From: a virus
Length of the DNA stretch: 35,758 nt
Reading direction: 5' to 3' (one strand)
Virus record (IMG/VR): IMGVR_UViG_3300015360_000110
Coordinates: 1 to 35,758 of that record
Below the pieces are notes generated by a model that saw only the letters and a list, made by a program, of their open reading frames with translations, ran no database searches and was not told where the DNA came from. Made by a program: the position numbers and the translations under genes. How positions within the stretch are numbered: the first letter of the stretch is position 1; each line of letters begins with the position of its first letter. This document shows, piece by piece, positions 1 to 35,758 of this stretch.

Positions 1-907
1 TCGGCTCCTCCTCCTCGATTAGCGGCGGCTCGACGGTGACAGGCTGCGACCGCGCATCAGCCGCCGCCTGTAGCATGCGGTCCGACAGAAACCACCATCC
101 TGGTTTCGCCTCGTCGTCTGGCGCGCCGGCGAGCGTGAACAGCGCCACGCACGCAAGGTCGGCCGGGTTCGCAGCCCGGGTGGACATGGCATACGCCCGT
201 AGTGCCGACCATCGAATCGGGTCGGCTCCGTCGCCGTAGTCACCGCAGTCGTTCGTCTCCAGATTCCAGATTGGCCCCAGGTGCGGGTACCGTCGGCGCA
301 GCACGCGCCAGCGTCCGCCCCACGACGGATCGTCAACGGCCTTACTGGCGTAGTAGCAGTGGTCGGCCAGGAAGTCGGCGTTCTTGGCGGTGTAGCAGCC
401 GAACGAATCCATCACGTCGAGCCAGAGCGCCGTAGCGTTGTCGTCGCCCTGGTCGTGCGGGGCCGGCGCGATCTTGACGTGCGGGTACTCCGCTATGATC
501 TTTGACCGCTCGGCCAGATACCACCGCGAGTAGTCTCTGGCGGCTCGCCGGTTCTCAGCGTCGCCCGGCCACGGCGCGGCCCATTCAAGCCGAGGCTCAT
601 TTCCGAGAACCAGTCTATGCCGCGCGCCGGCCGCCGCCAGCCAGACCAGACACTCCCGCAACGACCGCTCGCTCGGCCACGAACGGTAGTCGAGGATGTC
701 GCTCGGCCAGGGCTGGTTCTGCGGGCCGGTCCGTGGCCGCACCACGATCTCACAGGTCGGGTACGTGGACACGAACCGAGCCAACTCGTCAACGTCGATG
801 AAACTGGTGACGACAGCGACCTCGGGCTTGATGATCGCGAGCTGCTTCCAGACGCTTTCAGTCCATGCCCTATCGGTGTACGCCAGGTTGACGCCGATGA
901 GTGGCAT
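1..907 (-). CDS. TIM-barrel glycoside-hydrolase-like protein, 3' end outside window
   Basis: The frame is open from ATG at 907-905 to the left edge, about 302 codons, and the C-terminus lies outside the window. It begins MPLIGVNLAYTDRAW. It contains LVLGNEPRLEW (around residue 100) and IWNLETND (around 215), which resemble the acid/base 'NEP' and the nucleophile 'E' strand ends of clan GH-A TIM-barrel glycosidases. The spacing of about 115 residues is also typical. The last visible part is acidic (IEEEEP) and may be a linker. ATG follows the stop of the secreted-protein gene by four bases, so the two are probably co-translated. At the end of the tail gene block it could be a polysaccharide depolymerase or a cell-wall hydrolase. 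The fold call is by motif only; the substrate is unknown. Confidence 0.6.
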   Translation of the reverse strand, partial: MPLIGVNLAYTDRAWTESVWKQLAIIKPEVAVVTSFIDVDELARFVSTYPTCEIVVRPRTGPQNQPWPSDILDYRSWPSERSLRECLVWLAAAGARHRLVLGNEPRLEWAAPWPGDAENRRAARDYSRWYLAERSKIIAEYPHVKIAPAPHDQGDDNATALWLDVMDSFGCYTAKNADFLADHCYYASKAVDDPSWGGRWRVLRRRYPHLGPIWNLETNDCGDYGDGADPIRWSALRAYAMSTRAANPADLACVALFTLAGAPDDEAKPGWWFLSDRMLQAAADARSQPVTVEPPLIEEEEP

Positions 908-911
908 CGGA

Positions 912-1277
912 CTAGTCCGGACCCTGGTAGCGAGTGCAGGTCACGGTCACGTCTTCTGGGTTGATGCTAACGCCTCGGTAATACTTGAAGTGCCCAACGG
1001 TGGATGTCCGGCCATCAGCGATGCAGTTCCGCATCTGCCAGGGGTTGCCCTGGGCCTCGCCGTTGCCAGCCGGCGAGAGGTTCGTGTAGTCATAGGTGAA
1101 GCAGCCGGCGGTGTGCTTGACGTGCACGACGATCCCGTCCGTGCGGCCCTTCGTCAGGTCTTCGTGCCAGGTGTAGGTGCCACACTCCTGGCTTGCGCCG
1201 GCTGCGCTTTGCGCCCACGCGGGGGCGGGGAACAGCAGCACGGCTGCGACTGCGGCGGTTGCGATGAGTCGCTTCAT
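912..1277 (-). CDS. small secreted protein with signal peptide
   Basis: 121 residues. The N-terminus MKRLIATAAVAAVLLFPAPAWAQ is a clear Sec signal peptide with an AWA-Q type cleavage site. The mature part of about 98 residues has four cysteines (in ECGTY, GCFTY, NCIAD and TCTRY), suggesting two disulfides outside the cytoplasm. The Shine-Dalgarno AGGAGGA at about 1285-1291 overlaps the TAG stop of the upstream gene fragment, so translation is probably coupled. I do not recognise the family. A small exported protein in a phage late operon could be a lysogenic-conversion or superinfection-exclusion factor, or part of lysis; the sequence does not decide. Confidence 0.75.
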   Translation of the reverse strand: MKRLIATAAVAAVLLFPAPAWAQSAAGASQECGTYTWHEDLTKGRTDGIVVHVKHTAGCFTYDYTNLSPAGNGEAQGNPWQMRNCIADGRTSTVGHFKYYRGVSINPEDVTVTCTRYQGPD

Positions 1278-1289
1278 GGGTCTGTCCTC

Positions 1290-1442
1290 CTAGACGATGT
1301 GCTGTCGTTGGCCGACGCGCGCGGCCTCGCGGAGCAGGGCCACCACCGAAATCGTCGCAGGGGGCTGCACGCCTTTAGGCGGCAGGGGAATGCGACAGCA
1401 CCGCAGTGCGTCAACATCCCCACCCTCTGCCTCCTCCTTTCC
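1290..1442 (-). pseudogene. C-terminal fragment of a small gene split by the TnpB element
   Basis: The minus-strand frame ending at TAG 1292-1290 reads PPKGVQPPATISVVALL and then REAARVGQRQHIV. It has no ATG, GTG or TTG in frame between here and the TnpB element, yet its stop is coupled to the next gene through an overlapping Shine-Dalgarno. This is what the 3' part of an interrupted gene should look like. The 5' part would be the fragment starting at 2832, in the same orientation on the other side of the element. The right limit given here is approximate because the left end of the element is not resolved. Confidence 0.5.
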
Positions 1443-1466
1443 TACTGTTTCTGTCCGCTCGTATGG

Positions 1467-1472
1467 TACAAT
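1467..1472 (+). promoter_or_regulatory. -10 box of tnpB, probably leaderless mRNA
   Basis: TACAAT ends six bases before the ATG at 1479, so transcription should begin at or next to the start codon. No Shine-Dalgarno is visible. The same spacing occurs before the HNH gene at 13876 and the ribbon-helix-helix gene at 23371. No clear -35 box was found. Confidence 0.5.
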
Positions 1473-1478
1473 TGCACT

Positions 1479-2678
1479 ATGCAGCGCACAATTCGCCTCC
1501 GACTCCAGCCCTCGACCGCCCAGTCTGCCGCGCTTGCGGAGACTGGGCGGCAGTTCACGTCGGCCTTCAACATGGCGGCGCAGTTGGGCTGGGATGCCGA
1601 GATCGGCAACGCGACGAAGCTGCATTACCTCGTCTACTACCCTGTCAAGGAGGCGCATCCGACACTTGTGTCGGACCTCATCAATCAGGCCCGCGTCAAA
1701 GCTGCCGAAGCCGTCAGATCGGCGCTCGCGTTGAAGCGGAACGGCCGGCGCTTCGGACAACCGCGCTCGACTGCCTGCCCGCCGCGCCTGAACAAGAACA
1801 CCTACCGCCTGGACTGGGAGTCCGAGACGGTTCGCCTCTCGACAACCAGTGGCCGACAGACGATCCGCTTCGCCGTACCCGAGTACGCCCGGAAGTACGT
1901 CGGCGGGTCGCCTGACTCTGCTGACCTGATCTGTAGGGAGGGCGTGTGGTGGCTGCACGCAGTCGTGACCGTCCCGACGCCAGAGATCGTCCCGACTGCT
2001 GACGTGATCGGGGTTGACCTCGGACTCGTGCAGCCGGCCGTCACCAGCAACGGGCGATTTCTCGGGAAGAAGGCGTGGCGAAACCTCGAAGCCCGCCGCT
2101 TCAAGCAGCGCCGCGCTCTGCAAGCGAAGGGCACCAAGTCGGCCAAGCATCGGCTGAAGATGACCAGACGGGCGCAGTCTCGGTTCCGTCGCGACTGCGA
2201 TCACGTCCTGTCGAAGCGCATCGTTCAGGCTGCGCCGCCGGGCGGCACGATTGCCCTGGAGAACCTGACCAACATCCGCAAGCGCATCGTCGTGCGGCAC
2301 GGCCAACAGGCCCGCCGCGTTCACGGCTGGTCGTTTGACCAGATTCGCTCGTTCGTCGAGTACAAGGCAGAGGAGCGCGGCTGTACGGTGGTTTCGGTTG
2401 ATCCGAGACATACCTCGCAGACATGCCCGAGTTGTGGATACACGGCTCGGAACAACCGCCGTTCTCGTGCGTGGTTCATCTGTCGGAAGTGCGGCTATCA
2501 GCTTCATGCCGACCTCGTGGGCGCTCGCAATGTTGCTGCCAAGTACCGTGCCCTCCCTAGCAAGACCGGGGAGGGCGGGGTGCCCGTCATGCACCCTATC
2601 GTGGGGACCGTTGATGCCGGGGGTCGAAGCCCGGCGGAGGTTACTCACAAGCTGCCTGCTTTAGCTGGCAGTTCATGA
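1479..2678 (+). CDS. tnpB: TnpB RNA-guided nuclease (OMEGA family)
   Basis: 399 residues, a normal TnpB length. The N-terminal wedge begins MQRTIRLRLQPS. The RuvC-like core has the first acidic residue in IGVDLG (about 178), the second in ALENLTN (about 261) and the third in HADLVGARN (about 344). The zinc ribbon is TCPSCGY and CRKCGY (about 315-338). All catalytic residues I can identify are present, so the protein may be active. TnpB cuts DNA next to a short target-adjacent motif using a guide RNA from the element's right end, which helps the element persist. The ORF runs through the right-end RNA region, so the last 35 or so residues (after RALPSK) are probably not part of the fold. The start is the only ATG next to the promoter. 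Confidence 0.93.
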   Translation: MQRTIRLRLQPSTAQSAALAETGRQFTSAFNMAAQLGWDAEIGNATKLHYLVYYPVKEAHPTLVSDLINQARVKAAEAVRSALALKRNGRRFGQPRSTACPPRLNKNTYRLDWESETVRLSTTSGRQTIRFAVPEYARKYVGGSPDSADLICREGVWWLHAVVTVPTPEIVPTADVIGVDLGLVQPAVTSNGRFLGKKAWRNLEARRFKQRRALQAKGTKSAKHRLKMTRRAQSRFRRDCDHVLSKRIVQAAPPGGTIALENLTNIRKRIVVRHGQQARRVHGWSFDQIRSFVEYKAEERGCTVVSVDPRHTSQTCPSCGYTARNNRRSRAWFICRKCGYQLHADLVGARNVAAKYRALPSKTGEGGVPVMHPIVGTVDAGGRSPAEVTHKLPALAGSS

Positions 2679-2679
2679 C
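2530..2679 (+). ncRNA. putative omega RNA (reRNA) of the TnpB element
   Basis: The 3' end of tnpB and the element's right end hold a run of hairpins: CTCCC..GGGAG near 2553, GGGTGCCC..GGGTGCAT-like pairing near 2577, GCCGGG..CCCGGC near 2619-2634 and the terminal AGCTGCC/GGCAGTT stem at 2650-2673. In this family such a region forms the scaffold RNA, with the guide read from the flank just after TTCATGAC, here starting CGGCCCGTCAG. The 5' limit is approximate. Confidence 0.55.
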
Positions 2680-2832
2680 CGGCCCGTCAGAGTCGCCGGC
2701 AGCCGCGTGTTCAAGCCGTCCCGAGACGACGAGGTGCCGCAAATACTCGAGGTGATTCAGGTTTAGGATGGCCGGCGGCAGAATCGGCATCATGCCCAAA
2801 TCGGGGTCGTAGCGACGCTCCTTTCTGCTCAT
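2680..2832 (-). pseudogene. N-terminal fragment of the gene split by the TnpB element
   Basis: ATG at 2832-2830 overlaps the TGA of the zinc-protein gene (ATGA). The fragment begins MSRKERRYDPDLGMM, continues with ILPPAILNLNHLEYLRHLVV, and reaches ..GDSDGPV before entering the element's terminal hairpin, where the frame stops at 2641. About 51 native codons remain. Together with the fragment ending at 1290 it would encode roughly 100 residues. I do not recognise the family. An alternative is that this is a short intact gene whose last residues come from the element. Confidence 0.5.
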
Positions 2833-2996
2833 GCTGCCAGCCCCTCCTTCGGATGATGGCTCACCATGTGGCAACGCTCGCATCTCAGGTACACCTGCCC
2901 CCTGGACACGGGCGCGAGGATCTCGTGAAGCTGCTCACTTAGGCACCGTTTACAGGGCAGCGGCCCGCGTTCGCCCACCTTGCCGCTGCCGCTCAC
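2829..2996 (-). CDS. small two-CxxC zinc-ribbon protein
   Basis: 55 residues starting at GTG 2996, which overlaps the TGA of the upstream gene (GTGA). Two CxxC pairs, CKRC (about 15-18) and CERC (about 39-42), with a histidine-rich end (CHMVSHH), predict one zinc site. A longer reading to 3119 overlaps the upstream gene completely and is less likely. Proteins of this kind in phage late operons include Com-like RNA-binding translation regulators, but the similarity here is only in the metal motif. Confidence 0.7.
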   Translation of the reverse strand: MSGSGKVGERGPLPCKRCLSEQLHEILAPVSRGQVYLRCERCHMVSHHPKEGLAA

Positions 2997-3241
2997 GAGG
3001 GGGGCACCAGTGCACGGGCCGCCGACCGCGTGACGGGGCCGTACTGAGGCAAGGTTGCCTCCATCCACATTTCGATCCTCGTCAGGCGCATCTGCACGTC
3101 CTGGAGCGCGGTCACACACTCCAGCAGGCGGTCGGTCGCCGCGATGCTCGCGAGCAGGTGCGCTTCGGCCAGGGTCAGCGTTTCCCCCTCCCCAGATAGC
3201 CGATGCGCCCAGTTCTTGATGGTGCGATTTTCAGTCGTCAC
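2993..3241 (-). CDS. hypothetical phage protein, helical
   Basis: 82 residues starting MTTENRTIKNWAHRL. The middle (LTLAEAHLLASIAATDRLLE and then VTALQDVQMRLTRIEMWMEA) is predicted helical with heptad-like spacing, so it could form a short coiled coil. It follows the fibre gene by two bases and overlaps the zinc-protein gene. No family is recognised; a fibre-associated or assembly role is possible from position only. Confidence 0.6.
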   Translation of the reverse strand: MTTENRTIKNWAHRLSGEGETLTLAEAHLLASIAATDRLLECVTALQDVQMRLTRIEMWMEATLPQYGPVTRSAARALVPPS

Positions 3242-3243
3242 GG

Positions 3244-4089
3244 CTAACTTTTTCTTCCGAACACTCCAGCCCTAAGCGGAGGCAGCCACGCGGACGCCGT
3301 CCCGGTGAGCGTGACGGCATGCCCGTGGTCGACGGTCTGCGCGTTGAACGACCCAGCACCACCACCAGCAGCAGCCAAAGCGTACCGTCCGGTATAGGGG
3401 CTTACCTCGGCGCTGTCGAGCCCGGCGGCAGCGGTGATTCCCGACGACGGCGTCCAGTTCGCGCCGTAGTTAGTGGCCTGGGTGAAGGTCTGCCCGAACG
3501 TTGTTCCGGCACCGACCAGCAGCCGCCCGTCAGCCGCCGTGTAGCGCGCCCAGGCAGCACCGGCCGCTGTCAGTTCGGCCAGCGTCTCAAACCAGGCAAC
3601 CAGACCGGACGGGATCGCCGCGTTGGCGTCGAGCTTGGCAGCGGTGACCGCGCCGTTTGCAATCTTCGCGGTGGTAACGTTCAGGTCCGCGATCTTCGCG
3701 GTCGTGACGTTCAGGTTTGCGATCTTCACATCGGTGATGGTGCCGTCCACGATGTTCACAGCGTGGACGGCTGCCGCCGCGATCTTCACATCGGTGACAG
3801 CACCGTTAGCGATCTTCGCGGTGGTAACGTTCAGGTCTGCAATCTTCGCGGTCGTGACGTTCAGGTCTGCGATCTTCGCGGTCGTGACGTTCGAGTCTGC
3901 GATGGTCGCGGTCCCGACCAGCCCGAACGCCGCCGTGGTAGTCGTGGCGGCCGTCAGCACCTGATTGGGCGAGGCGGCGTCCGGCAGCAGCCCCCGCAGA
4001 TGCAGGCCGTTTCCGCGCACATAGGTGTTCCACAATGTCGCGGTGACGTAATCGCCGGTCGCAACAATCGGTGGGCTTGAAAATGCCAC
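3244..4089 (-). CDS. tail fibre protein with 11-residue repeats and collar-like C-terminus
   Basis: 281 residues. After an N-terminal MAFSSPPIVATGDYVTATLW, residues about 55-155 carry many copies of an 11-residue repeat (IADLNVTTAKI and variants such as IANGAVTDVKI), typical of trimeric fibre shafts. The C-terminal region (YALAAAGGGAGSFNAQ, VDHGHAVTLTG) resembles phage tail-collar or fibre-tip segments with a His-Gly-His motif. It lies in the adsorption gene block downstream of the hub protein. It is likely a virion fibre; the receptor is unknown. Confidence 0.75.
   Translation of the reverse strand: MAFSSPPIVATGDYVTATLWNTYVRGNGLHLRGLLPDAASPNQVLTAATTTTAAFGLVGTATIADSNVTTAKIADLNVTTAKIADLNVTTAKIANGAVTDVKIAAAAVHAVNIVDGTITDVKIANLNVTTAKIADLNVTTAKIANGAVTAAKLDANAAIPSGLVAWFETLAELTAAGAAWARYTAADGRLLVGAGTTFGQTFTQATNYGANWTPSSGITAAAGLDSAEVSPYTGRYALAAAGGGAGSFNAQTVDHGHAVTLTGTASAWLPPLRAGVFGRKS
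3650..3912 (-). repeat. 33-bp tandem repeats coding the fibre shaft
   Basis: Near-identical 33-base units (for example the stretches around 3659-3691, 3692-3724, 3812-3844 and 3845-3877) encode the IADLNVTTAKI repeats. The high nucleotide identity suggests recent duplication, so copy number could vary between related phages. Confidence 0.75.
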
Positions 4090-4092
4090 GGA

Positions 4093-4482
4093 TCAGCCTC
4101 CGATTCCGTGCGCGGCGTTCTCGCGGCGCAGGTCAGCGGCCGTCTCGCCCGGCAGCCGATGGCGGGTGCCAGGATCGGGCCGCGCCAGCAACGCCGCCTC
4201 GATCTCGGTCCGGTCGTCAGGGATCACCAGCGGCCGGCAGCGGCCCCCGAGCGCACGATTGCCGCACGAGACGCAATAGAAGGCCGGCGCGTCGAGCCAG
4301 ACGTACTCGGCGCCGCCGCAGTCAGGGCAGAGCGCCACCCAGCGAGCGACGCCGTCGAGGACGTTGACCTCAGCCTCTGCCGGCGCGGCGGCGCCGGCGA
4401 CTTCGGCCGGCAGAGCGACGCCGCGCGCTGCCAGGAACGCGCTATGATCAACTCCGTGTTTCGCGCGGCCGTCTACGATCAA
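4093..4482 (-). CDS. zinc-ribbon phage protein of unknown function
   Basis: 129 residues. A CPDC..CVSC pair (about 52-73) forms a probable zinc ribbon, followed by RPLVIPDDRTEIEAALLARP and a C-terminal PGETAADLRRENAAHG. The conserved-looking, proline-rich second half suggests a real family, but I cannot assign a function. The start overlaps the stop of the upstream gene by four bases (ATGA). It is positioned among tail fibre genes. Confidence 0.65.
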   Translation of the reverse strand: MIVDGRAKHGVDHSAFLAARGVALPAEVAGAAAPAEAEVNVLDGVARWVALCPDCGGAEYVWLDAPAFYCVSCGNRALGGRCRPLVIPDDRTEIEAALLARPDPGTRHRLPGETAADLRRENAAHGIGG

Positions 4483-4853
4483 TAGATCGCCCTCCTAGCG
4501 AGCGCGAGCGCCAGTCTGATAACTAACTTCAGCGCTCCCGTCGTCTGCGCGGCAGTCGGGGCAGCCATGCCCAGATAGGCGCGCAGCTGCGTCACGGCGG
4601 CTGACAACTGCGTGGCGTAGTTCTCAGGCGCCTCTGACCCGTAGTCGGGCACGGCCGGCGGTGGCGGCGGTACGTGCGCCGCCAGGACCGCAGCCGCACC
4701 GGCCGGCAGGTCTTCAATTGCTCCCAGGGCATCGTAGGTGTGGACGTTGATGCCGTCGTCGTCGTCGTAGGTGCCGAGCGCGCGGAACGAGACGCCGCCA
4801 GCGGTCAGTTCCTGGGCCAGTTGTCGCAGTGCGGGGCGCGTGACTGTCAGCAT
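4479..4853 (-). CDS. hypothetical phage protein
   Basis: 124 residues. The N-terminal half (MLTVTRPALRQLAQELTAGG, then a DDDDG loop) is followed by a proline run (VPPPPPAVPDYG) and a helical C-terminus (NYATQLSAAVTQLRAYLGM, ALKLVIRLALALARR). The layout suggests two small domains joined by a polyproline linker. Family not recognised. It sits between a fibre-like gene and the zinc-ribbon gene and is translationally coupled to the latter. Confidence 0.6.
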   Translation of the reverse strand: MLTVTRPALRQLAQELTAGGVSFRALGTYDDDDGINVHTYDALGAIEDLPAGAAAVLAAHVPPPPPAVPDYGSEAPENYATQLSAAVTQLRAYLGMAAPTAAQTTGALKLVIRLALALARRAIY

Positions 4854-4857
4854 GGTC

Positions 4858-5496
4858 CTACCTCCGTATCTCCGTGACGATCATGGTTGCCCCGATGTCG
4901 TACATCGTCAGAGTGCTGCTGACTCCTGCGAGCCAACGCATAGTAACCGTGTGCGCCGCCGCCGACAGCCCCGTCACCAGGACGCTGGCCGCGATCGAGA
5001 CTAGCGCATTCCCAGTCGCGTGTCCGCTGACGTAGAAGTGCGGGCCGGACCTGACGCCGTCCACGAACACAGCCACCGCGTTGATGCTGCCGCCTACGGT
5101 GGACTGGAGTATCCCGGTAAACTCGACCGTGCACTTTGCCGACGCCAGAGTCGTCAGCACGACGCTCAGGTCGGGTATCGCCACATAGGTGGTGCTGGTC
5201 GTGCTCGGATTGGCGGTCACGACGCTCGCATACCCGACCTGCGTCACGGCGTTGGCGGCGATATCCCCCGTCGCCACCTGGCCAAAGGCCGACGCGCCCG
5301 CCCCGGTCCCCCGCAACACCTGATTGGCGGCAGCCGTGGATGCGCCGCTCCCCAGCTTGGCCGCGAGGGCTGTGATGTCTGTTTCCTCGTCGAGGTGCGT
5401 CTGACGGTGCCCGATGCTGCCCTGCGTCACGAACGTCTCGGACACCGAGATCGTCGGGTAGCTCGGTGTGCTGGTTGGGAATGTGCCGCCGGGCAT
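4858..5496 (-). CDS. putative tail fibre or baseplate-attached protein
   Basis: 212 residues. The N-terminal part includes HRQTHLDEETDITALAAKLG and LRGTGAGASAFGQVATGDIA, the kind of linker often found where fibres join the baseplate. The rest is beta-rich, with CTVEFTGILQ, VFVDGVRSG and HTVTMRWLAG, like a jelly-roll virion module. It directly follows the hub gene. A structural role is likely; no enzymatic motif is visible. Confidence 0.6.
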   Translation of the reverse strand: MPGGTFPTSTPSYPTISVSETFVTQGSIGHRQTHLDEETDITALAAKLGSGASTAAANQVLRGTGAGASAFGQVATGDIAANAVTQVGYASVVTANPSTTSTTYVAIPDLSVVLTTLASAKCTVEFTGILQSTVGGSINAVAVFVDGVRSGPHFYVSGHATGNALVSIAASVLVTGLSAAAHTVTMRWLAGVSSTLTMYDIGATMIVTEIRR

Positions 5497-5508
5497 AACG
5501 TCTCCTCT

Positions 5509-7203
5509 CTAACTGGTGAAGCTGTGGGTCGTGCCGAACTGCGCGCCCGGCGATGCGTTCCCGAACTGGGCCGGCAGGCCGCCGCCGCCGCCGCCCGTCC
5601 CTGGATCGACCAGGCCGGCGATTGACGACACGACCTCAGTCCCGAGCGTCAGCGTGTGCAGTCCGCCGGTCGTGATACTGTGGCTGATCGTTTCGACGTG
5701 GACGTCCAGCGTCTCGACGGCCTGCTGGTTGACGATCGTGAGCCGATCCGATACCGCGATCTTGTGGATCGCCTGGAGGTGGACCGCGTCGGCGTTGACC
5801 ATCGTGAGTTGGAGCTGTTGCCGTGGTGCCTGGCGCTGGGTCGCCCAGTCGTTGACGAGGAGTTGCGCCGTGTCGATGCTCACGCTCTCCCAGAGACCGA
5901 GCTCGTAGGTCTTCGGATTGCCGCCGGTATACCGGGCCTGCGCGGCAGACGTGTCAACGGTGCTTTTCACGGTCGTTGAGTACCGCGTGACGACCGGGAT
6001 CGCCCGTACCTGGATGCCGTTTGACTCGCTCCCAGTTGGCCCCTCGACGCTCGCGCCGGACCCGGATGCCGTCAGTCGCAGCCGTGCGGCCTGCCCGGTC
6101 GTCTGGCTCAGGACGGCCGACGCCAGACTGCCGGCCAACACCGTGTAGTCGGTCGAGATGACCGGCGTCGCCGCTGACTTGAACGGGTCGCTGGCCGAGA
6201 TGTAGAAATCCCGGACCTCGCTCGCCGCCAGGGTGAACGGCGTGCCAGACTGCCAAATCTGGCCAAGCGCCCCGTCCGATCTGGCGATCACCGTAGCGGT
6301 CGCCTCGGTCACCACCTCGTCAGGGTTGGCCGAGATGCTGGCGTCGGTGTACGCCAAAGAGTTCAGTCCACCGCCGCCGACGTAGACCTGTACTGAATCA
6401 ACGCCGGTTGCGGGGTCGTCCACGTTCACGTCTTTGCCGACAGCGGTGTCCCAGACCGTGAACTGCGGCGTGATGCTCCTAGGAGTCGTGGTCCGGTAGG
6501 CCCGGTTCTCGAAATGCAGGACGCCGTCGCCGTCCTCATAGAGCGCGGCCCCCGCCCCCTCTGAGCGCAGCAGTTGTAGCGCAGCGTCGAACGCCGAGGC
6601 GTTGTTGAGCCACCAGTAGCGCAAGGCGGTCTGTCCGGTGGATATTGCGCGCTTGCCGACCGGCCAGCCGGCCGCATCGAGGATAACGGTTAGCGCGGCG
6701 CTGGTGGTGATCGTCTCATACAGTACGGTCGTGATCGCTGCGGCATTCCGCAACAGCGTCAACTGCCCGAGCGCCGAGAGCGAGGCGACACGGTGTCCGA
6801 TCGCCAGGTCGTGATCGACAGTATTAAGCCGGCCGCTGAACAGCCCGACGGTGGCGGTGCCGCTGACCAGCGTCGCGGAGTCGTCCACGAACACGTCTGC
6901 CGCATCAACCAGCACGGAGGTATCGCCGTAGGTGGAGGTGATGTTGAAGGCCGGGCCTCGGCCGACGAACTGCCCGAGCACGCCGCCGGGCGAGTAGGTT
7001 CGGTTCTCGTTCAGCAGGTCGCAGGAGGCGGCCGGCACAGCGGGCGGGCTGAAGGCGCGCGGCTGGTCGCGGCCGGTCTGGACCGCGATGCCGGGACTTC
7101 CGAGGACGGAGCCGATCACCGCGTCGAACGCTTCTGTATTTGCGTCGGTGCCAGACCCCCACAGGACGTCGACTGCGTAGGTGGCAACCCGCGAGCCGGC
7201 CAT
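5509..7203 (-). CDS. minor tail protein / tail hub
   Basis: 564 residues, encoded directly after the tape measure with a TGATG overlap at 7203, the position of the distal-tail or hub protein in siphoviruses. Segments such as ENRTYSPGGVLGQFVGRGPA, GDGVLHFENRAYR and a C-terminal VSDRLTIVNQ/ETLDVHVETISHSIT resemble the beta-barrel hub proteins that describe a ligand-facing ring. A glycine-rich tail (GTGGGGGGLPAQFG) follows. It has no obvious peptidoglycan hydrolase domain, which is carried by the tape measure instead. Confidence 0.7.
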   Translation of the reverse strand: MAGSRVATYAVDVLWGSGTDANTEAFDAVIGSVLGSPGIAVQTGRDQPRAFSPPAVPAASCDLLNENRTYSPGGVLGQFVGRGPAFNITSTYGDTSVLVDAADVFVDDSATLVSGTATVGLFSGRLNTVDHDLAIGHRVASLSALGQLTLLRNAAAITTVLYETITTSAALTVILDAAGWPVGKRAISTGQTALRYWWLNNASAFDAALQLLRSEGAGAALYEDGDGVLHFENRAYRTTTPRSITPQFTVWDTAVGKDVNVDDPATGVDSVQVYVGGGGLNSLAYTDASISANPDEVVTEATATVIARSDGALGQIWQSGTPFTLAASEVRDFYISASDPFKSAATPVISTDYTVLAGSLASAVLSQTTGQAARLRLTASGSGASVEGPTGSESNGIQVRAIPVVTRYSTTVKSTVDTSAAQARYTGGNPKTYELGLWESVSIDTAQLLVNDWATQRQAPRQQLQLTMVNADAVHLQAIHKIAVSDRLTIVNQQAVETLDVHVETISHSITTGGLHTLTLGTEVVSSIAGLVDPGTGGGGGGLPAQFGNASPGAQFGTTHSFTS

Positions 7204-10200
7204 CAGTCGCGGCCCCGCCGTGCGGCCAACTGCTTGCCAGTGATGTATATTTTCTCGGCGGTACGCCCGTCCACCTGGATATTGAGTACCAGCGTGTCCG
7301 TCGACCCGCCGTCGCCGTTGTCGAGCATGCTCAGACGATGATTATTGGTGACGTAGCCGCTCGCGCCGGCCGTGAACAGTTCAGGCCCCCGCTCACCAAT
7401 CAAGTACGTCTCTCCTATATCGACGCTGCCGCCAGTTGCTCTGCCCTTCAAGCGGCTTTCCAGCGACCCGCCGAACTTGCCATTCGGGAGGTCGTTGAGC
7501 GTACCGATGTATTTTGCGACCGATGATTCTGCCTTCTTGGCCGCGCTCGCCACGTCGCCAAACTGTCTCACCACGCCGCTCATATTCGGAGTCGGCATAT
7601 TGCTAATAGCGCCCTTGTACGCCTCTATCGGTTCCACTGTGCCCTCGGCGGATCGAGAAACGCTGTTGAACTGCTGCACAACCTTCCCGCTGGAGTCGGT
7701 CACGATGGTGACTATCTCGCCGTTCTTCTCGCGGTAGACTTCGGTGACGCCGCCCATCGTGTTGCCGGCCGAACTGATGAGTTTGGTCCCGAGACCATCG
7801 GTCACGATGCCGACTTGCGCGGCTGCCGTTGTGAAGTCAGACAGCACCTTGCCGTTCTGGTCGGTGACGATGGTCACGATGTCGCCGTTCATTTCCTTGT
7901 AGCGTTCGACCGTAACCCCCGCCATGTTGGTGGTGTCGTCGATCAGCTTCGCGCCGGTTGCCGCGTTGTTTGCCACGACTTGGGTATTCTGCTCGGTCGT
8001 CTGCGCGACCACATCTGACGCCAACTGGGTGTACTGGTCGGTGACGTTTCCAGCGAGGTCAGTGACGGTCGTGATGTAATTGCCGGCCGTGTCCTGCACG
8101 GTGGTCATGATCCCCGTGCCGAGATCGGTGGTGCTGGTCATCACACCAGCCGCCAGGTCGCCCATCGTCAGACTGACGCCGTTCGCCAGTGTCGCGTACT
8201 GACTGGTGACCTGGCCCTGCATGTCGGTGACGGTGGTGATGGTCGAGCCGGCCGAGTCGGTCATCGTGGTCATCAGGCCATCGCCGAGGTTCGTCACCGA
8301 TGTCAGTGCCGCCTGCGCCATCGAGCCCCAGGCGTTGACGATCTGGCCGGCGGCATTCGTGACGGTCGCGCCGATAGCCCCGGTGGCGTCACTGTAAATC
8401 CGGGTCACGTTGTCCAGACTGTCAGTGGACACAGACACGAGCGCGGCGCCGGCCGTCAATCCACCCTGCGCTACCTGGCCGAAGCCAGTCTGCGCGTCCT
8501 CTCCGAGTTGCCCGAACCCGGCCCCGGTCTGCCCTGAGACGGTCAGCACGCCCAGCAGACCGTTGCCTACCTCCGCAATCTGGGCCACGGTCATCCACTC
8601 GGAGCCGCCGCGCATGGTCGTGCCGGTCGCGCCGACGTGGAACGCGCCGGTAGCCGCGTTGAAATCGTCGGCCATGAAATAATGCGCGCTGGTGTTGAAG
8701 CCGACCGGCGCCCCCGCGCCAATGGCTGCCGCGCCAGTCCGCTGCGCGACGCCCGCATCCCCAGTCCGCAGTTCGGTCACTCGTTGCGCCGAGCCGGGGT
8801 TGGCCTGCTGGATGAAGGCGTTTGCCATGTCGTCTACTTGGTCGGATTGCGTCATCCCCTGGCCCGGCGTCCACCCGAATTGGCCGGCCAGAGCTGCCGC
8901 CTCACGGGCGGTTGGCGGCCGTCCCACGTAGTCCGCGAAGATGCTGGCCGCGTAGGGGCCGCAGATCGCCGCCGCGCCGTCCATCCCGCTCGCCCATGCG
9001 GTCTGATCGACGTTTAGCGAGGCCGACACGTCCCCCATCCGGCCGTTCGGCCCGCCGGACACGCGGACGTTGCCGCGCTTCGCGTCGATGGACGAGCTAT
9101 AGTGCCGGCCGTCCATGCTGCTGGCAGATGGCGCACCGTAGTAGCGAGACTCGGCCTCCTTCTGGCTCCCGTACTGCTGGATGAGGTCGGCCATGTATTT
9201 CGCGCCGGCCTCAATTGACGCGCTCGGGTCAGTCGGGTCGTGCGGATAGGCGGCGCGGGTCCCCGGCATGAACTGGGCGACGCCCTGTGCTCCGGTGCTG
9301 CTCAGCCGGGTGCCATTGATTACGTCGGGGTCATAGTCGCCCGACTCCTGGCGCATCTGCGCGGCAAATCGTTCAGGATCGGGGATACCGGCGCGCCTGG
9401 CAGCGGCGACCGCCTGGTCATCGAAGCTGCCCCGCTGACTGACGCCCCCGGCCGGCGCGAAACTGCCGCCGCCCCAACTCCCGAGCAGTCCTTTCGCGCC
9501 TTCGAGCGCCCTGCGGACCCCACCGATCACGGTATCAACGACGGCGGCCACCTTCTCGTTGAGCGCCGCCAGGAGCGCGTCCATAATGGCGGCGCCGAGT
9601 TGTCCAGCCAGCGTGCGCAGCGCCGTCGTGGCCGAAGTCCAGGCTTCCGACAGGCGCGTGAACAGCCCGGCAGTGGCCTCGACAATCGCAGCCCACGCGG
9701 CGCCGAGCGCGTCCTGAATGATCTTGAGCGCGGCGGCCCAAAGCTCTTGGGTAGCCACCCACCACGGCCCCACCACGGCGGTCACTGCGGCTGTGCCCGT
9801 CGTCCATGCGGTCGTGATGGCTGTCCACCCCGTTGTCGTGGTCGTCGTGAGCGCCGTCGTCTGCGTCGTCCACATGGTGCTGGCTGCGGTCCACCAAGCG
9901 GACAGCGTGGTGCTGATGAGCGCGGTGCCGGCCGCCCAGAGCGCCGGCAGCAGTCGCCACAGTTCCGCCATCAGCGCGACCAGCGCGAGGATGCGGTCCT
10001 GATTCTCCGTACTGAGCAGGTTCCATGCTGCCGTGGCCGTCTCGGCAACCATTGCCCACCCGGCATCCCACAGGCCGGTCACGGCGGCCATGCCAGCCGT
10101 GAACACTGCGACAGTGCCGTCCCATGCAGTCGTGACCGCCGCTACGATGGCGTCCCATGTCGCGACCATCGCCTGCCAGAGCAACACGGCTTGCTCGCCC

Positions 10201-12053
10201 AGCCACGTCAGCCAGACGCCGGCCTCCGTCATGGCGGTGCCGAGCCACGCTACAACCGCCGCCGTCTTCTCCTGTATGCCGCCCCAGTTGCCTATCCACG
10301 CAGCCGTCAGCACGCCGACGATGGCCGCAACCGCCACGATGGCAATGGTCAGCGGCCCGCCCAGAACCGCGACGAGGGCAGCGATGACGCCGCCGGCTGC
10401 CGTGATCGCTCCGGACATCGCTCCCCAAGCGGCGATTGCAGCCGTGATCCAGCCGGCTACCGTCGTGATGATGGTAAAGGTGGCCCAGGCCGCCGTGACC
10501 CCGGCCACGATCTCCAGGTGATCCGCCAAGAACCCCGTCACCGCCATGAAGGCCGGGACTAGTGTGCCGGTCGCGAAATCCGACGCGGCCATGATCGAGG
10601 GAAGGAAATCATCGCGGAAGACGATGGCGGCCTCGCCCACCGCGTTCGTGAACGGGCGGATCGACGCATCCGGCGCCCACTCGCCAGCCAACACTTGACG
10701 GACCGTCTCGATCACGTCGGGTATCTGCTCCAGCACGTCGATGGCCGCGTTGACGTGTTCGGTCGCAGCGTCGGCCATGTCCTTGAGCGCCGGCGTGAAC
10801 ATGCCGCCCAGGATGATCGCGCCCGTCTCAAGACTGCCCTTCAGTTTCTCCAGGGAGCCGGCCAGATTGTTCAGGCGCTCCTCGGCAACCTGCTGCGCCG
10901 TCACCTTGCCCATCGCCTCGGCCATCTTTTCAAATCCGGCAGCGCCGGCCCCGAGCAAAACGGCCCCGGCACGGATCGCGTCCGAGCCAAACATGATTTC
11001 CAGCGTCGAGAGTTGCGCCGCCTTCGTCATGCCGCCGAGTTTCTCCTTGAGAACCTCGGCAATCCCGGCCATGTCTTTCGCCTTGCCGCCAGCGTCGAAG
11101 AACGCATTAGACATCAGGCCGGTTGATAGCTCCATCGCATTGAACGCCTTGACATCGTCCTTTGACCACTTGGAGATATCGGCGCTCAGGCCAAGATGGG
11201 TCTTGATCGCCTGACTGAGTTCCTGGTAGCTCTTGCCGGTCGGGGTGAGGCCGCGCGCCACGAGATTCTGATAGCCGGCCTCGTTGTCAGTGGTCGTGAT
11301 GCCCAACTCGCGGAATAGGTCTATCTGCTTATTGGTCGATGGCTGCAAGTTGAGCAGCATCGTCTTGAGGCTGGTACCCGCGCTGCTGCCCTTGATGCCG
11401 GCGTTGCCCATCACTGCGATAGCCTGCGAGAGCGACTCGAAGCTGATGCCGACCGTCGCGGCCACAGCGCCGGCTTCCGCCAGCGAGAACTTGTAGTCGT
11501 TGACCCCGATGGCTGAGGCGTTGGCAGCGCCGGCAATCACGTCCGCGACGTGCGCCATGTCCGCGCCCTTGAGGCCGAAGACGTTCATGGCGTTGCTGGC
11601 GATCTCGGCCGCGTCGCCCACGCTGACCGCACCGGCCGCCGCCAGGTCGAGCGAGGCGCGGGCCGCCCCGCCCATCACGTCACCGATAGAAACGCCGGCC
11701 TTGACCAGTTCTTCGATGCCGACCGCCGCCTCCTGAGCGCTGAAAGAGGTGTCTTTGCCCAGTTGAAGCGCGTACTGCGAGAGGCTCGCCAATTCACTTT
11801 GAGAAGCGCCGCTGACGGCCGAGACGGCCGACATCTGCTTCTCAAAGTCCATCGCAGACTTCGCGGCCCCGACCATGCCGGCCCCGAGCGCGGCAACCCC
11901 CGCGATGGCCGCGCCGCCGAACGCTGACGCGAGAGTGCCGCCCAGGCCGCTGACGGTCTGATTGGTCCGCGCGGCTCCAGCCTGGACGGCCGAGTCATCG
12001 TAGTCCAGCCTGACGCTGAGCGCGCTGATTTCTGGAATTTTACCGCCCCCCAT
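7203..12053 (-). CDS. tape measure protein with lytic transglycosylase and C39-like domains
   Basis: 1616 residues, the longest gene, which fixes tail length in siphoviruses. Residues about 80-330 match the phage minor tail/TMP core (AIAVMGNAGIKGSSAGTSLK). A hydrophobic stretch (about 508-580) and Trp-rich helices (about 600-800) follow. Residues about 879-965 form a soluble lytic transglycosylase domain with catalytic Glu in MRQESGDYDP and the AQFMPGTRAAYP motif. Residues about 1018-1174 resemble a C39-like cysteine peptidase (AAICGPYAA, then TSAHYFMADDF). The C-terminus has repeats of TSTTDLGTGIMTTVQD type. Both enzymes would act on the cell wall during DNA injection. There is no clear Shine-Dalgarno; ATG follows a TGA directly. 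Confidence 0.9.
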   Translation of the reverse strand: MGGGKIPEISALSVRLDYDDSAVQAGAARTNQTVSGLGGTLASAFGGAAIAGVAALGAGMVGAAKSAMDFEKQMSAVSAVSGASQSELASLSQYALQLGKDTSFSAQEAAVGIEELVKAGVSIGDVMGGAARASLDLAAAGAVSVGDAAEIASNAMNVFGLKGADMAHVADVIAGAANASAIGVNDYKFSLAEAGAVAATVGISFESLSQAIAVMGNAGIKGSSAGTSLKTMLLNLQPSTNKQIDLFRELGITTTDNEAGYQNLVARGLTPTGKSYQELSQAIKTHLGLSADISKWSKDDVKAFNAMELSTGLMSNAFFDAGGKAKDMAGIAEVLKEKLGGMTKAAQLSTLEIMFGSDAIRAGAVLLGAGAAGFEKMAEAMGKVTAQQVAEERLNNLAGSLEKLKGSLETGAIILGGMFTPALKDMADAATEHVNAAIDVLEQIPDVIETVRQVLAGEWAPDASIRPFTNAVGEAAIVFRDDFLPSIMAASDFATGTLVPAFMAVTGFLADHLEIVAGVTAAWATFTIITTVAGWITAAIAAWGAMSGAITAAGGVIAALVAVLGGPLTIAIVAVAAIVGVLTAAWIGNWGGIQEKTAAVVAWLGTAMTEAGVWLTWLGEQAVLLWQAMVATWDAIVAAVTTAWDGTVAVFTAGMAAVTGLWDAGWAMVAETATAAWNLLSTENQDRILALVALMAELWRLLPALWAAGTALISTTLSAWWTAASTMWTTQTTALTTTTTTGWTAITTAWTTGTAAVTAVVGPWWVATQELWAAALKIIQDALGAAWAAIVEATAGLFTRLSEAWTSATTALRTLAGQLGAAIMDALLAALNEKVAAVVDTVIGGVRRALEGAKGLLGSWGGGSFAPAGGVSQRGSFDDQAVAAARRAGIPDPERFAAQMRQESGDYDPDVINGTRLSSTGAQGVAQFMPGTRAAYPHDPTDPSASIEAGAKYMADLIQQYGSQKEAESRYYGAPSASSMDGRHYSSSIDAKRGNVRVSGGPNGRMGDVSASLNVDQTAWASGMDGAAAICGPYAASIFADYVGRPPTAREAAALAGQFGWTPGQGMTQSDQVDDMANAFIQQANPGSAQRVTELRTGDAGVAQRTGAAAIGAGAPVGFNTSAHYFMADDFNAATGAFHVGATGTTMRGGSEWMTVAQIAEVGNGLLGVLTVSGQTGAGFGQLGEDAQTGFGQVAQGGLTAGAALVSVSTDSLDNVTRIYSDATGAIGATVTNAAGQIVNAWGSMAQAALTSVTNLGDGLMTTMTDSAGSTITTVTDMQGQVTSQYATLANGVSLTMGDLAAGVMTSTTDLGTGIMTTVQDTAGNYITTVTDLAGNVTDQYTQLASDVVAQTTEQNTQVVANNAATGAKLIDDTTNMAGVTVERYKEMNGDIVTIVTDQNGKVLSDFTTAAAQVGIVTDGLGTKLISSAGNTMGGVTEVYREKNGEIVTIVTDSSGKVVQQFNSVSRSAEGTVEPIEAYKGAISNMPTPNMSGVVRQFGDVASAAKKAESSVAKYIGTLNDLPNGKFGGSLESRLKGRATGGSVDIGETYLIGERGPELFTAGASGYVTNNHRLSMLDNGDGGSTDTLVLNIQVDGRTAEKIYITGKQLAARRGRD

Positions 12054-12141
12054 TCACTTGGAGTAGCTGTAAATGCTGCGTGCGGACCCATCCGGGTGCG
12101 GCGCGGGCTACACTAATACAAGTTGCACTTGGGAGGGTGTT

Positions 12142-12558
12142 ATGCGACGAGGCATCGCGGCGGTATTGATCGGCCTTATGATCGGACTGGGAATGCCATC
12201 CACGACGATGGCGCAACAGATGCCGCAGCCGTGTGCGGGTGGAGAAATCGACTCTCGCTCGATGTACGGCGTGTATCTCGCTGACGAGTATCGGCTGCGC
12301 CTCGACATCGCCCCGTGTGGCGGCGTGACCGTACTCTGGGCAAGCCCGTCCGGTACTCACCGCGCCATCTACAGCGGCAACGAGGCGACGCCAGGCGGCG
12401 GCTTCATCGCCCGCGTAATCTTCCCCGACCCGATTGCACGCTCGCTCGACAATCGGAACGTCATCTGGGTCAAGCCCGCTGAGGCCGGCTGGATTCAGGT
12501 CGTCACCATGAGCCCATTCGGGGACGACCTCAGGGTGTACCGTCTGCGCAAGATCTAG
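12142..12558 (+). CDS. secreted protein on the opposite strand (moron candidate)
   Basis: 138 residues with signal peptide MRRGIAAVLIGLMIGLG and a TMAQQ cleavage region. The Shine-Dalgarno GGGAGGG lies four bases before ATG. The mature protein has two cysteines and the phrases YGVYLADEYRLRLD, APCGGVTVLW, SLDNRNVIWVKPAE and DDLRVYRLRK, suggesting a compact beta domain. It lies with the next HNH gene in a plus-strand insert of about 1.1 kb between the chaperone extension and the tape measure. Upstream TACACT at 12109 may be its -10. It is probably expressed independently of the late operon. Function unknown; surface modification or exclusion is a guess. Confidence 0.75.
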   Translation: MRRGIAAVLIGLMIGLGMPSTTMAQQMPQPCAGGEIDSRSMYGVYLADEYRLRLDIAPCGGVTVLWASPSGTHRAIYSGNEATPGGGFIARVIFPDPIARSLDNRNVIWVKPAEAGWIQVVTMSPFGDDLRVYRLRKI

Positions 12559-12566
12559 CCATCGGG

Positions 12567-12613
12567 TATAATTGACGCACGAAGTCCCCGCGCTGTTACT
12601 AGCAGCCGGGGAC
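12567..12613 (+). promoter_or_regulatory. promoter box and 5' leader hairpin of HNH gene 12646
   Basis: TATAAT at 12567-12572 within GGGTATAATTGACGCA, then a hairpin at 12584-12613 (GTCCCCG/CGGGGAC, inner GCTG/CAGC). ACACCGA, AGGGAG and ATG follow. The first 16 bases are identical to those before the HNH gene at 28431. The transcript should begin just before the hairpin, giving a 5'-capping stem. Confidence 0.6.
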
Positions 12614-12645
12614 GTGAGACACCGAAGACGCTTAGGGAGACTTCG

Positions 12646-13188
12646 ATGCCTAAGGGTGTTTATACTCGCCCGTTGCCGCCAGCGCCGACCGCGAATGCTG
12701 ACGGTTCCGCCAGCGTCCCCCTGTGCGCCAAAGATGGCAGCATCCGCGCCTATGCCGCTATTGACATCGACGATGCCGCATGGGCAAGTCAGTGGCGCTG
12801 GTTCCTGAACATTCATGGCTACGCGGCCCGCCATGATTGGGATGGCACGACCAAGACAGACCGCACCGTCATGCTTCACCGCGAGTTGCTCGGCCTTGCT
12901 TACGGCGATAGGCGGCGCGGGGATCACATCAACCGCGATCGGCTGAACAATCGACGCTCGAATCTGCGGCTTGCTACGCACGCCGAGAACATGCAGAACA
13001 AGAACGCCTATCGCGGAGGCACATCCCATTACCGGGGAGTCTGCTGGAACGAGCACACGCGGAAGTGGCAAGCGAGTCTCCGCGTCAACGGCAAAAGCAT
13101 CAATCTCGGCGGGTTCGCGGATGAATTGGAAGCAGCGGAAGCAGCCCGGTCGGCACGCGCTCGGTTGATGCCGCACGCCATCGATTGA
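12646..13188 (+). CDS. HNH homing endonuclease with AP2 DNA-binding domain
   Basis: 180 residues. The HNH_3-type core, residues about 77-120, reads LHRELLGL, GDHINRDRLNNRRSNLRL and ENMQNKN. A C-terminal AP2-like domain, about 128-172, reads YRGVCWNEHTRKWQASLRV, INLGGF and then DELEAAEAARSARARL. Both are typical of phage free-standing homing endonucleases that copy themselves into allelic intergenic sites. It ends five bases before the stop of the minus-strand chaperone extension, so it is inserted tightly between tail genes. It is related to the gene at 16419, with the same domain order but a shorter N-terminus. Confidence 0.9.
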   Translation: MPKGVYTRPLPPAPTANADGSASVPLCAKDGSIRAYAAIDIDDAAWASQWRWFLNIHGYAARHDWDGTTKTDRTVMLHRELLGLAYGDRRRGDHINRDRLNNRRSNLRLATHAENMQNKNAYRGGTSHYRGVCWNEHTRKWQASLRVNGKSINLGGFADELEAAEAARSARARLMPHAID

Positions 13189-13192
13189 ACGA

Positions 13193-13528
13193 CTAGCGCC
13201 GCCGGCTGCCCCCGCCGCTTTTTCTGCTCTGCTCACGCGCTCGCTCATTTTCCACCCCGATTTCGGCGTTTCTCACGCACCGAATGAAGATGCGCCAACA
13301 GGCCCATTCACTGCTGGAGTCGGGGAAACCAGCGAGTGTCCAGGGAGGGACACCGGCCCACTTTGCATCGGATAAGAGGGAGTAATAGTCGGGGGTTTGG
13401 TCTGCGGCGAGCCGCCCTCCAGACTTGAGCCAAGTCTGGAGGGCCTTCGTCGGTCCGATGAGTTGATGTCGCGAAACAGCGCCCCCAGGATGGCGGCCGG
13501 CAGTCCCGGCGGCAGATCGACCAGCGTG
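13193..13528 (-). CDS. tail assembly chaperone, -1 frame extension (GT-like)
   Basis: This open frame has no usable start codon. It is open from just after a TGA at 13531-13529 to TAG at 13195-13193. It reads ..GPTKALQTWLKSGGRLAAD, YYSLLSDAKWAGVPPW, EWACWRIFIRCVRNAEIG and a basic end KSGGGSRRR. That is a much more protein-like sequence than the tail of the overlapping zero frame. It stands in the -1 frame relative to the chaperone gene, as in the lambda G/GT arrangement, so it should be made as a frameshift fusion (about 209 residues if the slip is at 13486). It would recruit the tape measure or tail tube during assembly. Confidence 0.7.
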   Translation of the reverse strand, partial: HAGRSAAGTAGRHPGGAVSRHQLIGPTKALQTWLKSGGRLAADQTPDYYSLLSDAKWAGVPPWTLAGFPDSSSEWACWRIFIRCVRNAEIGVENERAREQSRKSGGGSRRR

Positions 13529-13821
13529 TCAAACGTGATCGGCACCGACGCGCCGCCAGCCGTCACGTCCCAGCCGCGTTCGTCCTCTGGCACGTCCGGC
13601 CCAGATGGCAGCAGCGTGCGGAGCAGTTCGTCAATGATCGCCTCAACGTCAGGGAAGCGCGTAACCCCGTCGAGGGTCAGCACGCCGACCATGACGCGCT
13701 TCATCGCGATCAGCGCGCGGTTATTCAGGTCGGCGCGGTAGCGGACGAGGATGTCGCTCCCCTGCCAGGGGACGTCGCACTCGCCGTAGCCGCGCTCCAC
13801 GGCCTGTAGATCGTATGGCAC
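13273..13821 (-). CDS. tail assembly chaperone, zero-frame product (G-like)
   Basis: 182 residues from ATG 13821. The N-terminus (MPYDLQAVERGYGECDVPWQ, ILVRYRADLNNRAL) and the GWDVTAGGASVPITFDTL.. LPPGLPAAILGALFRDIN segment have the layout of siphoviral tail assembly chaperones. They are encoded between tail tube and tape measure, as expected. After about residue 115 the sequence becomes Ser/Pro-rich and low in character because the DNA there mainly encodes the -1 extension. Between this gene and the tail tube sits an HNH gene on the other strand. Confidence 0.75.
   Translation of the reverse strand: MPYDLQAVERGYGECDVPWQGSDILVRYRADLNNRALIAMKRVMVGVLTLDGVTRFPDVEAIIDELLRTLLPSGPDVPEDERGWDVTAGGASVPITFDTLVDLPPGLPAAILGALFRDINSSDRRRPSRLGSSLEGGSPQTKPPTITPSYPMQSGPVSLPGHSLVSPTPAVNGPVGASSFGA
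13414..13444 (-). promoter_or_regulatory. 13-bp perfect hairpin in the chaperone frameshift region
   Basis: GCCCTCCAGACTT and its exact reverse complement are separated by five bases. It lies 37 bases downstream (in the reading direction) of the G5 run at 13482-13486 and inside both overlapping frames. It has no U-tract, so it is not a terminator. A stimulatory stem for -1 frameshifting is plausible, though the distance is longer than usual. Confidence 0.5.
13482..13486 (-). promoter_or_regulatory. candidate -1 slip site (G5 run) in the chaperone gene
   Basis: In the zero frame the codons are CTG GGG GCG. A tRNA on GGG can shift back one base and still pair with GGG, giving GGC next and entering the extension frame. 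It is not a canonical X XXY YYZ heptamer. Other slip points between 13528 and about 13445 cannot be excluded. Confidence 0.35.
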
Positions 13822-13863
13822 GAAAGCCTCCCCCTATCCCTTGTTCTGTTTTGCGCGTCGTAG

Positions 13864-13869
13864 TACAAT
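13864..13869 (+). promoter_or_regulatory. -10 box of HNH gene 13876, leaderless
   Basis: TACAAT six bases before the ATG, in the context AGTACAATTG. It is the same box and spacing as tnpB (GGTACAATTG). No Shine-Dalgarno is present, which supports leaderless translation. Confidence 0.5.
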
Positions 13870-13875
13870 TGGTGT

Positions 13876-14847
13876 ATGGAAACGAAGACCTGCGTGCGAT
13901 GCCAGCGAGACGTGCCCGCAGCCGAATACCCCTGGCACAACGGCCGCGTTCACGGCTCGCGGTGTAAGCCCTGCCTCGCGGAGCTTCGCCGTATTGAGCG
14001 AGCGAGCGCGCCGCCGAAGCCGCCCCGCCCGCTTGACCGTGACCGCATCGAGAAGACATGCAAGCGGTGCGAAGTGACGAAGCCCGTAGCCGAGTTCGTC
14101 TGGATTGGCGACTCTTGGTCGGCCCTCTGTCGCCCCTGCGTGTCGGATACTCGGGCCGAAAGGTGGCGCAGAGATATCGAAGCGTCGCGGGCGAAGGATC
14201 GCGAGATGTACCGCCGAGCTGCCGAGCATCGCCGGGCGTTGCGCAACGAGCGGTACGCTACTGACCCCGAGTTGCGTGCGCGATATGCCGTGCAGAAACG
14301 TAAACGGTGGTGGAGACTGCGCGATCAGTTGATGGCGCAGAATCGCGCGTGGCAGCTTGCCAACCGCGAGCGCCACTTGGCGAACATGAAGCGTTGGCAC
14401 GAAGCTAACCGCGACTATGTGCGGGCTACGATGCAGACCTACCGTGCGGCCAACCGCGACCACATGAACGCCCTCGGACGGCAGCGGTATGTGGCCAAGA
14501 GCGACCATATCAACCAAGTCATTCGTGCGTGGCGGGTACGGAATCCTGACCGCGTGTCCGAATACGGGGCGCGCCGCAGGGCCGCTACCGCCGGGGTACT
14601 GGTGGCCGTCGTCAACCGACGCGCAGTCATTGAACGCGACCGGGGCATCTGCTACCTGTGCGGAGGAAAGCCGACCGGCTGGCACTTGACGCTCGATCAT
14701 GTCGTGCCGCTGGCGGACGGCGGAGAGCATAGCGAAGCCAATCTCAAGGTTTCCTGCCGTTCCTGCAATTCGAGGAAGAACAAGTTGCCCCTTGCGACCG
14801 TGCTGCATCGCTTCAATCTTCCAGCCGTCCAAGCGCATCTCATCTAA
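13876..14847 (+). CDS. HNH endonuclease with two N-terminal zinc modules
   Basis: 323 residues. Two CxxC..CxxC modules lie at the N-terminus (CVRCQRD..CKPC and CKRCEVT..CRPC). A long, basic, helical middle with NR-rich repeats (RDHMNALGRQRY, RDYVRATMQTY) probably tracks DNA. The C-terminal HNH core at about 256-300 has CYLCGG, LTLDHVVPLADGG and CRSCNSRKN, which include the metal-binding Cys pairs and the DH motif. It is inserted between the tail tube and chaperone genes on the opposite strand, so it is a free-standing homing-type endonuclease by position. It is of a different HNH subfamily from the two AP2 proteins. Confidence 0.88.
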   Translation: METKTCVRCQRDVPAAEYPWHNGRVHGSRCKPCLAELRRIERASAPPKPPRPLDRDRIEKTCKRCEVTKPVAEFVWIGDSWSALCRPCVSDTRAERWRRDIEASRAKDREMYRRAAEHRRALRNERYATDPELRARYAVQKRKRWWRLRDQLMAQNRAWQLANRERHLANMKRWHEANRDYVRATMQTYRAANRDHMNALGRQRYVAKSDHINQVIRAWRVRNPDRVSEYGARRRAATAGVLVAVVNRRAVIERDRGICYLCGGKPTGWHLTLDHVVPLADGGEHSEANLKVSCRSCNSRKNKLPLATVLHRFNLPAVQAHLI

Positions 14848-14857
14848 TCCGTAGTAG

Positions 14858-16186
14858 TTACAAAGATGCGACGGAATTACGTAGGAAGATACGAGTCCAG
14901 GCCGACCCGGCAGCGTCGTATACGATGCGCCCGCCGAACGGCAGCGAGGATGCGCCGTCCACGTCGCCGGCTGACGGCGCGCTGTTGATCGCCATTGCGG
15001 AGTCAATCCGCAGTTCGTACGCCTGCGACGCCTCGATGCTGTTGGCCGACTTCATGGCGCGGATGCGCGGGAACTTGGTAGTACCCGCCCGCATGTCGGC
15101 GACGAGCGCGCGGCTCACCGTGTCGTTGCCAAGCTCCAGCGACAGGCTGGTGTCCGGCCGCTGCAACACGCTTTCCTTGTAGGACGCGAGCGCGCTATTC
15201 AGCACCCACAGCGGCGAGTAGATGCCGCCGACCGACCACTCGGCCGAAAAATCGCTCGTCAGCTTGGTCGTGCCCAGGCCGGCCCACGTGTTATCCAGAA
15301 ATACATCGACTTCCGAAGCGAGAATAGGGATCAGCGGTATATCGGTCGGCGCTCCTGGCGTGGTGGTGGTAACGGCCACGGCCGGCGTGGAGCCGCCGGT
15401 CAGGAGCGCGCCTGATGCGGTCATGGCGGCCACGTTGGTGTTCGCCAGCCCCGCGACGAACGTCACCACGTACGGCGTGCCAGGGCCAGGGCCGCCGGTC
15501 ACGGTGGCGTTACTCGCGCCGATGGTGCTCAGCGCTTGCAGCGCGGTTTGCACCGCGCCGGCCGCCGCGTCGTACGCGATGTTGGCTGTGGTCTGCCCGC
15601 CGAAGGTCAGCGTGAACGTGCCGCCGGTTGGCGTGCCCGTGATCGTGACCGTCTGCACTTCGTTGACGTCAATCGACGCGGTGTAGGACGGCGCGCTGCC
15701 GTAGCCCGAACCGCTCAACGTCTGCGAGCTGGTGCGTGAGAACCCGAGCATCAGGTCGGTCAGGGTGCAGCCGTTCGCCTCCTCAGCGGTGCCGGCCACG
15801 CCGTTGATCGTTGGCGTGCCCTTGCGGGCGCTGAACGTGGACTTCGCCAGCGCACTCGCGCCCGGCGTCCAGGTGTACTCACGCGCCAGCGTTGCGCCGC
15901 CGGGTGTCACGACCGTCGCGGGGCCGAACAGCATCGTGAACAGGTAGGCGAGCGCGTTGTAGTCCGGGTAACTGCCGCCGCCGATGTCGAAGGTCGACCA
16001 GTTCTGACGAATCGGCGTGCCAGTGGGGACCAACAGGCCCTGGGGGTGCACCTCATCAAATTCAGCCGCTTCCGAAATGTTGAAGCCGACACTAAGCAAT
16101 CGTTTGTTGATAGCCGCTGGGGCGATGCCCTCGGTGACTTCGAGGGCAATGAGACTCGACTCCTGATCCACGGCGCGCACGGGCAT
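14858..16186 (-). CDS. major tail tube protein with inserted Ig-like domain
   Basis: 442 residues. The outer parts (MPVRAVDQESSLIALEVTEG.. LLVPTGTPIRQNWSTF and ..ASYKESVLQRPDTSLSLELG.. AYELRIDSAMAINSA) look like a siphoviral tail tube subunit, whose usual length is 200-350. Residues about 175-285 (VTITGTPTGGTFTLTFGG, IAYDAAAGAVQTALQALS, VTGGPGPGTPYVVTFVAG) form a separate beta domain of a kind often inserted in phage virion proteins, probably displayed on the tube surface. It follows a minus-strand terminator at 16216-16259, so it may have its own promoter or rely on readthrough. GGGAG lies ahead of the ATG. Confidence 0.78.
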   Translation of the reverse strand: MPVRAVDQESSLIALEVTEGIAPAAINKRLLSVGFNISEAAEFDEVHPQGLLVPTGTPIRQNWSTFDIGGGSYPDYNALAYLFTMLFGPATVVTPGGATLAREYTWTPGASALAKSTFSARKGTPTINGVAGTAEEANGCTLTDLMLGFSRTSSQTLSGSGYGSAPSYTASIDVNEVQTVTITGTPTGGTFTLTFGGQTTANIAYDAAAGAVQTALQALSTIGASNATVTGGPGPGTPYVVTFVAGLANTNVAAMTASGALLTGGSTPAVAVTTTTPGAPTDIPLIPILASEVDVFLDNTWAGLGTTKLTSDFSAEWSVGGIYSPLWVLNSALASYKESVLQRPDTSLSLELGNDTVSRALVADMRAGTTKFPRIRAMKSANSIEASQAYELRIDSAMAINSAPSAGDVDGASSLPFGGRIVYDAAGSAWTRIFLRNSVASL

Positions 16187-16215
16187 CGCACGAACTCCCG
16201 CGCGTCACCCGGCAC

Positions 16216-16259
16216 AAAAAGAAAAGGTGCCAGCTTTCGCGCTATGCGAAGCGGGCACC
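16216..16259 (-). terminator. intrinsic terminator upstream of the tail tube gene
   Basis: A minus-strand stem GGTGCC/GGCACC continues inward as GCTTCGC/GCGAAAGC with a short loop, and is followed by TTTTCTTTTT. It lies 30 bases before the tail tube start and would end transcripts from the head-tail completion genes, or attenuate them. The rest of 16187-16418 holds the HNH leader at its right side and nothing else recognised. Confidence 0.7.
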
Positions 16260-16342
16260 TCTACAGGTGGCGGCTTTATGGAAGTTCGAGCGGGGCTCTC
16301 TGGGAGCGCGGCCCGTGCCGTCAGTGTACCACATCAAACGGG

Positions 16343-16384
16343 TACAATAAGGATGGCCCGGAGATGTTTCAGCACCTCCGGGCC
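16343..16384 (+). promoter_or_regulatory. promoter box and 5' leader hairpin of HNH gene 16419
   Basis: TACAAT at 16343-16348 in GGGTACAAT, then a 9-bp stem GGCCCGGAG/CTCCGGGCC at 16355-16384, then AACACC, AAGGGA and ATG. The order matches the leaders at 12567 and 28364 although the stem sequences differ. Confidence 0.6.
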
Positions 16385-16418
16385 GAACACCACGATTCCG
16401 GACTAAGGGAAGATCGCG

Positions 16419-17075
16419 ATGCCTGCTAAGCGTAGCACTTCAAGCGCTACCGTTCCTGCCATCTGCGCCAGTTGTGGCGTAACGTTCCCCTACCGCCGCC
16501 ATCGGCTGAAGGAACGTCCGAACGCGCGGACCTACTGCTCGCGCATCTGTTGGAAGGCTAAGACGCCGCCGCCGCTCATCGTATTCAGCGAAGACGGCCT
16601 GACCGCGCTATTGCCACTCCTTGCCCAAGACGGAACCATCCAAATGCACGCCCTGATCGACGCTGCGGATGCAACATGGGCGGGGCAATGGACATGGCGA
16701 CTGTCCGGCACCTATGCAGCTCGTAGCGAGCGTGTCAACGGAACAAAGATCGGGATTATCCTGCACCGCGAGCTGTTGGGCCTGGTCGCTGGTGACGGAC
16801 TAGACGGCGATCACTTCAACCGCGACCGCCTCGATGACCGGCGCAGCAACCTGCGCGTCATCTCCCGCGCGGGCAATACTCAAAACAGACCTAGCGTCAA
16901 GGGATCGTCATCGGCCTACCGTGGCGTCTCTTGGTTCAAACGGCTCAAGAAGTGGAAGGCCGAAGTGCGGGCCGGCGACAAACTCCACTATCTCGGCTTG
17001 TTCATAGACGAACTCGAAGCCGCCGAAGCCGCCCGCGCTGCCCGAGCGCGTCTGCTGCCATATGCTACGGACTAG
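16419..17075 (+). CDS. HNH homing endonuclease with zinc and AP2 domains
   Basis: 218 residues. The N-terminal zinc module is CASCGVTF..CSRIC (about 16-48). The HNH core (about 114-150) reads LHRELLGLVAG, DGDHFNRDRLDDRRSNLRV. The AP2-like domain (about 166-215) reads YRGVSWFKRLKKWKAEVRAG, YLGLF and DELEAAEAARAARARL. Its last two domains align well with the protein at 12646, so the two are paralogues that spread within this genome or arrived separately. The TAG stop shares the palindrome CTAG with the stop of the convergent gene at 17072. Confidence 0.9.
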   Translation: MPAKRSTSSATVPAICASCGVTFPYRRHRLKERPNARTYCSRICWKAKTPPPLIVFSEDGLTALLPLLAQDGTIQMHALIDAADATWAGQWTWRLSGTYAARSERVNGTKIGIILHRELLGLVAGDGLDGDHFNRDRLDDRRSNLRVISRAGNTQNRPSVKGSSSAYRGVSWFKRLKKWKAEVRAGDKLHYLGLFIDELEAAEAARAARARLLPYATD

Positions 17076-17284
17076 TTGTTAGACCCTCGCTCCGTCGTCC
17101 TGACCGACATGCGCTTGGTGTAGTGTGCGTCCTGCTGCTGGCGGTTGATGGCCTCACAACGGGAACAGCCGGCGCACCATTTTGGAGGTGCCGGGTCGAT
17201 ATTGGCGTAGCGTTCCAAAAGGCCCACGATGCCAACAAGGTGCCGTCGCAACTCGACAGCGAACTCCCGGTCCTCCGGCGTCAT
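17072..17284 (-). CDS. small hypothetical protein with CxxC motif
   Basis: 70 residues starting MTPEDREFAVELRRHLVG, helical at the N-terminus, with CAGCSRC around residues 37-43. Its start overlaps the stop of the tail completion gene (ATGA). Family not recognised. Its stop codon is shared in the CTAG palindrome with the convergent HNH gene. Confidence 0.6.
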   Translation of the reverse strand: MTPEDREFAVELRRHLVGIVGLLERYANIDPAPPKWCAGCSRCEAINRQQQDAHYTKRMSVRTTERGSNN

Positions 17285-17718
17285 GACGGATGACTTTCCG
17301 TGCGATACAAAAGGACGCGGTGCAAGAATTGCACGCCCTGGTCGTCCTCGACCATGTCCGTGCTGCTGATGAGGCGGAATTTGACTACGGTCGCGCCGCT
17401 GGTGGTGCCGCCGTAGCCCTGCAACAGCGTGTCTACGCGGTCGCTGATTGCGCGCATCCCTCCCCAGCCCTGGCCGGCCGCCATCGTCGCCCAGACGGAG
17501 ACGCGCAGCACCACGTTTTCCCAGACCCGCGTGCCGTTCGTCGTCATCAGCGGCGTGCTGGCCTGCACGCCGAGCGAGACGTACGGGAACTTCGGCTGCC
17601 CGGTCGCGGCCGGCAGGATCGGCTCCCGGCCAACGCGCCCGCCGATCAGCGACGACAACGTGCTGTCGCCGCTGAGGCGCGTATACATCAACTCACAAGC
17701 TCTGTCCGCCGCGATCAT
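17281..17718 (-). CDS. tail completion / tail terminator protein (DUF3168-like)
   Basis: 145 residues from ATG 17718. The pattern MIAADRACELMYTRLSGDST.. LIGGRVGREPILPA, FPYVSLGVQASTPL, WENVVLRVSVWATM and a C-terminal VQFLHRVLLYRTE fits the DUF3168/gp17 tail terminator family (about 130-150 residues), which caps the tail tube at the head end. Position between the gp10-like gene and the tail tube supports this. ATGA overlaps connect it on both sides. Confidence 0.75.
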   Translation of the reverse strand: MIAADRACELMYTRLSGDSTLSSLIGGRVGREPILPAATGQPKFPYVSLGVQASTPLMTTNGTRVWENVVLRVSVWATMAAGQGWGGMRAISDRVDTLLQGYGGTTSGATVVKFRLISSTDMVEDDQGVQFLHRVLLYRTESHPS

Positions 17719-17951
17719 CGAACAATCTCCAGATTCACATAGCGCGCGCCCGCGTGCGTCGTGTACACGGTGACGCTTGCTAAGTCGCCATTGGAGCAGC
17801 AATGGCTTTCAAGATCGACAGGCAAGGCGGGATCAAGGTTCTTCAGTGCTGCGATCAGTTCGCCTACCGTCATGGCGGGCGGAGGTACGTACTCCGTCTC
17901 TACCTGTACGGGCGGAGGACGGAGCCATTCGGGGATTTCTGTATCCGTCAT
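17715..17951 (-). CDS. small phage protein with MTVGELIAAL motif
   Basis: 78 residues. ATG at 17951 overlaps the TGA of the gp10-like gene. The N-terminus is proline-rich (WLRPPPVQVETEYVPPP), followed by MTVGELIAALKNLDPALPVD and a beta-strand end (ASVTVYTTHAGARYVNLEIV). This second part resembles a widespread small phage domain of unknown function that begins 'MTV.ELI..L..l..D..V'. It is unusual for it to lie within the head-tail completion set. Confidence 0.65.
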   Translation of the reverse strand: MTDTEIPEWLRPPPVQVETEYVPPPAMTVGELIAALKNLDPALPVDLESHCCSNGDLASVTVYTTHAGARYVNLEIVR

Positions 17952-18361
17952 CGCCGCACCCGCGCCCTGGACTGGCGGCCAAGCGCCAACTGAGCCGGCA
18001 GCGAACGAACGGCCCCGAGCAGCCCGCCGCCGCCGCTGATGATCCCGCGCCATCCCTCGATGTAGCCGGCCCGCGCTGCCTCAACCGACGGCCAGAGGAA
18101 CGGGCGCGCGCTCATGTTGCGGGTTCCGTATTCTATAAATCCAGAATGCGGGGCGTCAGCGACCACGCGCGACTCTTGCCCCGCCCCCTCGCGGTGGATC
18201 GAATCACGGAGCTGCCCCGTCCGCACGGGCGCGCGGAGCTTGGCATCGGCGGCAACCGCATCGGCCGTGGCCTGCACATGCGCCGCGCCGGCCGCCTTGA
18301 TCTTGCCCGCCAGGCCGGGCAGGTTGTTGAAGCGGACCGTCACTGATACGCCGTTCGCCAT
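17948..18361 (-). CDS. HK97 gp10-like tail completion protein
   Basis: 137 residues. The hallmark pattern is APVRTGQLRDSI followed by HSGFIEYGTRNMSARPFLWP, found in HK97 gp10-family proteins that act in head-tail joining or tail completion. Its position between head closure and tail terminator genes is canonical. The C-terminus is basic (RQSRARVRR). Confidence 0.82.
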   Translation of the reverse strand: MANGVSVTVRFNNLPGLAGKIKAAGAAHVQATADAVAADAKLRAPVRTGQLRDSIHREGAGQESRVVADAPHSGFIEYGTRNMSARPFLWPSVEAARAGYIEGWRGIISGGGGLLGAVRSLPAQLALGRQSRARVRR

Positions 18362-18365
18362 CAGG

Positions 18366-18548
18366 TCAGCCTTTCGGGGACAGCACGAACTGTTGGTAGT
18401 CGAGCGTCAGCGTCAGCGCGGCATCGTCGTTCAGCCCGCCAGACTTGAGCGTGTCGTAGTACGTCACCATCAGGCCGGCCAGGTTCTTTGCGGCGGCGGC
18501 GGCCTGGTCGAACTCGGCCGCCGCGCGCAACGGCTGGATGTTTTCCAT
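18366..18548 (-). CDS. small hypothetical phage protein
   Basis: 60 residues starting MENIQPLRAAAEFDQAAAAA, with a helical first half and DDAALTLTLDYQQFVLSPKG at the end. It lies between the gene at 18560 and the gp10-like gene with 4-12 base gaps, so it is co-transcribed. Family not recognised. Confidence 0.6.
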   Translation of the reverse strand: MENIQPLRAAAEFDQAAAAAKNLAGLMVTYYDTLKSGGLNDDAALTLTLDYQQFVLSPKG

Positions 18549-18559
18549 GCGGCTAGCCC

Positions 18560-18883
18560 CTATCTGGCAGGTGGGGGCGGAGTGGCGAGCGCCGGCGCAT
18601 CGACGGGCATGGCTGCTGCTACCGCCTGCTCAGGCTCGGCCTTCGGCGCGGAGCGCGCAGCCTTGCGCCCCTCGGACTCCTTCTCAAACGCGGCCTTCGT
18701 CTTTGGGCCGTCGTACGGTTCCTTGTTTTCGTAGTACTCCCCCAAGCGGTAGCCGGCCTCGGCGTACGAAACCAGCTCGCCATCAGCCTTGCGGTGCAGC
18801 TTCTTGCGGTGGTAGTCGGCCGGGCTGACCGCCAAACTCTGCTCAACGCCGTTCAGGATCAGGGGCACCAATCGTTCGCTCAC
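18560..18883 (-). CDS. hypothetical virion-cluster protein with low-complexity tail
   Basis: 107 residues from GTG 18883, chosen because GGAGGAAC lies directly upstream; the longer open frame to 19036 overlaps the head closure gene. Begins MSERLVPLILNGVEQSLAVS, then GYRLGEYYENKEPYDGPKTK, and ends in an Ala/Pro-rich stretch (ALATPPPP). Family not recognised. Co-directional with the completion genes. Confidence 0.62.
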   Translation of the reverse strand: MSERLVPLILNGVEQSLAVSPADYHRKKLHRKADGELVSYAEAGYRLGEYYENKEPYDGPKTKAAFEKESEGRKAARSAPKAEPEQAVAAAMPVDAPALATPPPPAR

Positions 18884-18894
18884 GGTCGTTCCTC

Positions 18895-19293
18895 CTATGC
18901 GCGGGTACAGATAATCGTCTTGACTAACTCGTCGGTGACGGGGTCGCCGCCCTCTGCGGGCTGGTAGGAGCCGGCAGCGTCTCCGGTCACGGTGAACGTG
19001 TCCGTCGCCAGCGTCAACGGCACGCCGCCAGGCCAACGCGACGCGACCATGCTCAGGACCACGTTGACCGTCGTCACCGCGCCCAGCCGTTCGGCCACCT
19101 CCCGCTCGCGCGGCGATAGTCCGCTCCGGTCAACGCGGCAGGGTATTCCGCTGGCATAAACGGTCGTGCCCTCGGTCCAGCCGCCGGCCCCGTCTGCCGT
19201 GCGGGCGATGCGAGAAATAGCCAGCCTGTCGGGCAGGGCGCGCTCGAATGCCCGGCGGGCTGCGGCGGCGCTGCCGGCGGTTAGGATGCCCAC
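18895..19293 (-). CDS. head closure / head-tail adaptor protein
   Basis: 132 residues from GTG 19293, overlapping the TAG of the membrane-protein gene. ISRIARTADGAGGWTEGTTV, IPCRVDRSG and a C-terminal strand pair around DTFTVTGDAAGSYQPAEGGD fit the small beta-barrel head closure family (SPP1 gp16 / HK97 gp7-like). In most siphoviruses this gene directly follows the connector; here about 8.4 kb separates them. Confidence 0.65.
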   Translation of the reverse strand: MGILTAGSAAAARRAFERALPDRLAISRIARTADGAGGWTEGTTVYASGIPCRVDRSGLSPREREVAERLGAVTTVNVVLSMVASRWPGGVPLTLATDTFTVTGDAAGSYQPAEGGDPVTDELVKTIICTRA

Positions 19294-19712
19294 TAGATGC
19301 GCCCCGCCGTGTCCGTCTCGCCAGCGTCCGCGCGGCGCGCGTACTCGACGGATGCCCGCGCCACGCGCTCCACGTCGTCGTCAGAGAGCGGTGCGGCCTC
19401 CTGTGGTTCGTCTGCTTCCATTGGCGGGTCCGTCGCCTGACTGCGGCTGTGCACGGCGTTGGACCCGGCCGACGCGCCACCGACTAGCACGCCAGCAATA
19501 ACCGACCCGGCAACCAACGGCATGGTCAAGACGACGCCGTTCGCAACCATGAACAGCAGCACGAAGGCGATGCCGAGCAGACACGCTCCGAGGAACGACA
19601 CGATGGCCGGCAGCACCACCGCTGTCCTGATCCCGTTCACAAGAATATTCACGACGGCGGTCGCGCCCGCCACGTACAGCAGGATCGCCGCTGGAAGCCC
19701 GGCGTTATCCAC
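19293..19712 (-). CDS. membrane protein, holin candidate
   Basis: 139 residues from GTG 19712, overlapping the TAA of the previous gene; an upstream basic extension in the same frame is antisense-like and rejected. Three to four hydrophobic helices: PAAILLYVAGATAVVNILV, VVLPAIVSFLGACLLGIA, FVLLFMVANGVV and PLVAGSVIAGVLVGG. The soluble acidic C-terminus has DEPQEAAPLSDDDVERVARA. One of three consecutive membrane proteins; together they may form a holin/antiholin/spanin-like set, but no sequence family is recognised. Confidence 0.65.
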   Translation of the reverse strand: MDNAGLPAAILLYVAGATAVVNILVNGIRTAVVLPAIVSFLGACLLGIAFVLLFMVANGVVLTMPLVAGSVIAGVLVGGASAGSNAVHSRSQATDPPMEADEPQEAAPLSDDDVERVARASVEYARRADAGETDTAGRI

Positions 19713-20340
19713 CGTCTGGCCCCTCTTTCTTCCCCGAAGCCGCGTCCGCAATCGCCTGCGCCGCCCCGGGCGAAATCTCCTGCACGTCAACCGGAGCGTT
19801 CTCTTTCGATTCGACCGCTGCCGTGAGAGCCTCAATCGGGACTCTCAGTGACGTGTCCGGACTGGTGCGCTGCTGTGCCGTCTGCGCCGCCTGCGTCTCG
19901 GCAACAGCTAGTCTGACGGCCTCGGCTATCCGCGCTTCGACCTTATCAAGATCCGTCTGGCGGTCTTCGGCCTCCTTGAGTCCGGCCGCGTGCGCCTCTT
20001 TGCGGATCGACTCCGCAAACCTCTCGAAGCCGCTGTTGGTTGAGCAATGCAGCGCCTCAACCTGTGCGCCGTTTTTCGCGGCAACCTCGACAGCCTGAGA
20101 CGACTTGATGAACGTCATCGCCTGCGCGGTCAGGGCGGCGACGCCAGTCATGCTGACGCCGATCAGGACGGACGCTTGATCGGGTAGCAGCCAGCCGATT
20201 GCCAAAACCGTCAGGACAGCCAGGAGCAGCGCGGTCACAACAATCACCAGATACACCGGCGTCAACGACAGTGGCGGCGCGACGATCATCGGAGGCAGCA
20301 ACGGCGAGTTCGGCTCCGCCTTCGTGCCTGGCTCAGACAT
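19705..20340 (-). CDS. membrane protein with long coiled-coil C-terminus
   Basis: 211 residues. Pro-rich N-terminus, then two hydrophobic helices (VYLVIVVTALLLAVLTVLAI and SVLIGVSMTGVAALTAQAM), then an Ala/Glu-rich helical region (ESIRKEAHAAGLKEAEDRQ, VEARIAEAVRLAVAETQ) that should be a coiled coil. ATG overlaps the end of the preceding gene by eight bases. Likely localised in the inner membrane; holin-like or a membrane-anchored partner of one. Confidence 0.62.
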   Translation of the reverse strand: MSEPGTKAEPNSPLLPPMIVAPPLSLTPVYLVIVVTALLLAVLTVLAIGWLLPDQASVLIGVSMTGVAALTAQAMTFIKSSQAVEVAAKNGAQVEALHCSTNSGFERFAESIRKEAHAAGLKEAEDRQTDLDKVEARIAEAVRLAVAETQAAQTAQQRTSPDTSLRVPIEALTAAVESKENAPVDVQEISPGAAQAIADAASGKKEGPDGG

Positions 20341-20914
20341 CTGGACGCTCCCGCTCTGCCGCGCGGCGCTTCAACTCGTCAAGCTCCGCGCGGTTGAGCG
20401 TGACCATGTCGCGGTTGCGCTGCGCGTGACGGTCCTCAGATATCGCCTTCTTCAGGTTTTCGCGCAGCCCCCCGTTCAGCATGTCCTCGTGGACCCGGTC
20501 GACTTTCGTCTCGACCACAGCCGCCGTCTCAGCAGCCCGATGCGCCTTCGATGCAGCCTCGTCCACCTTCATGCTTACGGTTTCGACCCTCAGAAATAGG
20601 AGCAGGCCCGCCAGAACCGTGGCGAACGACCCTAGAACCGTGGTCACGATTGCCCCTGCCCGCTCCGAGATGTCGCCCGCGAACAGTGTTGCCAGCGCCA
20701 CAACGGCCAACAGAACCGCCAGCAACCCAATCGTGACTAAAACCGCTGTCCGTGTCGTCACGCTGTCAAAGCTCCTGAGGTGGTGCGCTGCTGGCGCGCC
20801 TAACATCTCGGCCTCTCGCGTACCTACATAGGTGTAGCGTCCGTCCATTCCACGGCTTGGCGCTGCCACCACGGTCGCCGGTTCCCAGCCGGCGGCCGTG
20901 GCTTCGATCTGCAT
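20333..20914 (-). CDS. membrane protein, holin-like
   Basis: 193 residues from ATG 20914, which overlaps the TGA of the upstream small gene (TGATG). The start is chosen for this coupling. Soluble N-terminal part (MQIEATAAGWEPATVV), then two transmembrane helices (TAVLVTIGLLAVLLAVVALA and AIVTTVLGSFATVLAGLLLF) and a charged helical tail (VVETKVDRVHEDMLNGGLRE). Topology is that of a two-helix holin with an unusual N-terminal extension. No lysin gene is adjacent. Confidence 0.6.
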   Translation of the reverse strand: MQIEATAAGWEPATVVAAPSRGMDGRYTYVGTREAEMLGAPAAHHLRSFDSVTTRTAVLVTIGLLAVLLAVVALATLFAGDISERAGAIVTTVLGSFATVLAGLLLFLRVETVSMKVDEAASKAHRAAETAAVVETKVDRVHEDMLNGGLRENLKKAISEDRHAQRNRDMVTLNRAELDELKRRAAERERPDV

Positions 20915-21103
20915 CACATCCACTCGTCCGACCAGCCGTACGGGCTGCCTGCCACACCGCTACTCGTCACGTACGCCGTCCCGCCGCCGCCGAGCGCCGT
21001 TGCAACCTCGCTGTAGCGCAGTGCTGCCGCCTCGGTGCGTGCAAGCCTGATGCGGATGCCCTCAAGACGCTGGCTCCTGGCCTGATGCTCCGGGGGCTGT
21101 CAC
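20914..21103 (-). pseudogene. 62-residue phage protein interrupted by a +1 C-run frameshift
   Basis: GTG at 21103 has a strong Shine-Dalgarno (GGAGGAG). The zero frame stops after 13 codons. Reading the run CCCCC (21096-21092) as CCCC gives a continuous 62-residue protein: MTAPEHQARSQRLEGIRIRL, then ARTEAAALRYSEVATALG, GGGTAYVTSS and ending SPYGWSDEWM. Its stop overlaps the ATG of the next gene (TGATG), as expected for a real gene in this operon. So this is an indel in a homopolymer (real mutation or sequencing error) or a programmed shift. The WSDEW ending is typical of small phage proteins; function unknown. Confidence 0.6.
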
Positions 21104-21136
21104 GTCTGCTCCTCCGCGCACCCGCCGGGAGGCAAC

Positions 21137-21174
21137 AAAAAAGGCGCGGCCACCGTGTTACGGGTGGCCGCGCC
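21137..21174 (-). terminator. strong intrinsic terminator of the regulatory island
   Basis: The minus strand has GGCGCGGCCACC, an 8-base loop and GGTGGCCGCGCC (12 bp, perfect), followed by TTTTTT. It lies 230-270 bases downstream of the IS110-like gene and before the small gene at 21103, so it separates the hairpin island from the membrane-protein operon. Confidence 0.9.
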
Positions 21175-21191
21175 TCAAATTCCTCGTGCGG

Positions 21192-21227
21192 CGAGAGCGT
21201 TATGACGCGCGCCCCTAGCGGGACGCT
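21192..21227. other. additional inverted repeat in the 21104-21407 gap
   Basis: AGAGCGT and ACGCTCT (7 bp) enclose a second small stem CCC/GGG. It lacks the GGGTATCA core and is not a member of the hairpin family. The remaining gap holds the terminator and hairpins A and B; no coding sequence is supported. Confidence 0.4.
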
Positions 21228-21285
21228 CTTGTGGCTAATCCTAGCACATCGCGTGATCGGTGGCGTCTACGGTATGCGCGGGGCT

Positions 21286-21333
21286 GATGGCGGCATCTTC
21301 AATTCGGGTATCAAACGCTCAATGGCCGCCGTC
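21286..21333 (+). repeat. conserved-loop hairpin A
   Basis: Stem GATGGCGGC / GCCGCCGTC (9 bp with one G-U). Loop: A, ten variable bases TCTTCAATTC, core GGGTATCA (21306-21313), nine variable bases AACGCTCAA, then T and a bulged G. Linker to copy B contains TGTGTTCAGG. Confidence 0.85.
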
Positions 21334-21351
21334 GGTTGTGTTCAGGGAGTG

Positions 21352-21405
21352 GGGATGGGCGGCAGTCCTCCGACGGGTATCAAGAGATCACAGGCCACCC
21401 CTCCC
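21352..21405 (+). repeat. conserved-loop hairpin B
   Basis: Stem GGGATGGGCGGC / GCCACCCCTCCC (10 of 12 pairs). Left arm GTCCTCCGAC, core GGGTATCA (21375-21382), right arm AGAGATCAC, then A (not T/C) and GGCC. It ends three bases before the stop codon of the IS110-like gene on the other strand. It is the most diverged stem of the set. Confidence 0.8.
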
Positions 21406-21407
21406 GT

Positions 21408-22310
21408 CTAGACGTAGGCGAGTTCCCGTTCAGGGACGGGCGCGGCCATCTGGGGGCTGATACCCACGCTTGCCGTGCCGCGCCCGTCATCCTCACAAGA
21501 GCAGCGGTGCCGCGCGAACGCGACGCCGTTCCTATCCGCATCTTCAACTACGGCAATCGCATGGCCCGCGCGCTTGTGCCACTCCCGCCATAGGTTCTTG
21601 ACGAGCAGCTTCACCGCGTACCGCATGGCCGCATTGTGCCGTCTGGCCTGCGTCCATTCGGGGCGCTCGGCCTCGTAGTACGCCTTTTTCGTGTCGTAGG
21701 CCACGCGGTACGGTTCGTCGCCCCCGACCTTGACGATTGACTCTCCGATCTGATGGCAGATCACCCGCCCTTGCGGCGCGTAGGCCGTCCCCACGCCACC
21801 AGGCACGCATGCCGGGTGATGGTCGGTCTTGCAGTCGGGCTTACAGCCGAGCAGATGAGAGAATCGGCAGTCGGTGTGCGTCCACGACACGCCCTTCTCG
21901 CGCTTCGGGGCGTGCCCGTCCACGACGTGCAGGCCCAAGTACTTCCAGAGTTTCGAGACGGTCGGGAACCGCCCGATGTCGCCGGTCACGCCGAGCAGAC
22001 GGCCGAAGCCCGGCAGGCCGATGCCGCGCTGCTCCTTGACCCACCCGGCCATGAAGTGTTGCTTGACCCGCATCGTGAGTTCGCGGTCGATGCCCTTCTC
22101 GATCTTCCGGTACAGCTCGACAGCGGCATAAGCCGCGTCAGTGTACCCGTCCATGCCGTCGCGCTCCATCGCGGCGACGCGGTTGCCGGCCGCGACGCGC
22201 TGTTGCTGCGCGTCCCACAACTGGCGGGCGTAGTGGGCGATCACGCCGTGCAGCACCGCAAGGTCGGCACTCTCCAGTTGGGTATCAGTGGCACGATGGC
22301 CGGCGCTCAT
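21408..22310 (-). CDS. IS110-like Transposase_20-domain protein lacking the DEDD domain
   Basis: 300 residues from ATG 22310, chosen for AAGGAG nine bases upstream; a start at 22346 has no ribosome site. Residues 1-90 are helical (coiled-coil-like). Residues about 92-245 match the C-terminal half of IS110/IS116 transposases: helix-hairpin-helix GIGLPGFGRLLGVTGDIGRF, then SKLWKYLGLHVVDG, and a late helix MRYAVKLLVKNLWREW. There is no N-terminal RuvC-like DEDD nuclease domain, and the usual serine-glycine after 'YxGLxP' is not seen (GHAPKREKG instead). An insertion at 145-168 has C148, C156, C160, C168 and histidines, a probable zinc site; C270/C272 follow. It may bind RNA or DNA without being a normal transposase. 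Hairpins C and D overlap its two ends. Confidence 0.7.
   Translation of the reverse strand: MSAGHRATDTQLESADLAVLHGVIAHYARQLWDAQQQRVAAGNRVAAMERDGMDGYTDAAYAAVELYRKIEKGIDRELTMRVKQHFMAGWVKEQRGIGLPGFGRLLGVTGDIGRFPTVSKLWKYLGLHVVDGHAPKREKGVSWTHTDCRFSHLLGCKPDCKTDHHPACVPGGVGTAYAPQGRVICHQIGESIVKVGGDEPYRVAYDTKKAYYEAERPEWTQARRHNAAMRYAVKLLVKNLWREWHKRAGHAIAVVEDADRNGVAFARHRCSCEDDGRGTASVGISPQMAAPVPERELAYV
21435..21488 (-). repeat. conserved-loop hairpin C, inverted copy inside the IS110-like gene
   Basis: Only minus-strand copy. Stem GACGGGCGCGGC / GCCGCGCCCGTC, 12 bp perfect. Left arm CGGCAAGCGT, core GGGTATCA (21465-21458), right arm GCCCCCAGA, then T and bulged G. It lies in the last 27 codons of the IS110-like gene, so it is contained in that gene's mRNA in the sense orientation. 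Confidence 0.85.
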
Positions 22311-22319
22311 GGGCTGCAC
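22248..22319 (+). repeat. conserved-loop hairpin D, overlapping the IS110-like gene start
   Basis: Inner stem GTCGGC / GCCGGC (6 bp, one G-U) at 22263-22304, outer stem GTGCAGC / GCTGCAC at 22248-22319. Left arm CTCTCCAGTT, core GGGTATCA (22280-22287), right arm GTGGCACGA. The minus-strand start codon (22310-22308) and part of its ribosome-binding region lie within the outer stem, so folding could affect translation of the gene. Confidence 0.8.
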
Positions 22320-22336
22320 TCCTTCGGGGGATAGGG

Positions 22337-22383
22337 TGGGCGGCATACAGATGCTGGATATCAGTGCGCTCTTCGGCCGCCCG
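22337..22383 (+). repeat. conserved-loop hairpin E
   Basis: Stem TGGGCGGC / GCCGCCCG (7 bp plus G-U). Left arm TACAGATGCT, core GGATATCA (22356-22363), right arm GTGCGCTCTT (ten bases, the only copy with this length), then C and GGCC. First of five tandem copies that fill the 348-base gap 22311-22658. Confidence 0.85.
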
Positions 22384-22403
22384 GTGGTGTGTTCGGTTGG
22401 CGG

Positions 22404-22449
22404 GAGCCGGCACTCGTGGTCTGGGTATCAGCGGCGTGATGGCCGGCTC
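22404..22449 (+). repeat. conserved-loop hairpin F
   Basis: Stem GAGCCGGC / GCCGGCTC, 8 bp perfect. Left arm CTCGTGGTCT, core GGGTATCA (22423-22430), right arm GCGGCGTGA, then T and bulged G. Preceded by a linker with TGTGTTCGG. Confidence 0.87.
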
Positions 22450-22465
22450 TTGTGTTCGGGGCGCG

Positions 22466-22513
22466 GTGCGCGGCAGCCCTCCTATGGGCATCAGGCCGGT
22501 ATCGGCCGCGCAC
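22466..22513 (+). repeat. conserved-loop hairpin G
   Basis: Stem GTGCGCGGC / GCCGCGCAC, 9 bp perfect. Left arm GCCCTCCTAT, core GGGCATCA (22486-22493, T to C variant), right arm GGCCGGTAT, then C. Preceded by a linker with TGTGTTCGGG. Confidence 0.87.
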
Positions 22514-22536
22514 TCGGCGCTGTTCAGGAGATCGGA

Positions 22537-22582
22537 ACGGCGGCACGTGCCCAGCGGGTATCAGTACGAAGTCGGCCGCCGT
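22537..22582 (+). repeat. conserved-loop hairpin H
   Basis: Stem ACGGCGGC / GCCGCCGT, 8 bp perfect. Left arm CGTGCCCAGC, core GGGTATCA (22556-22563), right arm GTACGAAGT, then C. Preceded by a linker with CTGTTCAGG. Confidence 0.87.
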
Positions 22583-22596
22583 CCGTCAGTGTTCAT

Positions 22597-22656
22597 GCGT
22601 GGGGCGCGGACATGCCACTGCCGGGTATCATGCGCCACGTGGCCCGCGCCCCACGC
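22597..22656 (+). repeat. conserved-loop hairpin I
   Basis: Longest stem: GCGTGGGGCGCGG / CCGCGCCCCACGC, 13 bp perfect. One extra base splits the usual CGGCA (CGG-A-CA). Left arm TGCCACTGCC, core GGGTATCA (22623-22630), right arm TGCGCCACG. It ends two bases before the stop of the 196-residue gene; on the minus strand it could also stall transcription at that gene's end. Confidence 0.87.
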
Positions 22657-22658
22657 GA

Positions 22659-23249
22659 TCAGGTAAAGGCGTTGGCTGGCGGCTTCGACTCGTCGTAGAG
22701 CCGAATCAGCGCAGCGTCATCGAACTTCTGCCCGACCGTCTCATCTCTCCCCAATGCCGCCTCGATGGCCCGGAAATACCTGGCGTTGTGTTCGCTGGCA
22801 ACCGCGTCGTTGCGGTACTGGTCAAACATGCGGCGGCACTGGGATTTGTCCATGAAGCGCAACGTGACCCACTCGCCGCCGATGCGGTACATGCCATCGA
22901 GCAGCGAGCGGTCCCTGATCCGCTCAACCGCGACCACGCGCGGCGACGGTTCCATGATCGGTGTCGGATGCCCCTCCGGCGTCGGCAGCAACAACTCTCG
23001 GAACGAGACGCCCAGGTTGGCCGGGCGCGCGGTCTTGTTGTGATCCTGCCAGATGGAGCCGACAGTCGCGGATGCCCCCAGCATTCGCGCCAGGTCCGCG
23101 AGTTTGCCCTGACGCTCCAGGTCGCTAAAGACACGCTCGGAAGCATCCTTCGGCTGCATCCCGCTGTTGATGTGTTCCTGCACTAGTGTCGTGATGTTCT
23201 TGCGCGTGACCTCTATCGGAGCGGCCTGCTTGCGTAACTCGACAGCCAT
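22659..23249 (-). CDS. 196-residue protein of unknown function in the hairpin island
   Basis: Good ribosome site (AGGAGG seven bases before ATG). N-terminal third is helical (ITTLVQEHINSGMQPKDASE, RVFSDLERQGKLADLARMLG), followed by VSFRELLLPTPEGHPTPIME and a mixed C-terminus (GEWVTLRFMDKSQCRRMFDQ, NARYFRAIEAALG). No transmembrane segment, signal peptide or recognised catalytic motif. It lies between hairpins I and J, transcribed from the divergent region near 23320 and followed by the IS110-like gene, so the two probably form one operon. It could be the partner protein of that gene. Function not assigned. Confidence 0.7.
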   Translation of the reverse strand: MAVELRKQAAPIEVTRKNITTLVQEHINSGMQPKDASERVFSDLERQGKLADLARMLGASATVGSIWQDHNKTARPANLGVSFRELLLPTPEGHPTPIMEPSPRVVAVERIRDRSLLDGMYRIGGEWVTLRFMDKSQCRRMFDQYRNDAVASEHNARYFRAIEAALGRDETVGQKFDDAALIRLYDESKPPANAFT

Positions 23250-23264
23250 CCGTTCCTCCTGTTG

Positions 23265-23316
23265 GCGAGCGCGGCACCGGCGGGTTGGATATCAAGCCAG
23301 GATCGGCCGCCCTCGC
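23265..23316 (+). repeat. conserved-loop hairpin J
   Basis: Stem GCGAGCGCGGC / GCCGCCCTCGC (10 of 11 pairs). Left arm CCGGCGGGTT, core GGATATCA (23287-23294), right arm AGCCAGGAT, then C. It lies in the 5' leader of the 196-residue gene, just before the Shine-Dalgarno, and next to the likely minus-strand transcription start. Confidence 0.85.
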
Positions 23317-23321
23317 TGGTA

Positions 23322-23351
23322 GACTATATACTCAGCCTATAGGTATGGGCA
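23322..23351 (-). promoter_or_regulatory. putative promoter of the 196-residue / IS110-like operon
   Basis: On the minus strand TTGCCC (23351-23346) is followed after 18 bases by TATAGT (23327-23322); TATATA gives a 16-base alternative. Transcription would start near 23315, so hairpin J would be the first structure of the mRNA, in its complementary form. The AT-rich stretch 23321-23345 includes CCTATAGG, a candidate operator for the adjacent ribbon-helix-helix protein. Confidence 0.45.
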
Positions 23352-23358
23352 AGTTCGC

Positions 23359-23364
23359 TATACT
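23359..23364 (+). promoter_or_regulatory. -10 box of the ribbon-helix-helix gene, leaderless
   Basis: TATACT six bases before ATG 23371, with no Shine-Dalgarno. It forms a divergent promoter pair with the minus-strand promoter at 23322-23351. No clear -35 box was seen. Confidence 0.45.
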
Positions 23365-23370
23365 CTTGGC

Positions 23371-23532
23371 ATGAGCCGAGATGAGTACGTGAAGTTCCTG
23401 GTCAGGCTGCCGTCCGGGCTACTAGATGCCCTGAAGACGTGGGCTGCAAAGAACCGCCGGTCGGTAACGGGTGAGATCATCTACCGCCTAGAGCGGTCCA
23501 TCCGCGCCGACGAACGCAAGCGCCAGGACTAG
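23371..23532 (+). CDS. ribbon-helix-helix (Arc/CopG-like) DNA-binding protein
   Basis: 53 residues: MSRDEYVKFLVRLPSGLLDA, then LKTWAAKNRRSVTGEIIYRL and ERSIRADERKRQD. The VKFLVRLP strand, the LLDALKTWAAKN helix and the RSVTGEIIYRLERSI helix match the Arc/CopG fold. Such proteins form dimers and repress their own promoters by inserting the beta-ribbon in the DNA major groove. Divergent from the 196-residue gene, it is the natural candidate to control the island, through the AT-rich intergenic region. Its TAG shares the CTAG palindrome with the stop of the convergent gene at 23529. Confidence 0.8.
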   Translation: MSRDEYVKFLVRLPSGLLDALKTWAAKNRRSVTGEIIYRLERSIRADERKRQD

Positions 23533-23720
23533 GCCGGCACGCCGATCCGAATGTCAACCTGATCCTCAGACCTGAACAGCAGCTCGCGCGGCCGGCCCGT
23601 CTTGCGGTCCAGCTTGACAACGAGCGACACACTGGACAGCGGCATGCCGGCGTCCAGCATGGCCCGGCGCTGCTCCAGGGCCAGCGTCACCGATCTGATG
23701 AGCGCGTCGGTTGTCGTCAC
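23529..23720 (-). CDS. small hypothetical phage protein
   Basis: 63 residues from GTG 23720, overlapping the TGA of the upstream gene (GTGA). Helical start (MTTTDALIRSVTLALEQRRA) and a beta hairpin (SVSLVVKLDRKTGRPRELLF) near the end. Family not recognised. It is the last gene of the fibre-like block before the regulatory island. Confidence 0.62.
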   Translation of the reverse strand: MTTTDALIRSVTLALEQRRAMLDAGMPLSSVSLVVKLDRKTGRPRELLFRSEDQVDIRIGVPA

Positions 23721-24103
23721 GATGCCTCCCGCGTCACGTCCAACGCTATCGCCAGCGTTCCCGACGCCACCGTCGTCACGGTTCCGTCAGCCTCGATCAT
23801 CTGCACGTCGCACTCCAGCGTCACGGGCTTTGCAAGCGCGTCCGTGTCCGCAGGGGCGAGCGTCACCACCAGTTCGCCGGCCGCCGCGTCCTGCACTGCG
23901 ATGCCGGCCCCGATGGTCTTCACGGCGACGGCGTCCACATCGGCGTCCTTGCGCTTGCGCTTCGCCGTGAACGACAAGTCGTTGCCGGTCAGGCCCGTCA
24001 GATTGACGGCCTCCATAACTCCTGTCGTCGCGTTTGGACGGGTGGTCGTGGCAAGGAGGCGGATGGTGTCGCCCCTGAATGCGGTTAGGGCAAAGCTGCT
24101 CAT
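23717..24103 (-). CDS. BppU_N-like virion protein
   Basis: 128 residues from ATG 24103, overlapping the stop of the repeat-protein gene (ATGA); the longer frame upstream is antisense-like Arg/Gly-rich and is excluded. FRGDTIRLLATTTRPNATTG, LTGNDLSFTAKRKRKD, ELVVTLAPADTDAL and TLECDVQMIEADGTVTTVAS fit the immunoglobulin-like N-terminal domain of baseplate/upper fibre proteins. Likely a structural component that anchors or decorates. Confidence 0.65.
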   Translation of the reverse strand: MSSFALTAFRGDTIRLLATTTRPNATTGVMEAVNLTGLTGNDLSFTAKRKRKDADVDAVAVKTIGAGIAVQDAAAGELVVTLAPADTDALAKPVTLECDVQMIEADGTVTTVASGTLAIALDVTREAS

Positions 24104-25197
24104 GAAACGATGACCTCCGCTGATGCTGACTCGTGGATGATGACGGACGCGCTGGCCTGGCGGTAGTGGATGACGGACGCCTCGGCTACCTGGTACACGA
24201 CGACGGACGCCTCGGCTACCTGGTACGCGACGACGGACGCCCATGCCTGTTGGTAGTGCGTGACGGTGGCGTCGGCGCGTCCGAGCGCCAGTAATACAGC
24301 CGAGCCCCCGAGTAGCGCACCAACGACCGTGGACGTGCCGGCCGCAGACCCAGCCAGGGGCACCGACGCCACCAGCGCGCCAACGAGCGTCGCCACGCCG
24401 GCCGCTGCTGCGACGACGCCCCGGTCCCTGCTCAGGAGCGCAGAGACGAGCGACGCGCCGAACACCGCCGCCGCAACCTGGACCGTCGCAGACAGCGCCG
24501 CGCTGGTGGACGACGTGCCTGCGACTGCCGCTGCAATGGGCACCGTAGCCGTCAGCGTGCCCGTGACCGTTGACGTGCCTGCTGCTGTGCCTGCTGCCGC
24601 CTCGATGCCGGCCGAGGTGACCGTCGCCGCACCCGTGAGCGTTGACGTGGCGTTGACGGTTGAGGCTATCGGCACTGTCGCGGTGGCTGTGGCCGTGGCG
24701 GTCGAGGTGCCGGCAACCGTGGCAGCAATCGGCACTGTGGCTGTCAGCGTGCCGGCTGCGGTGGACGTGGCGTTGACGGTCGCTGCAATACCGGCCGCGA
24801 CCAGCACAGCGCCCGTGACCGTGGATGTCCCTGCCGCCGTGGCGGCGATCCTGACCGTTGCCGTCGCTGTGCCGGTCACGGTCGAGGTGCCTGCCACCGT
24901 GGCCGCTAGCGGGACGGTCGCGGCGGCGGTGCCTGCTGCCGTTGATGTGCCGGTGACAGTGGCCGCGATGGGCACTGTGGCTGTCAGCGTGCCGGCTGCG
25001 GTCGAGGTGCCGGCAACCGTAGCCGCAACTGGTACTGAGACTGTGAGCGTGCCAGCCGTGGACGACGTGGTGCTGACCGAAGCGGCGATGGGCACTGTGG
25101 CCGTCAGCGCCGCCGTGACCGTCGATGTGCCGTTGACGGTGCCGGCCGCGTTCTCGGTGGCGCCGGCCGCAGACCGCAGCAGCAACAGGAGGGTCAC
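24100..25197 (-). CDS. repetitive Ala/Thr/Val-rich virion protein
   Basis: 365 residues from GTG 25197 (AGGGGAT six bases upstream). Residues about 20-240 are tandem copies of a 20-residue unit of type AATVAGTSTVTGTLTATVPI; the C-terminus carries 10-residue repeats YQVAEASVVV. Alternating small and beta-branched residues predict a beta-solenoid or beta-helix rod. No membrane anchor is apparent despite the hydrophobic start MTLLLLLRSAAG, which is short. Probably a fibre or surface protein. Codon usage is constrained, so the opposite strand is also open over 1.6 kb, a side effect. Confidence 0.65.
   Translation of the reverse strand: MTLLLLLRSAAGATENAAGTVNGTSTVTAALTATVPIAASVSTTSSTAGTLTVSVPVAATVAGTSTAAGTLTATVPIAATVTGTSTAAGTAAATVPLAATVAGTSTVTGTATATVRIAATAAGTSTVTGAVLVAAGIAATVNATSTAAGTLTATVPIAATVAGTSTATATATATVPIASTVNATSTLTGAATVTSAGIEAAAGTAAGTSTVTGTLTATVPIAAAVAGTSSTSAALSATVQVAAAVFGASLVSALLSRDRGVVAAAAGVATLVGALVASVPLAGSAAGTSTVVGALLGGSAVLLALGRADATVTHYQQAWASVVAYQVAEASVVVYQVAEASVIHYRQASASVIIHESASAEVIVS
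24520..25140 (-). repeat. 60-bp tandem repeats coding the 20-residue units
   Basis: About ten units with period 60 (for example GGCACTGTGGCTGTCAGCGT recurs at 24732 and 24972). Units differ at many third positions, so the array is not brand new, but some blocks are identical, consistent with recombination between units. Confidence 0.75.
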
Positions 25198-25246
25198 GTC
25201 AGATCCCCTGTCGATTCAGGATGGAGAGCGGCGCACGTGCCATCTG

Positions 25247-25897
25247 CTATCCGACCCCCAGGAGTGCCAGTCGCTGTTTGCGAGGGCCGCCTCCCCCGCC
25301 AGACGGCTTCCACGCGGCCCCGAAGCCGCGCATCACGAACTCGGTGCCGTGATCGACGGTCTGATTGCCAGTGGCACCGGCAGTTGCAATCTCTTTCGTC
25401 CAGGTGCCCATGTAGCTCGACGCTCCGAGTTGACGGCTGTACCCTGTCAGCGCAGTGGTCGTCTGCCCGTTGTCACTATTGAACGAGAACAGCATGTGCA
25501 ACGCTGCGTCCGTCACCGTCGTAATGCCCGTGATCGTCAGTGCGGCAAAACTGGCAGAGTCCCAGCCCGACCCGGCGACATCAACCGGCGTCGTGGAATC
25601 AACACCCGAGAGGGTCAGCCCCCCCACGCGGGCAATAGCGCTCGTCGTCCAAGAGTAGACGTAGCTATTGCCAGTATCGTTGTACTTGTAGTAGACCATC
25701 GCCCTGTAGTTAGGCGAGAGCGACTGCACCTCTGCAAGCAGGGTGAATCCAGACGGAGCCGTGACTGTTTCGGTGCCTTCGTAGTACAGGATTGCGACGA
25801 TCAGATCGGTGGCACTGGGCGCGCTCGCGAATGCCAGCGTGGCACTGTTGGCGAACACCGTGGACTCTTGCTCGGTCTGGACGACGGCGATTGCCAC
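25247..25897 (-). CDS. putative virion-associated beta-sandwich protein
   Basis: 216 residues from GTG 25897. MAIAVVQTEQESTVFANSAT, ATDLIVAILYYEGTETVTAP, YRAMVYYKYNDTG and TGNQTVDHGTEFVMRGFG suggest a jelly-roll domain like that of phage receptor or decoration proteins. The end is a glycine linker and a conserved-looking motif GGGGGPRKQRLALLGVG. A run of nine G lies in its 5' leader (25907-25915). No catalytic motif. Confidence 0.6.
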   Translation of the reverse strand: MAIAVVQTEQESTVFANSATLAFASAPSATDLIVAILYYEGTETVTAPSGFTLLAEVQSLSPNYRAMVYYKYNDTGNSYVYSWTTSAIARVGGLTLSGVDSTTPVDVAGSGWDSASFAALTITGITTVTDAALHMLFSFNSDNGQTTTALTGYSRQLGASSYMGTWTKEIATAGATGNQTVDHGTEFVMRGFGAAWKPSGGGGGPRKQRLALLGVG

Positions 25898-25906
25898 TGG
25901 TCAGCA

Positions 25907-25915
25907 CCCCCCCCC
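25907..25915 (-). repeat. G9 homopolymer in the leader of gene 25897
   Basis: Nine G (minus strand) within the 26-base gap between genes 25924 and 25897, about ten bases before the GTG start and overlapping its probable ribosome site (AGGGGGGGG). Slippage would change the spacing or strength of the site. Confidence 0.8.
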
Positions 25916-25923
25916 TATCACCC

Positions 25924-27099
25924 TTACTCTGCGGCCACGTAGCCCGATGCGTTCACATAGACCGCACTGCCGGTGGTGACGTTCACTACCTCCAGCAGGG
26001 TCGCGGCGGTGCCCCGCAACGGCGGGTCGAAGGTGCAAGCAAAGCCGCCGCCGGCCGCTTGTGCCCAGCCTCGGTGCAGGACCGTGCCCGCCGCGCCGTC
26101 GCGGATCAGCACCTCGGTCGATACCGTGGCGTGGCCGTTGACGACCTGAACCGACTTGAGGTAGTTTCGGACGCCGGCTCCGGCAGACGCCTTGACCGTG
26201 ACTGCGGTGGTGTTGACGAGGCCGCCGCTCGCTGCTGCATACGACCATGTCAGGTCGGGCACCGCGTCAAGTTTGACGATCTGTTTGCCGAGGATCGTGC
26301 TGATTGCGTTCACCCGGTCGGCTGACGCTACAGCGGTGGCGTCGGATGTTCGGGCCTGAAACCCAACCTTGACCGGGTTGCCGGCGTCTACGCCATCAGA
26401 GGCCACCGAGCCGACCGTCTGTACGATGTCGTCAGTGGCAATGGTCACGCGCTGGACACCCGCTGCTCTTGCGCCCGTGTTCAGGGCGATTGCCACGCCG
26501 CCTTGTTGCGAGACGTTGGTGACGGTGGATACCGTCGTCACCACGCCGGCGGTGATCGCCGTTTTCAGTGAGCCTGTCGCGTTGACCTGGAGCGGCGCGT
26601 AGTCACCGTCGGTTCCGACCAGCGAGGTGTCGGCGTCGCGACGGACCGCGAGGCCCATCACGCCCACGTCGCCGGATGTGTGAACGGCGTCTTCGGCCTT
26701 GCCAAGATTCGCGGCAGCGGTGCCAGGGACTACAGCCGTGGTGATCGACCCAACATCGTGCGCGTTGACGGTGACGGTCGGCATCGTCAGCACGTCCACG
26801 TCGCCGATGTTGTTCGTGCCGGCTGCGAGCGTTGGCAGCGACGCAAGGCTGACCGCCTGAGTTCCGGTGCCAGCGTTGGCCGTCACTGTGCCGCTGACGG
26901 TCACGTCGTTGTTCGCGCCGAGGTTGACGAGCAGCCCGTCTGTGCCGTCGCCGGGCAACTTGGTCAGCGTGCGCGAGCCTTCGGCGCCGGTGACGAACGC
27001 TACCTGAACGATCTGCGCCTGGGTCGTGTCGCCGGAGTACGTCACCTCGTCCCCGGTGACGAGAACCCCCGTTCCTGGGAGCGTCGTGTTATCGGCCAT
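25924..27099 (-). CDS. putative tail or head fibre structural protein
   Basis: 391 residues. Ser/Thr/Val-rich with many short strands: LLVNLGANNDVTVSGTVTAN, GDVDVLTMPTVTVNAH, VGVMGLAVRRDADTSLVGTD and GDYAPLQVNATGSLKTAI resemble phage structural proteins that carry a 'dynamic filter' like header. The C-terminal 110 residues (VRNYLKSVQVVNGHATVSTE, RGWAQAAGGG, YVNASGYVA) form a compact beta domain. ATG follows the TAG of the previous gene directly (TAGATG) with GGAG nearby. Confidence 0.65.
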   Translation of the reverse strand: MADNTTLPGTGVLVTGDEVTYSGDTTQAQIVQVAFVTGAEGSRTLTKLPGDGTDGLLVNLGANNDVTVSGTVTANAGTGTQAVSLASLPTLAAGTNNIGDVDVLTMPTVTVNAHDVGSITTAVVPGTAAANLGKAEDAVHTSGDVGVMGLAVRRDADTSLVGTDGDYAPLQVNATGSLKTAITAGVVTTVSTVTNVSQQGGVAIALNTGARAAGVQRVTIATDDIVQTVGSVASDGVDAGNPVKVGFQARTSDATAVASADRVNAISTILGKQIVKLDAVPDLTWSYAAASGGLVNTTAVTVKASAGAGVRNYLKSVQVVNGHATVSTEVLIRDGAAGTVLHRGWAQAAGGGFACTFDPPLRGTAATLLEVVNVTTGSAVYVNASGYVAAE

Positions 27100-27294
27100 C
27101 TACTTCTCCACCGGCGAACTAGCGAAGTCGCTCATGCGTTGTCCGTCGAGGTACAAGACTTCACGGGCGCAGCCGACGCAGCGGTAGACGCCGTCAGCGT
27201 GCCGCACCATCGACTGCCCGGCGCAGCGCACGCAGACCGGCAACGTGATAAACACGGTCAGCCGGGACGCGTGCGTGCTAGGCTGGCGTGGCAT
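27100..27294 (-). CDS. small zinc-ribbon protein
   Basis: 64 residues from ATG 27294; a TTG at 27303 overlapping the upstream stop is an alternative start. CVRCAGQS..CVGCARE gives two CxxC pairs (about 21-24 and 38-41 from the ATG), followed by VLYLDGQRMSDFASS. One of four small Cys-pair proteins in the window (2996, 17284, 27294, 32572). Function unknown. Confidence 0.65.
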   Translation of the reverse strand: MPRQPSTHASRLTVFITLPVCVRCAGQSMVRHADGVYRCVGCAREVLYLDGQRMSDFASSPVEK

Positions 27295-27299
27295 CTCTA

Positions 27300-27704
27300 T
27301 CAATCCAACTGTATGACCAAGCTTCCGACCGCGAACGACACGGTGTCGCCGTTATCGACGGTTTTCGATGCCGTCAGATCGCCCCACGCGATGAGGTTGC
27401 CCACCGAGACGGCGTCGAAGATGCCGAACTGTGTCACCACGCCCCAGCTCGCCGTCGCCGTCACGAAGGACTGCGCCACGTTCAGCGTGATTGCCCCCGC
27501 CGAGGCGGCCGGGAAGTTGGTCGCGTTCGCCGTGACGGCCTTGCGCGCGTAGCTGCCGCCCGACACCTCGGTGCCGCCACCCGCGTCGGACGGCGTCGCG
27601 GTGAACAGCCCAAGATAGAGCGTGGCCGGCGCAGAGTAGGCCGCCCCGCCAAAAAGGTGGTCGAGGATTTCGAGCTCTGTGAAATTTGAGAGTGAGCCTG
27701 CCAT
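27300..27704 (-). CDS. Gp80-like putative tail fibre / virion protein
   Basis: 134 residues. The pattern LEILDHLFGGAAYSAPATLY, LGLFTATPSDAGGGTEVSGG, SYARKAV, WGVVTQFGIFDA, GNLIAWGDLTASKTV and GDTVSFAVGSLVI is characteristic of a widespread phage family (often annotated putative tail fibre or Gp80). It is the first gene of the fibre-like block after the head-tail connector. Confidence 0.78.
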   Translation of the reverse strand: MAGSLSNFTELEILDHLFGGAAYSAPATLYLGLFTATPSDAGGGTEVSGGSYARKAVTANATNFPAASAGAITLNVAQSFVTATASWGVVTQFGIFDAVSVGNLIAWGDLTASKTVDNGDTVSFAVGSLVIQLD

Positions 27705-27765
27705 CTGCCAGTCCCTTTCTACGCGGCGGCCTCCGCGCGGTTACGGCGGCGCCCCTGGTGTAGCA

Positions 27766-28335
27766 TCACGCAAACCTGAACGACGGGCGGTATCCGTCAA
27801 GAATCGCCTTGACGGCCGGCGGCACCGGCGCATCGGCGTTGTCGCGGTACGTCAGTTCGGCCGACCCCGCCTTGATCTTGGAGAATATCGTGGACGCTGG
27901 GTCGATGGTGCCGCCGAGCCAGGCCAGCGCCAGCAGAATGACCGCCTGCTTGATGTCGTCGGGGACCGTCGGCGCGGTGGTGTACGTCGTGGTGACGATG
28001 TCGCCATCCGTGGCGTTCACCAGCAGTTGCCCCTCGGCCGCGTTGATGATTTCGTAGCCGGTCGGCGATGTCAGCACCGTTGGCGTGGCCCCGAGGTAGA
28101 CGCCGCGCTTCGATACCGTCGTCACGGTCGAGATCGGGCGACGGTCAAGACGGACCAGGCCGCTCCTGACCGTCTGGACCTCGCCCGTCACGGTGCCGGC
28201 CACCCACGACCGCCCCGTGTATCGGTCAACGTAGTCCGACGCAGCCTCGACCAGGCGGGCTGCGACCTCGTCCTGATCGCCCTCGAAGGCGGACCCCAGG
28301 GCGAGCTCCAAATCCGTATCGCTGGCATATGCCAT
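27766..28335 (-). CDS. head-tail connector protein (gp6-like)
   Basis: 189 residues from ATG 28335, preceded by GAGAGGGGG; the longer frame to 28452 runs into the HNH leader and is rejected. MAYASDTDLELALGSAFEGD, AARLVEAASDYVDRYTGRSW and VPDDIKQAVILLALAWLGG with a final FSKIKAGSAELTYRD fit the helical gp6/gp15 head-completion family. It is separated from the capsid gene by three small genes and an HNH insertion. Confidence 0.75.
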   Translation of the reverse strand: MAYASDTDLELALGSAFEGDQDEVAARLVEAASDYVDRYTGRSWVAGTVTGEVQTVRSGLVRLDRRPISTVTTVSKRGVYLGATPTVLTSPTGYEIINAAEGQLLVNATDGDIVTTTYTTAPTVPDDIKQAVILLALAWLGGTIDPASTIFSKIKAGSAELTYRDNADAPVPPAVKAILDGYRPSFRFA

Positions 28336-28363
28336 CAGGACACCCCCTCTCGAAGGGATGGGG

Positions 28364-28409
28364 TATAATTGACGCAAGAAACCCGGGCGCCGCTTGCGAC
28401 GGCCCCGGG
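28364..28409 (+). promoter_or_regulatory. promoter box and 5' leader hairpin of HNH gene 28431
   Basis: TATAAT at 28364-28369 within GGGTATAATTGACGCA, identical over 16 bases to the leader at 12564. Hairpin at 28382-28409 (CCCGGG/CCCGGG, inner GCCG/CGGC), then ACACCGAGGAG and ATG. It lies against the start of the divergent connector gene. Confidence 0.6.
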
Positions 28410-28430
28410 CAACACCGAGGAGTGATCTCG

Positions 28431-29057
28431 ATGCCCAAACAGTATGCACCACGCGCCTGCGAACACTGCGGCGCCCCGTTCATGGCTCGGGCAGATAGCG
28501 TGCGAGTTGGCTACGGAAGATTCTGTAGCTTGTCTTGCGCGAGTAGGGCTTATCACGGCCGCCGCGCCGGCTATGAGGAACGGTTCTACCTGCGGGTCAA
28601 CAAAACAGATAGCTGCTGGCTGTGGACTGGACGGGCGGAACCGAACGGATACGCCCGCACCAGCCGCAACAGCAGCGTCCACCGGGTTTCCTGGGCGCTC
28701 GCAACAGGTGAACCAATACCAGCCGGCATGCAGGTGCTTCACAGTTGCGACGTTCGTCTCTGTGTCCGGAATGACGACGTGGGCACCTACGCGGTTGGCG
28801 CGCTCTTGCTGCCCCGTCGCGGCCACCTGTTTCTCGGCACGCAGGCCGACAACATGGCCGACATGGCGGCGAAAGGCCGCAAGGCTGGTGGAGAGCGCAA
28901 CGGTCTCGCAAAACTGACGGCGGATCAGGTTCGGGACATGCGCCGACGCTACCAGTCGGGGGGTGTCAGTCAACCCCAACTCGCAAGAGAGTACGGAGTC
29001 CACCAAGCCACCGTCTGGACCATCCTTCATCGGAAGACGTGGGCTCACGTCGAGTAA
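28431..29057 (+). CDS. HNH endonuclease with C-terminal helix-turn-helix and an inserted segment
   Basis: 208 residues, GAGGAG eight bases before ATG. N-terminal zinc pairs CEHCGAPF..CSLSC (about 10-36). HNH_3-like core: CWLWTGRAEPNGYAR, HRVSWALATGEP, VLHSCDVRLCVRNDD, then HLFLGTQADNMADMAAKGRK. Between NDD and HLFLGT, where the family normally has only 'NPxHL', there are about 15 extra residues (VGTYAVGALLLPRRG), so the nuclease may be altered or inactive. C-terminal DNA-binding part: LTADQVRDMRRRYQSGG, LAREYGVHQATVWTILHRK (helix-turn-helix). Inserted between the connector and gene 29287. Confidence 0.82.
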   Translation: MPKQYAPRACEHCGAPFMARADSVRVGYGRFCSLSCASRAYHGRRAGYEERFYLRVNKTDSCWLWTGRAEPNGYARTSRNSSVHRVSWALATGEPIPAGMQVLHSCDVRLCVRNDDVGTYAVGALLLPRRGHLFLGTQADNMADMAAKGRKAGGERNGLAKLTADQVRDMRRRYQSGGVSQPQLAREYGVHQATVWTILHRKTWAHVE

Positions 29058-29098
29058 CTCCTGGGAGCGTCGGTCTCGGTTGCATATGCGGCCACGGG

Positions 29099-29287
29099 TT
29101 ACTTGTCTCCCGGCGCCTTCGAGACGGCTTTATTGGCCGCCGGCTTGACGGCCTTCGCCTCTGGCGCGTCATCCACGACGTGCGCCCCTGGATAGGCGGC
29201 CATGAAGGCGGCCAGGTCGCGGGTGCTGACCCGGCGCACGTCGCCGGGCTTGACTTCTACCTTGATCATCGGGCCGGGCTCTGGCAT
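29099..29287 (-). CDS. small head-region protein
   Basis: 62 residues from ATG 29287 (GAAGGGG upstream; longer starts lack a site). MPEPGPMIKVEVKPGDVRRV, STRDLAAFMAAYPGAHVVDD and an Ala/Lys-rich tail resemble small phage proteins found between capsid and connector genes, where a short SH3-like strand pair and an 'ayPGA..vd' helix are followed by a disordered basic tail. Role unknown. The gap 29058-29098 holds nothing recognised. Confidence 0.62.
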   Translation of the reverse strand: MPEPGPMIKVEVKPGDVRRVSTRDLAAFMAAYPGAHVVDDAPEAKAVKPAANKAVSKAPGDK

Positions 29288-29344
29288 CGGAGCAGTTCCC
29301 CTTCCTGTTGTCTGGCTGGTGATGAGTGGCATACCAATAGGATC

Positions 29345-29395
29345 GCCTGGTGTAGGGGCCGACTCCGCGTCATGCGGCGGCCCCACACACCAGGC
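29345..29395 (-). other. two-step intergenic hairpin
   Basis: GCCTGGTGT / ACACCAGGC (9 bp) and, inward, GGGGCC / GGCCCC (6 bp). It fills most of the gap between genes 29409 and 29287 and has no U-tract. It could protect or process the mRNA, or weaken downstream expression. Confidence 0.6.
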
Positions 29396-29408
29396 AATTC
29401 ATCAGGCC

Positions 29409-29768
29409 TTACTCGCTCGTCCACGTTCCCGTGTAGCCGTAGCAGCGCCAAGAGCCGGCCGCAGCGCAGACGATGTGTACCGTCTCGCCAATGGCGTTGG
29501 CGGTCAGAAACTTGCCAGCGGCGCCCGGGATGCCGTCAGAGGGCAAGCTGATGGTCTCGGTGCCGTTCGGGTCAACGCGAAGCTCCTGAGCCGCCTCCAC
29601 CGAGAATCGGTAGTTCAATCCCATGACGGCTACCGGCAGCGCGAACGTGATCGCTCCCGCTGCCGCCGCGTTGGTGAAGCCGCTGCCGCTGTCGTTGGCG
29701 GTGACGGCGTAGTTGGCGGTTTTGGCGACGAACTCGACCGGGCCTCGCCCGTTCAGTGTCGATGACAT
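29409..29768 (-). CDS. putative virion (decoration-like) protein
   Basis: 119 residues: MSSTLNGRGPVEFVAKTANY, AVTANDSGSGFTNAAAAGAI, TFALPVAVMGLNYRFSVEAA, LRVDPNGTETISLPSDG and GSWRCYGYTGTWTSE. This is the layout of a small beta-rich phage surface module often found in fibres or head decoration proteins. Located shortly after the capsid gene, so a head decoration is possible. No family name assigned. Confidence 0.62.
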   Translation of the reverse strand: MSSTLNGRGPVEFVAKTANYAVTANDSGSGFTNAAAAGAITFALPVAVMGLNYRFSVEAAQELRVDPNGTETISLPSDGIPGAAGKFLTANAIGETVHIVCAAAGSWRCYGYTGTWTSE

Positions 29769-29780
29769 GCAAGCCTCCTA

Positions 29781-30140
29781 TCAGGCGGTGACGATGCCGG
29801 CCGTGCGCAATTTTCCTAGCAGGCCGTTCAGTGTCGTTCGGAGCGCGGCCACGTCTACCAGCAACGCCTCGTAGTCAAGATCAAGCTCGATCACTTGGGT
29901 CCGAATTCCGTTGACGGTGACGATCATCGCGTCGCGGTTGACCGCCGAGTCGTACGCGCCAGCCGTGGCACCTGTACCGCCGGCAGGTGCCGCCGCCGGC
30001 GCCGCTGCGGCGATGCCCGTGGCGGTAGCAGCAGCCGTGTCGGCCTGGGCTGCCGTGGGGATCGCGGCCCCGAGTGCGCCAAGTTCGCCGCCGGCCGCCG
30101 ACTCGCGAGCCAGGCCGGCATTTGCGTTCAGGTAAGCCAT
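29781..30140 (-). CDS. Ala-rich small virion protein, possibly head fibre
   Basis: 119 residues. First 60 residues are Ala/Gly/Thr-rich and probably disordered (AAATATGIAAAAPAAAPAGG), followed by NRDAMIVTVNGIRTQVIELD, LDYEALLVDVAALRTTLNGL and LGKLRTAGIV, an amphipathic helix likely to trimerise. Head fibre or spike-like proteins next to capsid genes have this shape. The hairpin at 30153 separates it from the capsid gene. Confidence 0.6.
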   Translation of the reverse strand: MAYLNANAGLARESAAGGELGALGAAIPTAAQADTAAATATGIAAAAPAAAPAGGTGATAGAYDSAVNRDAMIVTVNGIRTQVIELDLDYEALLVDVAALRTTLNGLLGKLRTAGIVTA

Positions 30141-30152
30141 CTATGGTCCTCC

Positions 30153-30184
30153 AGGTGAGGGGCAGCGCGGGCTGCCCCTCACCT
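30153..30184 (-). terminator. 14-bp hairpin after the capsid gene
   Basis: AGGTGAGGGGCAGC and its exact reverse complement with a 4-base loop lie ten bases past the capsid stop. There is no U-tract (TGGAGG follows), so it is more likely a 3' protecting or attenuating structure than a full terminator. This would explain high capsid and lower downstream expression. Confidence 0.6.
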
Positions 30185-30193
30185 AACGTCAGG

Positions 30194-31489
30194 TCAGGCT
30201 GTCAGGTCCATCTCGATGAAGGCACTCGGACGGATCACGCCGAATGACGCTCGAAGCTCGCCCAGGATGGCGACCAGGTTCCGGATGAAGAAGTCCGAAT
30301 GGGCGTCGCTCGCAGAAATGGTGATCTGCTCGCGGTCCCAGAGGACGGCCTTCATGAAGTCGCCGCACCAGCCGAACCCGACCGGCTGCGCCTCTTCCTC
30401 GATCACTGGCAGCCCCCACAGGCGCGGGGTGCCCATTTCGCCAGGGCCGCCGTAGTAGTAGCGGGCCTCGTTATCCTGGAGGAGGTCGATCCCCTCCCAG
30501 TCGGCCGGGTTCAGCACGAACGCGCTCGGCGCCGTGCGGCCATTGAGGCGGACCTTCGTCCGCGCCTTGCGAGTCGTGGTCAGGATGTTCGTGTCCCAGG
30601 CCTGAGACTGGGTGCCGGTGACCGTGGCCAAGCCCTCGAAGTTCTCGCCAACGCCGGTCCCATTGAGGATCTGGTCGTTGACCTCATCCTCCAGGTCGGC
30701 GCGCAGTTCGTCGTCAACGATGCCGCGCAACTGGCCAGCGTCCGCGAGAGAACGTTTGGTCGCGGCGACCCACTCGGCGATCGTCTTGACCGGCGCTTGC
30801 ACCCGCTGGAAGCCGAAGCCGCCCTCGGGCTTGGCGCCCGAGCCGCCGCCGCTCGACGTGGCCTCCGCGACCGGCGCGGCGTTGTTTTCACGGCTGGTCT
30901 GGCGCACGAACTCGACCAGGTCGGAGCCGGTCGTCCGCACGCTGATGATGTCGCGCAAAGTGACCGGCCGCCGTCCGAGGCTGTCGTAGATGCCGGACTG
31001 TTCGGCCACCACGAACGCGCCGCCACTGGTATCGGAGATACCAGTGATGAGCGTCTTGAGCCCGATCGGCAAGAGCAGCGAGGGCGACTGCACGCGGGTC
31101 TTGTCGCCAACGTGGCCGGTCGGCGCGATCGTCTTATAGAACGCCTGCCACTCCGGGTTGTCGATGAACTGCTGGCCGAACGTCTTACGCTCAACGCGTC
31201 GCTCGGTCGCCTTGCCGTCGCCGGCCGGCGCGCCTGGAAAGCGCATGGCGCTCGCCGGCATCTTCAGTTCGGCGCGGCGGCGGTCGTTCGCCGCGCGGAT
31301 CGCGTCGTCGCCCTTCAGGTCGAGGGCGCGCTTCTCTAGCGTCTCGATCTCCAGGTTCAGCGCCTTGACGTGCTCGCGGGCGTCGTCTGGCATCTCGCCG
31401 TTGTGGTCGGCGTCGGCCTGGTCAAAGAGGACAGTGACGGCGTTGGCCTTCTGTTCGATCTCGGTCAGCAGCTCAGCGAGCTTGCTCAT
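30194..31489 (-). CDS. HK97-fold major capsid protein
   Basis: 431 residues. N-terminal delta domain, residues 1-110, is a coiled coil (MSKLAELLTEIEQKANAVTV, LNLEIETLEKRALDL) used as scaffold and then removed by the protease. The capsid core follows with GGAFVVAEQSGIYDSLGRRP, RDIISVRTTGSDLVEFVRQT, WVAATKRSLADAGQLRGIVD, NGTGVGENFEGL, NPADWEGIDLLQDNEARYYY and a C-terminal FMKAVLWDREQITISASDAH. ATG overlaps the protease TGA (ATGA). Domain order and length are standard for the family. Confidence 0.95.
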   Translation of the reverse strand: MSKLAELLTEIEQKANAVTVLFDQADADHNGEMPDDAREHVKALNLEIETLEKRALDLKGDDAIRAANDRRRAELKMPASAMRFPGAPAGDGKATERRVERKTFGQQFIDNPEWQAFYKTIAPTGHVGDKTRVQSPSLLLPIGLKTLITGISDTSGGAFVVAEQSGIYDSLGRRPVTLRDIISVRTTGSDLVEFVRQTSRENNAAPVAEATSSGGGSGAKPEGGFGFQRVQAPVKTIAEWVAATKRSLADAGQLRGIVDDELRADLEDEVNDQILNGTGVGENFEGLATVTGTQSQAWDTNILTTTRKARTKVRLNGRTAPSAFVLNPADWEGIDLLQDNEARYYYGGPGEMGTPRLWGLPVIEEEAQPVGFGWCGDFMKAVLWDREQITISASDAHSDFFIRNLVAILGELRASFGVIRPSAFIEMDLTA

Positions 31490-32274
31490 GCGGATACTCC
31501 CAGGTCTCGTGCCAGTCGGGCACGCATGCGGTCGAAGTCCGAACGGAGGCGCAGCACGTCGCGCATCGCGGCCTTCGGCTCGGTGGTGGGCGGCATCGTC
31601 TCCTCAAGCATGGCGTCGATCTCCTCGGCTGCCGTTCTGAGCGATCCGCTCACTGTGGACATCCGCGACCGACGCGCCGTGCTGATGGCGCGCCCTTCTT
31701 TGAGCCGTGCGTCCAACCCGGACTGCACGCGCTCCAACCACTCCCCCACGGCAACCTGCACGCGGTCAGAGTGATCGTCAAACGACAGGTCGTGGCCCTT
31801 GAGGGCCTTGAAGTGGCTCTTGATCGCCAGGATTCCGGTCTGTGGGTTGGACCCGACCAGCACTGGGGACGCCTCATACGGCTCTGAGCCAGTGATTCGG
31901 CGTACCTGTCGCCCGTCCCGTTCAACCATCTCGGATTCGGTGACGGCAAATCCCCAACTGAACTGCTGCAAGTCGGACAGGCGGCGCATCGTCTTGTACG
32001 CTTGCTCGCCGGCGGTCGTGTCGAGGAACAGCTCCCCGTCGAATACCGCGCGGTCAGGCTGGACATGGATGATCCCGCGACCGATCGGCGCAGCCCAATC
32101 ATGCGCCCAGACGAGCGGCAGCGCCTGCCCGTCCTTGAAAGCACTGGCCGCGACGATCTCCCCGTCGCGGTCGATGATTTCGAACGTCGAGATCACGGCC
32201 TGGATGCGTCCCTCCGGCTCGCCATCTGGCGGCGCATCCTTGAACGCTAGCGGGGCCGAGTAGCACTTGAACAA
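31486..32274 (-). CDS. HK97-type prohead protease (U35)
   Basis: 262 residues. EIIDRDGEIVAASAF, LPLVWAHDWAAPIGRG (catalytic His), LQQFSWGFAVTESEM (catalytic Ser) and YEASPVLVGSNPQTGILAIK are the family's signature blocks. The C-terminal 80 residues may be scaffold-like (DVLRLRSDFDRMRARLARDL). It cuts the capsid delta domain during head maturation. The start is TTG 32274, the only start codon in frame; its Shine-Dalgarno GGAGGG lies in the 3' arm of a hairpin. Confidence 0.93.
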   Translation of the reverse strand: MFKCYSAPLAFKDAPPDGEPEGRIQAVISTFEIIDRDGEIVAASAFKDGQALPLVWAHDWAAPIGRGIIHVQPDRAVFDGELFLDTTAGEQAYKTMRRLSDLQQFSWGFAVTESEMVERDGRQVRRITGSEPYEASPVLVGSNPQTGILAIKSHFKALKGHDLSFDDHSDRVQVAVGEWLERVQSGLDARLKEGRAISTARRSRMSTVSGSLRTAAEEIDAMLEETMPPTTEPKAAMRDVLRLRSDFDRMRARLARDLGVSA

Positions 32275-32281
32275 CAGAAAC

Positions 32282-32309
32282 GCCCTCCGATCTGGCCCAA
32301 CAGGAGGGC
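32282..32309 (-). promoter_or_regulatory. hairpin sequestering the protease ribosome-binding site
   Basis: On the minus strand GCCCTCC (32309-32303) pairs with GGAGGGC (32288-32282). The second arm is the Shine-Dalgarno for the TTG start, eight bases away. It could limit protease synthesis or couple it to an RNA-binding factor, for example the Com-like protein encoded just upstream. Confidence 0.6.
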
Positions 32310-32344
32310 TCAGAATGGAGGGCGACGAACGCCCGATGCGCGAA

Positions 32345-32375
32345 CGCTATGCAGCTACCGCCATCAGTATACGCT
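32345..32375 (-). other. short gap between com-like gene and protease leader
   Basis: After the com-like stop the minus strand reads GCGTATACTGATGG. TATACT could be a -10, with GACAGT 16 bases upstream as a poor -35. This is weak evidence for an internal promoter in front of the protease and capsid genes. Confidence 0.25.
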
Positions 32376-32572
32376 CACCTGGCCTTGACTGTCTGCTGTT
32401 GCCCGTAGAGCGGACACTTGCGCCCCTCCTGGCCGTTGTGACGGCGGTTCCCGCACCGCACGCGCACCCACTCAGAGCCACCAGGGACGGCTGCGAGCCA
32501 CGTGCCGCACGCCCGACACCGCACGTCCCACGGCGGCGCCTTCGGCTCCGTCTCGGCGCGCGTGGCGGTCAT
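32375..32572 (-). CDS. Com-like zinc-binding protein
   Basis: 65 residues from ATG 32572, overlapping the TGA of the portal gene (TGATG). WDVRCRACGTWLAAV, VRVRCGNRRHNGQ and GRKCPLYGQ give a C-x2-C ... C ... C arrangement like the Mu Com family, small zinc proteins that in Mu bind mRNA and activate translation of mom. Here there is no mom gene next to it; the next gene is the protease, which has a hidden ribosome-binding site. Translational control of the protease would be a possible role, as inference. Confidence 0.65.
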   Translation of the reverse strand: MTATRAETEPKAPPWDVRCRACGTWLAAVPGGSEWVRVRCGNRRHNGQEGRKCPLYGQQQTVKAR

Positions 32573-34701
32573 CACGACGCCTGATCCAAAAATGGGGTCA
32601 TCGCTAAGCGGCAGTTCGGATGTGCCAACGTGATACCGCGCGCCTCTGCGAGCGTCACCACCATGCCGTTCCGCGCAGCACACGGCCCGTCGCCGGTCCC
32701 ATCATGGATCCGGACCCGTGCCGCGATGCCGGACTTCTCGGCCACCAGCAGCACGCCGGCAGCGTGCCCATGCCCCAGTTCAGTCCGCGCGATGTCATTC
32801 CCGCGTCCGACGTAGGTTTCAGAGACGTAATCCCTGAGCGCCTGCTGCACGTCGGCAATCGGGACGCTGCCGGGCCGTCGTTCGAGCCTCCGCACCAGCC
32901 GCCCGAAGTCGGCTCCGGTCGTCTCTACGATCCCTGGTAGCCGCGACTCCATGTCCGCGATGGCCGCCTTCACGGCTGGCATGTTGCGCGTGATGCGGAC
33001 GGGCTTGTCACCCGTCAGCGGCGCTAGGTCCTCGGCTGCCTGGCGCATCGACTTCAGCACGTAGCTCCGCAACAGGCTGGCGATCTCCGCATGATCCTGG
33101 GCCGTCACCAGCCCGGCGATAGCCTCGCCGGCCTTGACGGCCACGGCGACGCCGGCGTGACCGTTGGCGCTCGCCTTGCCGAGATGCGAAGACACGCGAC
33201 CCGCGACCGTCTCCGCCAGCGCCTCGAATGCATCGAGCAGATCCGCCGCCAACGTCTCCACCAGCGGCGTCAGCCCCACCTCGTAGCGGGCCAGCAGCGC
33301 GTCATCCGAGAGGTCGGCGGCCTTGAGAGCGGAGGGGAGGACGCTCTTTCCAGCCGCCGCCTCGTCCACAGCAGGATCGTCAGCCGGCGCCGGCAGCGCC
33401 CGGAGTGGCGTTGGCTGCGTCAGCGCCGCCGCCGGCTGCTCCTCGGGAATGAGCGTGTCCAGCGTTTTGACGGTGACCGTGTTCGGCACGTACCGCACGT
33501 CGCCGGCCGCGCCGTCTACAGGTGCCTCGCCAATCATGACGAGCGCCTGGTTGAGCGTCAGCAGCCCGCCCGCAAGGTCGGCCCGTGCGCGCTCGTGAAG
33601 CGCGTTCTGGTCGTCTTGGAGGACTCTAACCTGCTTGAGGTCGAACTGAATACGCAGTCGGCCGGGATCGCCAAACTCAGGCACGAGCTGGGTGTGCAGT
33701 TCGGCTACCAGGAGCCGCTGCATCGGGATGATGAACGACTCGTAAGCCGCTTCCCGTGCCTCGGAAAAGTTACTGAAAGTTGACCGCTGCAAACCGGCTC
33801 CGAGGCCGACCACGATTGCCGGGACGCCGAGCACCGCCGTGATCCGCTCCTCGGGTATCATCCGCAAGTCGCGGAGGTTCATGTCTTTTGGGTTGAACGA
33901 CAGCACGTCGACCTTCGTTGGCCCCATCATCACGAGCGGTTGCCCGCGCTGGTCGCCGCCGAACCGCTGCACAAAGTCGGCCTTGACCTTCTCCATGTCG
34001 CCCTGTGTCGGGGCAGCGTCGCCGGCCGGGCTGATGATCACGCCGGGGACCGCGCCGTTTCGGAGCAGACTGGCCGTCCAGTTGGCCGCTTCGTTGTCTG
34101 TCGCCACCTCGCGAAACAGCGCCGCAAGGTCGGACAGCCCCTTGCGGATATTGTCAGGGTCGAATCCCTGACGAATGTGGATGACGTCGGCGGTATTCAG
34201 CCGCGATACCTGGCCGTCTACGGTGTAGTCGTAGTGACTGATGAACGCCGAGCCGTCATCCGGCCATCGCGGCTCGATCATGCTGGCTGGTATCCACCAG
34301 AGGTTGACCACTCGCCGCGCGCCACTCCGAATTTTGATGATGTATGCGTTTCCGCCGAGCATCAAGTCTGCGACAACGGCGCTCAGCAGGTGCAAGCCGC
34401 TGTAGTAGTCGTTGGGCCGCTCTAGGAGCACCTGGAGTGCGTGGTCGGGAACGGGGATGCGCTCGCCGTCGCTGTTGCGCTCCATGATCTGGAGCGGCGC
34501 CTCGGGAATTGTGCGCTGCGCCCAGCGGACACACGACATGACAGCGGCGTTTGTCCGGCCGTTGCCGGCCGACTTCCGGTAGTCGAACTCCGTCGATCCC
34601 ATCAGCCAGGAGCCCCAGGACGACGTGCCGCGCGTGAACCGCATGCCGAGCGATACGGCGGCGGCCTTGAAGGATGCCCAGGTGCGGGCTATCGGGTTCA
34701 T
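32572..34701 (-). CDS. portal protein fused to MuF-like head morphogenesis domain
   Basis: 709 residues from ATG 34701, two bases after the terminase stop; the frame upstream of it overlaps the terminase and is rejected. Residues 1 to about 400 are an HK97-type portal (NGRTNAAVMSCVRWAQRTIP, PNDYYSGLHLLSAVVADLML, IPASMIEPRWP, GFDPDNIRKGLSDLAALF, FSEAREAAYESFIIPMQRLL). The C-terminal 120 residues are a MuF/SPP1 gp7-like domain: YVGRGNDIARTELGHGHAAG, IHDGTGDGPCAARNGMVVTL and LAHPNCRLAMTPF. The two functions are usually separate genes. The portal forms the DNA gate; MuF domains are ejected or act in head assembly. Confidence 0.92.
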   Translation of the reverse strand: MNPIARTWASFKAAAVSLGMRFTRGTSSWGSWLMGSTEFDYRKSAGNGRTNAAVMSCVRWAQRTIPEAPLQIMERNSDGERIPVPDHALQVLLERPNDYYSGLHLLSAVVADLMLGGNAYIIKIRSGARRVVNLWWIPASMIEPRWPDDGSAFISHYDYTVDGQVSRLNTADVIHIRQGFDPDNIRKGLSDLAALFREVATDNEAANWTASLLRNGAVPGVIISPAGDAAPTQGDMEKVKADFVQRFGGDQRGQPLVMMGPTKVDVLSFNPKDMNLRDLRMIPEERITAVLGVPAIVVGLGAGLQRSTFSNFSEAREAAYESFIIPMQRLLVAELHTQLVPEFGDPGRLRIQFDLKQVRVLQDDQNALHERARADLAGGLLTLNQALVMIGEAPVDGAAGDVRYVPNTVTVKTLDTLIPEEQPAAALTQPTPLRALPAPADDPAVDEAAAGKSVLPSALKAADLSDDALLARYEVGLTPLVETLAADLLDAFEALAETVAGRVSSHLGKASANGHAGVAVAVKAGEAIAGLVTAQDHAEIASLLRSYVLKSMRQAAEDLAPLTGDKPVRITRNMPAVKAAIADMESRLPGIVETTGADFGRLVRRLERRPGSVPIADVQQALRDYVSETYVGRGNDIARTELGHGHAAGVLLVAEKSGIAARVRIHDGTGDGPCAARNGMVVTLAEARGITLAHPNCRLAMTPFLDQAS

Positions 34702-34703
34702 GG

Positions 34704-35758
34704 CTAAACAGACCCCCAGCCGCGTACGGGGCGGTTGACCTGAAACGCGGCGATTGCCGCCGCCATCACGCTGTCCTGCACGAGCGACTGGTCGGCGTAC
34801 TCGTACAGGCTCAACTCGCGGGCGAGCTGCTCCGACCCAAACTTGAACCGGCCCTGCTGCACGAGCAGTTGCAGCGCCTGGATAGCCTGGGTCTTCGTCT
34901 TGGCCGTGGTCGTGAACGGCGTCACCCGACAAGTCAAGTTCTCAATCACGGGGTCGCCAATGCCGTTTGACTCAACGTGATGGCTGCCGCCGTAGAGCGC
35001 CCGTGCTTCGATGCGGGCCTGGATGACGGGATACGGCGCGAGGAACCGCTCATAGCCGACCTCATGCCAGACGTCGTCTCGTAGCCCGATGGTGATGCCG
35101 ACTGTGTGATCCTGGCGCCGGCCGATGTCCCACGCCGTCACGAGCCGCTCGCAGCCCTCAGGGTCAGGATTCCAGCCGTCGCTACAGCGGGCCAGGTCGT
35201 CAGGCTCGAACACCGCGTCGCCCGACACCAGGAAGTCGAGGTCGTACTCCTGAGCGAACGACTGCCGTGTCATGGATGCTCGTGTACGCGCGGCCCACGC
35301 AGCATCGTAGCGCGGGCAGTCCGACCAGTGGACGCTATGCCGGCTCCATTCGCCGCCCTCCAGGCCGGCCCACACGCGGAAGAACATATTTTTCCGTCCG
35401 TTGGGCGTTGACAAAATGGTCATGTCGCCGCCAGTAGAAACGGTGCCGATGATGCTTTCGTAGATCAGCGCGTCGTAGGCGCAGAACGCGAACTCGTCCA
35501 GGTACACCCTAGTTGCCGCAATGCTGCGCCCGGTGGACGGGTTCGCAGGCAGGGAGATGATTCTCGACCCGTTAGCGAACGCCAGTTCTCCCTGGTTTTC
35601 TTTGGCCATCTTCGGCTGCTCGCGCAACCCGTTGAGACTGTGTTGCACGTAGCCGATCAGTCCGCTAGCAGCGTCCTGGGTACGCGACACGAACAGGATG
35701 GTGCTGTCAGGGCGCGTGATTGCGAGGTGCAGCGACTCGATGGCGACGGCGTTGCTCA
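34704..35758 (-). CDS. terL: large terminase subunit, 5' end outside window
   Basis: The frame is open to the right edge, about 351 residues visible, so the N-terminal Walker A part is missing. Visible ATPase elements: STILFVSRTQD, the acidic Walker B-like strand ATRVYLDEFAFC and the coupling motif LSTPNG. The RNase H-like nuclease domain follows: ERLVTAWDIGRRQDHT (first Asp), HHVESNGIGDPVIE, and YADQSLVQDSVMAAAIAAF (last Asp). The enzyme packages DNA into the prohead through the portal encoded next. The start indicated by internal GTG codons is not the true one. Confidence 0.95.
   Translation of the reverse strand, partial: SNAVAIESLHLAITRPDSTILFVSRTQDAASGLIGYVQHSLNGLREQPKMAKENQGELAFANGSRIISLPANPSTGRSIAATRVYLDEFAFCAYDALIYESIIGTVSTGGDMTILSTPNGRKNMFFRVWAGLEGGEWSRHSVHWSDCPRYDAAWAARTRASMTRQSFAQEYDLDFLVSGDAVFEPDDLARCSDGWNPDPEGCERLVTAWDIGRRQDHTVGITIGLRDDVWHEVGYERFLAPYPVIQARIEARALYGGSHHVESNGIGDPVIENLTCRVTPFTTTAKTKTQAIQALQLLVQQGRFKFGSEQLARELSLYEYADQSLVQDSVMAAAIAAFQVNRPVRGWGSV

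What the first reader, a model, noticed from the sequence alone, without database searches (positions are those of the whole stretch)
21286..23316. Ten hairpins with a fixed-geometry loop and covarying stems: a new structured repeat family
Ten elements follow one rule: a GC stem ending GGC, then A, exactly 10 variable bases, an octamer GGGTATCA (variants GGATATCA, GGGCATCA), 9 variable bases (10 in E), a pyrimidine (A in B), a bulged G and the closing GCC arm. Stem sequences differ between copies but pair (for example GAGCCGGC/GCCGGCTC, GTGCGCGGC/GCCGCGCAC, a 12-bp stem in C and a 13-bp stem in I). That is covariation, so structure is selected. Five copies stand in tandem at 63-76 base steps; others sit next to or inside two genes. 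I know of no described element with this pattern.
Basis: seen in the sequence. Interest (0 to 1): 0.97.

Follow-up and report, generated by a model that had tools for sequence, protein, structure and literature searches.

The report
Phage guide-RNA hairpin array (TIGR-TasA)
The ten hairpins are guide-RNA genes of a recently described RNA-guided DNA-binding system (TIGR-Tas) carried by a phage; they are not a new kind of repeat, but here the system has a second, undescribed partner gene and close relatives with fast-changing guides in dozens of culturable mycobacterium phages.

Summary
In detail: ten units, box motif 10 hits against at most 1 in shuffles, stems 93% paired with strong covariation. 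Read on the minus strand, each unit is arm-C-CR-[spacer A, 9 nt]-TG-ATAC-CCR-[spacer B, 9 nt]-T-G-arm. These are the box C/box D and paired spacers of a TIGR 'stem-loop array' (Faure et al. 2025). The adjacent ORF (21408-22346, -) is a TasA: best sequence and fold match is TIGR-TasR, then TasH, then IS110; it has no nuclease domain. The units, tasA and one more gene lie between a promoter-like site and a strong terminator on the minus strand. So 'no described element' is wrong; membership is about as firm as sequence allows. Beyond the main text of that paper: (1) a second protein family (PHROG 4604, unknown function; window 22659-23249) stands beside tasA in every actinobacterial locus examined; (2) the system occurs in ~84 isolated actinophage records, mostly M. 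smegmatis phages annotated 'transposase', where spacers are hypervariable inside conserved stems; (3) guide units overlap the ends of tasA. No natural target was found. Most likely function: RNA-guided DNA binding without cleavage, probably against competing mobile elements or in phage regulation.

The parts
23323..23352 (-). promoter-like site upstream of the first unit
   Evidence: consensus match only, 9 of 12; one found in the region, 0.3 expected
23265..23316 (-). unit J: spacers ATCCTGGCT / ACCCGCCGG
22659..23249 (-). second TIGR-associated protein, 196 aa, distant member of the PHROG 4604 family (unknown function)
22597..22656 (-). unit I: spacers CGTGGCGCA / GCAGTGGCA, 15-bp stem
22535..22584 (-). 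unit H: spacers ACTTCGTAC / CTGGGCACG
22466..22513 (-). unit G: spacers ATACCGGCC / TAGGAGGGC
22404..22449 (-). unit F: spacers TCACGCCGC / GACCACGAG
22338..22382 (-). unit E: spacers AAGAGCGCAC (10 nt) / GCATCTGTA
22265..22302 (-). unit D: spacers TCGTGCCAC / ACTGGAGAG, short 4-bp stem, overlaps the 5' end of tasA
21408..22346 (-). tasA: nuclease-less Nop/IS110-C-terminal-type protein (likely start at Met13)
21435..21488 (+). unit C, the only inverted unit: spacers TCTGGGGGC / CGCTTGCCG, overlaps the 3' end of tasA
21352..21405 (-). unit B: spacers GTGATCTCT / TCGGAGGAC
21286..21333 (-). unit A: spacers TTGAGCGTT / AATTGAAGA
21141..21176 (-). intrinsic terminator (14 pairs, T tail) closing the operon

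Best explanation
It is a TIGR-TasA system of the stem-loop-array type in a tailed phage. Shown: ten guide units in true box C/box D geometry (arm-C-CR-N9-TG-ATAC-CCR-N9-T-G-arm), a TasA protein with the Tas/Nop fold and no nuclease, a second conserved protein, and an operon layout on the minus strand. Inferred from the published system: the operon transcript is cut in the linkers into single hairpin RNAs; a TasA dimer binds the two pseudosymmetric box C/D sites; spacers A and B pair with opposite strands of one ~18-bp DNA site, which is bound and bent but not cut. Inferred and weaker: the purpose is blocking or regulating other mobile elements or the host, since guides change fast between near-identical relatives and no guide of the window matches its own genome. 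The partner protein's role (RNA processing, effector, or guide exchange) is unknown.
For: TasA: PDB sequence profile finds only TIGR-TasR (E 3.5e-39) and TasH (E 5.7e-19); AlphaFold model (core pLDDT over 90) matches TasR E 1.6e-7, TasH at TM 0.70-0.73 of target, IS110 recombinases only E 0.026 or worse. Units: box positions invariant or nearly so in 96 units; C-C, YG and CC fixed. Same units round tasA in three close relatives, in isolated actinophages and bacterial genomes. Isolate stems hold 22 G.U against 4 A.C on the tas strand, as RNA on that strand requires. Terminator after the last unit, as described for TIGR arrays. Spacers differ at 55-75% of positions between A1 phages, stems 0-13%, flank 3%. 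Second protein: profile score 56.4 against at most 14.2 for shuffled controls; fold search ranks Rich's homologue fourth and proteins with the lengths of two other isolate homologues first and third.
Against: No expression, processing or binding data for this virus. No credible target: none in the window, no in-register 18/18 match in 50,697 phages for 16 isolate guides, chance-level hits in 396 mycobacterial genomes and in viral contigs. G.U against A.C in window-type stems is 8 against 11, uninformative on strand. Unit D has only a 4-bp perfect stem. P0001 alone has no Pfam match.
Confidence: 0.93

Rival explanations
1. The hairpins are folded single-stranded DNA recombination sites (attC-like) or parts of an IS110-type transposon, with the ORF acting as its transposase.
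For: PHROG 4285 labels the protein 'transposase'; some relatives match Pfam Transposase_20; bridge RNAs of IS110 share the tandem-spacer architecture.
Against: No DEDD catalytic domain: only about 25 residues precede the Nop coiled coil. Fold and profile matches favour Tas over IS110. Ten independent one-loop units, not one two-loop bridge RNA. G.U bias in isolate stems points to RNA.
Confidence: 0.03
2. A TIGR-like RNP that guides action on RNA, or regulates genes, as box C/D snoRNPs do, rather than binding DNA.
For: Box C/D and Nop architecture are shared with snoRNPs; no DNA target was found.
Against: No fibrillarin-like methyltransferase was found among the operon genes scanned; nearest solved relatives are DNA-binding TasR and TasH. 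RNA target pairing was not tested separately.
Confidence: 0.05
3. An unrelated structural repeat (protein-binding hairpins, terminators or packaging signals) that happens to flank the Tas gene.
For: Hairpins with GC arms in intergenic stretches; variable loops.
Against: Exact 9-4-9 geometry, box C/D motifs at fixed sites, and the same association with tasA in the loci examined.
Confidence: 0.02

Closest known systems
TIGR-TasA stem-loop arrays (Faure et al. 2025, Science; PMC12045711), e.g. the Peromyscus gut locus
   Same: Solo-Nop TasA; tandem hairpins; [quoted passage not shown] variable palindromic arms; subarrays separated by non-array stretches; conserved loop allowed
   Different: Here a conserved second protein gene lies between subarrays; units overlap the ends of tasA; box C is CCR; one unit is inverted; loop TGATACCCR is conserved
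Dual-repeat TIGR arrays with TasR/TasH/TasA
   Same: 9-nt paired spacers, UG...CCA-type boxes, pseudosymmetric edge and loop
   Different: No constant edge repeat; long variable stems instead; no RuvC or HNH. The three-unit clusters in L001/L002, where one arm is shared by neighbours, resemble the dual-repeat layout
TasA-TasParB operons (dual-repeat)
   Same: Two-gene operon with tasA and arrays on either side and between
   Different: Partner has no detectable ParB or other PDB fold match; array type differs
IS110/IS1111 transposases with bridge RNA
   Same: Related Nop-type RNA-binding domain, split guide
   Different: No DEDD recombinase domain, no insertion-element structure, many one-loop guides

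Membership tests
TIGR-Tas (stem-loop type) | Nop-domain Tas protein next to the array | tested here: met
   Profile to 9mty E 3.5e-39; Foldseek top ten all TasR/TasH
[quoted passage not shown]
   9-nt spacers, TG and CCR at fixed positions in the window units and relatives
TIGR-Tas (stem-loop type) | Variable but palindromic arms instead of edge repeats | tested here: met
   Covariation 0.503 against 0.169 shuffled, 0/500
TIGR-Tas (stem-loop type) | Array transcribed and processed into small RNAs bound by Tas | not testable with these tools
   No RNA data; promoter-like site and terminator only
TIGR-Tas (stem-loop type) | Spacers A and B recognise opposite strands of one DNA target | tested here: inconclusive
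   No target above chance
TasA subclass | No RuvC or HNH domain | tested here: met
   Match starts at residue 38 against 116 in TasR; no nuclease family in Pfam scan
TIGR dual-repeat array | Constant alternating edge and loop repeats | tested here: not met
   Loop constant, arms differ between units
IS110 transposon | N-terminal DEDD catalytic domain and bridge RNA with target and donor loops | tested here: not met
   Domain absent, single-loop units
TasA-TasParB operon | ParB-like partner | tested here: not met
   No PDB fold match at E below 2.8, no Pfam ParB; weak because the model's pTM is 0.41

The most novel reading that the evidence does not exclude
Actinobacterial stem-loop TIGR systems are obligate two-protein systems: TasA plus a PHROG-4604 protein that the original description did not report in its main text. 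The guides are rapidly exchanged, hypervariable cassettes used in competition between phages. The partner could be the missing processing, effector or guide-exchange factor of TIGR.
Probability: 0.4. Interest if true: 0.88.

Novelty: new variant of a known kind. Interest (0 to 1): 0.68.

Why it matters
TIGR systems are known mainly from metagenomes, and their natural role, targets, guide turnover and partners are open questions in the original paper. This locus leads to the same system, with a conserved partner protein and hypervariable guides, in dozens of isolated M. smegmatis, Gordonia, Rhodococcus and Arthrobacter phages with cultured hosts. Those questions can then be tested directly at the bench.

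Tried and rejected
Rfam: no match. Self-targeting: best 3 mismatches, equal to mismatched-pair controls (its 'geometry 1' is the correct one after strand correction). Shared site of window unit A and an L002 unit (TTGAGCGT(T)TCTTC): scan of viral contigs gave about a dozen distinct, mostly AT-rich, unrelated sites; not credible. Codon-phase signal in Thor/Euphoria guides did not hold in other guide pairs (my reading). LonelyBoi guide against phage Spooky, 17/18 with a 2-nt gap: about 0.3 such hits expected by chance in the whole scan. Conserved A1 guides against 396 mycobacterial genomes: one chance-level hit; against viral contigs: 0-3 hits. GAACA linker motif: present before only a few units. 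Genome-contig scan with the TasA profile gave just three loci, limited by one pattern. Omega phage record not in the collection, so its protein of similar fold could not be checked for a neighbouring tasA.

Full report
OBSERVATION. Stems covary: on nine window units of equal length 93% of cells pair and the covariation score is 0.503 against 0.169 for shuffles (0/500 as high) and at most 0.10 for slid partners. Adding 17 units from two relatives keeps the result. Rfam has no match.

STRAND AND PARSING. The reverse complement reads arm-GGC-CR-[9]-TG-ATAC-CCR-[9]-T-GCC-arm. Edge and loop then carry the same two motifs, YG and CCR, each closed by a G-C pair, with two 9-nt variable stretches between them (unit E has 10).

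THE PROTEIN. ORF 21408-22346(-) matches PDB 9mty. A profile of twelve relatives finds only TIGR-TasR (E 3.5e-39) and TasH (E 5.7e-19) among solved structures. The AlphaFold model (mean pLDDT 71, core above 90) matches TasR best, then TasH, then IS110 recombinases at E 0.026 or worse. It has no RuvC or HNH domain, hence TasA. Phage databases call it 'transposase' (PHROG 4285).

THE KNOWN SYSTEM. Faure et al. 2025 (PMC12045711) describe TIGR-Tas: split guides with two spacers between box C and box D, pairing with opposite DNA strands. One section describes stem-loop arrays with variable palindromic arms, two 8-12 nt spacers and sometimes a conserved loop, beside a TasA. That is this element. Target geometry, A followed by the reverse complement of B, is my inference from the 8-nt 3' overhangs and the C-5 rule in that paper.

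RELATIVES. Close relatives L001, L002 and L003 have the same units round tasA with other stems and spacers; only one of the window's units clearly resembles a relative's. Isolated phages Morrissey, LonelyBoi, Rich, prophiFSAT01-1, Spooky and BENtherdunthat have C-CA-N9-YG-N4-CCA-N9-Y-G units; Peregrin and Talia1610 have hairpins of similar size, which the strict pattern mostly or wholly missed. TasA homologues occur in 86 phage records, 76 of them mycobacteriophages, including many cluster-A1-like phages (Fromanvirus where annotated) that infect M. smegmatis. Actinomadura, a Frankiales MAG and a Mycobacterium genome also carry it. Isolate stems have 22 G.U against 4 A.C on the tas strand, as expected for RNA.

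HYPERVARIABLE GUIDES. In seven A1 phages the region between gp75 and tasA is nearly identical except for the spacers. Pairwise difference is 0.55-0.75 in spacers, 0-0.13 in stems, 0.03 in the upstream flank. Units are exchanged singly between phages. In the Mycobacterium genome G007 a unit shares spacer A with one neighbour and spacer B with the other.

SECOND PROTEIN. The gene upstream of tasA belongs to one family in all actinobacterial loci examined; 14 of 14 members tested match PHROG 4604, function unknown, none a meaningful Pfam family. The window's 196-aa protein (22659-23249) and its L001/L002 homologues join this family by profile comparison: score 56.4, against 8-14 for shuffled controls and 10.8 for TasA. 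A fold search of its model, which cannot use gene position, returned Rich's 226-aa homologue at rank 4 and proteins of the lengths of Peregrin gp186 and Morrissey gp43 at ranks 1 and 3. No PDB fold matches (model pTM 0.41). The A1 member finds 76 phage records, 75 of them mycobacteriophages, against 76 mycobacteriophage records for TasA; identity of the sets was not checked record by record. The paper's main text says TasA lacks clear associations with other proteins, apart from TasParB in some dual-repeat operons; its supplements could not be read here.

OPERON. Minus strand: promoter-like site 23352-23323, unit J, partner gene, units I to D, tasA, units B and A, strong terminator 21176-21141. 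Unit D lies in the N-terminal codons of tasA, and relatives show the same overlap; in the window, inverted unit C overlaps the 3' end.

TARGETS. None found. Self matches are at control level. Sixteen isolate guides have no in-register perfect match in 50,697 phages. A local scan of 137 guides was not above mismatched-pair controls once the contigs fetched for the unit A pattern are set aside. Mycobacterial genomes and viral contigs gave chance-level hits.

MECHANISM. Shown: guide architecture, Tas protein, operon layout, guide turnover in relatives. Inferred: processing in the linkers, dimeric TasA binding one hairpin, paired-strand DNA binding and bending without cutting. Function is most likely interference with other mobile elements or regulation; I put the first at about 0.55 and regulation or aid to integration at about 0.3. 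The partner protein is the main unknown.

VERDICT. The repeat family is known in kind; this is a new, two-gene variant with overlapping guides, and it leads to culturable phages in which the open questions about TIGR can be tested.

Noticed in passing
22659-23249 (-): Partner protein of unknown function, distant PHROG 4604 family, conserved next to tasA in all actinobacterial TIGR loci examined.
   Followed up: yes
L016:3600-3990 and L017, L020-L035: Cluster-A1 mycobacteriophages carry five-unit stem-loop arrays with conserved stems and hypervariable, singly exchanged spacers before the gene annotated 'transposase'.
   Followed up: yes
L001:2705-2838 and L014:17172-17305: In three-unit clusters the 3' arm of one hairpin is also the 5' arm of the next, a layout between dual-repeat and stem-loop arrays.
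   Followed up: partly
22265-22302; L001:2870-2915; L014:17334-17379; L007:2747-3083: Guide units lie in frame inside the N-terminal codons of tasA, so the loop box is translated as Asp-Thr-Gln/His/Arg; spacer changes alter the protein's tail.
   Followed up: partly
21408-22346 (-), residues about 155-190: Cys/His-rich insertion (CKPDCKTDHHPAC) in the window-type TasA, absent from isolate TasA: possible metal site.
   Followed up: no
21286-21333 and L014:16500-16545: Two guides of different phages imply the same site, TTGAGCGT(T)TCTTC, in registers shifted by one base; no convincing target found.
   Followed up: partly
L018:5863: A guide of Gordonia phage LonelyBoi matches phage Spooky (same host strain) at 17 of 18 positions with a 2-nt gap; could be chance.
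   Followed up: partly
BFVD Q854P2: Mycobacterium phage Omega has a protein similar in predicted fold to the partner; whether it has tasA is unknown (record not in the collection).
   Followed up: partly
23371-23532 (+): Arc-like ribbon-helix-helix regulator transcribed away from the TIGR operon, just beyond its promoter-like site.
   Followed up: no
4635-4733 (+): tRNA-Arg (acg) predicted in the structural-gene part of the phage, on the strand opposite to the long ORFs there.
   Followed up: no
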